Assembly: GCF_002812705.1 (NCBI RefSeq)
Contig: NZ_CP025030.1
Span: 4,526,001-4,590,000, forward strand
Length of the DNA stretch: 64,000 nucleotides
From: Achromobacter spanius
GTDB lineage: Bacteria > Pseudomonadota > Gammaproteobacteria > Burkholderiales > Burkholderiaceae_B
Direction: 5' to 3'
Part shown: positions 1 to 64,000 of the stretch, piece after piece
Position numbering within the stretch: the stretch's first letter is position 1
Layout of the letters: each line of letters opens with the position of its first letter
Program-made: the position numbers and the translations under genes
Notes under the pieces: model-generated
Seen by the model: only the letters and a program-made list of their open reading frames with translations
Databases searched by the model: none
Told to the model about the DNA's origin: nothing

Positions 1-1295
1 TCGTCGGCCTCGGCCTGCTTGTCCACCTGGGCCTGCTTGTTCGCCTGGCGTTCAGCCTGGGCCGCGCCCTGGAACGAACCGGGCGACGTAGTGGCTGGCG
101 TAGTGGCTGGCGTAGTGGACGGCGTAGTGGACGGCGTATGCGAGCCCTCTTGCGCCCCCTCTTGCACCCCCTCGGCCGCGGCAACCGGAAGGACCAACTG
201 CGCGTCCGGCGCGGCGTCAGACGATGCGGCCATCGCCGCTTCGCTCGCGCCTTGCTCGACCGCATGGCTGGCGCCTCGGCCGGATCCGCCCGACTTGCGG
301 CCGCCGCGCGATTTGCGGGCAGGCCGGGAAGTGCTTTCTTCTTGCACCGCTCCCGTTTGGCTGTCATCGACATCCACCTGCGCCGCCTGTGCCGACTGGC
401 GGCCCTGCGACGACCGGGATCCGCCCTGGCCGCCCGAGCGGTTCACGGCCGGCGCGCCGTCGATGCTGTCGCGATACACGTAGGTGCCGGACTTCTCTTC
501 GCGGCCCACTTCCAGGAAGCCGCGCGACTGCGCTTCGTCCAGCAGGTTGCCGAAGGCACGGAAGCCGTAGTACGACTCGTTGAAATCCGGCTTGCGGCGC
601 TTCAACGCATCTTTCAATGCCGATGCCCAGATCTTGCCGCTGTCGCCGCGTTCGGCCATCAGCGCCTCGAAGGTCTCGACGACCATGTCCACGGCCTGGG
701 TCTTGCGCGCTTCCAGTTCTTCCTTGCGGCGGCGTTCTTCGTCCGGCGTGCGGCGTTGGCCGGTACCGGCAGCGGCGCCACCACGGTTGTCGCGGCGGGC
801 GTCGGCGGTGCGCTGGCCTTCGCGCGCCAGGTCGTCATAGAAGATGAATTCGTCGCAGTTGGCAATCAGCAGGTCGGACGTGGATTGCTTCACGCCCACG
901 CCGATCACCTTCTTGTTGTTCTCGCGCAGCTTGGACACCAGGGGCGAAAAGTCGGAATCGCCGCTGATGATCACAAAAGTATTGACGTGCGACTTGGTAT
1001 AGCAGAAGTCCAGCGCGTCCACGACCAGCCGGATGTCGGCGGAATTCTTGCCCGATTGGCGCACGTGCGGAATTTCGATCAGCTCGAAATTGGCCTCGTG
1101 CATGGGGGCCTTGAATTCCTTGTAGCGTTCCCAGTCGCAATAGGCTTTCTTGACGACGATGCTGCCCTTGAGCAGCAGGCGTTCCAGCACCGGCCGGATG
1201 TCGAACTTCTGGTATTTGGTGTCCCGCACACCCAGCGCCACGTTCTCGAAGTCGCAGAAAAGCGCCATGCTGACGTTTTCGTTGGGGGTAGTCAT
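1..1295 (-). CDS. NYN domain ribonuclease-like protein with LOTUS/OST-HTH domain (3' end cut by window)
   Basis: The N-terminal ~155 residues form a NYN (LabA/DUF88, PIN-like) nuclease domain. Its acidic residues fit a metal-dependent RNase: D15 in FCDFENVALG, D87 in NSADIRLVVDALD, and D113/D115 in ISGDSDFSPLV. Residues ~203-277 resemble a LOTUS/OST-HTH RNA-binding domain (DMVVETFEALMAERG to GTYVYRDS). The rest is a low-complexity Ser/Gly/Ala/Gln-rich tail containing a 12-bp DNA repeat. The frame is open to base 1, so at least 431 residues exist and the stop lies outside. The start is the ATG at 1293-1295, chosen because the NYN fold begins immediately after it. NYN plus LOTUS is the architecture of RNA-processing proteins such as MARF1; the substrate here is unknown. 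Confidence 0.85.
   Translation of the reverse strand, partial: MTTPNENVSMALFCDFENVALGVRDTKYQKFDIRPVLERLLLKGSIVVKKAYCDWERYKEFKAPMHEANFELIEIPHVRQSGKNSADIRLVVDALDFCYTKSHVNTFVIISGDSDFSPLVSKLRENNKKVIGVGVKQSTSDLLIANCDEFIFYDDLAREGQRTADARRDNRGGAAAGTGQRRTPDEERRRKEELEARKTQAVDMVVETFEALMAERGDSGKIWASALKDALKRRKPDFNESYYGFRAFGNLLDEAQSRGFLEVGREEKSGTYVYRDSIDGAPAVNRSGGQGGSRSSQGRQSAQAAQVDVDDSQTGAVQEESTSRPARKSRGGRKSGGSGRGASHAVEQGASEAAMAASSDAAPDAQLVLPVAAAEGVQEGAQEGSHTPSTTPSTTPATTPATTSPGSFQGAAQAERQANKQAQVDKQAEAD
88..135. repeat. Four 12-bp tandem units inside the NYN-LOTUS gene
   Basis: Two copies of GTAGTGGCTGGC (88-111) are followed by two of GTAGTGGACGGC (112-135). On the coding (minus) strand they give a Thr/Pro/Ser/Ala tract (TPST, TPST, TPAT, TPAT). 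The unit is a multiple of three, so copy changes would keep the frame. Confidence 0.9.
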
Positions 1296-1593
1296 ATTCG
1301 TCTCCAAAGCGAGGCGGCCACGTGCTTCGGGCCGCCAGATAGCGCTCATGATATACATATCCGGCATTACCCCCCGTCTTCCCTCCCCTTGAGCCGCGCA
1401 TTTGTTACCACCGCGGCGGCTTGACCCGGCCCTGTTTCCGACGGTACCGGCCAGATCCTGACGACTTGCCTAAGCCGGCGCTTACCGGCCCTTTCGCCCC
1501 GCTTTCCGGCGGATTGACTTGGGCGCGTGCTGGCTAGAATTCCCGACAATCCGGCATTCCGGCTCGGCGTGCCATCCCCTTCGGGCAAGATCC

Positions 1594-2499
1594 ATGAATC
1601 CGTCTACCCTCATCGGCGCCGCCGTCGGCCTGCTTAGCCTTGTTATCGTCGTGGCGCTGTCCGCCACCGACGCCAGCATGTACGTCAACCTGCCGGGCTT
1701 GGCCATCGTGCTGGGCGGCACCTGCGCCGCGCTGTTCATCGCCTACCCGCTGCATGAAGTGCTGCGGATCTTCAAGCTGGTCCGCACGGTGTTCCGCAAC
1801 GACCAGCACGACCAGCAGCGCGACATCGAAGAACTGGCCACGATGGCGCAACTGTGGATGAACACCGACGTCCACAAGGTCGAGCACGAGCTCAAGAAGG
1901 TGTCGAACCCGTTCTTGCGTACCGGCGTGCAGTTGATCATCGACAACACCCCCGAAGACCAGATCATTGAAGTGCTGCAATGGCGCGTGGCGCGGCTGCG
2001 CGCGCGTGAACAGGCCGAAGCGCAGATGTTCCGCGTCATGGCCACGTTCGCGCCCGCCTTCGGCATGTTGGGCACGCTGATCGCCTTGATCAACATGATG
2101 GCGGTGCTGGGCGACGGCAGCATGACGACGATCGGGCAACATCTGGCCGTGGGCCTGATGACGACGTTCTACGGCATCTTGCTGGCCAACCTGATCTGCA
2201 AGCCGATCGCGCTGAAGCTGGAACGCCGCACCGCGCGCCGCGTGGAATCCATGAACATGGTGCTGCAAGGCATTTCCATGATGTGTGAGAAGCGCGGCCC
2301 GGCCGTGGTGCGCGAAACGCTGAATTCCTTCGTGCTGCACGTCGAAGACGAAATCTATGACGGCGGCGTGGCAGCCGCGCCGCCATCCAATTCCAAGGTC
2401 AAGCCCAAGACGGCGACGCCGGCCAAGGGCGCCAACAAGGGTGCACCCGCCGCCAACCCGCCCGTGTCCATCACCCGCCCAGCCGCCGCGCGTCAATGA
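1594..2499 (+). CDS. MotA/TolQ/ExbB-type proton channel family protein
   Basis: A 301-residue inner-membrane protein. There are two N-terminal membrane helices (TLIGAAVGLLSLVIVVALSA and a second ending LFIAYPL), a cytoplasmic loop, and two more helices around APAFGMLGTLIALINMM and GLMTTFYGILLANLICK. The GMLGTL...GLMTTFYG pair is the MotA/PomA channel signature. The C-terminus is a Lys/Pro/Ala-rich tail. The start is ATG 1594, because the channel domain begins at MNPSTLIG; an in-frame upstream ATG at 1519 would add unconserved sequence. The next gene overlaps by ATGA, so the two form a stator-like pair. No flagellar genes lie nearby, so a non-flagellar or secondary stator role is possible. Confidence 0.88.
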   Translation: MNPSTLIGAAVGLLSLVIVVALSATDASMYVNLPGLAIVLGGTCAALFIAYPLHEVLRIFKLVRTVFRNDQHDQQRDIEELATMAQLWMNTDVHKVEHELKKVSNPFLRTGVQLIIDNTPEDQIIEVLQWRVARLRAREQAEAQMFRVMATFAPAFGMLGTLIALINMMAVLGDGSMTTIGQHLAVGLMTTFYGILLANLICKPIALKLERRTARRVESMNMVLQGISMMCEKRGPAVVRETLNSFVLHVEDEIYDGGVAAAPPSNSKVKPKTATPAKGANKGAPAANPPVSITRPAAARQ

Positions 2500-3473
2500 G
2501 CCTGATTTCCCCTTCCCTGGCGCAGCGGATCGAACTGGCCCGCCAGGCCCAACTGCGCGCCCAGAAAGCCGCGGACACGAACGCCTGGCGGCCCAGCAAG
2601 AGCGACCGCAAGGACCGCTACGCCCGCTGGCACGTCGAGGAAAAAGTCGAGCAGGACGCCGAGAATTGGCTGCTCAGCTACCTGGACCTGATCACCCTGC
2701 TGCTGGCGATGCTGGTCGTGATGCTGGCGGTGTCGCGCCTGCACGGCCTGGGCCCTGATGCCTCGGGCAAGCCCATCGAACTGGTCGGCACGCTGGCAGC
2801 CGCCGGCTTGCCGGTGTATGACGGCGAATACTCGGAGTTCGACGCCGTCGCCATTCCCGCCAGCTGGGCCGAGCCCCCCGCGCCGCCTCCCGCCGCCGTC
2901 CAGACGGCCGACGCGGCGCCGGTCGAAGACGGCGTGAAGGTAGCCGAGGCCGCCCCGCCGCTGATCGCCCCGTCCAAGGAATCCCTGGGCCTGGACGACC
3001 TGGGCAAGTCGGTGGACGTGATCATCAACGAACAGTCCGTCAGCTTTCGGATCAGCAATGAATTGCTGTTCCCCTCGGGCCAGGCCACGCTCAGCCCCGC
3101 CGGACTGGACGTGATCAAGCGCCTGGCGGTCATCCTGAACAAGAACGCGCACCCGGTGTCGGTGGAAGGCCACAGCGACCCCGTGCCGATCCAGACGCGC
3201 CAGTTCGCGTCCAACTGGGAACTGTCCACCAGCCGCGCCACCAGCGTGCTGCGCGAACTGGTGCGCGACGGCGTGTCCGCCGACCGACTGCGCGCAGTGG
3301 GCTACGCCGAAACGCGCCCGATCGAATCCAACGACACCCCGGCCGGCCGCGCCGCCAACCGCCGCGTCGAGCTGATCATGGACATCGCGCCGAAGCAGGC
3401 CCCCACGAAGAAAGCCCAAGCCCCCGCCGCGCCGTCGGCGCCCCAGGCGGACACGGCACCGGCGCGCTCCTGA
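2496..3473 (+). CDS. MotB-like OmpA-domain protein (stator partner)
   Basis: 325 residues. A charged cytoplasmic N-terminus (1-58) precedes a single membrane helix (LLSYLDLITLLLAMLVVMLAV) in which D64 occupies the position of the proton-binding Asp of MotB. A long Pro/Ala-rich periplasmic linker follows, then an OmpA/MotB peptidoglycan-binding domain from ~residue 180, with NELLFPSGQATLSPAG, VEGHSDPVPI and the NRRVELIM ending. The start ATG overlaps the stop of the MotA-like gene by four bases, so translation is coupled. The family anchors ion channels to peptidoglycan. The cytoplasmic tail is longer than in typical MotB. Confidence 0.88.
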   Translation: MSLISPSLAQRIELARQAQLRAQKAADTNAWRPSKSDRKDRYARWHVEEKVEQDAENWLLSYLDLITLLLAMLVVMLAVSRLHGLGPDASGKPIELVGTLAAAGLPVYDGEYSEFDAVAIPASWAEPPAPPPAAVQTADAAPVEDGVKVAEAAPPLIAPSKESLGLDDLGKSVDVIINEQSVSFRISNELLFPSGQATLSPAGLDVIKRLAVILNKNAHPVSVEGHSDPVPIQTRQFASNWELSTSRATSVLRELVRDGVSADRLRAVGYAETRPIESNDTPAGRAANRRVELIMDIAPKQAPTKKAQAPAAPSAPQADTAPARS

Positions 3474-3638
3474 TCGGGCGGCCTCACAACACGCTGCGCA
3501 CGGGCGGCATCACGGCAATAAGCACGTGGTTTGTGCCGCTCCAGGGCGGACAAAAGCCTCACGGTCAGGCTGGCGGGGCACTGGGCAAGGGCGGTAAGCT
3601 TCGCCCCATCGCTCCCCAGGCCCGAACCAGGAAACGCC

Positions 3639-3992
3639 ATGTCCTATATGTTGCTGATCGTTGAACCGGTAGGCCAGCGCGCACAGCGCACGCCCGAAGA
3701 AGGCCGCGAGGCCTATGCGCAGATGGTGCGCTACGCCGAAGGCCTGAAAAGCCGCGGCCTGCTCGTCAGCGCTGAATCATTGAAATCCGAATCCGAAAGC
3801 GTCCGCCTGCAAATCCGCGATGGCGAACGCTCGCTGATGGACGGGCCGTATGCCGAAGCCAAGGAAATGATCGGCGGGTTCTTTCTGTTGACCTGCGACA
3901 CCCGCGAAGAAGCGCTGGCCCTGGCCGCCGAATGCCCCGCTGCGCAGTGGGCAACGGTAGAGGTCCGCGAACTTGGGCCCTGCTTCCTGTAG
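3639..3992 (+). CDS. YCII-related (DGPF) family protein
   Basis: 117 residues, a single YCII/DGPF-type dimeric alpha-beta barrel domain. The family signature appears as SLMDGPYAEAKEMIGGFFLL near residues 65-85. Start ATG 3639 (MSYMLLIVEP) is preferred to an upstream in-frame codon at 3531 because the domain begins there. The gene stands alone, upstream of FitAB and the ECF42 operon, which contains a second member of the family. Such proteins are frequently encoded beside ECF42 sigma factors; their biochemical role is unknown. No TGTCGA-type promoter was found in front of this copy. Confidence 0.85.
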   Translation: MSYMLLIVEPVGQRAQRTPEEGREAYAQMVRYAEGLKSRGLLVSAESLKSESESVRLQIRDGERSLMDGPYAEAKEMIGGFFLLTCDTREEALALAAECPAAQWATVEVRELGPCFL

Positions 3993-4029
3993 GGCGAGGC
4001 TTGCTCCTGGCCGGCCACGGCAATTTAGG

Positions 4030-4058
4030 TTGCACTCGTGACTGCATATTCCTAGAAT
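4030..4058 (+). promoter_or_regulatory. Sigma-70-like promoter of the fitAB module
   Basis: TTGCAC (4030-4035), a 17-base spacer and TAGAAT (4053-4058) give a near-consensus housekeeping promoter 34 bases before the antitoxin start. It is overlapped by the candidate operator at 4055-4075. Confidence 0.65.
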
Positions 4059-4075
4059 GCATGCATCGAATGCAT
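4055..4075. promoter_or_regulatory. Candidate FitAB operator (GAATGCAT direct repeat)
   Basis: GAATGCAT occurs at 4055-4062 and again at 4068-4075, 13 bases apart, with the palindromic core ATGCATGCAT inside. It overlaps the -10 element, the expected site for autorepression by a ribbon-helix-helix antitoxin-toxin complex. This is inferred from position and symmetry. Confidence 0.5.
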
Positions 4076-4091
4076 CAGGAGCGCTCGCATC

Positions 4092-4343
4092 ATGCCCATG
4101 TTGACCGTTAGAAATATCTCTGAAGAAGTGCACCGCGCGCTGCGCGTGCGCGCCGCCCAGCATGGCCGAAGCACCGAAGCCGAGGTCCGCGCCATTCTTG
4201 AAGACGCCGTCAAGCCTGAAGGGCGCGTCAAGCTGGGCTCGTTGCTTGCGCAGATCGGCCGCCAGGCCAAGCTCACCGAAGAGGAAGCCGCCTTGTTCGA
4301 CCAACGCGACAAGGCGCCCGCCGCCCCACCGAGGTTTGAATGA
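4092..4343 (+). CDS. fitA: FitA-like ribbon-helix-helix antitoxin
   Basis: 83 residues. The N-terminus MLTVRNISEEVHRALRVRAA is a classical FitA/StbC ribbon-helix-helix DNA-binding motif, followed by HGRSTEAEVRAILEDAV. The C-terminal half (KLGSLLAQIGRQAKLTEEEA) would wrap the toxin. The start could be ATG 4092 or ATG 4098; either leaves the RHH intact. It overlaps the PIN toxin gene by ATGA, as in fitAB/vapBC operons. The complex should repress its own promoter. Confidence 0.88.
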   Translation: MPMLTVRNISEEVHRALRVRAAQHGRSTEAEVRAILEDAVKPEGRVKLGSLLAQIGRQAKLTEEEAALFDQRDKAPAAPPRFE

Positions 4344-4774
4344 TTCTGCTGGACACCAATGTCATTTCGGAACCGCTGCGCCAAGCGCCCGCCGACGCCG
4401 TCATCGAATGGATAGACCGGCAGCCCTTGGAAACCCTGTTCCTTTCCGCCGTCACCGTCGCTGAATTGCGGTTTGGCGTCGCCTGCATGCCAGTGGGCAA
4501 ACGGCGCGACGCCTTGCATGGCGACCTGGAACAGCGCGTGCTGGCCTTGTTTGCCGGGCGCGTCCTGGCTTTCGACACCGCCGCCAGCCTGGAATACGCC
4601 ACGTTGATGGCGCGCGCGCGGGCTTCGGGCCAGTCCATCGGCGGGCCAGACGGCTACATCGCCGCCACCGCCGCCGCGCACGGCATGAGCGTGGCCACCC
4701 GGGACATTGCGCCCTTTGAAGCCGCGGGCGTTTCCGTCATCAACCCTTGGGGCGCCTCGCACCCGCCGCACTAG
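4340..4774 (+). CDS. fitB: FitB/VapC-type PIN domain toxin
   Basis: 144 residues, a full PIN domain. The acidic quartet is visible: D5 (MILLDTNVISE), E42 (VTVAELRFG), D104 (IGGPDGYIAA) and D122 (ATRDIAPF). VapC/FitB toxins are Mg-dependent RNases that cleave tRNA or rRNA when the antitoxin is lost. The start overlaps fitA by four bases. All catalytic residues are present, so the toxin looks active. The RNA target cannot be told from sequence. Confidence 0.9.
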   Translation: MILLDTNVISEPLRQAPADAVIEWIDRQPLETLFLSAVTVAELRFGVACMPVGKRRDALHGDLEQRVLALFAGRVLAFDTAASLEYATLMARARASGQSIGGPDGYIAATAAAHGMSVATRDIAPFEAAGVSVINPWGASHPPH

Positions 4775-4800
4775 TACTTACCCTGATTTCGTGACAGTCC

Positions 4801-4827
4801 TGTCGATCTGACCGCCTTCCATTCGTC
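4801..4827 (+). promoter_or_regulatory. Candidate ECF42-type promoter (TGTCGA-N17-CGTC)
   Basis: TGTCGA at 4801-4806, 17 bases, then CGTC at 4824-4827, 70 bases before the DGPF gene start. TGTCGA/CG(A,T)C is the promoter pattern described for ECF42 sigma factors, one of which is encoded by the last gene of this operon. This suggests autoregulation. Confidence 0.6.
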
Positions 4828-4897
4828 GTCCCCATACAAGCCCCCGAAGATTCACCCCGGAACGGGCGGCGAAGTCCCACTCCAAGGAGAGACTCGG

Positions 4898-5308
4898 ATG
4901 CGTTTCATGATGATTGTGCGGGCCACGCCCGATAGCGAAGCCGGCCTGATGCCGGACGACAGCCTGCTTGCCGCGATGGCGACCTACCACGAGGCGCTGA
5001 TGAAGGCCGGCGTGCTGCTGGACGCCAATGGCTTGAAGCCCACGTCCCAAGGCTGGCGCGTACAGTACGCGGACGGCCAACGCCAGGTGGTGGACGGCCC
5101 TTTCGCGGAAACCAAGGAACTGATCGCGGGCTACACCCTGATTCAGGTGCGCTCGCGCGAAGAAGCCATGCAATGGGCGATGCGCTTTCCGCAACCCTTC
5201 CCCGGCCAGAACTGCGCGATTGAAGTGCGCCAGTTGTACGAACTGGAAGACTTCGAACCCAGCCAGCAAGTGGAACGCTTTCGCGACATTCCCGGCGTCA
5301 GCCACTGA
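4898..5308 (+). CDS. DGPF/YCII family protein of the ECF42 operon
   Basis: 136 residues. It begins MRFMMIVRATPDSEAG, typical of the DGPF subgroup, and carries the signature VVDGPFAETKELIAGYTLI near residues 67-86. AAGGAG precedes the ATG at 4898. It is the first gene of a three-gene unit with a VOC protein and an ECF42 sigma factor. In actinobacteria and proteobacteria the DGPF gene is the conserved neighbour and regulatory target of ECF42; its enzymatic or stress role is unknown. Confidence 0.88.
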   Translation: MRFMMIVRATPDSEAGLMPDDSLLAAMATYHEALMKAGVLLDANGLKPTSQGWRVQYADGQRQVVDGPFAETKELIAGYTLIQVRSREEAMQWAMRFPQPFPGQNCAIEVRQLYELEDFEPSQQVERFRDIPGVSH

Positions 5309-5326
5309 TACTCAGGAGACAAGGCC

Positions 5327-5734
5327 ATGCACAAACAGATTTTCGTCAACATCGCCATCAGCGACATGCAGAAATCGCAGGACTTCTTCAAGAAGCTGGG
5401 CTTCACCTTCAACCCGGATTTCACCAACGAGCAAGGCGCCTGCATGGTCATCAGCGATGACATCTACGCCATGCTCCTGACGCGCGATTTCTTCCAGGGC
5501 TTTACCGGCAAACCGCTTGTGGACGCCAAAGAGGCTACAGAAGTCCTGATCTGCCTGTCTTGTGAAAGCCGCGCCGAAGTCGACGACCTGGTCGCTCGCG
5601 CACGCGCGGCCGGCGGCACCGTACCGCGCGAGCCGCAAGACCACGGCTTCATGTACGCGCACGGCTTCGAAGACCTGGACGGCCACATCTGGGAACTGGT
5701 CCACATGGCGCCCGGCGAGGTCCCCGCGGCATGA
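5327..5734 (+). CDS. VOC family (glyoxalase/bleomycin-resistance-like) protein
   Basis: 135 residues with a beta-alpha-beta-beta-beta VOC fold: N-terminal KQIFVNIAISDMQKSQDFF, central LICLSCESRAEVDDLV, and C-terminal GFEDLDGHIWELVHM, whose Glu (IWELV) is a usual metal ligand. VOC proteins handle glutathione adducts, antibiotics or dioxygenase substrates; the substrate is not assignable. It lies 18 bases after the DGPF gene and overlaps the sigma-factor gene by ATGA. Confidence 0.85.
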   Translation: MHKQIFVNIAISDMQKSQDFFKKLGFTFNPDFTNEQGACMVISDDIYAMLLTRDFFQGFTGKPLVDAKEATEVLICLSCESRAEVDDLVARARAAGGTVPREPQDHGFMYAHGFEDLDGHIWELVHMAPGEVPAA

Positions 5735-7005
5735 CGCAGGCGGCCACGCATCGTGCCATCGAGGCGGTCTGGCGGATCGAGGCCGCCAGCGTCATCGCCG
5801 GCGTCGCGCGCCTGGTGCGCGACGTCGGGCTGGCCGAAGAACTGGCGCAGGACGCGCTGGTGACCGCCCTGGAACGCTGGCCGCAGACCGGCGTGCCGGA
5901 CAACCCGGGAGCCTGGCTGATGACCACCGCAAAAAACCGCGCCCGCGACCGCCTGCGGCTGGATGCGCTGCACAGCCGCAAGCACGAGCAGATTGGCCAT
6001 GAACTTGAAGCCTTGCACGCGGATGTAGAACCCGACTTTGTCGACGCCCTGGACGCCGCGCGCCAGGACGACATCGGCGACGACCTGCTGCGCCTGGTGT
6101 TCACCGCCTGCCATCCGGTGCTGTCCACCGATGCCAGAGTGGCGTTGACGCTGCGCCTGCTGGGCGGGCTGTCCACCGCCGAGATCGCCCGCGCGTTTCT
6201 GGCATCTGAATCCACCATTGCCCAGCGCATCGTGCGCGCCAAGCGCAGCCTGACCGCCGCCAAGGTGCCGTTTGAAGTGCCCGATGCCAAGGACCGCGCC
6301 GCGCGCCTGACGTCGGTGCTGGAAGTCATCTACCTGATTTTCAATGAAGGCTATTCGGCAACATCAGGCGACGACTGGATGCGCCCGGCGCTATGCGACG
6401 AAGCGCTGCGCTTGGGCCGCATCCTGGCCGAACTCACGCCTGACGACGCGGAAGTACACGGCTTGGTGGCGCTGATGGAACTGCAAGCCTCACGCCTGCA
6501 TGCGCGCACGGACGCGGGCGGCAAGCCGGTGCTGCTGATGGACCAGGACCGCAGCCGCTGGGACCCCTTGCTGATCCGGCGCGGCTTGGTCGCGTTGACC
6601 CGCGCCGCCGCGCTGGGCGGACCGCCCGGCCCCTATGCCTTACAGGCGGAATTGGCCGCCTGCCACGCGCGCGCGCCCACGCCGCCAGACACCGATTGGC
6701 CGCGCATCGTGGCGCTTTACGACGCGCTGGTGCAACTGACGCCCTCGCCCGTGGTCGCGCTGAATCGCGCGGTGGCCGTGGGCATGGCGTTCGGGCCGCA
6801 GGCGGGGCTGGTCCTGGTCGACGCGCTGGCCAGCGAGCCCGCCCTGGCTAACTACCACTGGCTGCCCAGCGTGCGCGGCGACCTGCTGGCCAAGCTGGGG
6901 CGCAACGCCGAGGCACACACAGAATTCGAACGCGCGGCCGGCATGACCCGAAACGCCCGCGAACGCGAGCTGCTGTTGGCGCGCGCCCAGGCGATGCAGG
7001 CGTAG
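5731..7005 (+). CDS. ECF42-type RNA polymerase sigma factor with C-terminal helical extension
   Basis: 424 residues. Region 2 (IEAVWRIEAASVIAGVARLV, then PGAWLMTTAKNRARDRLR) and region 4 (LRLLGGLSTAEIARAFLASE ... RIVRAKR) occupy the first ~180 residues. A long alpha-helical, TPR-like extension follows (IYLIFNEGYSATSGDDWMR, LTPSPVVALNRAVAV, GDLLAKLGRNAEAH). This size and tail are diagnostic of ECF42, which lacks a classical anti-sigma factor and is thought to be controlled through its own C-terminus. The start overlaps the VOC gene (ATGA). The TGTCGA-N17-CGTC element in front of the operon fits self-activation. Confidence 0.9.
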   Translation: MTQAATHRAIEAVWRIEAASVIAGVARLVRDVGLAEELAQDALVTALERWPQTGVPDNPGAWLMTTAKNRARDRLRLDALHSRKHEQIGHELEALHADVEPDFVDALDAARQDDIGDDLLRLVFTACHPVLSTDARVALTLRLLGGLSTAEIARAFLASESTIAQRIVRAKRSLTAAKVPFEVPDAKDRAARLTSVLEVIYLIFNEGYSATSGDDWMRPALCDEALRLGRILAELTPDDAEVHGLVALMELQASRLHARTDAGGKPVLLMDQDRSRWDPLLIRRGLVALTRAAALGGPPGPYALQAELAACHARAPTPPDTDWPRIVALYDALVQLTPSPVVALNRAVAVGMAFGPQAGLVLVDALASEPALANYHWLPSVRGDLLAKLGRNAEAHTEFERAAGMTRNARERELLLARAQAMQA

Positions 7006-7091
7006 GTGATTCCTGGCTAGCCGATGCACGCCCACGCGATGCGCGCCGGGCCGAAGGGCCGACAACCCTGCGCCGTGCTTAAATTCCAAGC

Positions 7092-7973
7092 ATGGGTTCC
7101 CTGCCTGCCGCCTTTTCCGCTTCCGACGCCGATGCCGACGCTTCCGTCTTGACGGGGGTGCCGGCCGCGTTCGACCATCCCAACGACCGCGCCGAATTCC
7201 GCCGCGCGGCGCATCAGCCCGGCGTGGAGCTGTACCGCGCCCACATCATCCGCCACGCCTTCGAACCGCACACGCACGAAGCCTATGGGCTGGGCGCCAT
7301 CGAATCCGGCGTCGAACGGTTTCGCTATCGCGGCGCCGATCACCTGGCGCCGTCAGGCTCCGTCGTGCTGATGAACCCCGACGAACTGCACACCGGCCGC
7401 GCCGAAACGGAAGGCGGCTGGCGCTACCGCATGGTGTACATCGACCCCGACGTGGTGGCCCGAGTGTCGGGCGAAGCCGGCTGGTGGTTCGACACGGCCG
7501 TCGGCCATGACGCCGCCGGCGCACAGCGCGTCACCGCCCTGCTCGACTCCTTGTGGCAGGCACATGAACCGCTGGCTTTCGATAGCGCGCTCTACACCCT
7601 GCTCAGTGAATTCCGCCGCCACGCCCAAGTGCCGCGCGATGCGCCGTCCGAGGGCGCGCCGCGTTTTGCCCCCGTCGTCGACTACCTGCGCGCGAACCTG
7701 TCGCGCCGCCTCACGCTGGATGAGCTGGCAGCCGTGGCGGGACTGAGCCCCTTTCATTTCCTGCGGCGCTTTCAGTCGCACTACCACGCCACGCCCCAGC
7801 AGATGCTGATGGCCTTGCGGCTGTTCGAGGCCAAGCGGCTGTTGGCAATGGGGATCCCGCCCGCGCAGGCGGCGCTGGCGGCCGGCCTGACCGACCAGGC
7901 GCACCTGACGCGGGCGTTTTCGCGCCGCTACGGCGTCACGCCCGCCCGCTATCAGAAGCAGGTACGTGGGTAG
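7092..7973 (+). CDS. AraC family transcriptional regulator
   Basis: 293 residues. An N-terminal cupin sensing domain (IIRHAFEPHTHEAYGLGAIE, SGSVVLMNPDELHTGRA) is followed by two C-terminal helix-turn-helix motifs in ~190-290 (RLTLDELAAVAGLSPFHFLR; IPPAQAALAAGLTDQAHLTR). The EamA transporter gene begins 134 bases downstream in the same direction, so it may regulate that exporter; this arrangement is common for AraC-EamA pairs. The inducer is unknown. Confidence 0.9.
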   Translation: MGSLPAAFSASDADADASVLTGVPAAFDHPNDRAEFRRAAHQPGVELYRAHIIRHAFEPHTHEAYGLGAIESGVERFRYRGADHLAPSGSVVLMNPDELHTGRAETEGGWRYRMVYIDPDVVARVSGEAGWWFDTAVGHDAAGAQRVTALLDSLWQAHEPLAFDSALYTLLSEFRRHAQVPRDAPSEGAPRFAPVVDYLRANLSRRLTLDELAAVAGLSPFHFLRRFQSHYHATPQQMLMALRLFEAKRLLAMGIPPAQAALAAGLTDQAHLTRAFSRRYGVTPARYQKQVRG

Positions 7974-8107
7974 GCCCGGCCACACCGCAGACCAGAAACA
8001 GGCGCGGACGTAAGCCCAAGCACGCCGCGAACCACACCGCAATCTGGTACAAGATTTGCCCCGCCCGCGCCGCTAGACTGCCCCCCATCGATACGCAGGA
8101 GCATGGC

Positions 8108-9097
8108 ATGTGGGCAGGAACCCTTTACGCGCTGGCCGCCGGCTTGATGTGGGGGCTGGTGTTCGTGGGGCCGTTGTTGTTGCCGGAATACCCGGCCGCG
8201 CTGCAATCGGTGGCGCGCTACCTGGCGTTTGGCCTGATCGCGATGCCGCTGGCGTGGCTGGACCGCAATCGGTTGCGGCAACTCCGCCGCGCCGACTGGA
8301 TCGAGGCGCTGAAACTGGCGGCCATCGGCAACCTGCTCTACTACCTGTGCCTGGCCAGCGCCATCCAGCGCGCGGGCGGCCCCGTGCCCACGATGATCAT
8401 CGGCACGCTGCCGGTCGTGATTGCCGTTTGCGCCAACCTGCGCAACGCGCGCCGCGACGGCAAGCTGCCATGGAAGCGGCTGGCGCCATCGCTGGCCCTG
8501 ATTGCGCTGGGCATTGGTTGCGTCAACCAGGTAGAGCTGCAAGCGCTGCGGCAGGACGCCGACGCCGACTTGTCGCGCTACGCCGTGGGCGCCCTGCTGG
8601 CGCTGGCCGCCGTCGCCTGCTGGACCTGGTATCCCCTACGAAACGCCGACTGGCTGCGGGCGCACCCCGACCGCAGCCCCAGCACCTGGGCCACCGCGCA
8701 GGGCGTGGCCACCCTGCCGCTGGCGCTCGTGGGCTACGCGGCGCTATGGGGCGGCATGGCCGCTACCGGCAACCCCTTCGACATGCCGCTGGGACCGCGC
8801 CCCGACGTATTCCTGGGCCTGATGATCGCCATCGGCCTGTTCGCGTCCTGGCTGGGCACGCTGTGCTGGAACGAAGCCAGCCAGCGCCTGCCCACCGCCC
8901 TGGCCGGCCAGCTTATCGTTTTCGAAACGCTGGCCGCGCTGGCCTACGCCTTCATCCTGCGCGGCGCCATGCCTCAACCGCTGACCTTGGTCGGCATCGC
9001 CTGCCTGGTGGTGGGCGTGCTGCGCGCGGTGCGCGTCAAGCCGGTGCCAGTGCCTGCGCCCAAGCCACTACAAGTGGGCCGCCCGCACTCGCCGTAG
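8108..9097 (+). CDS. EamA/DMT family transporter
   Basis: 329 residues with about ten hydrophobic helices and the duplicated EamA arrangement typical of drug/metabolite transporters. Examples are LYALAAGLMWGLVFVGPLLL at the N-terminus and LVGIACLVVGVLRAV near the end. Start ATG 8108 follows an AGGAGC-like ribosome site. The final 30 bases overlap the convergent MFS gene. Probably a metabolite or drug exporter; substrate unknown. Confidence 0.87.
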   Translation: MWAGTLYALAAGLMWGLVFVGPLLLPEYPAALQSVARYLAFGLIAMPLAWLDRNRLRQLRRADWIEALKLAAIGNLLYYLCLASAIQRAGGPVPTMIIGTLPVVIAVCANLRNARRDGKLPWKRLAPSLALIALGIGCVNQVELQALRQDADADLSRYAVGALLALAAVACWTWYPLRNADWLRAHPDRSPSTWATAQGVATLPLALVGYAALWGGMAATGNPFDMPLGPRPDVFLGLMIAIGLFASWLGTLCWNEASQRLPTALAGQLIVFETLAALAYAFILRGAMPQPLTLVGIACLVVGVLRAVRVKPVPVPAPKPLQVGRPHSP

Positions 9098-10270
9098 ACC
9101 GGCCGCGATGACCAAGCCGCCTAGCGCCGCCGCCAGCACCACATATGACGCCGCCCCCCAGCCAAAACGGTCGATCACCCCGCCCACGGTGACCGGTCCG
9201 ATCACCTGCCCCAGGTTGCTGCCCTGCATCACCAGCCCGACCGACGCCGCCGTCAATGCGGGGCGCGGCGCGACCAGTGGCGCCGTGCCCAGCAAGGTGG
9301 CGGGTATCAGCCCGCCGACCGCCGAGAACAGCACGCACAGCAGAAAGGTAGGCATGGCGGGCAGTACGGACTGGAAGATCAACAGCGCCACCACGCCCAT
9401 CGTGGCGCTGGCGCAGGCGATCAGGGTGGATCGCCGCCAGCCGCGAGCCAGCAGCACGCCCGCGCCCAGGTTGCCGATGATGTTGGCGGCGCTGGCGATG
9501 GCGCTGTACAGGCCGGCTTGCGCCAGCGTCAGGCCCAGTTGTTCCATCAGCAGCACGGGCAGGAAGGTGAACAGCGCGAAGAACATCAGGCTGTAAAGCG
9601 TGAACGACAGGGCCAGCAATACCGGCCCGGCCGCGCCCAGCGTATCGACGCTGTCCTGCCGCATGCCGCGCCAAGACAGCGATGCCGAGGTCGTGGATTC
9701 CCCCACGGGCACCAACGCCGCCACGCTTGCCAGCGCCACGGCCACCGCCGCACCCGCGCACCACCAATAGGCCTGCCAGTGGTCGAACGCCTGCGAGGCC
9801 AGCATCGCGACGGCCATGCCGGTCGGCATGTAGCAGCTCCAGAGCGCAAAGGCGAAATCCCGGCCGGACGTTGACACCATGCGCTGCAAGGCGGCGGGGC
9901 CGGCCACGGTGATCATCAGAAAACCCAGGCCCTCGATCACGCGCGACGCCAGCAGCAGCCCATAGCTGGGCGCCATGGCGCCCATGGCGGTGCCCAGCGC
10001 CGTGGCCAGCAAGCCCAGCAGCAGCATGCGCCGCGCACCGAAACGCGCGATCACCCCGCCAGCGGCAATACCACCCACTACGCCCAATAGCGAAAACACC
10101 GCCGTCAGCGTGCCGATCGACGCCAGGTCCAGGCCCATGTCCTGGCGCAACAAAGGCGCGGCGATGATCACCTTGCCCACCTGCAACGACGCCACCACGC
10201 CCGCGCCCACAATAGCCAGCACCCCGGCCCAACGGGTTTCAACCTGATTCATTGCTGCCTCGATACCCAT
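9068..10270 (-). CDS. MFS transporter
   Basis: 400 residues with twelve predicted helices. The loop 2-3 motif of the major facilitator superfamily appears as GGVIARFGARRMLLLG. The general appearance is of the CynX/NimT group, used for export or for small-anion transport. The start may be ATG 10270 or the internal ATG 10252 (MNQVETRW). It is divergent from a LysR gene, with a 12-bp repeat array between them, so LysR control is likely. It overlaps the convergent EamA gene by 30 bases. Confidence 0.87.
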   Translation of the reverse strand: MGIEAAMNQVETRWAGVLAIVGAGVVASLQVGKVIIAAPLLRQDMGLDLASIGTLTAVFSLLGVVGGIAAGGVIARFGARRMLLLGLLATALGTAMGAMAPSYGLLLASRVIEGLGFLMITVAGPAALQRMVSTSGRDFAFALWSCYMPTGMAVAMLASQAFDHWQAYWWCAGAAVAVALASVAALVPVGESTTSASLSWRGMRQDSVDTLGAAGPVLLALSFTLYSLMFFALFTFLPVLLMEQLGLTLAQAGLYSAIASAANIIGNLGAGVLLARGWRRSTLIACASATMGVVALLIFQSVLPAMPTFLLCVLFSAVGGLIPATLLGTAPLVAPRPALTAASVGLVMQGSNLGQVIGPVTVGGVIDRFGWGAASYVVLAAALGGLVIAAGLRRVRAAHL

Positions 10271-10333
10271 GCGATGGTCGCCAGCATGCCCGCTGAAAGC
10301 GATCTTGAGAAGTGATAATTTTTCGATGAAAAT

Positions 10334-10442
10334 GATCGACGGAATAGATCACTGAGTCGATCAGCGATTCGATCACTGAATGGATCACTGAATCAACCAC
10401 CGAATCGATCAGCGGTTCGATCACCGATTCGATCAGCCCGTC
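10334..10442. repeat. Nine-unit degenerate 12-bp tandem array in a divergent promoter region
   Basis: Units of 12 bp (the first is 13) begin at 10334, 10347, 10359, 10371, 10383, 10395, 10407, 10419 and 10431. The consensus is close to GATCACTGAATC/GATCACCGATTC. Each unit has a GATC, usually followed by an (A/C)TGAATC- or CGATTC-like half. The array fills most of the gap between the MFS and LysR genes. It may be a cluster of regulator sites or simply a slippage repeat. Confidence 0.9.
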
Positions 10443-10474
10443 GCATCAAACAAATAGCCGATCAGCCCCGCCCG

Positions 10475-11380
10475 ATGATAGATGCCCTGACCCTGGACCA
10501 ATTGCGCGTGTTCGCCGCCGTGGCCGATGCCGGCAGCTTCCGCGCGGCCGCCCGGCGCCTGTCCCGCGTGCAATCGGCGGTCAGCCACGCCATCGCCAAT
10601 ATGGAACTGCAATTGGGCGTGACGCTGTTCGACCGCACCGGCCATCGCCCCGTGATGACGACGCAAGGCCAGGCGCTGCTGGCCAACGCCCGTGACATCC
10701 TGCTGCGCGTGGACGCCATGCGCGCGCGCGCCCAAGGCATGGGCACGGGTGTCGAACTGGAATTGTCTCTGGTGGTGGACACCCTGTTTCCCATCGCCAC
10801 GGTGGGCGCGGCGCTAAAGACCATGCGCGACTTGTATCCCATGGTGGCCACGCGCGTGGCGGTCTTGCCGCTGGGCGGCCCGATTGATGCGCTGCTGTCG
10901 GGCAGCCATACGCTGGGCATCATTGCGGGCGAACACTTTCGCCATCCGCGCATCACCGTGCAGGCCTTGTCGTCGGTGCAGATGGTGGCCGTGGTCGGCG
11001 CCGGCCATCCGCTGGCGCGGCACGCGACGGGCGACGCCACGTTAGGCGCGTCGGAATTGGCCGATCACTTGCAGATCGTGCAGTCCGATCCGTCCAGCTT
11101 GAGCGAGGGGCGCGACTTTGCGGTGCTGTCGCCGCAAACCTGCCGCGTCAGCGGCCAGGACACCAAGCATGCCTTGATTGTGGCGGGCCTGGGTTGGGGC
11201 CGACTACCGCTCTGGCAAGTGGAGCGCGACCTGGCCGAAGGCCGACTGGTACGCCTGCCCACGCAGAGCCTGGGACGCGGCAGCCAGGTCGCCACCGAGA
11301 CGTACCTGGCGCACCGCATCGACATGCCGCTAGGTCCAGCCGCGCGCGCGTTTGCGGAAGCGCTGAGGGCCAGCGCCTAA
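10475..11380 (+). CDS. LysR family transcriptional regulator
   Basis: 301 residues. The N-terminal winged helix-turn-helix is TLDQLRVFAAVADAGSFRAA ... VQSAVSHAIANMELQLG, followed by a two-lobed co-inducer-binding domain from ~residue 90. The gene is divergent from the MFS transporter and starts 32 bases after the 12-bp array, so it probably controls that transporter and itself. The effector is unknown. Confidence 0.92.
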   Translation: MIDALTLDQLRVFAAVADAGSFRAAARRLSRVQSAVSHAIANMELQLGVTLFDRTGHRPVMTTQGQALLANARDILLRVDAMRARAQGMGTGVELELSLVVDTLFPIATVGAALKTMRDLYPMVATRVAVLPLGGPIDALLSGSHTLGIIAGEHFRHPRITVQALSSVQMVAVVGAGHPLARHATGDATLGASELADHLQIVQSDPSSLSEGRDFAVLSPQTCRVSGQDTKHALIVAGLGWGRLPLWQVERDLAEGRLVRLPTQSLGRGSQVATETYLAHRIDMPLGPAARAFAEALRASA

Positions 11381-11419
11381 GCATTGCGCCTACGCATTGC
11401 ACCCAAGCATCGCGCCTAC
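11381..11419. repeat. Three 13-bp tandem units directly after the LysR stop codon
   Basis: GCATTGCGCCTAC, GCATTGCACCCAA and GCATCGCGCCTAC lie end to end from the base after the stop. It is one of several short post-stop duplications in the window. Confidence 0.8.
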
Positions 11420-11459
11420 GCGCCAAGCCGCAAGCTCCGCCTGCGACACCTATCGCCCC

Positions 11460-12269
11460 CTAGGCCTTGCGATCCCCCCGCGCGGGCGCTTGCGCGTAGC
11501 TCACCCCCATGCCGGCGCGCACATCGTTCTGAATGCCGTAAGGCGCAATCGGATAGCGCAAGCCGTTGGCGGCCAAGGCCTTCATGCCTTCGATGGCAAT
11601 CGGCAGATAGCGCGGCGGCAACGCCATCAGCATTTCTTCATCCGGCACACCGCCGTAGCGGCGTTCGGCGAAGCAGGGCAAGGACAAGCTCGGTTCGTCC
11701 GTGGCAAGCGCCCGGCCCCAGGAATCCGCACAGGCGGTTTCGCCCACCACGCTGAAGTCAAAGCGCCGATAGTTCTTCCACTGCAAGCCATTGATAAGAA
11801 TGATCATCTGCCCCGGCGTGGCATACACCAGGCAGATGTCGGGCGGGTCCAGCCGGCCCGAGGCCAGCGGCGACACCACCATGCCCCGGTACTTGCCCGC
11901 CGGCACACAGGACAGCGCTTCCTGGCGTGCACGCGCGTCGGCTTCAGTGGCATGCCACACGCCCACGTACTCCTTGCCGCTTTTCCAGGCTTCGTCCTGC
12001 GGGCCAAGACCTATCACCGCGCGGCATTGCGACCCGACAAGATCATCGCCCGTGATGCCCACCGTCCAGCCCAGCCGCGCCGCCATGCCGACGATCTGGT
12101 CGGTGGTGTGCGTGGCTTGCGGCCGGCGCAAGCCCTTCACGCCGGCCATGTCCGCTTCGTTCTCGAACAGCTTCATGCCGATGACCGTGGTCTTCAAGCG
12201 CAGCAGCTTGTTCAGGTCGTCCACCAATTGCGGCCAGTTCAAGGCCGCGTCTTGCGTTGTCTCTTCCAT
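11460..12269 (-). CDS. DUF169 family protein
   Basis: 269 residues. It matches DUF169 (a family associated with anaerobic and methanogen-type genomes but also widespread in proteobacteria): LNKLLRLKTTVIGMKLFENE at the start, TTDQIVGMAARLGWTVGITG, and CLVYATPGQMIILINGLQWK. Function unknown; a conserved Cys lies in GSQCRAVIGLG. The start is ATG 12267-12269, preceded by AAAGGACGG. A longer in-frame reading to 12590 runs into the insertion sequence and is not used. The IS element sits 200 bases upstream and may alter its promoter. Confidence 0.85.
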   Translation of the reverse strand: MEETTQDAALNWPQLVDDLNKLLRLKTTVIGMKLFENEADMAGVKGLRRPQATHTTDQIVGMAARLGWTVGITGDDLVGSQCRAVIGLGPQDEAWKSGKEYVGVWHATEADARARQEALSCVPAGKYRGMVVSPLASGRLDPPDICLVYATPGQMIILINGLQWKNYRRFDFSVVGETACADSWGRALATDEPSLSLPCFAERRYGGVPDEEMLMALPPRYLPIAIEGMKALAANGLRYPIAPYGIQNDVRAGMGVSYAQAPARGDRKA

Positions 12270-12342
12270 ACCCGTCCTTTGGACTGTTATGCGCGGCGTC
12301 TGCCGCGATGGGAATTCGTGCCGGCGAGTTGGCTGGGTGTTT

Positions 12343-12385
12343 ACCGCGAGTGACCGCGGGTTGAGCGCGTATCGACCGCGTGTTG
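12343..12385. repeat. Four ~11-bp tandem units upstream of the DUF169 gene
   Basis: ACCGCGAGTG, ACCGCGGGTTG, AGCGCGTATCG and ACCGCGTGTTG follow each other at 12343-12385, between the DUF169 start and the left end of the insertion sequence. The units are imperfect. Confidence 0.65.
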
Positions 12386-12468
12386 CCCAATCGCTGACGA
12401 GGCATAAGCATGCACCAATCCGCCGGCGCGTGAAATATGCAGAATTGGGGTATGTGGTATCCCATGCC

Positions 12469-13753
12469 TGTATGGACCGGGGACATGGGTGACACATGTT
12501 CGGGGACATGGGTAACACATAGGTTTTTATCCTATTGGCGTGCTCTGAGGTCGATCTGTTGAACAATTTTGTACAGGAAGACGACATCAAGCACGCCGTC
12601 TTGCGAGGAGGGTCTGACCGCGACAGGCAGACCCGCCATTCCCTCTCCGACGAAGACGACGCGTCCGTTCACAATGATCTGCCCTTTGGTCCTGACCTTG
12701 AGCACTCGATCGCCCGGCTCGTATTCGATCGGGGGCAACGAGGCAGGATAGCGACGAGGGCTAGGTCGATATCTCGACAGGGGCGGCATCTGCCCCAACG
12801 CCTGGTGGGGCCGGACGTGGTTGTACTGTTCACGCCACTGATCCATGGCTTGCTGGCAGTCCAGCAGACTGCTAAACCCCCGGGCCTGGATCAACTCGCG
12901 CTTGAGCGTTCGATGCAGGCGTTCTAGCTTGCCTTGGGTTTGCGGGTGGCGAGGGCGACTGTGGCTGATACGCACGCCCAGCCGCATGAGCCAAACCTCC
13001 AGGCCTGTCAGCCCCAGGCCGCGCACCGATGCCCAGGATGGGCCGTTGTCCGCGGTGATCCGTTCGGGCAATCCGTAACGGCGAAATACGGCCTTCAGGT
13101 GCTGCTGCACAGTTTTGCTGCGCTCATCGCCACAAGCCTGGATGCACAGGGCGTAGCGTGAGTGATCGTCCAATAGCGTCAGCGGATGGCACCGTCCCTG
13201 ACGCGCGTCGGTCAGGGCAAAGTGCCCCTTGAAGTCCATCTGCCACAACAGGTTTGGCGCCTCATGCTCAAAGCGCTGGTTCGCCAGCCCGACGTTCGAG
13301 TCCTCGCCTTGGACCCGATAGCCATGTCGTCGCAAAATTGCCGAGATGGTACTGGGCGCGGGCGCCGTAGTCGGCCCAAGCAGCGCCCGCAACTTGCGAG
13401 GCCCCCAGTACGGGTAACGCTTGTGCAGGTCGATCACCTGCGCTTCGATTTGCTCACACGTGCGCCCAGGACTATTGCCTGGCCTGCGAGACAGATCTTG
13501 CAACCCAGCCTGGCCGTTCTGCTCGTAGCGGCCCAACCACTTGTATGCGGTCTTGGCGCTGATATCGAAACGCCGGCAAAGCTCCCGCACATTGCTGCCC
13601 GGTTGCAGGGCAAGCTGAACGAACTCCATTCGGCAGGACATAAGGCTTGACTCCTTCCACGGCATCGCTCGCTCCTAAAAACGACCATACCGTGATGCTA
13701 GAAGTGTTACCTATGTCCCCGAACACCCGTTACCCATGTCCCCGGGCCATACA
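12469..13753 (-). mobile_element. Intact IS481-family insertion sequence, 1285 bp
   Basis: Both ends begin TGTATGG and are ~50-bp imperfect inverted repeats (12469-12518 and 13704-13753). Within each arm the block CGGGGACAT(G/A)GGTAAC occurs twice, so the terminal repeats are themselves duplicated. The seven bases CCATGCC flank the element on both sides (12462-12468 and 13754-13760) as a target-site duplication. The single transposase gene is full length. Everything seen points to a recent, potentially active insertion. Confidence 0.88.
12532..13665 (-). CDS. IS481 family transposase
   Basis: 377 residues. The N-terminal helix-turn-helix region is VRELCRRFDISAKTAYKWLG. An rve/DDE catalytic core follows, with Asp in LLWQMDFKGHFAL, Asp in RITADNGPSW and Glu in QGKLERLHRTLK. 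The C-terminus (VRTKGQIIVNGRVVFVGEGM) is a small beta domain common in IS481 members. The start is taken as ATG 13665 (MPWKESSLM); internal starts at MSCRMEF are possible. No frameshift is seen, so the enzyme should be functional. Confidence 0.93.
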   Translation of the reverse strand: MPWKESSLMSCRMEFVQLALQPGSNVRELCRRFDISAKTAYKWLGRYEQNGQAGLQDLSRRPGNSPGRTCEQIEAQVIDLHKRYPYWGPRKLRALLGPTTAPAPSTISAILRRHGYRVQGEDSNVGLANQRFEHEAPNLLWQMDFKGHFALTDARQGRCHPLTLLDDHSRYALCIQACGDERSKTVQQHLKAVFRRYGLPERITADNGPSWASVRGLGLTGLEVWLMRLGVRISHSRPRHPQTQGKLERLHRTLKRELIQARGFSSLLDCQQAMDQWREQYNHVRPHQALGQMPPLSRYRPSPRRYPASLPPIEYEPGDRVLKVRTKGQIIVNGRVVFVGEGMAGLPVAVRPSSQDGVLDVVFLYKIVQQIDLRARQ

Positions 13754-13790
13754 CCATGCCTTTGATCCATCGTGCTTGCGGCAAGACGGC

Positions 13791-13896
13791 GAGTCGTCGG
13801 TGCGGCGACTTGCATTTGGCGGTGCGGCGCTTTGCATTCGTCAGGGCGGAGCTTTGCATTTGGCGGTGCGGCGCTTTGCGAGTCGTCGGTGCGGCG
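13791..13896. repeat. Nested repeats beside the IS right end
   Basis: A 26-base block at 13810-13835 is repeated exactly at 13854-13879. A 17-base block, GAGTCGTCGGTGCGGCG, occurs at 13791-13807 and at 13880-13896, bracketing the first pair. The stretch between the insertion sequence and 13910 contains nothing that looks coding. Confidence 0.85.
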
Positions 13897-13911
13897 TTTT
13901 TGTGGCGGTGG

Positions 13912-14051
13912 TGCGTGATGGGTTTCGCGCGGTTGAAACCGGGGTTCGCGGGGCGACGTCACCGCGCTCCACCCATCCTACGTAGGATGGGTGGAGCGCG
14001 CGAAAGCCACGCCGCGCAAACCCATGGTTCAACGCGCGCAACCCATCATGT
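13912..14051. repeat. Large imperfect inverted repeat with 38-bp perfect palindromic core (REP/MITE-like)
   Basis: Bases 13963-14000 form a perfect 38-bp palindrome centred on CTACGTAG with arms reading GTAGGATGGGTGGAGCGCG. Outside it the two sides remain complementary, with mismatches, out to GTGATGGGTTTCGCGC on the left and its counterpart near 14030-14050. The GTAGGATGGGT...AACCCAT theme resembles dispersed palindromic elements of Burkholderiales and other proteobacteria. No gene lies inside. It sits after the 3' end of the LysR gene that begins on the minus strand at 15030. Confidence 0.8.
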
Positions 14052-14112
14052 CTTGTTTGCGTCACAGCGCATCCAGACTGGCGCGCGCGTCGTCCGCCAC
14101 GCGCCGCCCCGC

Positions 14113-15030
14113 TCAACGAAACGCATCCACGCCCCGCATCAGCGCCGCCGCCATGGTGGGCTGGCGCAACTGCTCCAGCCACCACTTCAGCGCCCGGCCC
14201 TCGTGGCCGCCGCGCCACGCCAGGTACAGCAGGTTAGGTTCACGCGGGGTCTCGGTCGCCATTTCCAACAGTTCGCCGCGCGCCAGCAAGGACGCCACAC
14301 GATGGCGCGGCAACCAGCCCACGCCCAGCCCATCGCGCTGCGCCAGGATCTTGGCGCGCATGCTGGGTACGGCCAAGACCGGCTGCCCGCTGACCCTGCC
14401 ATAGCCGCGCGCCGCCGCCCCGCGCGACGTGTCCGCCACCACCACCGCGCGGTGCTGCTGGATCTGGTCTTGCCGCAAGGGTGTTTTCAGCTTGGCCAGC
14501 GGATGGCGCGGCGCCACCGCGAACAACCACTCCATCTCCCCCAATTGCGCCCACTGAAGATTCGGCATAGCTTGGGGCTCGTTCGTCGCCCCCACGATCA
14601 GGTCGGCCCGGCCCTCGCGCAGCGCTTCCCACGTACCGCCCAGCACCTCGTGCGTCACGCGCAGGCTGACCCCGGACGCCAGCTTGTCGAACGCGTGGAT
14701 CAAGGGCAGCATCAGCTCGAATTCCAGGATCTCGTCGCTGACAATATGCAGCCTGTCTTCCCAACCGCTGGCCACCTGCTTGACGCGTTGCGTCAGCCGC
14801 GACACGTCCAGCATCAGGCGGGCGGCTTCGTCGGCCAGCAGTTGGCCGGCCGGCGTCAGTTGCAGCCGGTAGCGGCGGCGGTCGAACAGCAGCACGTCAA
14901 AACGTTCTTCCAGTTGGCGGGCGGCGTGCGACACCGAAGATGGCGCGCGGCCCAGTTTCACCGCCGCGCGGGACAGGCTGCCGCTGTCCCGGATGGCTTC
15001 CAGCAGTGCCAGTTCATTGGTCGTCAACAT
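14113..15030 (-). CDS. LysR family transcriptional regulator
   Basis: 305 residues. The N-terminal winged HTH is TTNELALLEAIRDSGSLSRA ... GRAPSSVSHAARQLEERF, followed by a LysR substrate-binding domain. Start ATG 15030 (MLTTNEL) is used because the HTH begins there; upstream in-frame codons would run into the divergent promoter. It is divergent from the SDR gene (103-base gap) and therefore its likely regulator. Confidence 0.92.
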   Translation of the reverse strand: MLTTNELALLEAIRDSGSLSRAAVKLGRAPSSVSHAARQLEERFDVLLFDRRRYRLQLTPAGQLLADEAARLMLDVSRLTQRVKQVASGWEDRLHIVSDEILEFELMLPLIHAFDKLASGVSLRVTHEVLGGTWEALREGRADLIVGATNEPQAMPNLQWAQLGEMEWLFAVAPRHPLAKLKTPLRQDQIQQHRAVVVADTSRGAAARGYGRVSGQPVLAVPSMRAKILAQRDGLGVGWLPRHRVASLLARGELLEMATETPREPNLLYLAWRGGHEGRALKWWLEQLRQPTMAAALMRGVDAFR

Positions 15031-15040
15031 GTGCGATTCC

Positions 15041-15060
15041 TTCGAACGTGTTCGTCCGAA
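15041..15060. promoter_or_regulatory. Candidate LysR operator between lysR and SDR
   Basis: TTCG (15041-15044), 12 bases, CGAA (15057-15060) gives a spaced dyad in the divergent promoter region, of the size LysR proteins bind. Weak evidence. Confidence 0.3.
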
Positions 15061-15133
15061 AGATCGTACGACAATGCGCCCACCCAGGCGCAACATGGCT
15101 ACACCTTATCGAACGACTCCCAAGGAGATCACC

Positions 15134-15883
15134 ATGAACCGTTTTGAACACAAGACCGTATTGGTCACCGGCGGCACCAGCGGCATCGGCCTGGCGGCCG
15201 CGCAAGCTTTCGCGGCCGAAGGCGCCCGCGTCATCGTCACGGGCCGCGACGAAACCGCGCTGGAAGCGGCGCGAGTCACCCTGGGCGGCAATACGCTGGC
15301 CATTCGCAACGTGGCCGGAGCGCCGGGCGCCTCCGCTGCGCTGGCCCAGGCGCTGAAAGACGCGGACGTGCGCCTGGACGCCGTCTTCGTCAACGCGGGC
15401 ATCGCCAAATTCGCCACCTTGGCCGAGGCCACTGAAGACCTTTGGGACCAAACCTTCGACACCAATATCAAGGGCGTGTTCTTCCAACTGCAAGCCCTGG
15501 ACCCGCTGCTGAATCCGGGCGCGTCCATCGTGCTGAACGGCTCCATCAACGCCCACATCGGCATGCCCGCATCCAGCATTTACGCCGCCAGCAAGGCTGC
15601 GCTCATCTCTTTGGCCAAGACCTTGTCGGCGGAACTATTGCCACGCGGCATCCGCGTGAATGTGGTCAGCCCCGGCCCGATCTCCACCCCCATCTACGGC
15701 AAGCTGGGCCTGGACGCGGCAAGCTTGGAAAAGACGGCCGCCGGCATTCAAGCGCAGATCCCGCTGGGCCGCTTCGGCACCCCGCAGGAATTGGCCTCGA
15801 CCGTGCTGCATCTTGCCGCCTCGGAATCCGCGTTCATCGTGGGCACCGAGATCATCGTGGACGGGGGAATGAGTCAGCTTTGA
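15134..15883 (+). CDS. SDR family oxidoreductase
   Basis: 249 residues, a classical short-chain dehydrogenase/reductase. The cofactor loop is VTGGTSGIGLAA near residues 11-22. The catalytic motif is Tyr-x3-Lys in SSIYAASKAALISLA, with a preceding SINAH segment supplying the Ser region. The ending IVGTEIIVDGGMSQL is typical. Start ATG 15134 has AAGGAG seven bases before it. It is divergent from a LysR gene, a common pairing. The substrate is unknown. Confidence 0.92.
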   Translation: MNRFEHKTVLVTGGTSGIGLAAAQAFAAEGARVIVTGRDETALEAARVTLGGNTLAIRNVAGAPGASAALAQALKDADVRLDAVFVNAGIAKFATLAEATEDLWDQTFDTNIKGVFFQLQALDPLLNPGASIVLNGSINAHIGMPASSIYAASKAALISLAKTLSAELLPRGIRVNVVSPGPISTPIYGKLGLDAASLEKTAAGIQAQIPLGRFGTPQELASTVLHLAASESAFIVGTEIIVDGGMSQL

Positions 15884-15905
15884 CTCATCATCGCTGCCCC
15901 CTCTG

Positions 15906-16739
15906 CTACGTCCCGATCGAACGCAACGCGCGCTGACAGATGCGTTCGGTCGCGGCGGCCGGCTTGCCCGTCAGCCATCGCGCGCAGACTTCGCGCCCCC
16001 AGGCGGGCTGGTCTTTGCCGGCGTCGTTCAGCCAGTTGGCCACCGAATCCTGCACATACACCGAGGGGTCCGCGCGCAACGGTTCCAGCAAGGGCAGCGC
16101 CATGGCGGGGTCGGCTTTAAGCGCCGCGATGTGCGCGCACCAGACACCGCGCGGGCGCAGGCATTCGCTGGCAAAGCGGCGCACGCGCTCGGACGGGTCT
16201 TGGGTCCAGGGGCGCAATGCCTGGATGGCCCCCGGCAGATCCACCGCCAGGCGCGGGCGCACCGCCAGCCATGCCCATTCGCGTACGCCGAAATGCGCGT
16301 CGTCGGCCAAGGGGCGGATCCGCTCAAGCCGCGCACGCAAGGGCAAGTCCGGCCGTGCGCCGATGACAAAGCAGGCCCAGCCGCGCACGGTGTCGGACGC
16401 ATGCGCGGCAAGCTGCGCTTCGCAATCGGCGCCCAATGCTTCCACCAGCAGTTCGGCGGCCAGCGCCATGCGTTTGGAGATTCCCAGCGCCGACTGCGCC
16501 TGCATCCGCGCGATGGCCTCGTGCCCGGCTTGCGGGGCCGCCGCCTGCATCAGCGCCGCGAAATCTACCGCCAGGCATTCGGTCAGCGTCGTGGCCGGCG
16601 CGCCCGCGTTCAGTTGCGCAAGCCGCGCGGCGGGGATGTCCTTGACGCCACGCCCGGTGGGCTTGGCGGTGGAGACCTTTTTGGAGGTCGGCATGTTGGC
16701 GGAGGGTGATTTGGCAATGGGTGATCTGGCAGTACTCAT
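15906..16739 (-). CDS. DNA alkylation repeat (AlkC/AlkD-like HEAT) protein
   Basis: 277 residues, mostly HEAT-like helical repeats. A basic, Ser/Lys-rich N-terminus (PSANMPTSKKVSTAKPTGR) precedes DIPAARLAQLNAG. The segment DPSVYVQDSVANWLNDAGKD is the most diagnostic stretch, matching the SVAN-LND pattern of DNA alkylation repeat glycosylases that remove positively charged alkyl bases. It is translated from ATG 16739, overlapping the MarR gene stop (ATGA), so the two form an operon. A catalytic role is inferred; divergent members may only bind DNA. Confidence 0.78.
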   Translation of the reverse strand: MSTARSPIAKSPSANMPTSKKVSTAKPTGRGVKDIPAARLAQLNAGAPATTLTECLAVDFAALMQAAAPQAGHEAIARMQAQSALGISKRMALAAELLVEALGADCEAQLAAHASDTVRGWACFVIGARPDLPLRARLERIRPLADDAHFGVREWAWLAVRPRLAVDLPGAIQALRPWTQDPSERVRRFASECLRPRGVWCAHIAALKADPAMALPLLEPLRADPSVYVQDSVANWLNDAGKDQPAWGREVCARWLTGKPAAATERICQRALRSIGT

Positions 16740-17278
16740 GACTGCCTCTGCGCGATAGCGGCGCGGCCGGCATCGGTGCCGCGCCAGACGCGCGCCAGCA
16801 ATCCGCTTAGTTGTGTCTTGTCCGCCGCGCTCAACTTGCCGAACAGCGACGCAATCCAGGCCGTGTGCTCGTCGAATAATTGCGCCGCCGCCGTCTTGCC
16901 CTTGGGGGTCAAGGTCACCATGATCTTGCGGCGATCGCCCTGGCCCGCCTGGCGAAGCACGTAGCCGTCCCGCGTCAAGCCATCGAGCAGGCCCGTGATG
17001 GTGGCGCGCGTCACGCCCGCCCCGTCCGCCAACTGATGCGGCGACAAGCCATCGGGCTGCTCGTGCAACAGAAACAGCAGCACGAACTTGCCTTCCGACA
17101 ATTGCCGGGGCGCCAGGCGCGCCGCGCAATCGCGGTCGATGGCATTGGCCAGCGACAACAACTGAAAGCACAGTCCGATATCGTCGGCCGAGGCCAGGCC
17201 GCGCCGCGCGGCTTCGTCCAGCAGCGCGTGATGTTTGGGTTCAAGCATGGGGAGGTCGGGGGGCAAGGCGAGGTTCAT
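16736..17278 (-). CDS. MarR family transcriptional regulator
   Basis: 180 residues. The winged helix is visible as LSPHQLADGAGVTRATITGL ... LRQAGQGDRRKIMVTLTPKG, including the Asp-Arg-Arg wing typical of MarR. It overlaps the DNA-alkylation-repeat gene by four bases. The near-palindrome just upstream (17301-17312) is a likely autoregulatory site. The inducing ligand is unknown. Confidence 0.92.
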   Translation of the reverse strand: MNLALPPDLPMLEPKHHALLDEAARRGLASADDIGLCFQLLSLANAIDRDCAARLAPRQLSEGKFVLLFLLHEQPDGLSPHQLADGAGVTRATITGLLDGLTRDGYVLRQAGQGDRRKIMVTLTPKGKTAAAQLFDEHTAWIASLFGKLSAADKTQLSGLLARVWRGTDAGRAAIAQRQS

Positions 17279-17300
17279 GGTTCAATTCACGAGCAGATAG

Positions 17301-17312
17301 TAAGGCACCTAA
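17301..17312. promoter_or_regulatory. Candidate MarR operator
   Basis: TAAGGCACCTAA, an imperfect dyad (TnAGG-CCTnA on the other strand), lies 22 bases upstream of the marR start, where a self-repressor would bind. Confidence 0.4.
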
Positions 17313-17419
17313 TCATAAGACGGCAAGCGCGGGGGTTGCCCGTTGAAAATTGCCGGGGTCCAAAGCGAGCCCCCTGCCGCTATCATCCCGATCTTCCCCT
17401 TAGCGATCCGCCCATCCCG

Positions 17420-18676
17420 ATGATCCCTATCCTTCCTGCCCGTCTGCTACTTGGCGCGTTGGCACTGGCCGTGTTGGCACCCTGCGCCGCGCCGGCCGAC
17501 GCCGCGTTGCGCACCGTTTACCGTGGCACGCTCGAAGGCGCGGGCGATGTGGTGATGGAACTGGATAGTGAGACGTCTTCGGGCGGCACATTGACGGGCC
17601 GATACTTCTATCCGAAGCACGGCGTCGACATCCCCTTGAAAGGCACGCCCGAGGCGTTGACCGAACCCCGCCTGTTTCAGGACCTGGCGCAAGCCGGCAT
17701 CGACCCCGACACGTCGGCAGCCACCGCCGCCACCTGGCAAGGGCGGCGCGACGCCGACGGCTATCGCGGACGATGGATCGACGCGCGCACGGGCAGGCAA
17801 CGCGCGTTCACGCTGCGCCGCGTGGCCCAGTACGATCCCGACGCGCTGGCGCCGAACAGCGTGCAAGCCGTTACCGACGCGATCAGCGGAGGCACGGGCA
17901 GCGGCATCGATCGCAGCGTCGGCATCAATGCCACCAACGCCCCGTACGAAACCCTGAAGCTTGCGGCTTACGCCAAACCGGTCGGCCCCGACAGCGGCAC
18001 GGGCGCCGTCGCCTACCGAATGTGGCGCGATCCGCGCACCCAGTTCAGCTACCCGCGCCTGAGCCGCCACCCCGACCCGCACGTGTTGGCGCGCATCAAT
18101 CACCTGCTTGAACAACGCCATTGGCAGATGAACCTGGCCGCGCTGGCTTGCATGGCGTCGGCCTATACCGACGGCAACCCCGCCGCCGGCACGCTGGGCA
18201 GCTATGACGATGAAACCATCACCGTGCAGTGGCTGTCGTCCGCGCTGATGACCGTGACCGAGTCCGGCAGCCTGTACTGTGGTGGCGCGCATCCCGACAA
18301 TCATTTCGAGCCCTACACCTTCGACCTGCTGCAAGGCGGCTACCTGGATTGGAACCGCGTGCTGGACGCATACGTGCCGGGCGAAAACGGATGGCGCCAG
18401 GAAAGCCCCGCCCTGCTTGCGCTGGTGGACAAAGCGCGCGCGCCGCTGGCCGGCACAAACGTCGAGAACACGGAAGAGGCATCGCTGAAGGAATGCTCTG
18501 ACCTTTGGCCCAGCTATCTGGCCTTGGGCACCCAGGCGCCGGGCGAGCTGACCCTGTCAGTCTCTGGCGTGGGCCACGCGATGGGCGTCTGCCTGGGCAC
18601 GCACGCAAGCGTGCCGTTCAAGGACCTGACGCCGTATCTGGCGCCGGGCGGGCAGGCGTATCTGGTTGGCGAATAG
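17420..18676 (+). CDS. Secreted protein of unknown function
   Basis: 418 residues. A signal peptide is clear (MIPILPARLLLGALALAVLA, cleavage near ADA-A). The mature protein starts LRTVYRGTLEGAGDVVMELD. In the C-terminal half, SGSLYCGGAHPDNHFEPYTF followed by LLQGGYLDW resembles the RsiV/DUF3298-type periplasmic domain (GGAHP then a folded beta segment), but only weakly. Four or more Cys residues could form disulfides. Start ATG 17420 was chosen because the signal peptide begins there. Convergent with the TRAP operon. Function not assigned. Confidence 0.75.
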   Translation: MIPILPARLLLGALALAVLAPCAAPADAALRTVYRGTLEGAGDVVMELDSETSSGGTLTGRYFYPKHGVDIPLKGTPEALTEPRLFQDLAQAGIDPDTSAATAATWQGRRDADGYRGRWIDARTGRQRAFTLRRVAQYDPDALAPNSVQAVTDAISGGTGSGIDRSVGINATNAPYETLKLAAYAKPVGPDSGTGAVAYRMWRDPRTQFSYPRLSRHPDPHVLARINHLLEQRHWQMNLAALACMASAYTDGNPAAGTLGSYDDETITVQWLSSALMTVTESGSLYCGGAHPDNHFEPYTFDLLQGGYLDWNRVLDAYVPGENGWRQESPALLALVDKARAPLAGTNVENTEEASLKECSDLWPSYLALGTQAPGELTLSVSGVGHAMGVCLGTHASVPFKDLTPYLAPGGQAYLVGE

Positions 18677-18683
18677 CGGGATC

Positions 18684-18700
18684 GCGCCCCGGCCGGGCGC
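18684..18700. terminator. GC-rich hairpin between convergent genes
   Basis: GCGCCC, a five-base loop and GGGCGC lie just after the secreted-protein stop and before the convergent TRAP permease stop. No T-run follows, so it is only a possible bidirectional terminator. Confidence 0.35.
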
Positions 18701-18725
18701 GCCCTTATCGCTTACCGCCTGCCAC

Positions 18726-20663
18726 TTACCGATACAGCACCGTGGGCAGCCACATCCCGATTTCCGGGAACATGTACAGCAGGAAGATCGCCACGATCTG
18801 GATGCCCATGAACGGCATCATGCCCAGGAAAATCTGGTTCAACGTCACGTGCGGCGGCGACACGCCTTTCAGATAGAACGCCGACATGGCCACGGGCGGC
18901 GACAAGAACGCGGTTTGCAGGTTCAGCGCCACCAGCAGGCCGAAGAACAAGGGGTCGATGCCGAAGGTGTTCAAGAGCGGCACGAAGATGGGCATGAAGA
19001 TCACGATGATCTCGGTCCATTCCAACGGCCAGCCCAGCAGGAAAATAATGGCCTGCGCCAGCAACAGGAACTGGATGGGCGTGAGGCCCAGCGACAGCAC
19101 CCATTCTTCAATGATGCGCTGGCCGCCCAGCAGCGCGAACGCCGCCGAAAAGATGGATGAGCCCACGAACAGCCAGCACACCATCGCGCTGGTCTTGGCG
19201 GTAAGGAATACCGATTCGCGCAGCACCGGCAGGTTCAGGCGCCGGTACGCCAGCGCCAGCAAGGCGCCGCCCATGGCGCCCATGGCCGCGGCTTCGCTGG
19301 GCGTGGCCAGGCCGAAGACGATGGAACCCAGCACCGCTGCGATCATCACCGCCAAGGGGAAGAACGACCCCATCAGCATCTTGAAGATCTCAAGGCGCGC
19401 CCAGGTCAGCGCGGCGTAGAACACCACCAGCATCACCGCGCAGATGGCGGCAAAGATCCAGAAGCCGGTCGGCGCGGGCACGCTGTTGTCGTCGTCGGCA
19501 GCAGCAGCGGACGCGGCCGCGGCGGCTTCGGGCGCGGCTTGTGACGCGTCCTGGGGCGTGCCGGGCGGTTCCGACAAGCCACCCGCCCCCGCATCCGACG
19601 ACGGCGGCTCGGCCAGGCCGTCGGCTGGGGGTTCGCTAAGTCCGGAATCAAACCCACCGGAGCCCAATTGCAGTTCAGCGGGAATCTCGTATTCCACCAC
19701 CGGGCGCGTCAACCCATGGTGCACCACCGCCACCAGCAACACGGTCACGGCCAGCGGCGCCAGCACCGTCGCCATGTTGCGCAGCATGAAGCCGAACGAC
19801 ACGCCTTCGTTGCGGCGGCCCTTGAACATGGCGGCCACCATGCCGGTCAAGGCGCGCGTGTATCCGGCGTCGGCCAAGGTCTTGGTTTCGGGTGACAAAG
19901 GCACTCCGCGCTCGCTGACCGGCAAGGGCGGCGCCATGTCGGGGCGCAGCTTGGCCAGGATGATCACGTAGCCCATATACAGCGCGGCCAGCATGATGCC
20001 GGGAAACAGCGCGCCCGCGTACAACTGCACCACCGACACGCCGGTGGTCGCGCCGTACACAATCAGCATGACCGACGGCGGCAGCAAGATGCCCAGGCAA
20101 CCGCCCGCCGTGATGGACCCGGCCGTCAAGCGCACGCTGTAGCCGGCCTTCAACATGGCGGGCATCGCCAGCAATCCCATCAGTGTCACCACCGCGCCGA
20201 CGATGCCGGTGGCCGTGGCGAAGATGGCGCAGGTGGCCAAGGTGGCGACCGCCAGCGCGCCCGGCAGCCGCGCCAGCGCCAGGTGCATGGACCTGAACAG
20301 TTTTTCGATCAGGTTGGCGCGTTCGACCAGATACCCCATGAAGACGAAGAGCGGAATCGAAATCAGCGAATCGTTCGTCATGGTGGCGTACGTGCGCTGC
20401 ACCATCAGGTCCAGCGTCTGCCCGATCGAGCGGCCCGCGTCGTCGCTTTGCAGGTAATACGCCAGGAACGTGAACAGCACGCCCATGCCCATCAGCGTGA
20501 ACGCCGTGGGAAAGCCCAGCATGATGGCCACCACGATCAGCGCCAGCATCAGCAGCCCGATGTGCCCCGTGGTGATCTCACCCCACGGGGTCAGGAAGGC
20601 GATCATCAACAGCACTATCCCGATGCAGGACAGGCCAAACCACAACGCCTTGTGGATTCTCAT
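18726..20663 (-). CDS. dctM: TRAP transporter large permease (DctM-like) with acidic insert
   Basis: 645 residues, compared with about 425-440 for classical DctM. Normal DctM elements are present: FGLSCIGIVLLMIAFL at the start, IPLFVFMGYLVERANL, AGGCLGILLPPSVMLIVYG, and GWPLEWTEIIVIFMPIFVP near the end. The middle (residues ~324-396) contains a Pro/Ala/Asp-rich linker with three SEPP/AEPP repeats, placed between two extra hydrophobic segments. Start ATG 20663 overlaps the DctQ stop (ATGA). It forms the conducting subunit of a sodium-dependent uptake system with the DctQ and DctP genes. Confidence 0.88.
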   Translation of the reverse strand: MRIHKALWFGLSCIGIVLLMIAFLTPWGEITTGHIGLLMLALIVVAIMLGFPTAFTLMGMGVLFTFLAYYLQSDDAGRSIGQTLDLMVQRTYATMTNDSLISIPLFVFMGYLVERANLIEKLFRSMHLALARLPGALAVATLATCAIFATATGIVGAVVTLMGLLAMPAMLKAGYSVRLTAGSITAGGCLGILLPPSVMLIVYGATTGVSVVQLYAGALFPGIMLAALYMGYVIILAKLRPDMAPPLPVSERGVPLSPETKTLADAGYTRALTGMVAAMFKGRRNEGVSFGFMLRNMATVLAPLAVTVLLVAVVHHGLTRPVVEYEIPAELQLGSGGFDSGLSEPPADGLAEPPSSDAGAGGLSEPPGTPQDASQAAPEAAAAASAAAADDDNSVPAPTGFWIFAAICAVMLVVFYAALTWARLEIFKMLMGSFFPLAVMIAAVLGSIVFGLATPSEAAAMGAMGGALLALAYRRLNLPVLRESVFLTAKTSAMVCWLFVGSSIFSAAFALLGGQRIIEEWVLSLGLTPIQFLLLAQAIIFLLGWPLEWTEIIVIFMPIFVPLLNTFGIDPLFFGLLVALNLQTAFLSPPVAMSAFYLKGVSPPHVTLNQIFLGMMPFMGIQIVAIFLLYMFPEIGMWLPTVLYR

Positions 20664-21286
20664 CGGTGGGATTCCCCGGGGGTGGTCACGTAACGGTCCA
20701 GTTGGGCGATGTCTTCGTCCTTCACGTGCACCATCTCTTTCAGCTTGTCGATGTCCACTTCCTCGACGTCTTCTTCGCGTGACGGCCACGCGCCTTGGCG
20801 CAGGCACAGCACGCAACGCAGCACCTCGGCCACGCCTTGCAGCAGCAGCACCGCGCCCGCAATCGGAATGAACGCCTTGAAGGGATAGATGGGCGGCCCG
20901 TTGGCCATCAGCGACGAGTGCTCACCGATGGCAATGGAATAGCTGGCGTAATACCAGCCCGCCCACACCAGCGCGATCACGCCGGGAAAGAAGAACACCA
21001 GGTACAGGATCAGGTCCAGCCCGCCCTGCACGCGCGGCGGCAGAAAGCCATAGAGGATGTCTCCGCGCACATGGCCGTTCTTGGCCAGCGTGTAGGCGCC
21101 GGCCATCATGAAGAGGATGCCGTAATACATCATCTGCATGTCGAACGCCCATGCGCTGGGCTTGTTCAGCAGATACCGCGCCGCCACCTCCCAGCACACG
21201 TGCAGGGTCAGTACGACGATCAGCCAGGCAAACGTCTTGCCGACGAAGGTGGAGACGCGGTCTATCAGACGGACGAGACGAAGCAT
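20660..21286 (-). CDS. dctQ: TRAP transporter small permease (DctQ-like)
   Basis: 208 residues with four predicted helices: LIVVLTLHVCWEVAARYLLN, then MYYGILFMMAGAYTLAKNGH with the DctQ hallmark HVRGD, and two more. The C-terminal ~45 residues are charged and cytoplasmic (REEDVEEVDIDKLKEMVHV). It lies 19 bases after DctP and overlaps DctM. It is the structural partner of the large permease. Confidence 0.88.
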   Translation of the reverse strand: MLRLVRLIDRVSTFVGKTFAWLIVVLTLHVCWEVAARYLLNKPSAWAFDMQMMYYGILFMMAGAYTLAKNGHVRGDILYGFLPPRVQGGLDLILYLVFFFPGVIALVWAGWYYASYSIAIGEHSSLMANGPPIYPFKAFIPIAGAVLLLQGVAEVLRCVLCLRQGAWPSREEDVEEVDIDKLKEMVHVKDEDIAQLDRYVTTPGESHR

Positions 21287-21305
21287 CGGGGGGCCTGGGT
21301 TGGGG

Positions 21306-22430
21306 TCAGGCCGGCTTGCTGCTGCGCGCGAAATAATGGTTGTAGGCCATTCGGAAATTGACCGAGGTGTCCCCCTGCCAACGCCCCACCCGTTCGGCGA
21401 AAGCCCGCTGCGATTCCAGCACTTTCTTGAACAGGGGATTCTCGGCCGAGCGCTTGGCGATCATCTCGTCCCAGATCTTCAATTGCTGCTGCAGGATGGC
21501 GTCGGGCGTCTTGTAGAACTTGACGTTGTGTTCCTTCTGCAGCTTGATGTAGTCCTGCGAATAGCGGTTGGCCGCCTTCCAAGACATGTCCGCGCTGCTG
21601 GCCTGCGCCGCATAGCTCAGCACGTGCTTCAAGTGCGGCGGCAGCGCGTCGTACTTGGCCTTGTTGAACATGATTTCGAACTGCTCCGCGCTTTGGTGAA
21701 AGCTTTGCAGCATGCAGATCTTGGACACGTCCTGAAAGCCCAGCGCCAGGTCAGACGACGCGTTGTTGAATTCGGCGCCATCCAGCAGGCCGCGATCCAG
21801 GGCGGGCACGATTTCACCGCCCGGCAAGGCGTTCACCGCCAGGCCCATGGCCGTGTACATATCGATGGCCAGGCCCACGGTGCGGAACTTCGCGCCCTTG
21901 ACGTCTTCGATCTTGGTCACCGGCCGCTTGAACCAGCCGAAGGGTTGTGTCGGCATCGGGCCGTACATCAGGGACACCACGTTCACGCCCATGGCCTTCT
22001 GGATTTCCGTCAGCAGGTCCTTGCCGCCGCCGTACTCGTGCCAGGCCAGCAGCATGTTGGCGTCCATGCCGAACGCCGGCCCCGAACCCCACAGCGCCAC
22101 CGCCGTGTTCTTGCCGTACCAGTACGCCACCACGCCATGCCCGCCGTCCAGCGTGCCGGCCGACACCGCGTCCAGCAAGTCAAACGCCTTCACCACCGCG
22201 CCCGCCGGCAGCACCTCGATCTTCAACTGGCCGCCGGCCATGTCGTTGACCTTTTGCGCGTAGTCGCGGGCGAACTCGTGGAAGATGTCGTTGGCGGGCC
22301 AGGTGCTTTGGAACCGCAACGAAATGGGCGCGTTCTGCGCCCGGGTAACAGCAGGAAAACCCAGTGCGGCGGCGCCCGCGACGGCAGCGCCGGAGATGAA
22401 CTTGCGGCGGGGCTTTGTGACGTGTTGCAT
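21306..22430 (-). CDS. dctP: TRAP transporter substrate-binding protein (DctP family, Tat-exported)
   Basis: 374 residues. A twin-arginine signal opens the protein (R8-R9 in PRRKFISGAAVAGAAALG, cleavage after VTRA). The binding domain carries the DctP features WPANDIFHEFARDYAQKVND and VKGAKFRTVGLAIDMYTAMG, where the Arg of KFRT normally pairs with a ligand carboxylate. It is of the mannitol/chloroaromatic-acid-like subgroup with Tat export. First gene of the TRAP operon; its ligand is probably an organic acid. Confidence 0.88.
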   Translation of the reverse strand: MQHVTKPRRKFISGAAVAGAAALGFPAVTRAQNAPISLRFQSTWPANDIFHEFARDYAQKVNDMAGGQLKIEVLPAGAVVKAFDLLDAVSAGTLDGGHGVVAYWYGKNTAVALWGSGPAFGMDANMLLAWHEYGGGKDLLTEIQKAMGVNVVSLMYGPMPTQPFGWFKRPVTKIEDVKGAKFRTVGLAIDMYTAMGLAVNALPGGEIVPALDRGLLDGAEFNNASSDLALGFQDVSKICMLQSFHQSAEQFEIMFNKAKYDALPPHLKHVLSYAAQASSADMSWKAANRYSQDYIKLQKEHNVKFYKTPDAILQQQLKIWDEMIAKRSAENPLFKKVLESQRAFAERVGRWQGDTSVNFRMAYNHYFARSSKPA

Positions 22431-22451
22431 GGCTTTTTGTCTCCTTGGTGG

Positions 22452-22474
22452 ACTACATGGGACCAGCTTGTAGT
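22452..22474. promoter_or_regulatory. Dyad ACTACA-N11-TGTAGT upstream of the TRAP operon
   Basis: Perfect 6-base arms at 22452-22457 and 22469-22474, 22 bases before the dctP start. The half-element CAGCTTGTAGT (22464-22474) recurs at 22587-22597. Likely an operator of the TRAP operon; no regulator gene is adjacent. Confidence 0.5.
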
Positions 22475-22645
22475 AACTGCACCTGCGAGGACGCGGGGAT
22501 CGCCTGCTGCGCGCTTCCCTGTGTCGGGGCTACGACTGCTTTGCAACTTTGTGCTGATTAAACCTGCCTGACTAACGGCTGACAATCAGCTTGTAGTCGG
22601 GAATTACCCTACAGGAGGGCTAGTGCATATGAGGGGGGTCCCGCG

Positions 22646-22675
22646 ATTGCCTGAACTGCCGCGTCGCCAGGCAAT
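22646..22675 (-). terminator. Hairpin after the beta-propeller gene
   Basis: ATTGCCTG (22646-22653) and CAGGCAAT (22668-22675) form an 8-bp stem with a 14-base loop, downstream of the minus-strand stop at 22699. No T-run, so a terminator is tentative. Confidence 0.35.
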
Positions 22676-22698
22676 GCGCATGCCCTCACGAAGCAGGC

Positions 22699-23331
22699 TT
22701 ACTTGGGCCGACGCACCGCCCTGACCTTGCCGCTGTTGCCGCCGCCGCAGAAAAAGCGGCCCGCGCCATCGGACTCCAGGCCCGACACGCCCACGCCCGC
22801 CGGCATGTCGACGCTTTCCAGCACGGCCCCGGTGGCCGGGTCCAGACGGCGCAAGTCGCTGTCGTCGTTCTCCCAGGTGCCGTGCCAAAGTTCGCCGTCC
22901 ACCCAGGTGACGCCGGTCACGTAGCGATTGGATTCGATGGTGCGCAACACGCGGCCGGTCTCCGGGTCCACTTGGTGGATCTTGCGTTGCTGGTATTGGC
23001 CGACCCACAACGACCCATCGGCCCAGGCCATGCCCGATGCTTCGGCGCCGCCGGGCGCGGGGATGGTGGCGTGCACGCGACCGTTGGCCGGGTCCAGCTT
23101 GAGGATGCTGCCGTCCGAAATTTGATAAAGGAATTTGCCGTCGAAGGCGGTGCCGGCGTTGGCCACCATGTTCAACGTACGCTGCGTTTCGCCGCTGTCG
23201 GGGTCCAGAGTGATTAGCTTGTCACCCGTGGCAAACCAGACCTGGCGGCCGTCGTAGCTCACGCCATGGACGGCGTCGACATCAGGGAAAGGACCAAATT
23301 CACGCAGGATTTGGGCTTGGCTTCGTTTCAT
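22699..23331 (-). CDS. Beta-propeller (YVTN/NHL-like) protein
   Basis: 210 residues with repeated propeller blades of the form TLDPDSGETQRTLNM, KLDPANGRVHATI, QVDPETGRVLRTIE and RLDPATGAVLESVD, about 45 residues apart. There is no signal peptide, so it is probably cytoplasmic. Start ATG 23331 (MKRSQAQI) is where recognisable sequence begins. The TPR/winged-helix regulator gene ends 31 bases before it on the same strand, so they are co-transcribed. It could be a lactonase-like enzyme or a sensor scaffold; not resolved. Confidence 0.75.
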   Translation of the reverse strand: MKRSQAQILREFGPFPDVDAVHGVSYDGRQVWFATGDKLITLDPDSGETQRTLNMVANAGTAFDGKFLYQISDGSILKLDPANGRVHATIPAPGGAEASGMAWADGSLWVGQYQQRKIHQVDPETGRVLRTIESNRYVTGVTWVDGELWHGTWENDDSDLRRLDPATGAVLESVDMPAGVGVSGLESDGAGRFFCGGGNSGKVRAVRRPK

Positions 23332-23362
23332 GTCTGGCTCCTTGTAATGGGGTGAATCCATG

Positions 23363-24592
23363 CTACAGGCCGGGCACCAGCGACGGGAGTAACAAGCTTG
23401 TCGTGAATGCCGGCACGGCCGGTGTCGTCCAGCGCCGCGCGCGGCCATGGCCCAGCGGCTGCGCCTGGCCCGACGCCGCCAGCGCATCCAAGGCGCGCTG
23501 TACCGTGCGCTGGCTCGCGCCCAAAGCCAACGCCAGCGCCGAACTGGACCACGCCTGCCCATCCACCAGACAGGCCAGCACCGCCGCGTGATCGCGGTCC
23601 GCAACATCGACGGGACGGGCCAGCACGATGACCTGCGTGTCCGCATGCGGGCGCAGCACAAAGCCATGCCGCGTGGCACTCACGTCCGCCATGCCTTGCA
23701 TCGCGGTGCGCAAGCGCCCGATTTCCACGCGCAGCCGTACGCGATGCGACTCGTCTTGAAAGCCGGTGCGGAAAGCTTTGGCGATCAGCAGTTCACGGGT
23801 CACGTCCTGTGGCCAGGCCTCGGCCAGCATGCGCGCCAGCGTGAACAACACGGGGCGGCTGGCCAGTGGCGCCGTCTGGCCGTCCTGGCGCAATACGTTG
23901 CGGCACGCGTCGATGATCAGCGCTGGAGACGCCAGCAGCGATTCCACCTCGTCCAGCAGCAGGTTCCGCGTGCCGTCTTGCGCGACCAGACGCGCGGCCG
24001 GCGCGCGCAGCGTCTGCACCGCTTGGTCCACCTCGGCCTGCAAGGCGGCGATGCCCGCCTCACGCGCAGCCTGTTCGGCGCGCGCCAGCGCCGCTCTGGC
24101 ATGCCCGGCCTGCACGCGCCGCAGCGCGATACCGGCCGCGATCAGTTCATGCATGGCGCGGGACGCGACCGGCATCGCGTTGCCGTCCACGCTGGCCAGC
24201 GTCTGTTCGGCATCATCCAGGCGCCCCAACATCAATAAGCGCCGCGCCGCCAGATACGCGGCGTGCGCCGCATTGATGGCGTCGCCCTGCGCGGCCAGCG
24301 TGGCGCGCGCCGCCGCCAGCGATTTCTCGGGCCAGGCCAGGTCGCGCGAGGCCAGCGCGACTTCGGCTTCGGCCACGATGCAGCGGGCGCGCGCCACGGC
24401 CTGCGCCGGGCCGAATGCGCGGGCTGCCTGGCGCAACAACGCCTTGGCCCGAACGAAGTCGCCCAGTTGCGCCATGGCGATGCCGCGCAAGGCCAAGGCG
24501 GGCGCGTCATCGCGCAGCGCAACGTGGTTCAGCGCGGTCAGCGGGTCGCCCGCCGCCAGGGCGCGCGCGGCGCTTGTGATCAGCAAATCCAT
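23363..24592 (-). CDS. TPR-rich protein with C-terminal winged-helix regulator domain
   Basis: 409 residues. The first ~200 are alpha-helical repeats (LTALNHVALRDDAPALALRG; LAAGDPLTALN). Residues ~210-310 resemble a transcriptional-regulator C-terminal domain (AKAFRTGFQDESHRVRLRVE, IGRLRTAM), and a HTH-like end (SSSALALALGASQRTVQRAL) follows. The layout is of one-component regulators that sense through a TPR region. It is followed by the beta-propeller gene. Neither its DNA target nor its ligand is known. Confidence 0.72.
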   Translation of the reverse strand: MDLLITSAARALAAGDPLTALNHVALRDDAPALALRGIAMAQLGDFVRAKALLRQAARAFGPAQAVARARCIVAEAEVALASRDLAWPEKSLAAARATLAAQGDAINAAHAAYLAARRLLMLGRLDDAEQTLASVDGNAMPVASRAMHELIAAGIALRRVQAGHARAALARAEQAAREAGIAALQAEVDQAVQTLRAPAARLVAQDGTRNLLLDEVESLLASPALIIDACRNVLRQDGQTAPLASRPVLFTLARMLAEAWPQDVTRELLIAKAFRTGFQDESHRVRLRVEIGRLRTAMQGMADVSATRHGFVLRPHADTQVIVLARPVDVADRDHAAVLACLVDGQAWSSSALALALGASQRTVQRALDALAASGQAQPLGHGRARRWTTPAVPAFTTSLLLPSLVPGL

Positions 24593-24688
24593 GGATGTCT
24601 CGCCACCTTCAACCCTTGCCTATGCCGGTTGCGACTGAATCTACCACTGCCCGCGGCGCGGATGCGGGCAAGCCAGCGTCAGAACGAC

Positions 24689-24765
24689 GATGCACCCGTG
24701 ACGATGCACCCGTGACGATGCAACCCCTGGGGATGCAACCCATGACCAAGCAACCCATGATGCGA
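24689..24765. repeat. 14-bp tandem repeats upstream of the motor-like operon
   Basis: ACGATGCACCCGTG is repeated exactly twice, and three degenerate versions (ending CAACCC or GACCCC) follow. It occupies the gap between the divergent TPR regulator and the DUF3348 operon. No clear promoter was found in it. Confidence 0.7.
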
Positions 24766-24849
24766 CCCCATTATTAAGGCAGCGCCTCCCCCACCCGCCC
24801 TTAAGCAGCCTGCCAGCGTGTAAACTCCCCCCTTTTTGACTCTGGTGGT

Positions 24850-25569
24850 ATGTTGCAAGCCCCACAGCGCACAGGTTTAAGCGGCCCGACGCTCATTCGC
24901 TTGCTGACTCGCCTGACGGATGTCGACGTTCCGGAATCCAGGCAATCGCTTTCCGACCATTTGAGCCAGTGGCTCGGTTGGACGGACGCGATCGCGCTGT
25001 CCGCGGCCCTGACCACGAGCCCGCCGGTGATCGCCCCCGGCGCGCGTCTGTTCAGCAGCGCCGAAGAGCGTGAATGCGTGCGCGTGCGCACGACGCTGGC
25101 CGACGCCATCGCCAGCGATACGGCGGCCACAAGCGCCAAGCGGCTCGTTGCCGGACAGGCGCCGGCCAAGCCGTCGGCGGCGGTTGAAGAAGCCCAGGCC
25201 GATTACTCGAATTTTCGTCAGCGGTACGTGTCGTTACAGCACACGATGGAGACCAGCGTGGGCAATTTGCGCAGCCGCCTGCGCGGCATGGTCGCCGCCC
25301 GGAATGGCGAGATGACGCGCCTGGCCGTGGTGGACGCCATCATGGACCGCGCGTTGCTGCCCAAGGAACGCACCCTTCTGGGCGCGATCCCGAAGTTGCT
25401 GCAAGGCCATTTCGAGCGTTTGCGCCTGGCTGAAGAAGCGCAAGAGCCCGCGACTCCCGGCGCGTGGCTGGACGTATTCCGCAAGGATATGCGCAGCGTT
25501 CTGCTTGCCGAATTGGATGTACGTTTACAACCGGTGGAAGGGCTGCTTGCCGCCCTTCGCGCCAGCTAA
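24850..25569 (+). CDS. DUF3348 family protein
   Basis: 239 residues, cytoplasmic, no membrane helix. It matches the DUF3348 pattern: TGLSGPTLIRLLTRLTDVD at the N-terminus and QADYSNFRQRYVSLQHTMET in the middle. The C-terminus (FRKDMRSVLLAELDVRLQPV) is helical. First gene of a four-gene unit, 10 bases before the MotA/ExbB-like giant. The family is found mainly in Burkholderiales with the same neighbours. Function unknown; it may be a cytosolic partner of the motor-like complex. Confidence 0.85.
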   Translation: MLQAPQRTGLSGPTLIRLLTRLTDVDVPESRQSLSDHLSQWLGWTDAIALSAALTTSPPVIAPGARLFSSAEERECVRVRTTLADAIASDTAATSAKRLVAGQAPAKPSAAVEEAQADYSNFRQRYVSLQHTMETSVGNLRSRLRGMVAARNGEMTRLAVVDAIMDRALLPKERTLLGAIPKLLQGHFERLRLAEEAQEPATPGAWLDVFRKDMRSVLLAELDVRLQPVEGLLAALRAS

Positions 25570-25579
25570 CCAGGACACC

Positions 25580-28500
25580 ATGTCCAAGACTCTGATCAAT
25601 TTCGTTGTGTTTTTGGCCGGTTTGGCCGTTGTGGGCTGGATCGGCGCGGGCTACGCGGGGTCCAACCCGCTTGCGCTGGCCGTGACGCTGCTGATAGGCG
25701 TCTGTTACCTGGCCGGCGCCTGGGAACTGCTGCGTTATCAGCAAGCCACGTCCAGCCTGGCGCGGTCCACCGCCGCGCTGTCCGAAGCCCCCGCCAGCCT
25801 GGCTTCCTGGCTGGACCAGCTGCACCCCAGCCTGCGCAACGCCGCGCGCCTGCGCGTGGAAGGCGAACGGGTGGGCTTGCCCGGCCCGGCCCTGGCGCCC
25901 TATCTGGTCGGCCTGTTGGTGCTGCTGGGCATGCTGGGCACGTTCCTGGGCATGGTCGTGACGCTGCGCGGCACCGGCATCGCACTGGAAAGCGCGACCG
26001 ACCTGGGCGCCATACGCGCGTCGCTCGCCGCGCCGGTCAAGGGCCTGGGTTTTGCGTTCGGCACGTCGATTGCCGGGGTGGCCGCGTCCGCCATGCTGGG
26101 CCTCTTGGCCGCGCTGTGCCGCCGTGAACGGGTGCAGGCCGCGCAGCTGCTGGACAGCAAGATCGCCACGACCCTGCGCGTGTATTCGCAAAGCTATCAG
26201 CGCGAAGAATCGTTCAAGCTGCTGCAACGCCAGGCCGAAGTCATGCAGCGCCAGGCCGAGGCCATGCCGACGCTGGTTGACCGCCTGCAAGCCATGATGC
26301 AGAACATGGAGCAGCAGACGCGCTCCATCAATGACCGCCAATTGGCCAGCCAGGACGCCTTTCAGGGCAAGGCCGAGGCGGCCTACGCGCGCCTGGCGTC
26401 GGTGATGGAACAGTCCATGAAGGAAGGCGTGGCCGAAAGCGCGCGTTCCGCCGGGGTGGCCTTGCAGCCGGTCGTGCAGGCCACGATGGAAAGCCTGTCG
26501 CGCGAAACCGCCAGCCTGCAAGACACGGTGGCGCAAGCCGTGCAGCAACAATTGAGCAGCCTGACCTCGGGCTTCCAGGCGTCCACCGCCAATGTGGCCG
26601 ACATCTGGAACCAGGCGCTGGCCGGCCAGCAACGCGCAAGCGAAACGCTGGCGCAAGACCTGCGCGCCTCGATGGACCGCTTTGCCGAAACCTTCGAACA
26701 ACGCTCGGCCGCGCTGCTGGACGGCGTTTCCGCGCGCCTGGAGGCGTCGTCGGGCAATATGTCGGAAGCCTGGACTTCCGCGCTATCGCGCCAGGAGCGC
26801 GTCAGCGAAAAACTGGCGGGCGACAACCTGCAAGCGCTGACCGCCGCCGCCGCCAGCTTTGAACAGCACTCGGCGTCGCTGCTGCGCACGCTGAACGATT
26901 CGCACGCGCTCTTGCAATCGGACCTGGCCTCGCGCGATCAACAGCGCCTGGCCGCGTGGGCCGAGACCCTGGGCGCCATGGGCGCCACGCTGCGCCAGGA
27001 ATGGGAACAGGCCGGCACGCAAGCCGCCGACCGCCAACAGGCCATCAGCGACACCCTGGCCCAGACCGTGCGCGACATCAACGCCCAGGCCGCCGCGCAA
27101 GCCCGCGTGCTGGAAGCCGTGTCGACCCGCATGGAAGCCGCCGCCAACAGCGTGTCGGACCGCTGGAACAGCGCGCTGAGCCGCCACGAGCAAGTCAGCG
27201 AGAAGCTGGCGCAAGACAATCAACAAGCCTTGACGACGGCCGCTGCAGCGTTCGAGGCGCATTCGGCGTCGCTGCTGCGCACGCTGGACCAATCGCATGC
27301 CGAGCTGCATGCAGCCCTGGCCGCGAAGGACCACGAACGCCTGTCCGCCTGGACCGATACGCTTGCCGCCATGGCCGCCACCTTGGGCCAGGAATGGAAG
27401 GCAGCCGGCGACCAGAGCGTGGCGCGCCAGCAGGAAATCAGCGACGCGCTGGCCCTGACCGCGCAGAACGTCACCGGCCAGACCGAAGCGCAATCCCGTC
27501 TGCTGGAAAGCGTGTCGACGCGCCTGGAAAGCGCGGCCGGCAGCGTGACCCAGGCCTGGACCGAGGCGCAGACGCGCCAGGCGCAGCTTGGCGAGAAGCT
27601 GGCCGCCGACAACCAGCAAGCCCTGAGCACCGCCGCCGCTGCGTTCGAGCAGCACTCGGCGGCGCTGCTGCACACGCTGGACCAATCGCACGCGGACCTG
27701 CAAGCGGCGCTGGCAGCCAAGGACGAAGAACGCCTGTCCGCCTGGACCACCAAACTGGCCGCGATGGCTGACGCGCTGGGCCAGGAATGGGAACTGGCGG
27801 GCGCGCAAGCCGCCACCCGCCAGCAGGAACTGACGCAGGCGCTGGGCCAGGCCACGCAAGAGATCACGGCGCAGACCCAAGCGCAGGCGGGCGTGCTGGA
27901 AAGCGTGTCCACGCGCCTGGAAACCGCCGCCAGCCAGGTCACGCAAGCCTGGACTGACGCGCAGACGCGCCAGGAACAGCTAGGCCAGCAATTGGCCGAG
28001 GCCAATCAGCAGGCGCTGGAGGCGGCCGCGGCCACCTTCGAACAGCACTCGGCCTCGCTCTTGCACACGCTGGACCAGTCGCACGCGGACTTGCAAGCGG
28101 CGCTGGCCGCCAAGGACGAAGAACGCCTGTCGGCCTGGACCGCCAAGCTGGCCGCGCTGGCCGACACGCTGGCGCAAACGGCGGACGGCATCACCGCGCA
28201 AACGCAAGCCCACGCCAGCGAGACCATTGCCGAAATCGGCCGCTTGGTGCAGGCCGCGTCGGAAGCCCCGAAGGCGGCCGCCGACGTCATCGGCGAACTG
28301 CGCCAGAAGCTGTCCGACAGCATGGTGCGCGACAACGACATGCTGCAAGAGCGCAACCGGCTGCTGGAGACGCTGGACACCCTGCTCAATGCCGTCAACC
28401 ACACCGCCGCCGAACAACGCTCGGCGGTGGACGCGCTGCTGGCCTCGTCGGCCGAATTGCTGGAGCGCGTGGGCACGCAGTTCACCGAGCGCGTCGAAGC

Positions 28501-28810
28501 CGAAACCGGCAAGCTGACCGACGTGGCGGCGCACGTCACCACCAGCGCGGTGGAAGTGGCCAGCCTGGGCGAATCGTTCGGCGCGGCGGTGCAGTTGTTC
28601 GGCGAGTCCAACAACACGCTGGTGGCGCACCTGCAACGCATCGAAGCCGCGCTGGACAAGTCCATCGCGCGGGGCGACGAGCAACTGTCCTACTACGTGG
28701 CGCAGGCGCGCGAAGTGGTGGACCTGAGCCTGATGTCGCAAAAGCAGATTATTGAAAACCTGCAACAGTTGGCCGTCCAGCGCGCCGACGCCAGCGCGGA
28801 ACCCGCATGA
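25580..28810 (+). CDS. DUF802 family MotA/ExbB-like channel protein with repeat tail (ZorA-like)
   Basis: 1076 residues. Four N-terminal membrane helices: ~5-25, ~32-52, ~108-128 (GLLVLLGMLGTFLGMVVTLR) and ~155-180 (GLGFAFGTSIAGVAASAMLG). The last two match the MotA/TolQ/ExbB channel signature. A ~890-residue, Ala/Gln-rich alpha-helical cytoplasmic tail follows; it contains a 131-residue repeat. The ending (IARGDEQLSYYVAQAREVVD) is the family-specific DUF802 part. This is the same general plan as ZorA: channel plus long intracellular tail. The start is ATG 25580 with CAGGAC before it; an upstream codon at 25505 lies inside the previous gene. The OmpA partner overlaps its stop (ATGA). Confidence 0.85.
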   Translation: MSKTLINFVVFLAGLAVVGWIGAGYAGSNPLALAVTLLIGVCYLAGAWELLRYQQATSSLARSTAALSEAPASLASWLDQLHPSLRNAARLRVEGERVGLPGPALAPYLVGLLVLLGMLGTFLGMVVTLRGTGIALESATDLGAIRASLAAPVKGLGFAFGTSIAGVAASAMLGLLAALCRRERVQAAQLLDSKIATTLRVYSQSYQREESFKLLQRQAEVMQRQAEAMPTLVDRLQAMMQNMEQQTRSINDRQLASQDAFQGKAEAAYARLASVMEQSMKEGVAESARSAGVALQPVVQATMESLSRETASLQDTVAQAVQQQLSSLTSGFQASTANVADIWNQALAGQQRASETLAQDLRASMDRFAETFEQRSAALLDGVSARLEASSGNMSEAWTSALSRQERVSEKLAGDNLQALTAAAASFEQHSASLLRTLNDSHALLQSDLASRDQQRLAAWAETLGAMGATLRQEWEQAGTQAADRQQAISDTLAQTVRDINAQAAAQARVLEAVSTRMEAAANSVSDRWNSALSRHEQVSEKLAQDNQQALTTAAAAFEAHSASLLRTLDQSHAELHAALAAKDHERLSAWTDTLAAMAATLGQEWKAAGDQSVARQQEISDALALTAQNVTGQTEAQSRLLESVSTRLESAAGSVTQAWTEAQTRQAQLGEKLAADNQQALSTAAAAFEQHSAALLHTLDQSHADLQAALAAKDEERLSAWTTKLAAMADALGQEWELAGAQAATRQQELTQALGQATQEITAQTQAQAGVLESVSTRLETAASQVTQAWTDAQTRQEQLGQQLAEANQQALEAAAATFEQHSASLLHTLDQSHADLQAALAAKDEERLSAWTAKLAALADTLAQTADGITAQTQAHASETIAEIGRLVQAASEAPKAAADVIGELRQKLSDSMVRDNDMLQERNRLLETLDTLLNAVNHTAAEQRSAVDALLASSAELLERVGTQFTERVEAETGKLTDVAAHVTTSAVEVASLGESFGAAVQLFGESNNTLVAHLQRIEAALDKSIARGDEQLSYYVAQAREVVDLSLMSQKQIIENLQQLAVQRADASAEPA
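26861..28220 (+). repeat. 393-bp (131-residue) in-phase repeats in the DUF802 gene
   Basis: Repeat starts fall at 26861, 27254, 27647 and 28040, each exactly 393 bases apart. All begin with Glu-(Gln/Ala)-His-Ser-(Ala)-Ser/Ala-Leu-Leu and contain SHADLQAALAAKDEERLSAW-like sequence. The fourth is incomplete. Half-copies also precede the first (WNQALAGQQRASETLA region, ~26600). The nucleotide similarity is strong enough for recombination between copies. Confidence 0.9.
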
Positions 28811-29457
28811 GCGACGACATCGACGGCGGCATCGAGACTTCCGCCCCCGCCTGGGCCGTCTTCGGCGACCTGATGTCGGTGCTGCTGGGCGCCTTCGTGC
28901 TGATCCTGGTCAGCGTGATCGGCATGCAGTTGCAGTTGTCGACGCAGTTGGAAGAAGAGGTCAAGCAGCGCCAGGAAGAAACCCAGCGCCGCGAAACGCT
29001 GGAACAGGCGCTGGCGGGCCCGCTGGCGGCGGGCCGCGTGACCCTGGTCAATGGCCGCATCGGCATCAGCGGCAGCGTGCTGTTCGCGCTGAACTCCGAC
29101 CAGTTGCAGCCCGAAGGCCGCGAGATCCTGAAATCGCTGATCGAACCGCTGTCCGCGTACCTGAAGACGCACAACGAAATTCTGATGGTCAGCGGCTATA
29201 CCGACGACCAGCAGGTACGTGAAGGCAACCGCCGCTTTGCGGACAACTGGGATTTATCGGCGCAGCGCGCCCTGACCGTCACGCGCGCCTTGATCGACGA
29301 AGGCGTGCCGTCGTCCACCGTGTTCGCGGCGGCGTTCGGGTCGGAGCAGCCCGTGGCGTCCAACGCCGACGAGGAAGGCCGCGCCAAGAATCGCCGGGTG
29401 GAAATCACGCCCATCCCCAAGCAATCCGATGCCCCAGGGAAGCCGCGTGAGCAGTGA
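28807..29457 (+). CDS. MotB/ZorB-like OmpA family protein
   Basis: 216 residues. One membrane helix at ~18-42 (VFGDLMSVLLGAFVLILVSV) carries D21, the expected ion-binding Asp of MotB/ZorB. A short coiled coil (LEEEVKQRQEETQRRETLEQ) leads to an OmpA domain from ~90 (GSVLFALNSDQLQPEGREIL, VSGYTDDQQVR, KNRRVEITPI). The start overlaps the DUF802 stop by four bases. It should anchor the channel complex to the peptidoglycan. Confidence 0.88.
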   Translation: MSDDIDGGIETSAPAWAVFGDLMSVLLGAFVLILVSVIGMQLQLSTQLEEEVKQRQEETQRRETLEQALAGPLAAGRVTLVNGRIGISGSVLFALNSDQLQPEGREILKSLIEPLSAYLKTHNEILMVSGYTDDQQVREGNRRFADNWDLSAQRALTVTRALIDEGVPSSTVFAAAFGSEQPVASNADEEGRAKNRRVEITPIPKQSDAPGKPREQ

Positions 29458-30166
29458 CGGCGGCATTCTCGGCACGCTGGACGCGCAGGCCATGTTGGAC
29501 GCCTGGCGCGAGGGTGGCGTCGACCGGGTAGACCCGGTGCGCTTTCGCTTCTTGCAAGCCATGGCGCGGCGATCCGCCGTGCTGGATGGCCTGGCGCGGC
29601 AGTTGCTGGACGAAAGATTGGCGGGGCATCTGAATGCCTATGCGCAGTTGCTGGATGCCGATGCGGATGCCGATGCGGATGCCGGACCAGATGCCGAGCT
29701 GGCTGCCGAACCCAGCGCCGAGCGAAACGCGCCACCGCCAGCGGAGCCCGCCAACGACGCGCCCAGCGCGCTGGCCGGCTTGTTGGCTTATCTGGCGGAC
29801 CCAAGCCTGAGCACGCCGGATGGCGAGCCTGACTGGAACCGCGACGCGCTCGGCCTACGCGACGCTTACCCCGACGTGCAAATGCTGGAGTACTTTCGCG
29901 CCGTCTGGTCGCGCGTCAGCGCCGACCGGCAGGTGCGCCAGTCGCAGCAGCAGGTACACAAGAACGCCGGCCCGCTCAATTCCAACCAGTTGGTGCACCG
30001 CGCGCTGTCCTTGATGCGCGAGCTGTCGCCCGGTTACCTGCAACAGTTCCTGTCGTACACGGACGCGCTGATGTGGATGGAGCAGATCCACGCGGCCACC
30101 GCCCCCGCCCCCAAAGACGCCGCGCGAGGCGCCGCCAAGAAATCGTCGCGGGCGAAGGCGCGGTAA
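29429..30166 (+). CDS. DUF2894 family protein
   Basis: 245 residues, cytoplasmic. The N-terminus (MLDAWREGGVDRVDPVRFRF) and C-terminus (LNSNQLVHRALSLMRELSPGYL) are conserved in DUF2894; between them is an acidic linker. A 12-bp repeat gives the Asp-Ala run near residues 76-85. The start may be ATG 29429 or GTG 29447, both inside the end of the OmpA gene. It ends the four-gene unit. Function unknown. Confidence 0.82.
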   Translation: MPQGSRVSSDGGILGTLDAQAMLDAWREGGVDRVDPVRFRFLQAMARRSAVLDGLARQLLDERLAGHLNAYAQLLDADADADADAGPDAELAAEPSAERNAPPPAEPANDAPSALAGLLAYLADPSLSTPDGEPDWNRDALGLRDAYPDVQMLEYFRAVWSRVSADRQVRQSQQQVHKNAGPLNSNQLVHRALSLMRELSPGYLQQFLSYTDALMWMEQIHAATAPAPKDAARGAAKKSSRAKAR

Positions 30167-30377
30167 GCGTACCCAGGCGTTCCCCGGCGTTTCCCGGCGT
30201 ACCTATAAGCCTACCCACGCGCCCCACAGGCAGCCCCGCGATCCGGGCAACCGCGCGTGCTGCCTATAATTGCCAAAGCCAGCGCCTCGAACCCAGCGCA
30301 GAAAGTCAGTATCCCAAGTCCGTACCCCAAGCCCGTCGCCCCGCCCCCTCGTCCCAACTTCCGCTTTGACGGCAGCC

Positions 30378-32303
30378 ATGCCGTGCCTCATGTCCACCTT
30401 GCCTCTACGCGTGCTGTCCATCATCCCTCCGATGACGCAGCTGAATACGCCCTACCCCTCCACCGCCTACCTGACTGGTTTCCTGCGTTCGCGCGACGTG
30501 AACGCGGTGCAGGAAGACCTGGCGCTTGCGCTGGTGTTGCGCCTGTTGTCGGCGGAGGGCTTGCGCGCCGTGGCGGAGCAGGTCAACGCGCTGCCGCTTG
30601 ACAAGCACACGCCCGCCATCCAGGCGTTCGTGGCGATGCAGCCGCGCTACCTGGCCACCATCGGGCCAACGATCGCATTCTTGCAAGGGCGCGATTCCAC
30701 GCTGGCCCACCGCATCGTGGGCCGCCACTTCCTGCCCGAAGGCCCGCGTTTCAGCACGCTGGACGTCTACATGGACGAAGACGGCGGCGACCCGCTGGGT
30801 TGGGCGTTCGGCGCGTTGGGGCTGCAAGACCGCGCCAAGCACCTGGCCACCCTCTACCTGAACGACCTGGCCGACGTGCTGCGCGACGCCGTGGACGATC
30901 GCTTTGAATTCGTGCGCTATGCCGAATCGCTGGCAGGCAGCCAGCCCACGTTCGACCCCTTGGCCAACGCCCTGACCAGTGCGCCCACGCTGGTGGACGA
31001 CACATTGCGCGACCTGACGACCGAAGCCCTGACGCGCCACGCGCCGACGATGGTGCTGTTGTCGGTGCCGTTTCCCGGCGCGGTGTACGCGGCGTTTCGG
31101 ATCGCGCAGACCATCAAGGCGCAAGACCCCGGCATCGTCACCGTGCTGGGCGGCGGCTTCGTCAATACCGAACTGCGCGAACTGAAAGACCCGCGCGTGT
31201 TCGACTACTTTGACTACGTCTGCCTGGATGCCGGCGAACGCCCGCTACTGGCCTTGCTGGAACACGTGCAGGGCAAGCGCTCGCGCCAGCGCCTGGTGCG
31301 CACGTTTGTGCGCAACCAGGACAGCAACGCTGTGCAGTACGTGAACCTGGTGGAACCCGACGTGGCCTTCGCGGAAGTGGGCACGCCCACCTGGGACGGC
31401 CTGCCGCTGGACCGCTACCTGTCGCTGCTGGACATGCTGAACCCCATGCACCGCCTCTGGAGCGACGGACGCTGGAACAAGCTGACCGTGGCGCACGGCT
31501 GCTACTGGAAAAAATGCAGCTTCTGCGACGTCAGCCTGGACTATATCGGCCGCTATGAAGGCGCGTCGGCGTCCGTACTGGCCGACCGTATCGAAGCCAT
31601 CGTGCGCGAAACTGGGCAGACCGGCTTCCACTTTGTGGACGAAGCCGCGCCGCCCAAGTCGCTCAAGGCGCTGGCCACGGAGCTTATCGAACGCAACGCA
31701 GGCATTTCGTGGTGGGGCAACATCCGCTTCGAAAAAACCTTCAGCCCCAAATTGTGCGAACTACTGGCCGACAGCGGCTGCATCGCCGTATCAGGCGGCT
31801 TGGAAGTCGCGTCCGACCGCTTGCTGAACCTGATGAAGAAAGGCGTGTCGGTCGATCAGGTGGCCCGCGTCACGCGCGCGTTTTCAGACGCCGGCATCCT
31901 GGTGCATGCGTATCTGATGTACGGCTTTCCGACGCAGACGGTGCAAGACACCGTGGACGCGCTGGAATACGTGCGCCAACTGTTTGCCAACGACTGCATC
32001 CAAAGCGGGTTCTTCCATCGCTTTGCCTGTACGGTGCATTCGCCGGTGGGCAAGAACCCCGAGGAATACGGGGTGACGCTGCAACCGCTGCCGCCCGTCA
32101 CCTTCGCCAAGAACGACATCGGTTTTCATGACCCCACGGGCGTGGACCACGATGCGCTGGGCCGCGCACTGAAAAAAGCCATCTACAACTACATGCACGG
32201 CATTGGCCTGGACGAAGACGTGCGGACCTGGTTTCCGTTCAAGGTGCCGAAAACCACCGTGTCGAAAAACCGGATTGCGCGGGCGCTCAGCCAGCAGGGC
32301 TAA
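30378..32303 (+). CDS. B12-binding-type radical SAM protein
   Basis: 641 residues. A B12-binding-like region (~residues 230-330, LLSVPFPGAVYAAFRIAQTI; VTVLGGGFVNTELREL) precedes a radical SAM barrel. The cluster motif reads CYWKKCSFC, i.e. Cys-x4-Cys-x2-Cys instead of the usual x3-x2; the first Cys is residue 375. The SAM barrel continues with FHFVDEAAPPKSLKALA, SGGLEVASDRLLNLMKKGVS and HAYLMYGFPTQTVQDTVDAL. The start may be ATG 30378 or ATG 30390. No biosynthetic partner gene is adjacent. Reaction unknown: methyl transfer, ring rearrangement or peptide modification are all possible. Confidence 0.85.
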   Translation: MPCLMSTLPLRVLSIIPPMTQLNTPYPSTAYLTGFLRSRDVNAVQEDLALALVLRLLSAEGLRAVAEQVNALPLDKHTPAIQAFVAMQPRYLATIGPTIAFLQGRDSTLAHRIVGRHFLPEGPRFSTLDVYMDEDGGDPLGWAFGALGLQDRAKHLATLYLNDLADVLRDAVDDRFEFVRYAESLAGSQPTFDPLANALTSAPTLVDDTLRDLTTEALTRHAPTMVLLSVPFPGAVYAAFRIAQTIKAQDPGIVTVLGGGFVNTELRELKDPRVFDYFDYVCLDAGERPLLALLEHVQGKRSRQRLVRTFVRNQDSNAVQYVNLVEPDVAFAEVGTPTWDGLPLDRYLSLLDMLNPMHRLWSDGRWNKLTVAHGCYWKKCSFCDVSLDYIGRYEGASASVLADRIEAIVRETGQTGFHFVDEAAPPKSLKALATELIERNAGISWWGNIRFEKTFSPKLCELLADSGCIAVSGGLEVASDRLLNLMKKGVSVDQVARVTRAFSDAGILVHAYLMYGFPTQTVQDTVDALEYVRQLFANDCIQSGFFHRFACTVHSPVGKNPEEYGVTLQPLPPVTFAKNDIGFHDPTGVDHDALGRALKKAIYNYMHGIGLDEDVRTWFPFKVPKTTVSKNRIARALSQQG

Positions 32304-32304
32304 G

Positions 32305-32336
32305 GCGGGGGCCACCTCGATTTGCGCGAGGCCCCC
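32305..32336 (+). terminator. GC-rich hairpin after the radical SAM gene
   Basis: GGGGGC (32307-32312) pairs with GCCCCC (32331-32336), with an inner CTCG/CGAG pair, starting just past the stop codon. No T-run. Confidence 0.35.
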
Positions 32337-32353
32337 ACCGCGCTGTACCATAC

Positions 32354-32380
32354 GATCCATATACAAACCATATATGGATC
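32354..32380. promoter_or_regulatory. Candidate operator of the ParD-like/MetAP unit
   Basis: GATCCATAT (32354-32362), nine bases, ATATGGATC (32372-32380) is a perfect 9-bp dyad ending 7 bases before the ATG at 32388. It is AT-rich in a GC-rich genome and sits where a self-repressing antitoxin would bind. Confidence 0.55.
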
Positions 32381-32387
32381 ATTCTTT

Positions 32388-32630
32388 ATGGGCCTCGTCA
32401 AAATCTCTGAGCAGATGCATGAGAATCTGCGCGTCGCCAGCGGCGCCCTCAGCCGCTCGATCAATTCCCAAGCCGAACACTGGATGCGCATCGGCATGCT
32501 GTCCGAGCTCTATCCCGAACTGCGCCACGCGGACATCTGCCAGTTGCTGATCCGCATTGAACAGGGCGAAGGCTTCACCATTGCCTCCCTGTCCCGGCGG
32601 CTGCCGGACGCGGCCCAGGAGGTCGCGTAA
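32388..32630 (+). CDS. ParD-like antitoxin (DUF3423 family)
   Basis: 80 residues. The N-terminal part, GLVKISEQMHENLRVASGAL, is a ribbon-helix-helix of the ParD-like group (PF11903), with SRSINSQAEHWMRIGMLSEL after it. The start is ATG 32388 (MGLVKISE), because upstream sequence is promoter DNA. The stop TAA directly abuts the ATG of the methionine aminopeptidase gene, so they form a two-gene operon. The pairing is unusual for a known toxin; see findings. Confidence 0.82.
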   Translation: MGLVKISEQMHENLRVASGALSRSINSQAEHWMRIGMLSELYPELRHADICQLLIRIEQGEGFTIASLSRRLPDAAQEVA

Positions 32631-33422
32631 ATGGCACGCAAGGTATCCATCAAGTCCGCCGCTGATATCGACATGGCCCGCAAGGCCGGCGCCATGGCGG
32701 CCGAAGTGCTGCACATGATCGGCGAACACGTGCGCCCCGGCGTTACCACCGACGAGCTTGACCGCATCTGCAACCAGTACATCGTCAACGTGCTGAAAGC
32801 CATTCCGGCCAACGTTGGGTATCACGGCTTTCCCAAGACCATCTGCGCGTCGGTCAACCATGTGATCTGCCACGGCATTCCGTCAGCCAAGGTGCTGAAA
32901 AACGGCGACATCCTGAACATCGACGTGGCCGTCATCAAGGACGGCTGGTTTGGCGACACCAGCCGCATGTACTACGTGGGCCAACCCAGCCCGTTGGCGC
33001 GCCGCCTGGTCAACATCACCTATGAAGCCACGCGCGCCGGCATCATGGCCGTGAAGCCCGGCGCCACGCTGGGCGACATCGGCCACGCCATCCAGACCGT
33101 GGCGCACCGCGAACACTTTTCCATCGTGCGCGAATACTGCGGCCACGGCATCGGCCAGATCTACCACGACGAACCGCAGGTGCTGCACTACGGCCGGCCC
33201 GGTGAAGGGCTGGTGTTGCAGCCCGGCATGATGTTCACCATCGAACCCATGATCAACGCGGGCAAGCCGGCCACCAAGCAGTTGCCCGACGGCTGGACCG
33301 TGGTCACCAAAGACCGTTCGCTGTCGGCGCAATGGGAACACATGGTGGTGGTGACCGACACCGGCTACGAGGTGCTGACGCCCTGGCCGGACGGCTACGG
33401 CGACTACCCGCCGATTCCCTGA
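32631..33422 (+). CDS. map: Type I methionine aminopeptidase
   Basis: 263 residues. All metal ligands of the pita-bread fold are present: D98 (ILNIDVAV), D109 (FGDTSRMYY), H172 (YCGHGIGQIYH), E205 (FTIEPMI), E236 (AQWEHMVVV). Catalytic H81 (VICHGIP) and H179 are kept. The enzyme removes the initiator Met from new proteins. Because the genome must also have a housekeeping copy outside this window (not seen here), this one may be a paralogue tied to the ParD-like protein. Confidence 0.9.
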   Translation: MARKVSIKSAADIDMARKAGAMAAEVLHMIGEHVRPGVTTDELDRICNQYIVNVLKAIPANVGYHGFPKTICASVNHVICHGIPSAKVLKNGDILNIDVAVIKDGWFGDTSRMYYVGQPSPLARRLVNITYEATRAGIMAVKPGATLGDIGHAIQTVAHREHFSIVREYCGHGIGQIYHDEPQVLHYGRPGEGLVLQPGMMFTIEPMINAGKPATKQLPDGWTVVTKDRSLSAQWEHMVVVTDTGYEVLTPWPDGYGDYPPIP

Positions 33423-33425
33423 CGC

Positions 33426-33471
33426 GCCTTTCCTGAACCCAGCCTTTCTGAACCCCGCCTTTCCTGACCGC
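33426..33471. repeat. Three 15-16-bp tandem units after map
   Basis: GCCTTTCCTGAACCCA, GCCTTTCTGAACCCC and GCCTTTCCTGACCGC run from four bases past the stop codon of map. Another post-stop duplication. Confidence 0.8.
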
Positions 33472-33506
33472 ACCGGTCCATGGCAAGGACCGGAGTGCAA
33501 GCTGCC

Positions 33507-33532
33507 AAGGGCACGATCATGATCGTGCCCTT
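33507..33532 (+). terminator. Rho-independent terminator after map
   Basis: A perfect 26-bp palindrome (AAGGGCACGATC and its complement around AT/AT) is followed by GCCGTTTT. Position downstream of map fits a terminator. Confidence 0.6.
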
Positions 33533-33561
33533 GCCGTTTTCGGCGCAGCATCTGTTCCCCC

Positions 33562-34800
33562 ATGCCCACCCTGCCCCTTGCGTTTCGTCGCCTGGCCGCG
33601 TCCAACCTGGCCGCCCAATTTTCCGAACAGATGGCGCTGGCGGCCGCGCCGCTGGTCGCCGTGCTGGCGCTGGGCGCCACCGCCGCGCAGACCGGTACGC
33701 TGCAAGCCGCGCAAACCTTGCCCTTTCTGTTGCTGTCGATGCCGGCCGGCGTGCTGGCCGACCGCATGTCGCGCAAAGCACTGATGACGGCGGCCGAATG
33801 CGTGCGCGCCGCCAGCCTGCTGGGGCTGTTGGCCTTGCTATGGACGGGTGAACTGAACCTGGCCTGGCTGGCCGCGCTGGGCTTTCTGGGCGCGGTGGGC
33901 ACCGTGGCTTACAACGTATCCGCGCCCGCATTGCTGCCCCGGCTGGTGCCCGCCAGCGAATTGGCCAGCGCCAACCGCTGGCTGGAACTGGCGCGCAGCA
34001 GCGCGTTCGCGGCGGGCCCGGCGGCGGGCGGCGCGCTGGTCGGCTGGATGGGCGCGCCCACCGCCTATGTGCTGGCCACCACCTTGTCTTTGCTGGCGGC
34101 GGCGCTGCTGGCGGGCTTGCCTCGGGATGGATCGGCGGGTAACGGGAACCTGGCCAACGCCCCGCGCCGCCATCCCTTGGCCGAACTGCGCGAAGGCGCC
34201 GCGTTCGTCGCCACGCACCCGCTGCTGCGTCCCGTGCTGATCACGGCGGTGTTCTTCAATACCGCCTGGTTTGTGCTGCAAGCGGTGTACGTGGTCTATG
34301 CCATTGAGCGCCTGGGCTTGAACGCCACGGGCGTGGGCATCACCTTGGGCGTGTACGGCGGCGGCATGCTGGCGGGCGCCTTGGCCGCGCCATGGCTGGC
34401 GCGTCGCCTGTCCTTCGGCGCGATGATCGCGGCCGGACCGCTATCGGCCTTGGCGGCAAGCGGCCTGTTGCTGCTTACCTTGGCGTATCCGTCGGGCGTG
34501 GTGGCCGCGGCGGGCTTTTTCCTGTTTGGGGCGGGCCCCATCCTGTGGACCATTACCACCACCACCTTGCGCCAGGCCGTCACGCCCAACGCGCTGCTGG
34601 GCCGCGTATCGGCCGTGATCCTGACAGCGACCTATGGCGCGCGACCCGTGGGCGCGCTGATGGGCGCGGCGCTGGCCGCCCGCATCGGGCTGGACGCCTG
34701 CCTCTGGGTGTCGACAGCGGGCTTTCTGGTGCAGTTCGTGGTGCTGTTCACGTCGCCCGTTGCGCGCTTGCAGAGCCAACCGCGCACCGTGGAAGCCTGA
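33562..34800 (+). CDS. MFS transporter (EntS-like)
   Basis: 412 residues, twelve predicted helices. The MFS loop motif appears as [18 protein letters not shown]. The overall look is of the enterobactin-exporter-like (MFS_3) group. Start ATG 33562. No regulator or biosynthetic genes adjoin; a GST gene follows after 152 bases. Substrate unknown. Confidence 0.85.
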
Positions 34801-34952
34801 GGCGGGGGTCGAAGTCCGCCAGCAATCTGTTGTGCCCGCGCGCGCGTGGCTCTGTATCTGGCGGCCCTGGACGCCGGCCGCTAGACTTCCGGCGATATCC
34901 CTCTGATATGACTTCCTGCCGTCCCACCCACCGCCTAGTTGGCCACCGAAAA

Positions 34953-35588
34953 ATGCTGAAAATCCTGGGTAAAGCCTCGTCCATCAATGTGCGCAAAGTG
35001 CTCTGGACCTGCGCGGAATTGAACCTGCCGTTTACCCGCGAAGACTGGGGCTCGGGCTTTCAGCCCACCAGCGACCCGCGCTTTCTGGCGCTGAACCCGA
35101 ACGCCATGGTGCCCGTCATCCAGGACGGAGACTTCGTGCTGTGGGAGTCGAACAGCATCATCCGCTACCTGGCCGCGCAGTACGGCGGGCAGGCGCTCTA
35201 TCCGGCTGAACCGACATTACGGGCGCGCGTGGATCAATGGATGGATTGGCAGGCCACCGACCTGAACCGGTCCTGGAGCTACGCCTTCATGGCGCTTGCC
35301 CGGCAATCGCCCGCGCACCAGGACGCGGCCAGTATCGCGGCGTCGTGCCAGGCTTGGGCCTTGTACATGGGCATTTTGGAACAACGGCTGGCGCAAACCG
35401 GCGCGTATGTGGCGGGCGACGCCTTCAGCTTGGCGGACATCCCCATCGGCCTATCGGTCAATCGTTGGTTCGCCACGCCCTTCGGCCCTGCCCATGAACA
35501 ACCCGCCCTGCCCGCCGTCAGCGCCTACTACGACCGGCTTGCCGCCCGCGAGGGCTACCGGCTGTACGGGCGCAACGGCAGGGTTTGA
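34953..35588 (+). CDS. Glutathione S-transferase
   Basis: 211 residues. N-terminal thioredoxin-like domain with [19 protein letters not shown] (the Ser pair near residues 8-9 is at the usual active site), [20 protein letters not shown] with the cis-Pro, and a C-terminal all-helical domain ([17 protein letters not shown]). The start ATG 34953 gives the canonical N-terminus; ATG 34908 is an alternative. Substrate unknown. Ends convergently against sodC. Confidence 0.88.
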
Positions 35589-35638
35589 CGGGCGGGGTTG
35601 GCTGACGGGTCCGCTGACCGATCGGCCAGCCTGCCGTG

Positions 35639-36163
35639 TTACTTCACCACGCCGCAGATCAGGCGTCCGCCTCCACCGCCCAGCGGTTCGGGCTTGTCGC
35701 TGTAGTTGTCGCCGCCCACGTGCACCATCATTGCGTGCCCTTTCACGTCGGCCAGCTTCAGATGCGGGGCCACTACGGCTTTCTTGGCCGTGCCGTCGGC
35801 CGCCACCACGATAAGCGGCAGGTCGCCCTGGTGCCCATCCTTGGCCATCGGCCCCTTGTGGGCCTTGGTGCCCTTCGGGTCCAGATGCCCGCCCGCGGCG
35901 CCGCCAGGCGCCATCTTGCCGTTCACCATGCCCGGCATGCAGGAACCCTTTTCGTGGACGTGAAAGCCGTGCTCGCCCGGCTTCAAGTCAGTCAGGTTGG
36001 GCGTGATCTCCAGCCCACCCTTGGTGTCCTTCAGCGAAATCGTGCCGGCGCTCTTGCCCAGGCCGTCGGCGGTCAGGAATGACATCGAGACGTCTTCGGC
36101 CAGCACCGCGCCAGACGCGCCCGCCATCGTCAGCGCCGCGACAAGCATCGAGATTTTCTTCAT
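35639..36163 (-). CDS. sodC: Periplasmic Cu/Zn superoxide dismutase
   Basis: 174 residues. Signal peptide MKKISMLVAALTMAGASGAV, cleavage near residue 22. Cu and Zn ligands are in place: H68 and H70 (GFHVHEKGSC), H93, H102, H111, D114, H148 (MMVHVGGDN). C75 and C170 can form the structural disulfide. It dismutes superoxide in the periplasm. The start is ATG 36163 because the signal peptide begins there. Gene stands alone on the minus strand. Confidence 0.93.
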   Translation of the reverse strand: MKKISMLVAALTMAGASGAVLAEDVSMSFLTADGLGKSAGTISLKDTKGGLEITPNLTDLKPGEHGFHVHEKGSCMPGMVNGKMAPGGAAGGHLDPKGTKAHKGPMAKDGHQGDLPLIVVAADGTAKKAVVAPHLKLADVKGHAMMVHVGGDNYSDKPEPLGGGGGRLICGVVK

Positions 36164-36309
36164 GAAGTGCCTCCTGGAATCATGCACGCAAGGTGCGGAT
36201 GCCCGGCCAGCGCGAACCTTGCCGCCTGGCCCAGGGCGCAGAAAACAATAGCACCGGGGCAAGTCGGCGCACCAGCATTCTTCCTTCCTGATACAAGCGA
36301 TCAGGCTTC

Positions 36310-37686
36310 TTAACGATTCACCAGCAGCACCAGCGCGTGCAGCGCAACACCGATCAACCCGCCGACCAGCGTGCCGTTAAAGCGGATGTATTGCAGGTCG
36401 CGCCCCACGCTAAGTTCCAGTTCGTCGACCAGATGGCGTTCGTCCCAGTTCTTCACCGTGCGCGAAATGTGTTCGGTCACGCCGATGCGCAGCCGGCCCG
36501 TCAGGCGGCGCGCGCTGCCCATCACGTGGCTGTTGATGGCGTCGCGCAGGCTTGGGTCTTCGCCCAGCTTGCGGCCCAGCGCCAGCATGGCGCGTTCCAG
36601 ATGGCCGGCCAGCGCCGAGTTTTCGTCAGACAGGTCGCGCCGCAAGGCGGCGTGGATGTCGTCCCACAGGCCTTGCACGTATTCCTGCACCTTGGGGTGG
36701 TCAATGGCGCGCTGCTTCAGGGCTTCAACCTGAGCCGACAAGGCCGGGTCGGTCTTCAGGCGTTCGATGTAATTCAGCACCCAGGCTTCGTAGTCGCGCC
36801 GCACGGGGTGGTCGGGTTCGGACAGCACGTCGCGCAGCTCGTCCATCAAGGCCATGGCCAGGCGGTCGGCCAGGTTGTCGGCAATGCCGTCCACCGACTT
36901 CACCACGTCCACCGCCGCGATGATGCGCGGCCATTCCTTGCGGGCAAACTTCACCAGCAGCGTGGACGCGCGCTCCTTCACATCGTCTTCGCCCAGGTAG
37001 CCGCCCAGGCGTTCCATGGCCGCATCCAGCAATTCCTGGTGGCGCCCGTCGCGCGTCAACAGGCCCAGCACTTCGCCGACGGTGCCCGCCGCGTCCCAGC
37101 CGCGCAGGTTCTTCACCACGAATTCCTGGATCACGCCGCGCACCGCGTGCTCGTCCAGCATGTCCAGCGTTTGCAGCGCCACGCGGCGCGCGCCGTCGCT
37201 CAAGGCATGCGCCTGCTTGGGCCGCACCAGCCAACGCGACAGCCGCGTGGCGGGGTCGAACACGCGCAGCTTTTCCATCAGCGTGTCCGGGTCCAGGAAG
37301 TGGTCGCGCACGAACACGGCCAGGTTGTCGCCGATGCGGTCTTTGTTGCTGGGGATGATGGCGGTGTGCGGAATCGGCAGCCCCATCGGACGGCGAAACA
37401 GCGCCACCACCGCGAACCAGTCCGCCAGCGCGCCCACCGTGGCCGCTTCGCAAAACGCCCGCACCCAGGCCCACGCCCCCTGCCCGCCCATGACGTGGCT
37501 GGTGATGAAGCCGCAGACCATGGCCACCAGCAGCGCCAGCGCGGCGATTTTCATACGCCGCAACTGCGTGCGGCGCGCGTCGGAGGCCAAGGTGGAATGC
37601 GTGGCGAACGCGGCGGTGGCCCGTCCGGGCTGGGGCGGCGAGTCGGGAGTCTTGGACGTGTAGGCGGGTTCGGGCTTATCAGGCAT
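36310..37686 (-). CDS. DUF445 family membrane protein
   Basis: 458 residues. One helix near 45-65 (KIAALALLVAMVCGFITSHV), one at the C-terminus (GTLVGGLIGVALHALVLLV), and a long helical DUF445 body between (PHTAIIPSNKDRIGDNLAVF ... WDERHLVDELELSVGRDLQY). Related to YjiN. Function unknown. The next gene in the same direction begins at 38990 and ends 44 bases away. Confidence 0.88.
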   Translation of the reverse strand: MPDKPEPAYTSKTPDSPPQPGRATAAFATHSTLASDARRTQLRRMKIAALALLVAMVCGFITSHVMGGQGAWAWVRAFCEAATVGALADWFAVVALFRRPMGLPIPHTAIIPSNKDRIGDNLAVFVRDHFLDPDTLMEKLRVFDPATRLSRWLVRPKQAHALSDGARRVALQTLDMLDEHAVRGVIQEFVVKNLRGWDAAGTVGEVLGLLTRDGRHQELLDAAMERLGGYLGEDDVKERASTLLVKFARKEWPRIIAAVDVVKSVDGIADNLADRLAMALMDELRDVLSEPDHPVRRDYEAWVLNYIERLKTDPALSAQVEALKQRAIDHPKVQEYVQGLWDDIHAALRRDLSDENSALAGHLERAMLALGRKLGEDPSLRDAINSHVMGSARRLTGRLRIGVTEHISRTVKNWDERHLVDELELSVGRDLQYIRFNGTLVGGLIGVALHALVLLVNR

Positions 37687-37730
37687 GGCGGTGTCGGCGT
37701 GGCAAGCGAGGCGTCAGCATAACAACTGCG

Positions 37731-38990
37731 CTACTCGCCCAGGAACTCCGACACGGCCTCCAGCCCTTCGATGTGGTCCGCCACCACCTTGGCGATAAAC
37801 GCGATGGGCACGGACAGCAGCGTGCCCCAGATGCCCCACAGCCAGGTGAACAAGAGCAGCATCATGAACACCGCCACCGAGTTCATCTTGGCGATGCGGC
37901 CCGACATCCAGGTGGTGACCAGCACGCCGATCAGCAAGGCAATGGCCACGGAACTGCCGGCCACCTGTAGCGCCGGCCCGATTTCGCCGAATTGAATCAG
38001 CGCCGCGATCCCCGTGCCCACCGCCGTCATCAGCGGGCCGAAGTACGGAATGATGTGCAAGGCGCCTGCCACCACCGCCCAGGTGGCGGCGTTTTCCAGG
38101 CCCAACAGGCGAAACGCCCCCCACGACAGCACGCCCAGCGCCACGTTCGTGACCAGCATCATCGCCATGTACATGTGGATCGAATTGTTGATCTGGTCCA
38201 GCATGTGCACGCTGATTTTTTTCTGCGACAAGGTTGTGCCCGCCACCTTGACGAACTTGCGCTTGAACGCGTTGCCCGACAGCAGCAGGAAGAACACGAG
38301 GAATACGCTCATGGTCGCCTGGCCCAGAAAGGTGGCCAGCCCCTTGGAGCCCCACAGCAGGAATTCGCTGAAGCCCGCGTCCGACTTGGCCACCACCACC
38401 TGGCGACCGGGCTGCACGCCGCCGGTATCCTGCAGCACGCTGGCCGCGCCCTTGATGCGTTCAATGAAGGAACCATCGCCGCTGGCAAAGCCGTTCAGCG
38501 TGCGCGAGATCTTGCCGGAAATCTCGGGCAGCGCCTCGATGATGGAGCTGACCTGGCTTTGCGTGGCATACACCAGGCCCGCCAGCCCGAAGAAAATCAC
38601 GGCCATCAGAATGATGATGCCGACCGGACGCGGCAGGCGCACCCGTTCCATCAGGGCCACGGCGGGGTCCAGCGCATACGCGACCACAATCGCCATGACT
38701 ACGGGCACGATGAATTCCTGCGCCATCTTCAGGGAAAACAGCACGGCAAGCACGGTCAGCGTGGTCAGACAGGCGCCGCGCGCCCAGACGTGCGTGACGT
38801 TGGGCGCCGGCTCGGGAATGATGCCGGCGTCCTGCACGGTGGCTTTTTCATCCGAGGCGCGATCGTCCGGCCCGGACTTTTCCGCCGCTCGCTCTTCGGG
38901 TGACATGGTTTCCGGCGCCGCTTTTTCCGGCGTGATCTTTCCCGGCGTCACCTTCCCCGGCGTCGCGCTTTCCATCCCGTCCCCTCGCAT
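37731..38990 (-). CDS. AI-2E family (PerM-like) transporter
   Basis: 419 residues. A long hydrophilic Pro/Lys/Glu-rich N-terminus (with GKVTPGKITPEKAAPE repeats) precedes eight or so helices typical of AI-2E exporters (QEFIVPVVMAIVVAYALDPA; HIIPYFGPLMTAVGTGIAAL; TWLWGIWGTLLSVPIAFIAK). Start ATG 38990. Family members are small-molecule or sodium/proton exchangers; substrate unknown. Confidence 0.87.
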   Translation of the reverse strand: MRGDGMESATPGKVTPGKITPEKAAPETMSPEERAAEKSGPDDRASDEKATVQDAGIIPEPAPNVTHVWARGACLTTLTVLAVLFSLKMAQEFIVPVVMAIVVAYALDPAVALMERVRLPRPVGIIILMAVIFFGLAGLVYATQSQVSSIIEALPEISGKISRTLNGFASGDGSFIERIKGAASVLQDTGGVQPGRQVVVAKSDAGFSEFLLWGSKGLATFLGQATMSVFLVFFLLLSGNAFKRKFVKVAGTTLSQKKISVHMLDQINNSIHMYMAMMLVTNVALGVLSWGAFRLLGLENAATWAVVAGALHIIPYFGPLMTAVGTGIAALIQFGEIGPALQVAGSSVAIALLIGVLVTTWMSGRIAKMNSVAVFMMLLLFTWLWGIWGTLLSVPIAFIAKVVADHIEGLEAVSEFLGE

Positions 38991-39082
38991 TTCGTCTTGG
39001 TGAACGCGGACAGCAAGTATCGTGCCTGGGGACGTTCGGTTTGTTTTTCAGCGCCGTTTTTCAGCGCCGCTTTCCAGCGCGT

Positions 39083-40012
39083 TCAGCCCTTCACCGCCAG
39101 CAGGCCCGCCTGCCCTTCGTGATCGCGCTGTGCGCGCTCCAGGATGAATTCGATCAGCATGGAAATTGCGCGCGGATGGTGCCGGTTGGGCATGTACAGC
39201 ATGTACATGCCACGCCCAAAAATGCTCAGCCGCCATTGCGTCAGCGCGGCCAGCAGCTCGCCGCGCGCGATGTCGTCGTGCACCACGTAGTCCGGCACCA
39301 CGCCCACCCCCAAGCCAGCGCGGATGGCGTCGCGCAGAAAGGCGTAGTTGCGTGAAATGACCGTGGGTTCCAGTACGACGTGCTGGCGCGGCTGGCCGCC
39401 GTAATAGGCCGACAGCCGCAACGGCCGGCCAATGACTGCCGCGCTGATGACGGGCGCCTGGGCCAGGTCATCGGGCCGCTGCGGCAGGCCCCGGGCCTCG
39501 GCATAGGCTTTGGACGCGCACGCCACGTAACGCACCAGCCCCAGTTCGCGCGCCACCAGGTTCTGCGGCGGCTCGGACATGATGCGTACCGCGATATCGA
39601 CCTCGTCGCGCAGCAGATCGTCGACGCTGTTCTCGAACAGCACGTCCAGGACGATATCCGGATACGCCAGCTTGAACTCCAGCAGCCAGGGCGTCATCAC
39701 AAACTGCCCATAGCCGCTGGGCACGCTCAGCCGCACCTTGCCTTGCGGCGTCTTGCCCAGGGTGTCGACCGCCTCGCGCGCGGCGACCAGTTCGTCCTGG
39801 ATGCTGCGGCCATGCTGATACAGCTTCAGCCCGATCTCGGTGGCTTCCACATGGCGCGTCGTGCGCCGCACCAGCTGCATGCCCACTGAACGCTCCAACT
39901 GATTCAGGTGGTAGCTGACGTTGGCGCGGGTCATCTTCAGCCGGCGCGCGGCTTCGCTCAAGTTGCCGGCGTCCAGGATATCGACCAGCAAGGTCAGGGA
40001 TTTGGTGTCCAT
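39083..40012 (-). CDS. LysR family regulator of the acyl-CoA degradation operon
   Basis: 309 residues. The HTH is TLLVDILDAGNLSEAARRLK ... TRANVSYHLNQLERSVGMQL; the effector domain follows from residue ~90. Start ATG 40012. It is divergent from the FadB-like gene across 205 bases, with the dyad GATGTC-N8-GACATC (40066-40085) between them. It probably activates the degradation genes in response to a pathway acid or CoA ester. Confidence 0.92.
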   Translation of the reverse strand: MDTKSLTLLVDILDAGNLSEAARRLKMTRANVSYHLNQLERSVGMQLVRRTTRHVEATEIGLKLYQHGRSIQDELVAAREAVDTLGKTPQGKVRLSVPSGYGQFVMTPWLLEFKLAYPDIVLDVLFENSVDDLLRDEVDIAVRIMSEPPQNLVARELGLVRYVACASKAYAEARGLPQRPDDLAQAPVISAAVIGRPLRLSAYYGGQPRQHVVLEPTVISRNYAFLRDAIRAGLGVGVVPDYVVHDDIARGELLAALTQWRLSIFGRGMYMLYMPNRHHPRAISMLIEFILERAQRDHEGQAGLLAVKG

Positions 40013-40065
40013 GGCGTCTCCTTGGGCCGGATTGTCAAATTTTTTTATCCGTCGTGTCAATTCCT

Positions 40066-40085
40066 GATGTCATTGTCAAGACATC
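40066..40085. promoter_or_regulatory. Candidate LysR binding site
   Basis: GATGTC and GACATC are separated by 8 bases, 54 bases upstream of the LysR start and 133 bases before the operon, matching the T-N11-A layout of LysR sites. Confidence 0.5.
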
Positions 40086-40217
40086 TTTACTGGGAAAGAA
40101 TAAAGAACTAAGCGATAGACGCAAAACAAGACAAGCCACGGGATGGGTCACAAGACCCGCCATCCTTCGGCTTGCCAGGCGCCGCAACGACGGCCGCCCC
40201 AACGGAGACAAGGACCC

Positions 40218-42341
<2,124 letters not shown>

Positions 42342-42416
42342 ACGCAGGTTTTTTAGCCGCCCGCCGCCTGAACACCGCCCGCCTGAATACAGAACCCACT
42401 TTCGACTGGAACCCTT

Positions 42417-43601
42417 ATGCGCGAAGCCGTCATCGTCTCTACCGCCCGCACCCCCATCACCAAGGCGGGGCGCGGTGAATTCAACCAGATCGCCGGCCCC
42501 ACGCTGGCGGCGCACGCCGTGCGCGCCGCCGTTGACCGCGCGGGCATCGACCCCGCGCTGATCGAAGACGCCTTCATCGGCTGCGGCTACCCCGAAGGCG
42601 CCACGGGCCGCAACATCGGCCGGCAAGCCGTCATCCGCGCCGGCCTGCCGGTCAGCGTGGGCGGCGCCACCATCAACCGCTACTGCGCGTCGGGCCTGCA
42701 AGCCATTGCGTCGGCCGCCGGCCGCATCGTGATGGACGGCGCCCCGGCCGTGATCGCGGGTGGCGTGGAACTGGTGTCGCAGATCCGCACGCGCGACGAC
42801 GGCGTCAGCGGCATGGACCCGTGGATACTGGCGAACAAGCCCGAACTCTATTTGCCCATGATCGAAACCGCCGACATCGTGGCCGCCCGCTACGGCATCA
42901 GCCGCGAAGCCCAGGACCGCTTCGCCGCGCAAAGCCAGGCGCGCACCGAAGCCGCCCAGGCCGCCGGCCGCTACCGCGAAGAGATCATCCCCGTCACCAC
43001 CACCATGTCCGTCACCGACCGCGCCACGGGCGTCGTCAGCGAACGCGAAGTCACCATCGACAAAGACACCTGCAACCGCCCCGGCACCACCTATGAAGCG
43101 CTGGCTGGCCTTGCGCCCGTGCGCGGCGAAGGCCAGTTCGTCACGGCCGGCAATGCCTCGCAACTGTCCGACGGCGCGGCCGCCTTGGTGCTGATGGAAG
43201 CCGGCGACGCCGAGCGCGCGGGCATCCGCCCGCTGGGCGCGTTCCGGGGCTTGGCCATTGCCGGCTGCGAGCCCGACGAAATGGGCATCGGCCCCGTCTA
43301 CGCCGTGCCCAAGTTGCTGGCGCGCCATGGCTTGAAGGTCGATGACATCGACCTTTGGGAACTGAACGAGGCGTTTGCGTCGCAAGCGCTGTATTGCCAG
43401 GAAAAGCTGGGCATCCCCATGGACCGCCTGAACGTGGACGGCGGCTCCATTGCGTTGGGCCACCCGTTTGGCGTGACCGGCGCGCGGCTGGCCGGCCATG
43501 TGCTGATCGAGGGCCGCCGTCGTGGCGCCCGCTATGCCGTCGTCACGATGTGCATCGGCGGCGGCATGGGCGCGGCCGGCCTGTTTGAAATCTATGCTTG
43601 A
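42417..43601 (+). CDS. Thiolase (acetyl-CoA acyltransferase)
   Basis: 394 residues. Catalytic C90 ([10 protein letters not shown]), H349 ([12 protein letters not shown]) and C379 ([12 protein letters not shown]) are all present. It cleaves 3-ketoacyl-CoA to acetyl-CoA plus shortened acyl-CoA. Lies 75 bases after the FadB-like gene and before two dehydrogenases, completing the cycle. Confidence 0.93.
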
Positions 43602-43619
43602 GATGCACTAAGGACCGAC

Positions 43620-44816
43620 ATGGACTTGGAATTCACCCCCGAAGAAAACGCCTTCCGCGACGACGTGCGCGCCTTCCTGGCGGCCAAGCTGCCCCGGCGC
43701 CTTTCCGACAAGGTTGGGCTGGGCAAGCTGCTTACCAAAGACGACATGGTCGAATGGCACGCCATCCTGAACCAGCAAGGCTGGCTGGCCAGCCACTGGC
43801 CCGTGGAATACGGCGGCACCGGCTGGAGCGCCACGCAAAAATTCATCTTCGATAACGAATGCGCGCTGGCCGCCGCGCCCCGCATCGTGCCCTTCGGCCT
43901 GAGCATGCTGGGGCCGGTGCTGATCAAGTACGGCAACGAAGCGCAGCGCCAGTACTGGCTGCCGCGCATTCTGGACGGCAGCGACTGGTGGTGCCAGGGC
44001 TATTCCGAACCCGGCGCGGGCTCCGACCTGGCTTCCGTCAAGACCACCGCCGTGCGCGACGGCGACCACTACATCGTCAACGGGCAAAAAACCTGGACCA
44101 CGCTGGGCCAGTACGCCAACATGATTTTCTGCCTGGTGCGCACCTCGCAGGAAGGTCGGCGCCAGGAGGGCATCAGCTTCCTGCTCATCGACATGAACAG
44201 CCCGGGCATCGAAGTGCGCCCCATCATCACGCTGGACGGTGAACACGAAGTCAACGAAGTGTTCTTTTCCGACGTGCGCGTGCCCGTCGAGAACCTGGTG
44301 GGCGAAGAAAACCGGGGCTGGACCTGCGCCAAGTACCTGCTGACCTACGAGCGCACCAACATTGCCGGCGTGGGCCAATCCACCGCCGCGCTGGAACGTC
44401 TGAAGGCCGTGGCCGCCAAGCGGAAAAAGAACGGCCGCCCCCTGGCCGAAGACCCCGACTTTGCCGCCCGCCTGGCGCGCGTGGAAATCGAACTGGCCAA
44501 TATGCGCACCACCAACCTGCGCGTGGTCGCGGCGGTGGCGGGCGGCGGCGCACCCGGCGCCGAAAGCTCGATGCTGAAGATACGCGGCACGCAGATCCGC
44601 CAGGAAATCACGGCCTTGAACCGCCGCGCCATGGGTCCGTACGCGCGCCCCTTCGTGCCCGAAGCGCTGCACGACGGCTACGACGCCGACCCTATCGGCC
44701 CCGAGGGCGCCGACAGCGCGGCGGCGCAGTACTTCAACAACCGCAAGCTGTCGATCTTCGGCGGCTCCAATGAAATTCAGAAAAACATCATCTCGAAGAT
44801 GATCTTGGGACTGTAA
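43620..44816 (+). CDS. Acyl-CoA dehydrogenase 1
   Basis: 398 residues. Features: N-terminal helical domain (PEENAFRDDVRAFLAAKLPR), YSEPGAGSDLASVKTTAVRD for FAD binding, RIVPFGLSMLGPVL, and a C-terminal helical domain (FGGSNEIQKNIISKMILGL). It has a Lys/Glu-rich loop (AKRKKNGRPLAEDPD) seen in ACADs acting on bulky substrates. It oxidises acyl-CoA to enoyl-CoA. Partner of the adjacent gene. Confidence 0.92.
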   Translation: MDLEFTPEENAFRDDVRAFLAAKLPRRLSDKVGLGKLLTKDDMVEWHAILNQQGWLASHWPVEYGGTGWSATQKFIFDNECALAAAPRIVPFGLSMLGPVLIKYGNEAQRQYWLPRILDGSDWWCQGYSEPGAGSDLASVKTTAVRDGDHYIVNGQKTWTTLGQYANMIFCLVRTSQEGRRQEGISFLLIDMNSPGIEVRPIITLDGEHEVNEVFFSDVRVPVENLVGEENRGWTCAKYLLTYERTNIAGVGQSTAALERLKAVAAKRKKNGRPLAEDPDFAARLARVEIELANMRTTNLRVVAAVAGGGAPGAESSMLKIRGTQIRQEITALNRRAMGPYARPFVPEALHDGYDADPIGPEGADSAAAQYFNNRKLSIFGGSNEIQKNIISKMILGL

Positions 44817-44825
44817 GGGCCGGCC

Positions 44826-45959
44826 ATGAACTTTGAACACACCGAAGACCGGCGCATGCTGTCCGACATGCTGCGCCGCTTTGTTAGCGAGCAGTACGAC
44901 TTCGCCACCCGCGAACGCCACGCGCAATCGGCCCAGGGCTACAGCGTGGAATTCTGGCGCCGCTATGCGGAACTGGGCGCCATCGGCGCCTTGTTCTCCG
45001 AGGCCGATGGCGGCCTGGGCGGCGCGGGCTTTGATATCTCGGTCGTCTTCGAGGCGCTGGGACGCGGCCTGGTCGTGGAACCTTTTTTGGACGCCTTGAT
45101 GGTGGGCAGCGCCATCGCCGCCGCCGGCACGCCCGCGCAACGCGAAGCCGTGGACGGCCTGATCGCGGGCACCATCACGGCCGCGCTGGCCCAGGGCGAG
45201 CCCGATTCCGGCTATGAGCTGGCGCGGGTCAGCACGCGCGCCGAACCGTCGGGCGACGGCTGGGTGCTCAACGGCGCCAAGGCCGTGGTCACGGCGGGCG
45301 AACACGCGGACCTGTTCCTGGTGTCGGCGCGCACTTCCGGTGCGGAAGATGACGAAGCCGGCATCAGCCTGTTCCTGGTCAGCGCCGGCACGCCGGGCCT
45401 GGCGGTGCGCGGCTACGGGCTGATCGACGGTGGACGCGCCGCCGAAGTCACGCTGACCGACGTCAAGCTGGGCCCCGAGGCCTTGCTGGGCGAGGCCGGT
45501 GCGGGCTACCCGCTGCTGGAACGCGCCACCGGGCGCGGCATTCTGGCGCTGTGCGCCGAAGCCGTGGGCGCGATGGACTGCGCCCGCGACGCCACGTTGG
45601 AATACCTGCGCACGCGCCGCCAGTTCGGCACCCCCATCGGCAGCTTCCAGGCCTTGCAGCACCGCATGGCGGATGTGCTGCTGGAAATTGAACAAGCGCG
45701 CTCGGCCGTCATCAACGCCGCCGCCGCGCTGGACAACCCCGACCGCGTCACCCGCGAACGCGCCCTGTCCGCCGCCAAGTTCACCATCGGCCGCATCGGC
45801 ACGCTGGTGGCCGAGGAAAGCATCCAGTTGCACGGCGGCATCGGCATGACCTGGGAACTGCCGCTGGCGCACTACGCCAAGCGCCTGGTCATGATCGACC
45901 ATCAATTGGGCGACGAAGACCATCACCTGCGCCGCTACATCGCGCTGGCGCAGGCGTGA
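44826..45959 (+). CDS. Acyl-CoA dehydrogenase 2
   Basis: 377 residues, 10 bases after the first dehydrogenase gene. The N-terminus (DRRMLSDMLRRFVSEQYDFA) and the C-terminal SIQLHGGIGMTWELPLAHYA identify the family. Paired unequal ACADs often form a heteromer on large or ring-containing CoA substrates (as in steroid side-chain and pimelate pathways), so a heteromeric enzyme is likely here. Confidence 0.9.
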   Translation: MNFEHTEDRRMLSDMLRRFVSEQYDFATRERHAQSAQGYSVEFWRRYAELGAIGALFSEADGGLGGAGFDISVVFEALGRGLVVEPFLDALMVGSAIAAAGTPAQREAVDGLIAGTITAALAQGEPDSGYELARVSTRAEPSGDGWVLNGAKAVVTAGEHADLFLVSARTSGAEDDEAGISLFLVSAGTPGLAVRGYGLIDGGRAAEVTLTDVKLGPEALLGEAGAGYPLLERATGRGILALCAEAVGAMDCARDATLEYLRTRRQFGTPIGSFQALQHRMADVLLEIEQARSAVINAAAALDNPDRVTRERALSAAKFTIGRIGTLVAEESIQLHGGIGMTWELPLAHYAKRLVMIDHQLGDEDHHLRRYIALAQA

Positions 45960-45976
45960 ACGGAGGCCAGCCCGAC

Positions 45977-47923
45977 ATGACGCAGGCCCACGCTGCTCTG
46001 CCACCGCTGTTGCCACCGATCTCGCCCCCGTTCTCGGCGCCGTTTCCCGTGCGCAGCGCCGCCGACGTGCAACGGCTGCAAGCGCGCCCGCTGGCGGAAA
46101 CGTTGACGGTGCAGAGCACCTACGAGATCTTCCGCAACTCGGCCGCGGCCTTTGGCGACAAGACCGCGCTGACCTTCCTGCGCTCGGCGGACCCCGATGA
46201 CGAGGCCATCCGCTGGAGCTATCGCGAGCTGCTGGCCGGCATCCACCAGACGGCCAACCTGCTGCACGACCTGGGCGTGCGCGCGGGCGACGCCGTGGCC
46301 GTGATGCTGCCCGGTTGCCTGGAATACCACCTGGCGCTGTGGGGCGGCGAGGCGGCCGGCATTGTCCAACCGCTGAACCCGCTGCTGACGGAAGACAAGC
46401 TGGCCTCGCTGATGACCACCGCGCGCGCCAAGGTGCTGATCGCCTACGGCGCGGATGCCGATTGCGAAATGTGGTCCAAGGCGCTGCGCCTGCGCGAGCG
46501 CGTGCCGACCCTGCAAACTTTGCTGCGCGTGGCGCCGCACACCGAGCCACTGTCAGACCGCCCCGCGCTGCCCGACTACGCGCTGGACTTCAACGCCAAC
46601 CGCTCGGCGCAACCGGCCGACCGCCTGCTCAGCGAACGGGTCATCCGCGCCAGCGACGTGGCGGCCTACTTCCACACGGGCGGCACCACGGGCGCGCCCA
46701 AGCTGGCCATCCACACCCACGCCAACCAGGTCTTCACCGCCTGGGCGGCCGTGCAGTTGCAGAACGCGGGGCCGACGGATGTGGTCATCAACGGCTATCC
46801 GCTATTCCACGTGGCGGGCGTGTTGCCGGCCTCGCTGGCGGCCTTGTCGGCCGGCGTGGAAACCGTCATCCCCACCCCCATGCTGCTGCGCAACCGCGAC
46901 GTGCTGCGCAACTACTGGCGCTTGGTGGAAAAGCATCGCGCGACCTCGCTGCAAGGCGTGCCGACCATACTCGCGGCCCTGGCCGACGTACCGCTGGCAG
47001 GCGCCGATATCTCGTCGTTACGCTACTGCCGCACCGGCGCCGCGCCGCTGCCGGCTGAACTGGCCGCGCGCTTCAAGCGGCTGTTCGGCCTGCAAGTGAA
47101 CGAAAGCCTGGGCATGACGGAAATGGCCGGCATCTCGTCCATCACGCCCCCGGGCTCGGTGTTTCCCGTCAACTGCGTGGGCTACCCACTGCCCTATGTG
47201 CAGGTGCGCATCGTTGGCCTGGACATTCCCGCCGGGCAAGCCGCGCAGGACTTGCCCCCGGGCACGCCCGGCATGGTGCTGTTCAAGGCGCCCAACGTGA
47301 TCCCCGGTTTTCTGGACCCCGCCGACACCGCCCGCGCCTTCACCGAAGACGGCTGGCTGATCAGTGGCGACGTGGGCTTCATGGATGCCGAAGGCCGGCT
47401 GCACCTGCAAGGCCGCGCCAAGGATTTGATTATCCGCAGCGGCCACAACATCGACCCCAAGACCATCGAAGACGCGCTGGCCACGCATCCCGCTGTGCAT
47501 CTGTGCGCCGCCGTCGGCGCGCCGGACGCCTATGCCGGCGAACTGCCGGTGGCCTTCGTCACGCTGATGGAAGGCGCGCAGGCCACCGAAGCGGAACTCG
47601 TTGCCTACGCGGCCGCGCACGTGGATGAAGGCCCGGCGCGGCCCAAGCGCGTCATCGTGCTGGAGGCCATGCCCATGACCAACGTGGGCAAGATCTACAA
47701 ACCTGATTTGCGCCACCTGGCCACTGCCGTATCGGTAGAGGCGGTGGTGGCGCGCACCCTGCAAAAAGCCGGGCTGGCGGAAGACAGCAAGATCTTCCGC
47801 GTGCTGGCCGATGCGCAACCGGATGTCGCTGTTGAAGCGGCACCCGGCGTATCCGCGCCGCTGAAGGAGCAGTTGCGCGAAGCGTTGGCGCGCTTGCCGG
47901 TCAAAGTCGTGTTGCGCGACTGA
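45977..47923 (+). CDS. Acyl-CoA synthetase (AMP-forming)
   Basis: 648 residues. AMP-binding signature YFHTGGTTGAPKLAIHTH, then GWLISGDVGFMDAEGRLHLQ and GRAKDLIIRSGHNIDPKTIE; the catalytic Lys is in NVGKIYKPDLR. It activates the pathway acid to its CoA ester. Start ATG 45977 has GGAGG ten bases before it; a GTG at 45956 that overlaps the previous stop is an alternative. Fifth gene of the operon. Confidence 0.92.
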   Translation: MTQAHAALPPLLPPISPPFSAPFPVRSAADVQRLQARPLAETLTVQSTYEIFRNSAAAFGDKTALTFLRSADPDDEAIRWSYRELLAGIHQTANLLHDLGVRAGDAVAVMLPGCLEYHLALWGGEAAGIVQPLNPLLTEDKLASLMTTARAKVLIAYGADADCEMWSKALRLRERVPTLQTLLRVAPHTEPLSDRPALPDYALDFNANRSAQPADRLLSERVIRASDVAAYFHTGGTTGAPKLAIHTHANQVFTAWAAVQLQNAGPTDVVINGYPLFHVAGVLPASLAALSAGVETVIPTPMLLRNRDVLRNYWRLVEKHRATSLQGVPTILAALADVPLAGADISSLRYCRTGAAPLPAELAARFKRLFGLQVNESLGMTEMAGISSITPPGSVFPVNCVGYPLPYVQVRIVGLDIPAGQAAQDLPPGTPGMVLFKAPNVIPGFLDPADTARAFTEDGWLISGDVGFMDAEGRLHLQGRAKDLIIRSGHNIDPKTIEDALATHPAVHLCAAVGAPDAYAGELPVAFVTLMEGAQATEAELVAYAAAHVDEGPARPKRVIVLEAMPMTNVGKIYKPDLRHLATAVSVEAVVARTLQKAGLAEDSKIFRVLADAQPDVAVEAAPGVSAPLKEQLREALARLPVKVVLRD

Positions 47924-47937
47924 ACCGGGGCGGTCCG

Positions 47938-47997
47938 ACCAACACAACTCATCACCACACACCACACACCACAACAAACCACAACACACCACTGGAG
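47938..47997 (+). other. CA-rich, G-poor leader before the Bug gene
   Basis: About 55 bases almost wholly of A and C (ACACACCACACACC-type) separate the ligase gene from the ribosome site ACTGGAGACA. It would be an unstructured leader, possibly aiding translation. No function proven. Confidence 0.6.
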
Positions 47998-48004
47998 ACA
48001 ACCC

Positions 48005-48991
48005 ATGCTGAAGATGCCCATGCGCCGCGCCTGCCTGGCCGCCTTGTTGCTTGCCACCACCAGCGCCGCCTTGCCGCTGGCCGCCAGCGCGCAAACCGAC
48101 TTTCCCACCAAGCCCATCACGCTGATCGTGCCCTTCCCGGCCGGCGGCTCCACCGACCGCCACCTGCGCATCGTGGCGCAGGACGCCTCCAAATACCTGG
48201 GTCAGCAGGTCATCGTGGAAAACCGGCCCGGCGCGGGCGGCACCCTGGGCACGGCCACCATGGCGCGCACCGCCAAGCCGGACGGCTACACGATCAGCCT
48301 GTACACGCTGGCCATGCTGCGCATGCCATACATGCAGAAAAGCAGCTGGGATCCCATCAACGACTTCAGCTTCATCATCGGGCTGTCGGGCTACACCTTC
48401 GGCTTCACCGTGCGCTCGGATTCGCCGTACAAGACCTTCAACGAATACATCGAGGCCGCGCGCAAGGCGCCGGGCACCATCGACTACGGCTCCACGGGCG
48501 TGGGCTCTTCGCCGCACCTGCTGATTGAAGAAATCGCCATCAACGCCAAGGTCAAGCTGAACCACGTGCCGTTCAAGGGCAACGCCGACATGCAGCAGGC
48601 GCTGCTGGGCGGCCACGTCATGGCGCAAAGCGACGCCACCGGCTGGGACCAGTTCGTGGACTCCGGCAAGATGCGGCTCTTGGTCACCTTCGGCGAAAAG
48701 CGCACCACGCGCTGGCCCGACGTGCCCACCGCGCAGGAGCTCGGCTACAAAGTCGTGTCGACCTCGCCGTACGGTCTGGCCGGCCCCAAGGGCATGGACC
48801 CGGCCGTCGTGAAAACGCTGCATGACGCCTTCAAGAAAGCGCTGTTCGACAAGGCCAGCATGGACGTCATGAAGCAACTGAACCAGGAACCCGCGTACCG
48901 CAACAGCGCGGATTACAAGGCCTGGGCCCAGGCGACGTATGTGAAGGAAAAGGACCTGATCGAATATCTGGGGTTGATGGCGAAGGATTGA
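48005..48991 (+). CDS. Bug family (tripartite tricarboxylate) substrate-binding protein
   Basis: 328 residues. Signal peptide with AALLLATTSAALPLAASAQT (cleavage near 30). The family features are FPTKPITLIVPFPAGGSTD, ENRPGAGGTLGTATMARTA and DGYTISLYTLAMLR. Periplasmic ligand-capture protein. Membrane subunits of the transporter are absent from the window, as is usual for Bug proteins. It closes the degradation operon and likely binds the pathway acid. Confidence 0.92.
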   Translation: MLKMPMRRACLAALLLATTSAALPLAASAQTDFPTKPITLIVPFPAGGSTDRHLRIVAQDASKYLGQQVIVENRPGAGGTLGTATMARTAKPDGYTISLYTLAMLRMPYMQKSSWDPINDFSFIIGLSGYTFGFTVRSDSPYKTFNEYIEAARKAPGTIDYGSTGVGSSPHLLIEEIAINAKVKLNHVPFKGNADMQQALLGGHVMAQSDATGWDQFVDSGKMRLLVTFGEKRTTRWPDVPTAQELGYKVVSTSPYGLAGPKGMDPAVVKTLHDAFKKALFDKASMDVMKQLNQEPAYRNSADYKAWAQATYVKEKDLIEYLGLMAKD

Positions 48992-49000
48992 TCCGTGGGC

Positions 49001-49900
49001 TCAGGCGCCCGCTGCCTCCTGGATGACCTGGAAGCAGCGTTCCCGCGTGATGCGCGTGGCCGGGCTGATGCTGCGGCCACGCAAAGTCACAAACGCGAAG
49101 TGCGCCTGGATCTCGAAATCAGGCGGCGGCGGCAAGGCAATCAGCCGCCCCGATTCCACGAGCGGATGCGCCGACGCCAGCACCCCAAGAAATACCGCGT
49201 CCGACTGTTCGACGATGTCGAACAGAAAGGAAATGTCCTCGCATTCCATGTGCAGTTCAAAACCGCCCGACCCGGCGGCGCCCGCCAGCCGCCGCCGGGT
49301 TTCGGGGCTTAACCCTGTCGAAACGACGGGATAGCGCAAGACATCCGTCAACGCCACGGCCCGCATGCCCGCCAGCGCATGGCCCGGCCGGCAGACAAAA
49401 CCTGACGCCAGCGCGGGCATCGGCGCGACATCCAGGTCTTCTTCGTTGTCGAGTGTGCGGATGTGCACGATCAGCGCATCCAGCACCCGTTCGCGCAAGC
49501 TGACCAGCAGCGAATCGCTTGGCCCGCGCGACAGCTTGACGCGCAGTTTCGGGTACTGAGCCAGCAGATGCTGCATCAACGGCACGCTCAACAAGGCGCT
49601 GGGCGCCGCCCCCAATCCCAGTCGGATGGCGCCGGTTTCGCCTTGCGCCAGCATTTCTGCTTCCCGGCGGATTTCCTCTACCTCGGCCAGTACGCGCCGC
49701 GCTCGCTGCCCGACCAAGCGGCCCAGCGGCGTCGGCTCGTTGCGCTTGCCGATGCGGTCCACGAGCGGACCGAGCTCCCCTTCCAGCAGTTGGATGCTGC
49801 GGCTGAATGCGGGCTGCGACAGGTGCAGCGCCTCGGCCGCCCGCGTGAACGAACCCGTCTCCAGAAGCGCCACCAGATGAGCAAGCTGAGCAAGGTTCAT
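49001..49900 (-). CDS. LysR family transcriptional regulator
   Basis: 299 residues. HTH: MNLAQLAHLVALLETGSFTR ... LSQPAFSRSIQLLEGELG. Effector domain from ~90. Start ATG 49900. Divergent from the second Bug gene; the dyad at 49982-49997 is between them. Likely controls the Bug-M20 genes. Confidence 0.92.
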   Translation of the reverse strand: MNLAQLAHLVALLETGSFTRAAEALHLSQPAFSRSIQLLEGELGPLVDRIGKRNEPTPLGRLVGQRARRVLAEVEEIRREAEMLAQGETGAIRLGLGAAPSALLSVPLMQHLLAQYPKLRVKLSRGPSDSLLVSLRERVLDALIVHIRTLDNEEDLDVAPMPALASGFVCRPGHALAGMRAVALTDVLRYPVVSTGLSPETRRRLAGAAGSGGFELHMECEDISFLFDIVEQSDAVFLGVLASAHPLVESGRLIALPPPPDFEIQAHFAFVTLRGRSISPATRITRERCFQVIQEAAGA

Positions 49901-49981
49901 GTTCGCGGCCCCCTGGGTTCTAGGTGAATGGATGGCATGGCGGCCCTGTCTCCAACCATGCACAAAACGCATTGTAATCAG

Positions 49982-49997
49982 CCAATCAATCGATTGG
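49982..49997. promoter_or_regulatory. Candidate LysR operator (CCAATC-AATC-GATTGG)
   Basis: A perfect dyad with 6-base arms (49982-49987 and 49992-49997) in the divergent promoter region between lysR and the Bug gene. Confidence 0.5.
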
Positions 49998-50060
49998 ACA
50001 GATGAAACACCGGCTTCTAGCATTCCATCCAGCACTTGGATCCATCACAAAGGGAATGCC

Positions 50061-51041
50061 ATGAAAAAGAATCTGATGATCGCCACGGCCGTGTTGTTGA
50101 CCGGAATGGGCCTCGGCGCCCACGCGCAGGCGCAGGACTATCCCGCCAGGCCCGTCTCGCTACTGGTGCCCTACCCGGCGGGCGCTGCCAGCGACATCAC
50201 TGCCCGCGCCGTGCAGGGGCCGATGTCGCAGGCGCTGGGCATGCAGGTGGTGGTGGAAAACCTGGGCGGCGCCAATGGCGCGCTGGGCGCCAACCGCGTG
50301 CTGAATGCCAAGGCCGACGGCTACACCGTGTTCCAGGGCTCGCCCAACGAATTGATCCTGGCGGGGCTGACCAACAAATCCGTCACCTACAAGCCGGACG
50401 ACTTCCAGTTCGTGGCGCCCGTGGCCACCTCGCCCTACGTGGTGGTGACGCGCGCGGGCCTGGGCGCGGCCAATGTCGACGAGCTGGTCGCCTTGGCACG
50501 CCGCAGCAGCGTGCCCTTGACCTACGGGTCGGGCGGCGCGGGGTCGATGATCCACCTGATCACCGCCGCGCTGGCGGCCCGCACCGGCGTCACGCTGACG
50601 CACATTCCGTATCGCGGCGGCGCGCCGTTGATTACCGACATGGCCGGCGGCCAGATCGATTTCGCCATCATGCCGTACCAGGCGAACTACGAAGACCTGC
50701 GCCGGGAGGGCCGGCTGAACATCATCGGCACCTTGAACCGGGAACGCCTGCCCGCATTGCCCGACGTGCCCAGCGTGCAGGAAAGCGCCACGCTGAAGGA
50801 CTTCAACTACACCATCTGGACCGCCTATCTGGTGAAGAAAGGCACGCCGGCCGCCGTGGTCCAGAAGCTGCACGCCGCCGTCGAGGCCGCGTTGCGCGAT
50901 CCTGCCACTCGCAAGACGCTGGAGGCGCAAGGCAAGATCCTGTTCGCTCCTCAGACGCTGGCGGCAAGCGACGCCTTCTACGCCGAACAGACGGCCGGCC
51001 TGGCCGACCTGGTGCAACGCAGCGGCTTTCATGGCGACTGA
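50061..51041 (+). CDS. Bug family substrate-binding protein
   Basis: 326 residues. Signal peptide (MKKNLMIATAVLLTGMGLGA, cleavage after AQA). Family features: YPARPVSLLVPYPAGAASDI, ENLGGANGALGANRVLNAKA, DGYTVFQGSPNELI. It should bind a carboxylated ligand in the periplasm. AGGGAA precedes the ATG. The peptidase gene follows 53 bases on. Confidence 0.92.
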   Translation: MKKNLMIATAVLLTGMGLGAHAQAQDYPARPVSLLVPYPAGAASDITARAVQGPMSQALGMQVVVENLGGANGALGANRVLNAKADGYTVFQGSPNELILAGLTNKSVTYKPDDFQFVAPVATSPYVVVTRAGLGAANVDELVALARRSSVPLTYGSGGAGSMIHLITAALAARTGVTLTHIPYRGGAPLITDMAGGQIDFAIMPYQANYEDLRREGRLNIIGTLNRERLPALPDVPSVQESATLKDFNYTIWTAYLVKKGTPAAVVQKLHAAVEAALRDPATRKTLEAQGKILFAPQTLAASDAFYAEQTAGLADLVQRSGFHGD

Positions 51042-51094
51042 CTGGCCCACTTGCCGCTCGCCCGCGCTGCCTTCCCTTTCTTCCGGACTATCCC

Positions 51095-52498
51095 ATGACC
51101 CATTCCCTTGAACCCGTGCTGGACCATCTGGCATCCCGCCAGCCGCAGATCGAAGCGTGGCTAAATACCTTCCTGCGCATTCCCAGTGTCAGCGCCGATC
51201 CCGCCTACGCCGGTTCCATGGACGATGCCCGGCGCTTCCTGTGCGAACGGCTGCGGGCCGAGGGCTTGCAGCAGGTACAACTGCTGGACGGGGGAGGCGA
51301 ACCTGCCGTGTATGGCGAATGGATGGGCGCGCCAGGCCGACCGACGCTGCTGATCTATGGCCATTACGACGTCCAGCCCGCCGACCCCGTCGAACTGTGG
51401 CGCACCCCGCCCTTCGAGCCTACGCAAGTCGGCGACCGCCTTTATGCGCGCGGCGCGTCCGACGTCAAGGGATCGACCACCGTCGCGCTTGAAGTCGTGT
51501 TTGCCTACCTGGCCACGCTGCGCGCCTGCCCGGTCAACATCAAGGTGTTAATTGAAGGCGAAGAGGAAACGGGCAGCCCGACCTTGCGCCCGCTGATCGA
51601 ACGCTACCGCGACCTGCTGTCCGCGGACGCCGTGCTGTCGGCCGATGGAGGCCGCGCCAGCGCCACCACACCCACGATCAACACCGGGGCGCGCGGCCAT
51701 GCCGCTTTGGAGGTCAAGCTACGCACCGCGTCCAAAGACCTGCACTCTGGGCGATATGGCGGCGGCGTCAGGAATGCCCTGCACGAGATGGCGGCCCTGC
51801 TGGCAACCCTGCACGGCGAAGACGGCGCTGTCACCGTAGCCGGTTTCCATACCGGCGCCGAGGCGCCGACACCGCGTCAGCGCCAGGACACCGCCGCTTT
51901 CCCCTACGACGAAGCCGCCTTCTTCACGGAGGTGGGCGGCGTGTCGCACGGTGAGCCGGGCTACACGCCCCGCGAACGGATCACCCTGCGCCCGGCGCTG
52001 GACGTGAACGGCATGTGGGGCGGCTACAGCGGCGCGGGCACGAAGACCATCATCCCCTGCGAAGCCCAGGCCAAGCTGACGGTGCGCATCGTGGAAGGCC
52101 AGGATCCCGCGCAGGTCATCCAGGCCGTGCTCGCGCATCTGCAAGCCCACTGTCCGCCCGGCTGCGGACTGGACGTCGTGGCAATGAACGCGGGGTCGCC
52201 CGCGGCGACGCTGGCGGCCGAACACCCCCTGGTCATGGCGGCGCAAGCCGTCTTGCAAACGCCCGCGGGCCCGACACCGATACATGTGCGGCTGGGCGCC
52301 AGCGTTCCCATCACGTCCGTCTTCAAAGAGACGCTTGGCATCGATACCTTGATGTTCGGCTTCAACCTGCCCGACGAAGATGTGCACGCGCCCAATGAGT
52401 TCTTCCGGCTGTCGTCGATCCGCCAAGGGGTTGCGGCCTGGACACGGATACTGGACGAATTGGGTCGCTTCGAGCCGGCCGCGTTCCACGCGCGCTGA
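51095..52498 (+). CDS. M20 family metallopeptidase (dipeptidase-like)
   Basis: 467 residues. The di-metal centre is visible: LLIYGHYDVQPADP (His and Asp), RGASDVKGST, LIEGEEETGSPTL (Glu base and ligand), DLHSGRYGG. A lid domain occupies ~200-330. Hydrolyses a peptide or N-acyl/amide substrate, probably the ligand brought in with the Bug protein. Start ATG 51095. Confidence 0.92.
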   Translation: MTHSLEPVLDHLASRQPQIEAWLNTFLRIPSVSADPAYAGSMDDARRFLCERLRAEGLQQVQLLDGGGEPAVYGEWMGAPGRPTLLIYGHYDVQPADPVELWRTPPFEPTQVGDRLYARGASDVKGSTTVALEVVFAYLATLRACPVNIKVLIEGEEETGSPTLRPLIERYRDLLSADAVLSADGGRASATTPTINTGARGHAALEVKLRTASKDLHSGRYGGGVRNALHEMAALLATLHGEDGAVTVAGFHTGAEAPTPRQRQDTAAFPYDEAAFFTEVGGVSHGEPGYTPRERITLRPALDVNGMWGGYSGAGTKTIIPCEAQAKLTVRIVEGQDPAQVIQAVLAHLQAHCPPGCGLDVVAMNAGSPAATLAAEHPLVMAAQAVLQTPAGPTPIHVRLGASVPITSVFKETLGIDTLMFGFNLPDEDVHAPNEFFRLSSIRQGVAAWTRILDELGRFEPAAFHAR

Positions 52499-52529
52499 CC
52501 GCCCGAGAGCGCTGCCCGGACTTGCATGG

Positions 52530-52550
52530 CATTTTTGTATGCAAAAAATG
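52530..52550. promoter_or_regulatory. Candidate GntR operator
   Basis: CATTTTTG, TATG, CAAAAAATG: a dyad with one extra base on the right arm, containing TTGTATGCAA. It is AT-rich and lies 77 bases upstream of the gntR start. Confidence 0.45.
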
Positions 52551-52626
52551 TCTGCCTTTCCTGTCCGGCTTTTTGATAGACTGGCTGCCCGATTGTTTTC
52601 CCCTCCGGCCGCCGCAGCCGCGCCCC

Positions 52627-53313
52627 ATGACTCAGGAAGTTCCGCTAGACCCCAGCGCCGACGATATTGCCAAGGAAGTGGCCGCCGCCATCGTGGCGCA
52701 CAAGCTTCCCCCCGGCACCCGGCTGCGCGAAGAGGCGCTGGCGCGGGTCTACAAGGTCAGCCGCACCAAGATCCGCGCGGCGTTGCTGATGCTGTCCAAG
52801 GACAAGCTGATCAACATCGTTCCCGACAAGGGCGCGTTTGTCAGCAAGCCGGACGCCAACGAGGCGCGCGAAGTCTACGCCGTGCGCCGCATCCTGGAAG
52901 CCGCGCTGGCCAAGGAGTTCGTGGCGCGCGCCACCGCCGCCGACTACCGCCGTATTGACGCCCACCTGGCCGAGGAACGGCTGGCGCTGGAAGCCGGCGA
53001 CGTGCAAAAGCGCAACCATCTGCTGGGACACTTCCACATTCTGCTGGCCGAAGCCGTAGGCAATTCGGTGCTGACGGGCATGCTGCGCGAACTGTCCGCG
53101 CGCAGCGCCGTGATCACCGTGCTGTACCAAAGCTCGCATGACGCCAGTTGCTCGTCGCAAGAGCACCACGCGTTCATCGAGGCCGCGCGCGCGGGGGACA
53201 CCGAACGCGCCTGCGCGCTGATGGACGAACACCTGGAACACGTGCAGACCGCGCTGAATTTCACCGACGATAGCGCGGGCGGCGGGGACTTGGTCACGGC
53301 GCTGCTTAGCTGA
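52627..53313 (+). CDS. GntR family (FadR subfamily) transcriptional regulator
   Basis: 228 residues. The N-terminal winged helix is PPGTRLREEALARVYKVSRT ... MLSKDKLINIVPDKGAFVSK. The C-terminal FCD domain has metal-site histidines (HLLGHFHILLAEAVGN; EHHAFIEAARAGD). Start ATG 52627; the upstream in-frame ATG at 52522 lies in promoter DNA. It follows the M20 gene by 128 bases and probably controls this cluster and itself. Confidence 0.9.
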   Translation: MTQEVPLDPSADDIAKEVAAAIVAHKLPPGTRLREEALARVYKVSRTKIRAALLMLSKDKLINIVPDKGAFVSKPDANEAREVYAVRRILEAALAKEFVARATAADYRRIDAHLAEERLALEAGDVQKRNHLLGHFHILLAEAVGNSVLTGMLRELSARSAVITVLYQSSHDASCSSQEHHAFIEAARAGDTERACALMDEHLEHVQTALNFTDDSAGGGDLVTALLS

Positions 53314-53353
53314 GCTGGCTGAGCCAACGACCCGGCAGTGGCCAAGCGCCCCG

Positions 53354-53401
53354 GCCCGCGTTCGTCTTAGCCCGCGTTCGTCTTAGCCCGCATTCGCCTC
53401 A
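53354..53401. repeat. Three 16-bp tandem units over the 3' end of a lysR gene
   Basis: GCCCGCGTTCGTCTTA occurs exactly twice (53354-53385) and a third version, GCCCGCATTCGCCTCA, follows (53386-53401), overlapping the minus-strand lysR stop at 53383. The last lysR residues (GEANAG) come from it. Confidence 0.85.
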
Positions 53402-54279
53402 CCCCCCTTCGTCCCCCCCAGCATTTGCTCCATGCGCTGCTGCAACCACAGCTCGGTCGCGCTTAACGACGCGCCTTGCAGCCACAACGTGCGCACCGAC
53501 AACATGGGCAAGGACAGACCCGTGCACGGCACCCGCGTCAGCGTTCGGCGAAAACTCTCGTATTCGGCGATGTTCAGCGGCAGGATCGCCCAGCCCAGTT
53601 CGTCCGCCGCCATGCCGGCAATGCTGTAGAAGCTGTCCGTGCGCCACACCGTGGGGCTCAGCACCACCTCTTCCACGCCTTCCATCTGCATGACCAGTTG
53701 CCGGTAGCGCGCCAGGTCGCTGCGCGTGACGTCGGCCAGGGCCGCCAACGGATGCCCCGACGCCACGAACACCGCCTGCGCCACGTTGCCCAGGTAACGG
53801 TGCGCGAAGGCGCTGCCGGGGTCGCCCCGGTCAAAGTGGAACGCGATGCTGGCGCGACCCTGCTGCACGTAGTCGGCCACCTCGGTCGCGGTGCCGTTCA
53901 ACTGCGTCAGTTCCAGGGCGGGAAAGCGATCGGCCACTTCCACCATCAAGGCGCCGAGCACCTGATACGGCAGCGCCTCGTCTAGCGCGATCGACAGCCG
54001 CGCGTCCTGCCCCGCCGCGAAAGACAGCGCCCGCTGGTCCAGCCCGCCGGCCTGGCGCAGCAGTTCACGCGCCTCTTGCAGCATCACTTCGCCGGCGGGC
54101 GTCAGCGTGGCGTTGCGCCGGGAACGGTCGAACAATTCCACACCCAGGTCGGCTTCCAGCAAGCCCACGGACGTGCTGACAGCGGACTGCGCACGGCCCA
54201 GCGCGCGTGCCGCGGCAGAAAACGAACCGGCATCCGCAGCCGCAACGAAATGCCGAAGTTGATCCAAGGTCCATTGCAT
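53383..54279 (-). CDS. LysR family transcriptional regulator
   Basis: 298 residues. HTH: TLDQLRHFVAAADAGSFSAA ... RAQSAVSTSVGLLEADLG. Effector domain after ~90. Divergent from the DHA2 efflux pump; the dyad at 54296-54312 is between them, so it likely controls the pump. Inducer unknown. Confidence 0.92.
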   Translation of the reverse strand: MQWTLDQLRHFVAAADAGSFSAAARALGRAQSAVSTSVGLLEADLGVELFDRSRRNATLTPAGEVMLQEARELLRQAGGLDQRALSFAAGQDARLSIALDEALPYQVLGALMVEVADRFPALELTQLNGTATEVADYVQQGRASIAFHFDRGDPGSAFAHRYLGNVAQAVFVASGHPLAALADVTRSDLARYRQLVMQMEGVEEVVLSPTVWRTDSFYSIAGMAADELGWAILPLNIAEYESFRRTLTRVPCTGLSLPMLSVRTLWLQGASLSATELWLQQRMEQMLGGTKGGEANAG

Positions 54280-54295
54280 GACGGCCTCCTTAATT

Positions 54296-54312
54296 CATCT
54301 ATTTTATAGATG
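54296..54312. promoter_or_regulatory. Candidate LysR operator (CATCTAT-TTT-ATAGATG)
   Basis: A perfect 7-bp dyad with a 3-base centre, 17 bases from the lysR start; a half site (ATAGAT) recurs ~35 bases on. AT-rich context. Confidence 0.55.
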
Positions 54313-54418
54313 GAATCAAACTTTTTACGGCAAATAAATAGATTGATAATGCCGGCCTTGCACTCGAAGCGCCGCACAGCTTGCGCGGCCGGGTGTGGAT
54401 TCAAACAGGAGTAGAACT

Positions 54419-55966
54419 ATGCAGCGGACTCATTCGAACGCTGTCGCCACGGCCGACCCGCGCCGTTGGCTGGTGCTGGGCATTGTGTCCATCGCCTTGT
54501 TGTTGATCGTGGTGGACATGACGGTGCTGTACACCGCCCTGCCCCGGCTCACGCACGAGCTGGGCGTTACCGCATCTGAAAAATTGTGGATCGTGAACGT
54601 GTACGGCTTGGTCGTATCGGGCCTGTTGCTGGGCATGGGCACGCTGGGCGACCGGCTGGGCCACAAACGCCTGTTCATGATGGGGCTGGTCGTCTTCGGC
54701 GTGGCCTCGCTGGCCGCCGCCTATTCGCCGGGTGCGGCGTCCTTGATCGCGGCCCGTGTGCTGCTGGCGGTGGGCGCGGCCATGATGATGCCGGCCACCC
54801 TGTCCATCATCCGCCTGACGTTCGCCCAGGAACGCGAGCGTGCCGTGGCCATCGGCATCTGGGCGTCGGTGGCGTCCGGCGGCGCGGCGCTGGGGCCGGT
54901 GGTGGGCGGCGTGCTGCTGGAGCATTTCTGGTGGGGCTCGGTGTTCCTGATCAACGTGCCCATCGTGCTGCTTGCGCTGCCGCTGGCCTGGCATTGCATC
55001 CCCGCCAGCCGCCCCGCCGCCGCCCGCCCCGCCGCCGCCCGCCCCTGGGACCTGTTGGGCTCCCTGCAAGTCATGGCGGGTTTGATCCTGTGCGCCTATG
55101 CATTGAAAGAACTGGGCCGCGCCACCACCTCGTGGCTGCATGCCGCACTGGCTTGCACGGCCGGGGTCACCATCTTGGCCTTGTTCGTGCGCCGCCAGCG
55201 TCGCCGCCCGTATCCGCTGATCGACTTCGCCATCTTCCGCAACGCCACCTTCAGTTCGGGCGTAGCCGCCGCGCTGTTCGCGGGCGCCGCGCTGCTGGGG
55301 CTGGAACTGGTCTTCAGCCAGCGCCTGCAATTGGTGCTGGGCATGTCGCCGATCCAGGCAGCGCTCTTCATCCTGCCGCTGCCGCTTGCCGCCTTCGTGG
55401 CGGGGCCGCTGGCGGGCTGGCTCTTGGCCTATATGCGTGGGCCGCGCCTGATGTTCCTGGCCCTGGCCGTGTCGGCCGCGGGCATGGGCGCTTACCTGCT
55501 GTGCTATGACGGCGCCATCCTGCCGCAAATGGTCAGCCTGAGCGTGCTCGGCCTGGGCATCGGCGCGACCATGACGGCGGCGTCCAGCTCCATCATGCAA
55601 AGCGCCACGCCGGAACGCGCCGGCATGGCGGCGTCGATTGAAGAGGTGTCCTACGAATTGGGCGGCGCGCTGGGCGTGACCTTGATGGGGTCCATCCTGT
55701 CGGGCGTTTATGCCAACACGCTGGACGTGCCCCCTGCCCTGGCGGCGGCGCCCGCGCTGGGTGACAGCTTGCGTGACAGCCTGGACGAGGCGCTGATCGT
55801 GGCGGAAGGCCTGCCGACAGACCTCGCGGCCACCTTGACGCACTTGGCCAAGACCGCGTTCGACACCGGCTATGCCGCCGTGATCGCCACCGCCACCGTC
55901 ATGCTGCTGGCCACCGCCGCGTTCGTGCTGCTGAACCGCACGCGCCGGCAGCCGGCCCCGGGCTGA
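54419..55966 (+). CDS. MFS efflux pump, DHA2 (SmvA/QacA-like) family
   Basis: 515 residues with fourteen predicted helices, the DHA2 size. MFS motif GTLGDRLGHKRLFMMGLVVF and the antiporter motif near ASVASGGAALGPVVGGVLLE. A short repeat (RPAAARPAAARP) sits in the central loop. Exports cationic drugs or biocides in family members. AACAGGAG is nine bases before the ATG. Regulated probably by the divergent LysR. Confidence 0.9.
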   Translation: MQRTHSNAVATADPRRWLVLGIVSIALLLIVVDMTVLYTALPRLTHELGVTASEKLWIVNVYGLVVSGLLLGMGTLGDRLGHKRLFMMGLVVFGVASLAAAYSPGAASLIAARVLLAVGAAMMMPATLSIIRLTFAQERERAVAIGIWASVASGGAALGPVVGGVLLEHFWWGSVFLINVPIVLLALPLAWHCIPASRPAAARPAAARPWDLLGSLQVMAGLILCAYALKELGRATTSWLHAALACTAGVTILALFVRRQRRRPYPLIDFAIFRNATFSSGVAAALFAGAALLGLELVFSQRLQLVLGMSPIQAALFILPLPLAAFVAGPLAGWLLAYMRGPRLMFLALAVSAAGMGAYLLCYDGAILPQMVSLSVLGLGIGATMTAASSSIMQSATPERAGMAASIEEVSYELGGALGVTLMGSILSGVYANTLDVPPALAAAPALGDSLRDSLDEALIVAEGLPTDLAATLTHLAKTAFDTGYAAVIATATVMLLATAAFVLLNRTRRQPAPG

Positions 55967-55989
55967 GCGCAGGTCCCCGCCCGCGACTG

Positions 55990-57273
55990 TCAGCGAATCC
56001 GAAAGGCGTGGTCCATGTCGGCGATCAGGTCTTCTTCGTGCTCCAGCCCGATCGAAAGCCGGATCAGCCCTTCCGACACGCCCGCCGCCTCGCGTTCCTC
56101 GGCCGGTACGCCGGAATGCGTCGTGGACGCCGGGTGGCACACCAGCGATTCCGTGCCGCCCAGGCTGACCGCCGACTTGAACAGATGCAGCGCATTGATA
56201 AAGCGGAACGCCCGCTCGCGGCCCCCATCAAGCACGAAGGCGAAGGTTGAGCCGGGGCCGGTGCACTGGCGCTTGTAGACCTCTTGGTAGGCGCGGTCAG
56301 AGATCATTTCCGGATGAAAGATGGCGACCTTCTCGTAAGGATTGCCGGCCAGCCATTGCGCCACCTTGGTGGCCGTGCGCGCCGCCTGCTTCATGCGCAG
56401 CACCACCGTTTCCATCGAGCGCGTGATCATCCAGCACGAATGCGGGTCCAGTTGCGAGCCGAACGCGCTGCGGATGGCGCGCACCTTCTTGATCAGGTCC
56501 TTGCTGCCCGTGACGGCGCCCGCCACCAGGTCGCTGTGGCCGCCCACGTATTTCGTCAGCGAATACACGCACAGGTCCACGCCATGGTCGGCCGGCTTTT
56601 GAAAAATGGGCCCCAGCAGCGTGTTGTCGCACACCGACACCGGGCGATAGCCGTGGCGCGTTTCAAAGGCATCCAGCTCGTTCTTCATGCCTTCGAAGTC
56701 GATCAGCGCGTTGGTGGGGTTGGCCGGCGTTTCCACGTAGAGCACGCGCACGGGCCCCTTGGTCGCCGCTTCCTCCAGCGCCGCGCGCATGGCCTTGGGC
56801 GACAGGCCGTCGCGGATGGCATGCGAGCCGATGCCCCATTCCGGAAACACCTTGGCGATCAGCGTCTCGGTGCCACCGTACAAGGGCAGCGATTGCACCA
56901 ACTGGTCGCCGGGGCGCAAGAACGCCATCAGCACGGCGCTGATGGCGGCCATGCCGCTGGCCGTGACCGCCGCCGCCTCGGACCCATCCAGCAAGGCCAG
57001 CCGGTCTTCCACGATTTCCAGGTTGGGATGATTGAAGCGGCTGTAGACCAGCCCGGCCGATTCGCCCTGTGGCAAGGGCTTGCGGCCCGAGACCACATCA
57101 AAGAAGGCCGCGCCGTCCTCGGCGGACCGGAACGCGAAGGTGGACGTCAGAAAGACGGGCGGCTTGACCGCGCCTTCGGACAGAAAGGGGTCATAGCCAT
57201 AGGACATCATCTGCGTTTCCGCATGTAGCGGGCGTCCAAAAATATCCTTCTTGTGATAAGTCGAATACGTCAT
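55990..57273 (-). CDS. Cys/Met metabolism PLP-dependent enzyme (cystathionine gamma-lyase/synthase type)
   Basis: 427 residues. PLP lysine K241 (VYSLTKYVGGHSDLVAGA), Tyr in VYSRFNHPN (Y77), and Asp in SVCDNTLLGPIF. The N-terminus (FGRPLHAETQMMSYGYDPFL) is typical of the large cystathionine-gamma-synthase-like subgroup. It could be a methionine gamma-lyase, cystathionine gamma-synthase or gamma-lyase; the sequence does not separate these. It stands between the efflux pump and the Wsp operon; ends 23 bases from the convergent pump gene. Confidence 0.88.
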   Translation of the reverse strand: MTYSTYHKKDIFGRPLHAETQMMSYGYDPFLSEGAVKPPVFLTSTFAFRSAEDGAAFFDVVSGRKPLPQGESAGLVYSRFNHPNLEIVEDRLALLDGSEAAAVTASGMAAISAVLMAFLRPGDQLVQSLPLYGGTETLIAKVFPEWGIGSHAIRDGLSPKAMRAALEEAATKGPVRVLYVETPANPTNALIDFEGMKNELDAFETRHGYRPVSVCDNTLLGPIFQKPADHGVDLCVYSLTKYVGGHSDLVAGAVTGSKDLIKKVRAIRSAFGSQLDPHSCWMITRSMETVVLRMKQAARTATKVAQWLAGNPYEKVAIFHPEMISDRAYQEVYKRQCTGPGSTFAFVLDGGRERAFRFINALHLFKSAVSLGGTESLVCHPASTTHSGVPAEEREAAGVSEGLIRLSIGLEHEEDLIADMDHAFRIR

Positions 57274-57341
57274 GGTGTGCCTCTTACTCTGGGATTCCAG
57301 CCGACCGGGCAGGCGCGTGTCGCATGTTGCGACGATAACGC

Positions 57342-58367
57342 CTATTCGTCCGCTTGCATCTGGCCGGGCACGACGCGATTGCGGCCGTTGCGCTTGGCCT
57401 GGTAGAGACCGCGGTCCGCCGTGAGGATCAGGTCGGTGCAGGGCTGGTCATTCGTGGGAATGGCCGTGGCCGTGCCGATGCTGACCGTCAGCCAGGGCCC
57501 TGACCCCGTATCCTTTTGCGGAATCTGCATGGCCTCGACCGCGCGGCGCAGTTTTTCGGCTGCCAGCCGCGCGCTGCCACCGGGCGTGCCGGGCAGCACC
57601 AGTGCAAACTCTTCCCCGCCAAAGCGGGCCGCCAGGTCGGTGGAGCGGTCGCAACTGGCGAAGATGGTGTTGGCCACGCGCTTGAGCGCTTCGTCGCCTG
57701 CTATGTGCCCATAGGTATCGTTGTAGGCCTTGAAGTGGTCCACATCGATCATCAACATGCTGATCTCGCGGCCATCGCGGCGGGCGCGCAGCCATTCGGC
57801 GTTGAGGTATTCGTCGAAATAGCGGCGGTTGCCCAGGCCCGTCAAGCCGTCGGAATTGGTCAGCCGGCGCAATTCCATATTGCTTTCCAGCAGTTGCTGC
57901 TGGCTTTGGCGCAGCGCCTGGTAGGCCTCGTCGCGCTGCACCAGCGCCAGGTACGAGCGCGAGTGGTAGCGGATGCGCGCCACCAGTTCGATGGAATCGG
58001 GCAGCTTCACCAGATAATCGTTGGCGCCCGAGGAAAACGCCGCGCTCTTGATGGCGGCGTCTTCCTTGGTGGACAGCACGATGATGGGAATGTCGCGCGT
58101 GACCGGGTGGTTGCGGTATTCCTTCACCAGGCTCAAGCCGTCCACGCCCGGCAACACCAGGTCTTGCAGGATGACCGTGGGCCGCGTCTGAATAGCCACC
58201 GTCAGCGCCTTGTAGGGGTCCGAGCAATAGTGGAAATCGATATTGCCCTCGACGACCAGCGCCCGCCGGATCGCTTCGGCCACCATGACCTGATCGTCAA
58301 CCAGCAGCACCATGGCCGCGTGCGCGCTCAAATCCGCCGAGCCTGCGCTGTCTATGGGAGGGTGCAT
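57342..58367 (-). CDS. wspR: WspR: response regulator with GGDEF domain
   Basis: 341 residues. Receiver domain with phospho-acceptor D69 ([12 protein letters not shown]), coiled linker, GGDEF domain with active motif GGEEF (250-254) and an intact inhibitory I-site R241-D244 five residues before it. It makes cyclic di-GMP when phosphorylated by WspE. Last gene of the Wsp operon, 33 bases after wspF. Product control promotes attachment and biofilm in pseudomonads. Confidence 0.94.
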
Positions 58368-58400
58368 CGCTATTCCTTGATGTCTGGCAATGTTGGGCGC

Positions 58401-59411
58401 TCAGGCCAAGGCCTGGATCACGCGCGGCGCGATCTGGTCCAACGGTTTGATTTCCACCGCCGCCTGCAAGGCGGCCGCCGCCTTGGGCATGCCGTACACG
58501 GCACTGGTGGCCTGGTCTTGCGCAATGGTCAGGCAGCCGCGTTCACGCATGGCCTTCAGGCCGCGCGCGCCGTCCTGGCCCATGCCGGTGAGCAGAACGC
58601 CCACGGCGGTGCCGCGCCAGTGCTGCGCCACGCTATGAAAAAACACGTCGATGGACGGCCGGTACAGGCTTTCCTTGGGGTCCGGGGTGTAGCGCAGGGT
58701 GCCGTCGGCCAGCAGGTGCAGATGGTCGTCGGTGCCCGCCAGCAGGATCTGGCCCGGCAAGGGCCGTTCACCTTCGCGCACCAGCCGCACGGGCAACAGC
58801 ACCTGGTCGTTCAACCAGTCGGCCATGCCCGCCGCAAACGACGCATCCACATGCTGCACCAGCACGATGCCGGCGGGGAAACTCAGCGGCAGATCGCGCA
58901 GCAGTTGGGCCAGCGTGGCCGGCCCACCCGCCGACGCGCCGATGACCAGCAGCCGTTGCGCATCCGCGCGCGCGGCCGCGTGGGGCACCGGGGTCAAGTT
59001 GGGCCGGCTGCCGTAGCGGCCGATCAACCAGCCGATGTTGCGGATCTTGCGCAGCAAAGGCGCAGCGGCGCTGCGCAGGTCGCCCCCGCCGACCACGGGC
59101 GTATCCACCGCGTCCAGCGCGCCGTGGCCCATGGCGTCGAACACGCGCGCGGTGTGGCGGGCCACGTCCACGGTGACCACCACAATGGCGCACGGCGACT
59201 CGGCCATGATGCGCCGCGTGGCCTCCACCCCGTCCATCACGGGCATGATCAGGTCCATCAGCACCACGTCGGGCCGGTCGCGCGCGCACTGCGCCACGGC
59301 CTCTTCGCCGTTGGACGCCACCCACGCCACTTCCAGCCCCGGTTCCAGCGCGATGGCGCGCCGCAGGGTTTCAACCGCTATTTGCAGATCGTTGACGATG
59401 CCGATTCTCAC
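58401..59411 (-). CDS. wspF: WspF: CheB-type methylesterase response regulator
   Basis: 336 residues. Receiver domain with D53 (DVVLMDLIMPVMDG), CheB domain with the catalytic triad: Ser in VIGASAGGPATL, His in VQHVDASFAAG, Asp in LTGMGQDGARGL. It demethylates the WspA receptor and gives negative feedback. Its start overlaps the wspE stop by four bases. Loss-of-function in it is classically wrinkly-spreader-forming in pseudomonads. Confidence 0.93.
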   Translation of the reverse strand: MRIGIVNDLQIAVETLRRAIALEPGLEVAWVASNGEEAVAQCARDRPDVVLMDLIMPVMDGVEATRRIMAESPCAIVVVTVDVARHTARVFDAMGHGALDAVDTPVVGGGDLRSAAAPLLRKIRNIGWLIGRYGSRPNLTPVPHAAARADAQRLLVIGASAGGPATLAQLLRDLPLSFPAGIVLVQHVDASFAAGMADWLNDQVLLPVRLVREGERPLPGQILLAGTDDHLHLLADGTLRYTPDPKESLYRPSIDVFFHSVAQHWRGTAVGVLLTGMGQDGARGLKAMRERGCLTIAQDQATSAVYGMPKAAAALQAAVEIKPLDQIAPRVIQALA

Positions 59412-61807
59412 GTCAGTGCCTTCCCGATCAGGTCTTCGACGGCGTCCAGCAACGCGTCGTCATGGAAACTTCCCTTGGCCAGATAGTAGTCAGCGCCGGC
59501 ATCCAGCCCGCGCCGCCGGTCTTCTTCGCGGTCTTTGTACGACACCACCATCACCGGCACGCCTTGCAGCCTGGCGTCGGCCTTGATGCGCGACACCAGT
59601 TCGATGCCGTCCATGCGCGGCATGTCCACATCGGTCACGACCAAATCAAAATCTTCGCTGCGCAGCATGTTCCAGCCATCCATGCCGTCGACCGCCACGG
59701 CCACGTCAAAGCCCCGGTTCACCAGCAGCTTGCGTTCCAGTTCGCGCACGGTCAGGGAATCGTCCACCACCAGCACGCGCTTGCGGCGGCGCGTCTGCGC
59801 GACCTGGCCCGCGCCGTCCACTCGCGTCAGGCGGCCGGCTTCGATCAGCTTTTGCACCGACAGCAGCATGTCTTCCACGTCCAGAATCAACAGCGGTGTG
59901 CCGTCGTCCATCAAGGCGCCCGCCATCACGTCCTGCACCTTGCCCAGCCGGGGGTCCAGCGGCTGCACCACCAGCGTACGCTCGCCCACGTAGCGGTCGA
60001 CCGCAATGCCGTAGCGCTTGTCGTGATCGCCCACCACCACGACCGCTACGGATTCCGCCGCGGGCGCGGGCTCGCCGCCCCGCAGGATCTGCCGCGCAGA
60101 CACCAAACCCACCTGCCGGTCCATGAACCGGAAGTGTTGATGGCCTTCCAACTGTTCGATGTCTTCCCTGCGCACCTGCAAGGCATGGCTGACGTAGGCC
60201 AGCGGAAACGCATAAATGGCGCCCTGTACCTCGACCAGCAGGCTGCGCACCACCGACAGCGACAAGGGCATTTCCAGCATGAAGCGCGTGCCCTGCCCGC
60301 TGGTCTGATGAATGCGCACCGCGCCGCGCAACTGGCGCACCATCGTCTGCACCACGTCCAGGCCCACGCCGCGCCCCGATATCTCGGTCACTTCGCCGCG
60401 CGTGCTGAAGCCGGACAAGAACAGGAATTCCAGCAGTTCGGCTTCGCTGAGGCGCGCCGCGGTGTCGGCCGTGGTGAGCTTACGCTGCACGACTTCCACG
60501 CGCAGCCGGTCCAACGAAATGCCCGCGCCGTCGTCGCTCAGTTCCACCACCAGCATGCCGGCCGAGTGCCGCGCCGACAGCTTGATCAGGCCTTCCGGCG
60601 GCTTGCCGGCGTCCAGGCGGTCCATCGGCATTTCAATGCCGTGATCCACCGCGTTGCGCAGCAAGTGCATCAACGGCGCGTCCAGCTTTTCAAGAATGTC
60701 GCGGTCCACCTGCGTGGTGTCGCCCTCGATCTCCAGCCGTACCTGTTTGCCCAGCGAGCGGCCCAGGTCGCGCACCATGCGCGGCATGCCACCCACGCCA
60801 TCGCCAAAGGGCCGCATGCGGCAAGCCAGCGCGGTGTCGTACAGGCGTTGGGCCAGATGGCTCATGCGCCAGCCGAATTCATCGACTTCGTTGGTGCGCT
60901 GGGCCAGTTCCTGCTGGCATTGCTCAACGATGCGCTGGGCGTCGTCCAGCGCCGCCTGCGCGCGCGCGTCCACATGCTGGCCCGCCAGCGCGCCGCGCAC
61001 GCCATCCAGTGCCTGCGCCGCACCCGCCTGCAAGCGCCGCAGGCGCAGCATAGAGGCGCCGAACGGGCCGACCCAGTGCGACTCCACCAGCGTCTCGCTG
61101 GACAGGCCCAGCAATTTGTTCAGCGTGTCGGCGGTGACGCGCAACACGCGCTCGCCTTCGAAAATGCCCTGATCGGAACTGCGGCGTGTCGCCGGCTGGG
61201 CGGGGGGCACTGTCGGCGGTGGCGGTGGCGGTGGCGTCACTGCCAAGCTCGGGCCCGGGGTCGGGCTGGCAGTCGGGAGTGCACTCGAGCCCCCAGTGGG
61301 CGCCGCGGTCGTTGTCGCAGTCCGGCCCGGTTGCTGGACACGGGCCGAGGCCGGCAGATCGTCGAAGCGCTGGATCGGCGGCAAAAAATCCGACGGCCTG
61401 GGCGCACGGGTCGGCGCGGGCGGGACAGCCGGCGCGTTGCTCAGGCGCACCACCAGCTCATCGATCTCGCCACCCAGTTCCGCGCCAGGCGTGGCCACCC
61501 GTTGCAGCAGGTCGGTGCCCAGCAGCAAGGCGTCGATATCATCCGCCTGCAAGCGCAGCCGCCCTTCCTGCGCGGCCACCAGGCAGTCTTCCATGGCGTG
61601 CGCAATCCGCACGGCGGGGTGCAGGTCCACGATGCGGGCGGCGCCCTTGAGCGAATGCGCCGCGCGCATGCAGGCTTCAAGCTGGGCCGCCGACGTCGGG
61701 TCGTGTTCCAGCGCCAGCAGGCCGTTGTTCAGTACCTGCACCTGGGTGCGGGTCTCTAGCTGGAACAGCTCAAGCAAGGAGGCGTCGCGCATCTCGTCCG
61801 GGTTCAC
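59408..61807 (-). CDS. wspE: WspE: hybrid CheA-type histidine kinase with receiver domain
   Basis: 799 residues. HPt domain with phospho-His H51 (AAHSLKGAARIVDL), Pro-rich linker (PPPPPPPTVPP), dimerisation domain, ATP domain (MHLLRNAVDHGIEMPMDRLD; ISGRGVGLDVVQTMVRQL), CheW-like domain, and a C-terminal receiver with D726 (FDLVVTDVDMPRMDG). It phosphorylates WspR and WspF. It overlaps wspF and wspD by four bases each. Confidence 0.94.
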   Translation of the reverse strand: MNPDEMRDASLLELFQLETRTQVQVLNNGLLALEHDPTSAAQLEACMRAAHSLKGAARIVDLHPAVRIAHAMEDCLVAAQEGRLRLQADDIDALLLGTDLLQRVATPGAELGGEIDELVVRLSNAPAVPPAPTRAPRPSDFLPPIQRFDDLPASARVQQPGRTATTTAAPTGGSSALPTASPTPGPSLAVTPPPPPPPTVPPAQPATRRSSDQGIFEGERVLRVTADTLNKLLGLSSETLVESHWVGPFGASMLRLRRLQAGAAQALDGVRGALAGQHVDARAQAALDDAQRIVEQCQQELAQRTNEVDEFGWRMSHLAQRLYDTALACRMRPFGDGVGGMPRMVRDLGRSLGKQVRLEIEGDTTQVDRDILEKLDAPLMHLLRNAVDHGIEMPMDRLDAGKPPEGLIKLSARHSAGMLVVELSDDGAGISLDRLRVEVVQRKLTTADTAARLSEAELLEFLFLSGFSTRGEVTEISGRGVGLDVVQTMVRQLRGAVRIHQTSGQGTRFMLEMPLSLSVVRSLLVEVQGAIYAFPLAYVSHALQVRREDIEQLEGHQHFRFMDRQVGLVSARQILRGGEPAPAAESVAVVVVGDHDKRYGIAVDRYVGERTLVVQPLDPRLGKVQDVMAGALMDDGTPLLILDVEDMLLSVQKLIEAGRLTRVDGAGQVAQTRRRKRVLVVDDSLTVRELERKLLVNRGFDVAVAVDGMDGWNMLRSEDFDLVVTDVDMPRMDGIELVSRIKADARLQGVPVMVVSYKDREEDRRRGLDAGADYYLAKGSFHDDALLDAVEDLIGKALT

Positions 61808-62469
61808 GCCAGGCTCCGTTCCAAAGCTTGCATCAACAGGGCTTCATCCAGCACGCCCACGCTGCGGCCGCCGCACTGGGCCACGCCGCGCGAATACTTC
61901 AGGCTGGCGCCTTCCACGGTTGACGGCAGCGGTTCCAGTTGGTCCAGGTTGAGGGCATGGATGCCTTCAACCTCGTCCACCGGCAGCACCACGGCCCGGC
62001 CCGCGCCGCCGAATATCAGCATGCGGGCGGCGCCGGGACGCTCGCGCGTGTCATCGCCCGCCGCGTCCAGCCCCAACAGGCGCGCCAAGGACACGCACAC
62101 GGTCAAGGTGCCGCGCACATTGGTCACGCCCAGCACCGCCGGGTCGCGGCGATGCGGCAGCGTCAGGATCTGGCGTGTGGCGGCCACCTCGTCCAAGGCC
62201 CGCGTCGGCAGCGACAGCCATTCCGCGCCCACGCGAAACACCAGCAACGAAGATAAGCGAACGTCTTGCCGTGGCGGCTCAATATCGCTGTCCGACGAAT
62301 CGAGTTGTGGCGGCAGACGGTCCAGAATGCGTTTAGCGGCCGCCGCATAGACCGGGCAGTTGCGGCAATGCACATGCGTGGGCAACTGGTCGCAGCTTTT
62401 GTCGCCACGGATACCGATGCGGTTCCAGCAGTCGTCAATGTCGGACAGGCGCGCAAGGGACTCAATCAC
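61804..62469 (-). CDS. wspD: WspD: CheW-like coupling protein
   Basis: 221 residues. N-terminal extension with a Cys/His group (DDCWNRIGIRGDKSC; HVHCRNCPVYA), then a CheW domain (LLVFRVGAEWLSLPTRALDE; VTNVRGTLTVCVSLARLLGL). The start is GTG 62469, because AGGAGG (62476-62481) sits six bases before it; a longer reading from 62526 lies inside wspC. It overlaps wspC by 8 bases. Links the receptor WspA to WspE. Confidence 0.9.
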   Translation of the reverse strand: MIESLARLSDIDDCWNRIGIRGDKSCDQLPTHVHCRNCPVYAAAAKRILDRLPPQLDSSDSDIEPPRQDVRLSSLLVFRVGAEWLSLPTRALDEVAATRQILTLPHRRDPAVLGVTNVRGTLTVCVSLARLLGLDAAGDDTRERPGAARMLIFGGAGRAVVLPVDEVEGIHALNLDQLEPLPSTVEGASLKYSRGVAQCGGRSVGVLDEALLMQALERSLA

Positions 62470-63802
62470 GTCGGGCCTCCTGTCGCGCCGCGCGCGCCTG
62501 CAAGCGGCGCGCGCCTTCGATGTCACCTGACGATGCGATCAAGGCGGCCAGGTGCAGCAGCGCTTCGCGGTGGGTCGGGTCCAGGTACAGCGCCTTGCGG
62601 TAAGCCGCCTGCGCCTGATGCGAGTCGCCCGCGGCGTCTTGCAGCAAGCCCAGCAGATGCAGCGCATCGGCGCTGACGCCGTGCAGGTCTATGTGCGCGC
62701 GGCATTGCGCCAGGGCGTCTTGCACGCGACCGCGATCCGCCATCTGCGCGATCTGGCGCAGCGATGCCGTGGCGCTGGTGTTGCCCATGGCCGTGCTGGT
62801 GTTGTCGTTTGCCGCGCTGAGGTCGCCATTGCCAGGCGCCGGGGCGATTGACGCATGCGCCAGGGGCAGGCGCGCGGCCGGCGCCTGCGCCACGGGCCGC
62901 CGGGGCGGCGCCCAGGCATGCACGATGGGGGTGACTGCGGTGGCACCCAATCCCCCCGCCGTGCCCATGGCCCGCGTCGCGGGCTCGGGCGGCGCGGGCA
63001 AGGCCTGCGCACGGAAGGCAAACGCCCGCGCCAACGGCAGCGCGGGCAGTCGGCGTTGCGTCAACAGGCTGGTTTCCGCCGGTCCGACAAAAATCACGCC
63101 GTCATTGCGCGTGAAGCGCCGCAGCACCTGCACGGCACGTTCCTGGGTCGGCCCGTCGAAGTAGATCAGCAAGTTGCGGCAGAACACGAAGTCATACGGG
63201 GCCACGCCCGCCAGCAGGTTGCCGTCGAACAGGTTGCCGTGTTGAAAGCGGACCCGCTCGCGGACCTGCGCATTCAGTTGATGGCCGTCGGCCGTTTCAA
63301 CAAAGTGGCGGTCGCGATACGCCAGGTCGTCGCCACGGAATGCGTTGCGGCCATACATGGCGCGCTGCGCGAACTGCACCATGCGTTCGCTGATGTCCAC
63401 GGCGTCCACCTGAAAGCGCGCGGCGGGCACGCCCGCATCCAGCAAGGCCATGGCAATGGAATACGGTTCTTCGCCGCTGGCGCACGGCACGCTTAATATC
63501 CGCAGCACCCGGCTTTCCGGCACGCCGACCGCGAACAAGCGTGCACGCGCCAGGCCGGCCATGGCGATTTGCGATTCCGGATACCGGAAGAACCAGGTCT
63601 CGGGCACGATCACGGCTTCGATCAGTTGCTGCATTTCGCCCGGAACCGTGTGCAGTTGGCGCAGAAACTCGTGTTCGTCCGCCACGCCCACCGCGTTCAT
63701 GCGGTGGCGCACGGCGCGCTCGACCGCGGCCTTGCCGATGGAGCCGCTGTCCAGCCCCATCTTGCGCTTGAGCAAGGCGCTGAATTCGTCGACGAGCATC
63801 AT
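62462..63802 (-). CDS. wspC: WspC: CheR-type methyltransferase with TPR domain
   Basis: 446 residues. CheR fold: FSALLKRKMGLDSGSIGK, VPETWFFRYPESQIAM, SAM site ILSVPCASGEEPYSIAMALL, and DFVFCRNLLIYFDGPTQERA. A Pro/Ala/Thr-rich linker leads to TPR helices (DALHLLGLLQDAAGDSHQAQ; AYRKALYLDPTHREALLHLA). It methylates the receptor WspA. Start ATG 63802 (a second ATG follows immediately), overlapping wspB. Confidence 0.93.
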   Translation of the reverse strand: MMLVDEFSALLKRKMGLDSGSIGKAAVERAVRHRMNAVGVADEHEFLRQLHTVPGEMQQLIEAVIVPETWFFRYPESQIAMAGLARARLFAVGVPESRVLRILSVPCASGEEPYSIAMALLDAGVPAARFQVDAVDISERMVQFAQRAMYGRNAFRGDDLAYRDRHFVETADGHQLNAQVRERVRFQHGNLFDGNLLAGVAPYDFVFCRNLLIYFDGPTQERAVQVLRRFTRNDGVIFVGPAETSLLTQRRLPALPLARAFAFRAQALPAPPEPATRAMGTAGGLGATAVTPIVHAWAPPRRPVAQAPAARLPLAHASIAPAPGNGDLSAANDNTSTAMGNTSATASLRQIAQMADRGRVQDALAQCRAHIDLHGVSADALHLLGLLQDAAGDSHQAQAAYRKALYLDPTHREALLHLAALIASSGDIEGARRLQARAARQEARRD

Positions 63803-64000
63803 TGCCGGGCCTCGCCATCGAGGTCGGGCGGGTACAGCATGGCGCGCACGGCAGGCGCCAGCAGGTCGTTCACCCGCACGGCCTGGACCATGCCGTGCGC
63901 ATCACTCAGTACGGGGCCCAGGTAGCGGGCGTTGGGGTTGTCCAGGCCTGAAGGCTGGAACGCGGCCGGGTCGTAATGCAGTGTCTCGGTGGCGTGTTCC
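63799..64000 (-). CDS. wspB: WspB: CheW-like protein (5' part outside window)
   Basis: Only the C-terminal ~66 residues are present, with RYLGPVLSDAHGMVQAVRVN and DLLAPAVRAMLYPPDLDGEA; the frame is open to base 64000. The fold fits the end of a CheW domain. Stop TGA at 63799-63801 overlaps the wspC start. wspA must lie beyond the window. Confidence 0.75.
   Translation of the reverse strand, partial: EHATETLHYDPAAFQPSGLDNPNARYLGPVLSDAHGMVQAVRVNDLLAPAVRAMLYPPDLDGEARQ

Follow-up and report, generated by a model that had tools for sequence, protein, structure and literature searches.

Gene content, distribution and upstream element of a Zorya type III operon in Achromobacter

Gene content and sequence features of the operon

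Four consecutive genes in the order DUF3348-ZorA-ZorB-DUF2894 lie within the 64,000-nucleotide stretch of Achromobacter spanius DNA analyzed here (the window), with the DUF3348 and DUF2894 genes flanking zorAB (Table 1). A first-pass annotation made from the sequence alone had placed four open reading frames of these families at 24850..30166, where all four are found, with matches to Pfam models. The PADLOC models for Zorya type III match every one of the four proteins, with E values from 1.7e-81 to 0, and by these matches the operon is Zorya type III, an already known anti-phage membrane system that has the flagellar stator as a relative and is predicted to work as an ion-driven motor. The NCBIfam ZorA models score under their cut-offs, and the matching NCBIfam ZorB equivalog is titled only "hypothetical protein." As the annotation had stated, no ZorC, ZorD or ZorE was found in the operon with PADLOC, which detects only type III partners there. 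The names of these partners differ between sources: PADLOC-DB calls the DUF3348 protein ZorG3 and the DUF2894 protein ZorF3, and the two papers refer to them in their text as ZorF and ZorG, respectively.

Table 1. Features of the operon and its upstream region (positions in the window)
Feature	Position	Strand	Evidence
Cis element, GTGTAAACT-N6-TTTTT	24818..24837	+	Conserved; predicted extended -10 lacking a -35 (TAAACT, 24821-24826), then T tract (24833-24837) at predicted start site
DUF3348 protein, 239 aa	24850..25569	+	PF11828 E=4.4e-87; PADLOC ZorG3 E=1.2e-141
ZorA type III, 1076 aa: MotA/ExbB/TolQ-type channel, long DUF802 rod, conserved tip	25580..28810	+	PADLOC ZorA3 PDLC00650 E=0, 1791.6 bits; PF05650 E=8.5e-62, five stretches
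131-aa (393-bp) tandem repeat in ZorA rod, 3.5 copies	26787..28172	+	Tandem Repeats Finder, score 1323
ZorB type III, 216 aa: single membrane helix with Asp21, OmpA/MotB peptidoglycan-binding domain	28807..29457	+	PADLOC ZorB3 PDLC00651 E=4.3e-120; PF00691 E=5.2e-20
DUF2894 protein, 245 aa: conserved AGPLNS..LVHR core, basic C-terminal tail	29429..30166	+	PF11445 E=2.6e-57; PADLOC ZorF3 E=1.7e-81; alignment of 58

The order of the four genes is fixed in 40/40 loci of one set, in all 77 loci of a second set that are uncut by a contig end (80 were fetched, and the three in which a contig ends within the operon were excluded) and in 20/20 more distant loci; with seven loci removed because they duplicate genomes of other sets, it holds in 130/130 distinct complete loci. 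ZorA most likely starts at the ATG at 25580, because each of the 20 Achromobacter loci fetched has the same 10-nt gap that this start leaves after DUF3348, and from this start the two genes would not overlap. The overlaps of ATGA or longer described in the first-pass annotation therefore hold for ZorA/ZorB, where the 4-nt ATGA recurs in 39/40 loci and in 72/78 of a second set, and for ZorB/DUF2894, where the overlap is 29 nt in the window and of differing length among species, but not for DUF3348/ZorA.

The ZorA N-terminal profile matches chain 8vvn_C (E=3.7e-5, profile positions 109-182), and the ZorB profile matches chain 8vvn_B (E=3.5e-6). Table 1 of PMC11890865 gives the entry 8VVN as ZorAB of a type I system from Shewanella sp. 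ANA-3, and the channel sequence of type III ZorAB is related to this solved 5:2 complex. These matches bear out the MotA/ExbB-type channel and the ZorA-ZorB motor plan that had been read from the letters alone. Asp21 of the ZorB membrane helix, which had been assigned to the MotB/ZorB aspartate position beside an OmpA domain, is kept in 118/118 homologue sequences (110/110 distinct proteins); the loss of this residue across homologues, which had been named as evidence against a motor, did not occur, and the conserved B-subunit membrane aspartate of 5:2 ion-driven motors is present. For types I and II, PMC11890865 reports an important part in defense for each of three features: the ion-path aspartate, the binding of peptidoglycan and the tail of ZorA. 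A separate MotA/MotB-type pair is located at 1519-3470 of the same window.

Type III ZorA proteins from the loci fetched range from 657 to 1229 residues, and many contain tandem repeats. Within the genus of the window their lengths differ by 131 or 102 residues; the rod changes length in whole repeats. Mean pairwise identity (n=32) is 0.80 for residues 100-220, 0.39-0.50 for the first part of the rod and 0.66 for the last 120 residues, so that by sequence identity ZorA has a conserved channel and a conserved C-terminal tip. The net charges of this tip (-9 in the window protein) and of the last 20 residues of DUF2894 (median +6, n=116) are opposed. An AlphaFold2 model of the DUF3348 protein (pLDDT 76.7, pTM 0.75) contains seven helices and no strands, and the protein is predicted to be all-helical. 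DUF2894, for which the alignment comprised 58 sequences after two with stop codons near the start of the translated stretch were excluded, gave a poor structure prediction (pTM 0.40). No nuclease fold was recognizable in either protein in the searches made.

The element upstream of DUF3348 has the general form GTGTAAA(C/A)T-N5/6-TTTTT and marks the operon in two orders. Its first part, GTGTAAACT, is exact in 111 of the 120 usable DUF3348 upstream regions, one further region being too short, and has at most one mismatch in 118; the corresponding counts with repeated genomes removed are 104 and 111 of 113. The element was found upstream of DUF3348 in 106 of 116 loci scanned, including five that were counted in by sequence, and nowhere else in the sequence of these loci; a scan of 864 kb of the window genome gave no second match to the pattern beyond the operon's own. 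Among 36 representative loci, 24 have the strict pattern, five have variants and seven gave no match. The information profile of the element contains no conserved -35, and the T tract is conserved at the predicted transcription start. We infer that the element is a promoter.

Distribution, inheritance and genomic context

DUF3348 is present in 40/40 near-complete Achromobacter genomes and in 83/86 near-complete Stenotrophomonas genomes. In contrast, the control defense genes ZorC and HsdR occur in 2 and 18, respectively, of the same 40 Achromobacter genomes, and the patchy presence within a genus that marks an island-borne defense trait is not seen for the operon. The system occurs in 47/54 near-complete genomes of the genus of G572 and in 94/222 of the family. 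Order-wide, a match was obtained in 25 of 399 genomes, most being without the system, and the operon is decayed in genome G082; the system is therefore not generally essential.

Distances between operons track those of rpoB, with a Mantel rho of 0.86 for 41 genomes and 0.77 for the 21 of the genus, and inheritance looks mostly vertical from these comparisons. Some exchange has taken place: of the 31 operon splits with support, 14 contradict splits that are supported for rpoB, and the operon of genome G026 clusters with operons from other genera. The operon is under purifying selection, with a median dN/dS of 0.075-0.20 over ten pairs; that of rpoB is far lower, 0.012. Recent horizontal acquisition in Achromobacter is largely refuted at the species level.

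The flanking genes are retained across most of 20 Achromobacter loci. Among 44 script-picked neighboring ORFs in the window, the PADLOC matches at 1e-10 are to ZorB models only, the same five models, and come from the MotB-type protein at 2496-3470. The 99 neighboring ORFs of eight other loci, scanned out of 12 for which ORFs were listed, match three defense families with one member each. Few defense genes thus lie nearby at the nine loci scanned, whereas 19 flanking ORFs at two Achromobacter Zorya I loci match 37 families, including type I REase, PDC-S02, ShosA and ShosT. Searches for phage or viral-contig copies of the operon found none. It is carried on 27 of 72,556 plasmid records, all of at least 366 kb, of which 20 are predicted to be non-mobilizable and seven mobilizable. 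The near-universal presence and non-island context of the operon differ from those of the control defense genes.

Function and alternative explanations

The best explanation, to which we assign a probability of about 0.55, is that this Zorya III operon encodes a predicted peptidoglycan-anchored, ion-driven ZorA-ZorB motor that probably detects damage to the envelope and would signal through the ZorA rod to two predicted-helical cytosolic partners, as a resident chromosomal module in Achromobacter. On a breach of the wall by phage entry or other damage, ZorB would grip peptidoglycan, ions would pass Asp21 and ZorA would rotate. The rod tip of the turning ZorA would then switch DUF3348 and DUF2894, which would act without a recognizable nuclease, and the T tract, if transcription starts there as predicted, could make expression responsive to the UTP pool. 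In the published model, as set out in the Discussion of PMC11890865, the motor recruits a nuclease-like complex, and this is suggested for all subtypes.

A broader proposal is more speculative. Zorya III might be a core, mostly vertical envelope-surveillance motor rather than mobile immunity, with a peptidoglycan-gripping stator, a rod evolving in whole units and a nuclease-free signaling head. Its own ancient T-tract promoter might read the UTP pool and join wall damage to nucleotide stress, each of which may plausibly accompany an attack by phage, and Zorya I and II might be mobile derivatives in which the head was swapped for nucleases.

A serious alternative, although less probable than the best explanation, is a housekeeping motor of the Tol-Pal/MotAB kind, the main job of which is envelope maintenance or stress sensing and which protects E. 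coli from phage as a side effect of expression there. The frequency in Achromobacter and Stenotrophomonas, the retained flanks, the purifying selection, the few defense neighbors as compared with Zorya I in the same genus, the rarity on plasmid records, all of them large and mostly predicted non-mobilizable, and the lack of any phage copy found are all in keeping with it. So is the CRISPRi screen of predicted defense genes, including Zorya III, in Burkholderia cenocepacia K56-2, for which the account in PMC12584637 gives no change against one phage; that account gives no effect for any other predicted system either, and three of the 34 genes had too few guides. However, the absence from most of the order, the decay in G082 and a dN/dS well over that of rpoB argue against housekeeping, as do the assays described in PMC8565338, in which the Stenotrophomonas nitritireducens type III system in E. 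coli lowered the plaque formation of one phage or more and kept cultures from collapsing at MOI <0.1. The first-pass annotation had held that a strictly core distribution with no link to defense or stress would speak against its proposal; the distribution is largely core in Achromobacter and Stenotrophomonas, but a link to defense exists because of this reduced plaquing.

An ordinary accessory defense system that moves horizontally and was recently acquired here is improbable. The PADLOC classification as Zorya, the exchange seen for G026 and the large plasmid or second-replicon records favor it, but the presence in all 40 Achromobacter genomes, in contrast to the control genes ZorC and HsdR, the mostly conserved flanks and the rpoB-like distances do not. 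Least probable is the undescribed motor distinct from Zorya, with "different partners," proposed in the first-pass annotation: the missing ZorC, ZorD and ZorE, the two uncharacterized cytosolic proteins and the NCBIfam results would suit it, but it is refuted as to naming because all four proteins match the PADLOC models for Zorya III, a type published in 2021 that is defined by its partners DUF3348 and DUF2894.

Zorya III, with no nuclease recognizable by the tools used, approaches the fixity of a housekeeping gene in two genera and is either core-genome immunity or an envelope motor filed as defense; tallies of defense systems that count it would shift. Its presence in nearly every near-complete Achromobacter and Stenotrophomonas genome implies that phage defense may not be its sole function. 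With its core status, its cis element and no nuclease in view, the operon lends itself to direct tests of function.

Comparison with known systems

Zorya type III was named by Payne et al. in 2021 (PMC8565338) for ZorA, ZorB, DUF3348 and DUF2894, and the four families and partners of the present operon are identical in content. The present analysis adds to this description the genus-level core status, the mostly vertical inheritance, the repeat-quantized ZorA lengths, the conserved rod tip and the cis element conserved across two orders. In the element upstream of DUF3348, the T tract lies 5-6 nt past a -10-like hexamer, where transcription is predicted to begin, and in this placement the element would resemble the UTP-sensitive slippage promoters of E. 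coli (pyrBI, codBA, upp and carAB); Zorya III is not a pyrimidine operon, and its element has no conserved -35.

The MotAB/PomAB, ExbBD and TolQR stators are alike in the MotA/TolQ/ExbB channel region and in a one-helix B subunit with a membrane aspartate, and MotB has a peptidoglycan-binding OmpA domain, as does type III ZorB; Zorya III differs from these stators in the long ZorA tail and the two operon partners. Zorya types I (ZorABCD) and II (ZorABE) share the ZorA channel with a cytoplasmic tail and the ZorB aspartate and OmpA-like domain. Type III lacks ZorC, ZorD and ZorE, and the searches made revealed no nuclease fold in its two partners; it has few defense neighbors at the nine loci scanned as compared with the two Achromobacter Zorya I loci, and a ZorA of the length range given above that in many cases contains tandem repeats.

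Identity and gene order of the operon

Judged by its sequence, the operon, which lies in a one-contig genome of 6.43 Mb (window, 4526001–4590000), is Zorya type III. The four genes listed in the first-pass annotation, encoding DUF3348, DUF802, OmpA and DUF2894 proteins, are all present. The same annotation had raised the possibility of an undescribed system; this is incorrect because type III was published by Payne et al. in 2021, with 6,401 loci reported (PMC8565338), and PADLOC-DB names all four proteins. DUF802 proteins are also mentioned by name in PMC554113. The labels of the two partner proteins are swapped between sources: in PADLOC-DB 2.0.0, DUF3348 is ZorG3 and DUF2894 is ZorF3, and in PMC8565338 and PMC11890865, DUF3348 is ZorF and DUF2894 is ZorG. 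The 2021 text (PMC8565338) prints "zorBC" where zorAB must be meant.

Positions of the operon and of other features in the window
Feature	Position	Strand	Remarks
cis element GTGTAAACT-CCCCCC-TTTTT	24818–24837		5' of DUF3348; ends 12 nt before ATG 24850
DUF3348 protein	24850–25569	+	PADLOC-DB ZorG3, very strong score
ZorA, DUF802 protein	25580–28810	+	1076 aa; PADLOC-DB ZorA3, very strong score
ZorB, OmpA protein	28807–29457	+	PADLOC-DB ZorB3, very strong score
DUF2894 protein	29429–30166	+	PADLOC-DB ZorF3, very strong score
MotA_ExbB and MotB/OmpA pair	1519–3470		second such pair; 21 kb from DUF3348
MotB-type protein	2496–3470		PADLOC ZorB matches
Radical SAM protein	30270–32303		B12-binding-like domain; just 3' of operon
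ParD-like antitoxin gene	32322–32630		directly 5' of peptidase M24 (Map-like) gene
CheR-family gene	62465–63802

Among the 120 best DUF3348 relatives, all organism names that bear a taxon are Achromobacter, and a few are "compost metagenome". The four genes are arranged alike in each of 40 loci drawn from 13 genera of the family, in all 77 that remain of 80 fetched loci once those with a contig end inside the operon are set aside, and in every one of 20 additional, more distant loci; because seven loci of the second set duplicate genomes of the first, these represent 130 distinct loci.

The predicted motor and its partners

Profile comparison with a solved type I ZorAB, that of Shewanella sp. 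ANA-3 (8VVN; PMC11890865, Table 1), bore out the proposed ZorAB-type channel with an OmpA partner: chain 8vvn_C was hit by the N-terminal profile of ZorA (E = 3.7e-5, over positions 109–182 of the profile) and chain 8vvn_B by that of ZorB (E = 3.5e-6). The Asp that had been noted in the ZorB membrane helix, Asp21, is kept in every one of the 118 homologue sequences compared, 110 of them distinct. We infer a 5:2 ZorA-ZorB assembly for type III. Each of three features is important for defense in types I and II: the ion-path Asp, the binding of peptidoglycan and the tail of ZorA (PMC11890865).

By mean pairwise identity among 32 representatives, ZorA comprises three zones: residues 100–220 (0.80), a more variable rod (0.50 and 0.39 for residues 220–340 and 340–460, and 0.41 between 360 and 240 residues from the end), and the last two 120-residue stretches (0.63 and 0.66), in which SDEQLAYYVAQAREV..S..SQKQI is nearly invariant. 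The rod of the window ZorA contains 3.5 copies of a 393-bp repeat. With the window protein left out, 37 of 39 distinct Achromobacter ZorA proteins fall into length classes of 1076, 1098/1099, 1200, 1207 and 1229 residues, which differ by steps of 131 or 102. For 50 proteins of Paraburkholderia, Caballeronia, Cupriavidus and relatives, the corresponding ladder has steps of 87 (698, 785, 872 and 959), from which 34 deviate by at most one residue. Self-comparison of 15 chosen proteins and that of the window revealed internal repeats at offsets of 131, 102 and 87 in members of the longer classes. The rod therefore gains or loses whole units, with both ends fixed. A natural reading of the conserved tip is that it recruits or switches a partner; the tip is acidic (charge −9) and the DUF2894 tail basic (median +6, n = 116), and these opposite charges suggest a contact between the two.

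The AlphaFold2 model of DUF3348 has seven helices (pLDDT 76.7, pTM 0.75); that of DUF2894 is also helical, and global confidence in it is low (pLDDT 71.2, pTM 0.40). Foldseek gave no match for either at E 0.001, and this search, a weak one that may miss a nuclease, gave no sign of one. All 98 of the 268 family genomes with DUF3348 have DUF2894, which is present in 100. The genomes with DUF2894 and without DUF3348 are G028, which is 78% complete and carries a fragment, and G082 (3.7 Mb), with a decayed operon (locus L194, 5761–9023) in which DUF3348 was not found, ZorB has no OmpA domain, and DUF2894 is reduced to its end.

Alongside the observed parts, order, conservation and distribution, we propose a working mechanism in which a breach of the wall would lead ZorB to grip peptidoglycan; ions would then pass Asp21 and turn ZorA, and the tip of the rod would alter the state of DUF3348 and DUF2894. 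With no nuclease visible, the system may act through the ion flux itself or through an action of its partners on membrane or nucleic acid.

The upstream element

GTGTAAACT is present exactly in 111 of 120 usable regions upstream of DUF3348 and with at most one mismatch in 118 (104 and 111, respectively, of 113 distinct regions); in 97 of the 111 exact cases, 23 or 24 nt separate its end from the start codon. A close form, TGTAAA(A/C)T-N5/6-TTTT, is found in 10 of 10 fetched Stenotrophomonas loci, and the element is common to Burkholderiales and Xanthomonadaceae. The pattern of the element is present at 106 of 116 loci, with no further occurrence in the 2.1 Mb of these loci and none in reversed sequences; in 864 kb (13%) of the window genome it occurs once, at this operon.

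Among 36 representatives with <65% identity, 24 have the strict element, 5 a variant and 7 none. Within the strict set, information content is 1.5 to 2 bits at the TGTAAA and T positions and along most of the T tract; some of these columns are fixed by the search pattern, and the informative part of the profile is the flat upstream region, where no position exceeds 0.7 bit and there is thus no conserved −35. The layout, a −10-like hexamer and then a T tract at the predicted start, is like that of the UTP-sensitive slippage promoters of E. coli (PMC6245113; PMC4448216). By this analogy, the element would combine a −10 with a start site in the T tract, and a UTP-sensitive start is possible.

Distribution, inheritance and neighborhood

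DUF3348 is present in 41 of 43 Achromobacter genomes, including all 40 near-complete ones, in a single copy each; among the same 40, the control defense genes, ZorC (EH_Signature) and HsdR, are present in 2 and 18. The genus of genome G875, whose protein is identical to one of Stenotrophomonas sp. SY1 and which is therefore the genus of the phage-tested system, has DUF3348 in 87 of 91 genomes (83 of 86 near-complete), and the genus of G572 in 51 of 60 (47 of 54). At wider ranks, it is found in 98/268 (family), 25/399 (order) and 8/369 (class) genomes. Provided that genome handles run in genus order, genera of the family are mostly all-or-none (g5, 5/5; g8, 9/9; g9, 6/6; g31, 10/10; none among listed members of g2 and g3), with g7 mixed (10/15). 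There were no matches in 50,697 phage records and no relative was found in viral contigs; 27 of 72,556 plasmid records matched, every one at least 366 kb. A 2026 paper (PMC13064858) gives the type III Zorya of Ralstonia solanacearum as one instance of a defense system highly conserved within a species, and persistence at the species level has thus been reported; in the portions of the type III literature consulted, we found no report of a genus-level pattern, the ZorA repeat ladder or the cis element.

The main alternative to the breach-driven mechanism proposed above is a housekeeping envelope motor with a secondary effect on phage, to which we give an appreciable chance, short of even. With the type III copy of S. 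nitritireducens, at least one phage plaqued less well in E. coli (PMC8565338). In B. cenocepacia K56-2, infection altered expression of the leading one or two Zorya III genes, and knockdown of predicted defense genes was without effect (PMC12584637).

Distances of the operon and rpoB are correlated (Mantel rho: 0.86 across 41 genomes, 0.77 across 21 genomes within the genus, each at the floor set by 300 permutations), and their trees have 14 of 38 splits in common (500 label shuffles: mean 0.2, maximum 2). Conflicts with supported rpoB splits affect 14 of 31 well-supported operon splits, and the operon of Achromobacter genome G026 (locus L024) clusters with those of other genera, with ParD and Map still 3' of it; exchange at the same site therefore occurs, and the G026 operon is likely a replacement of this kind. 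Median dN/dS for ten pairs is 0.116 (DUF3348), 0.090 (ZorA N terminus), 0.075 (ZorB) and 0.201 (DUF2894), as compared with 0.012 for rpoB; the operon genes are constrained, far less than rpoB.

In 20 Achromobacter loci, ParD-Map is downstream in 17 and an HTH-SMP pair upstream in 18 (inverted in three); the radical SAM gene is in 4. Elsewhere in the window, ORFs encoding CheW (two), CheB and GGDEF proteins possibly form a chemosensory cluster with the CheR-family gene. The defense-island setting under consideration in the first-pass annotation was not recovered, few defense genes being found: among 44 automatically picked neighboring ORFs of the window, PADLOC matches at 1e-10 were to ZorB models only, the same five being given by the MotB-type protein, and among 99 ORFs of eight other type III loci, mad3, mad8 and ATPase-Toprim matched one ORF each. 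The two Zorya I loci of Achromobacter contrast with this: 19 flanking ORFs there match 37 families (among the 25 listed, type I REase, PDC-S02, ShosA and ShosT), and at one, HsdR lies 7.7 kb from ZorC.
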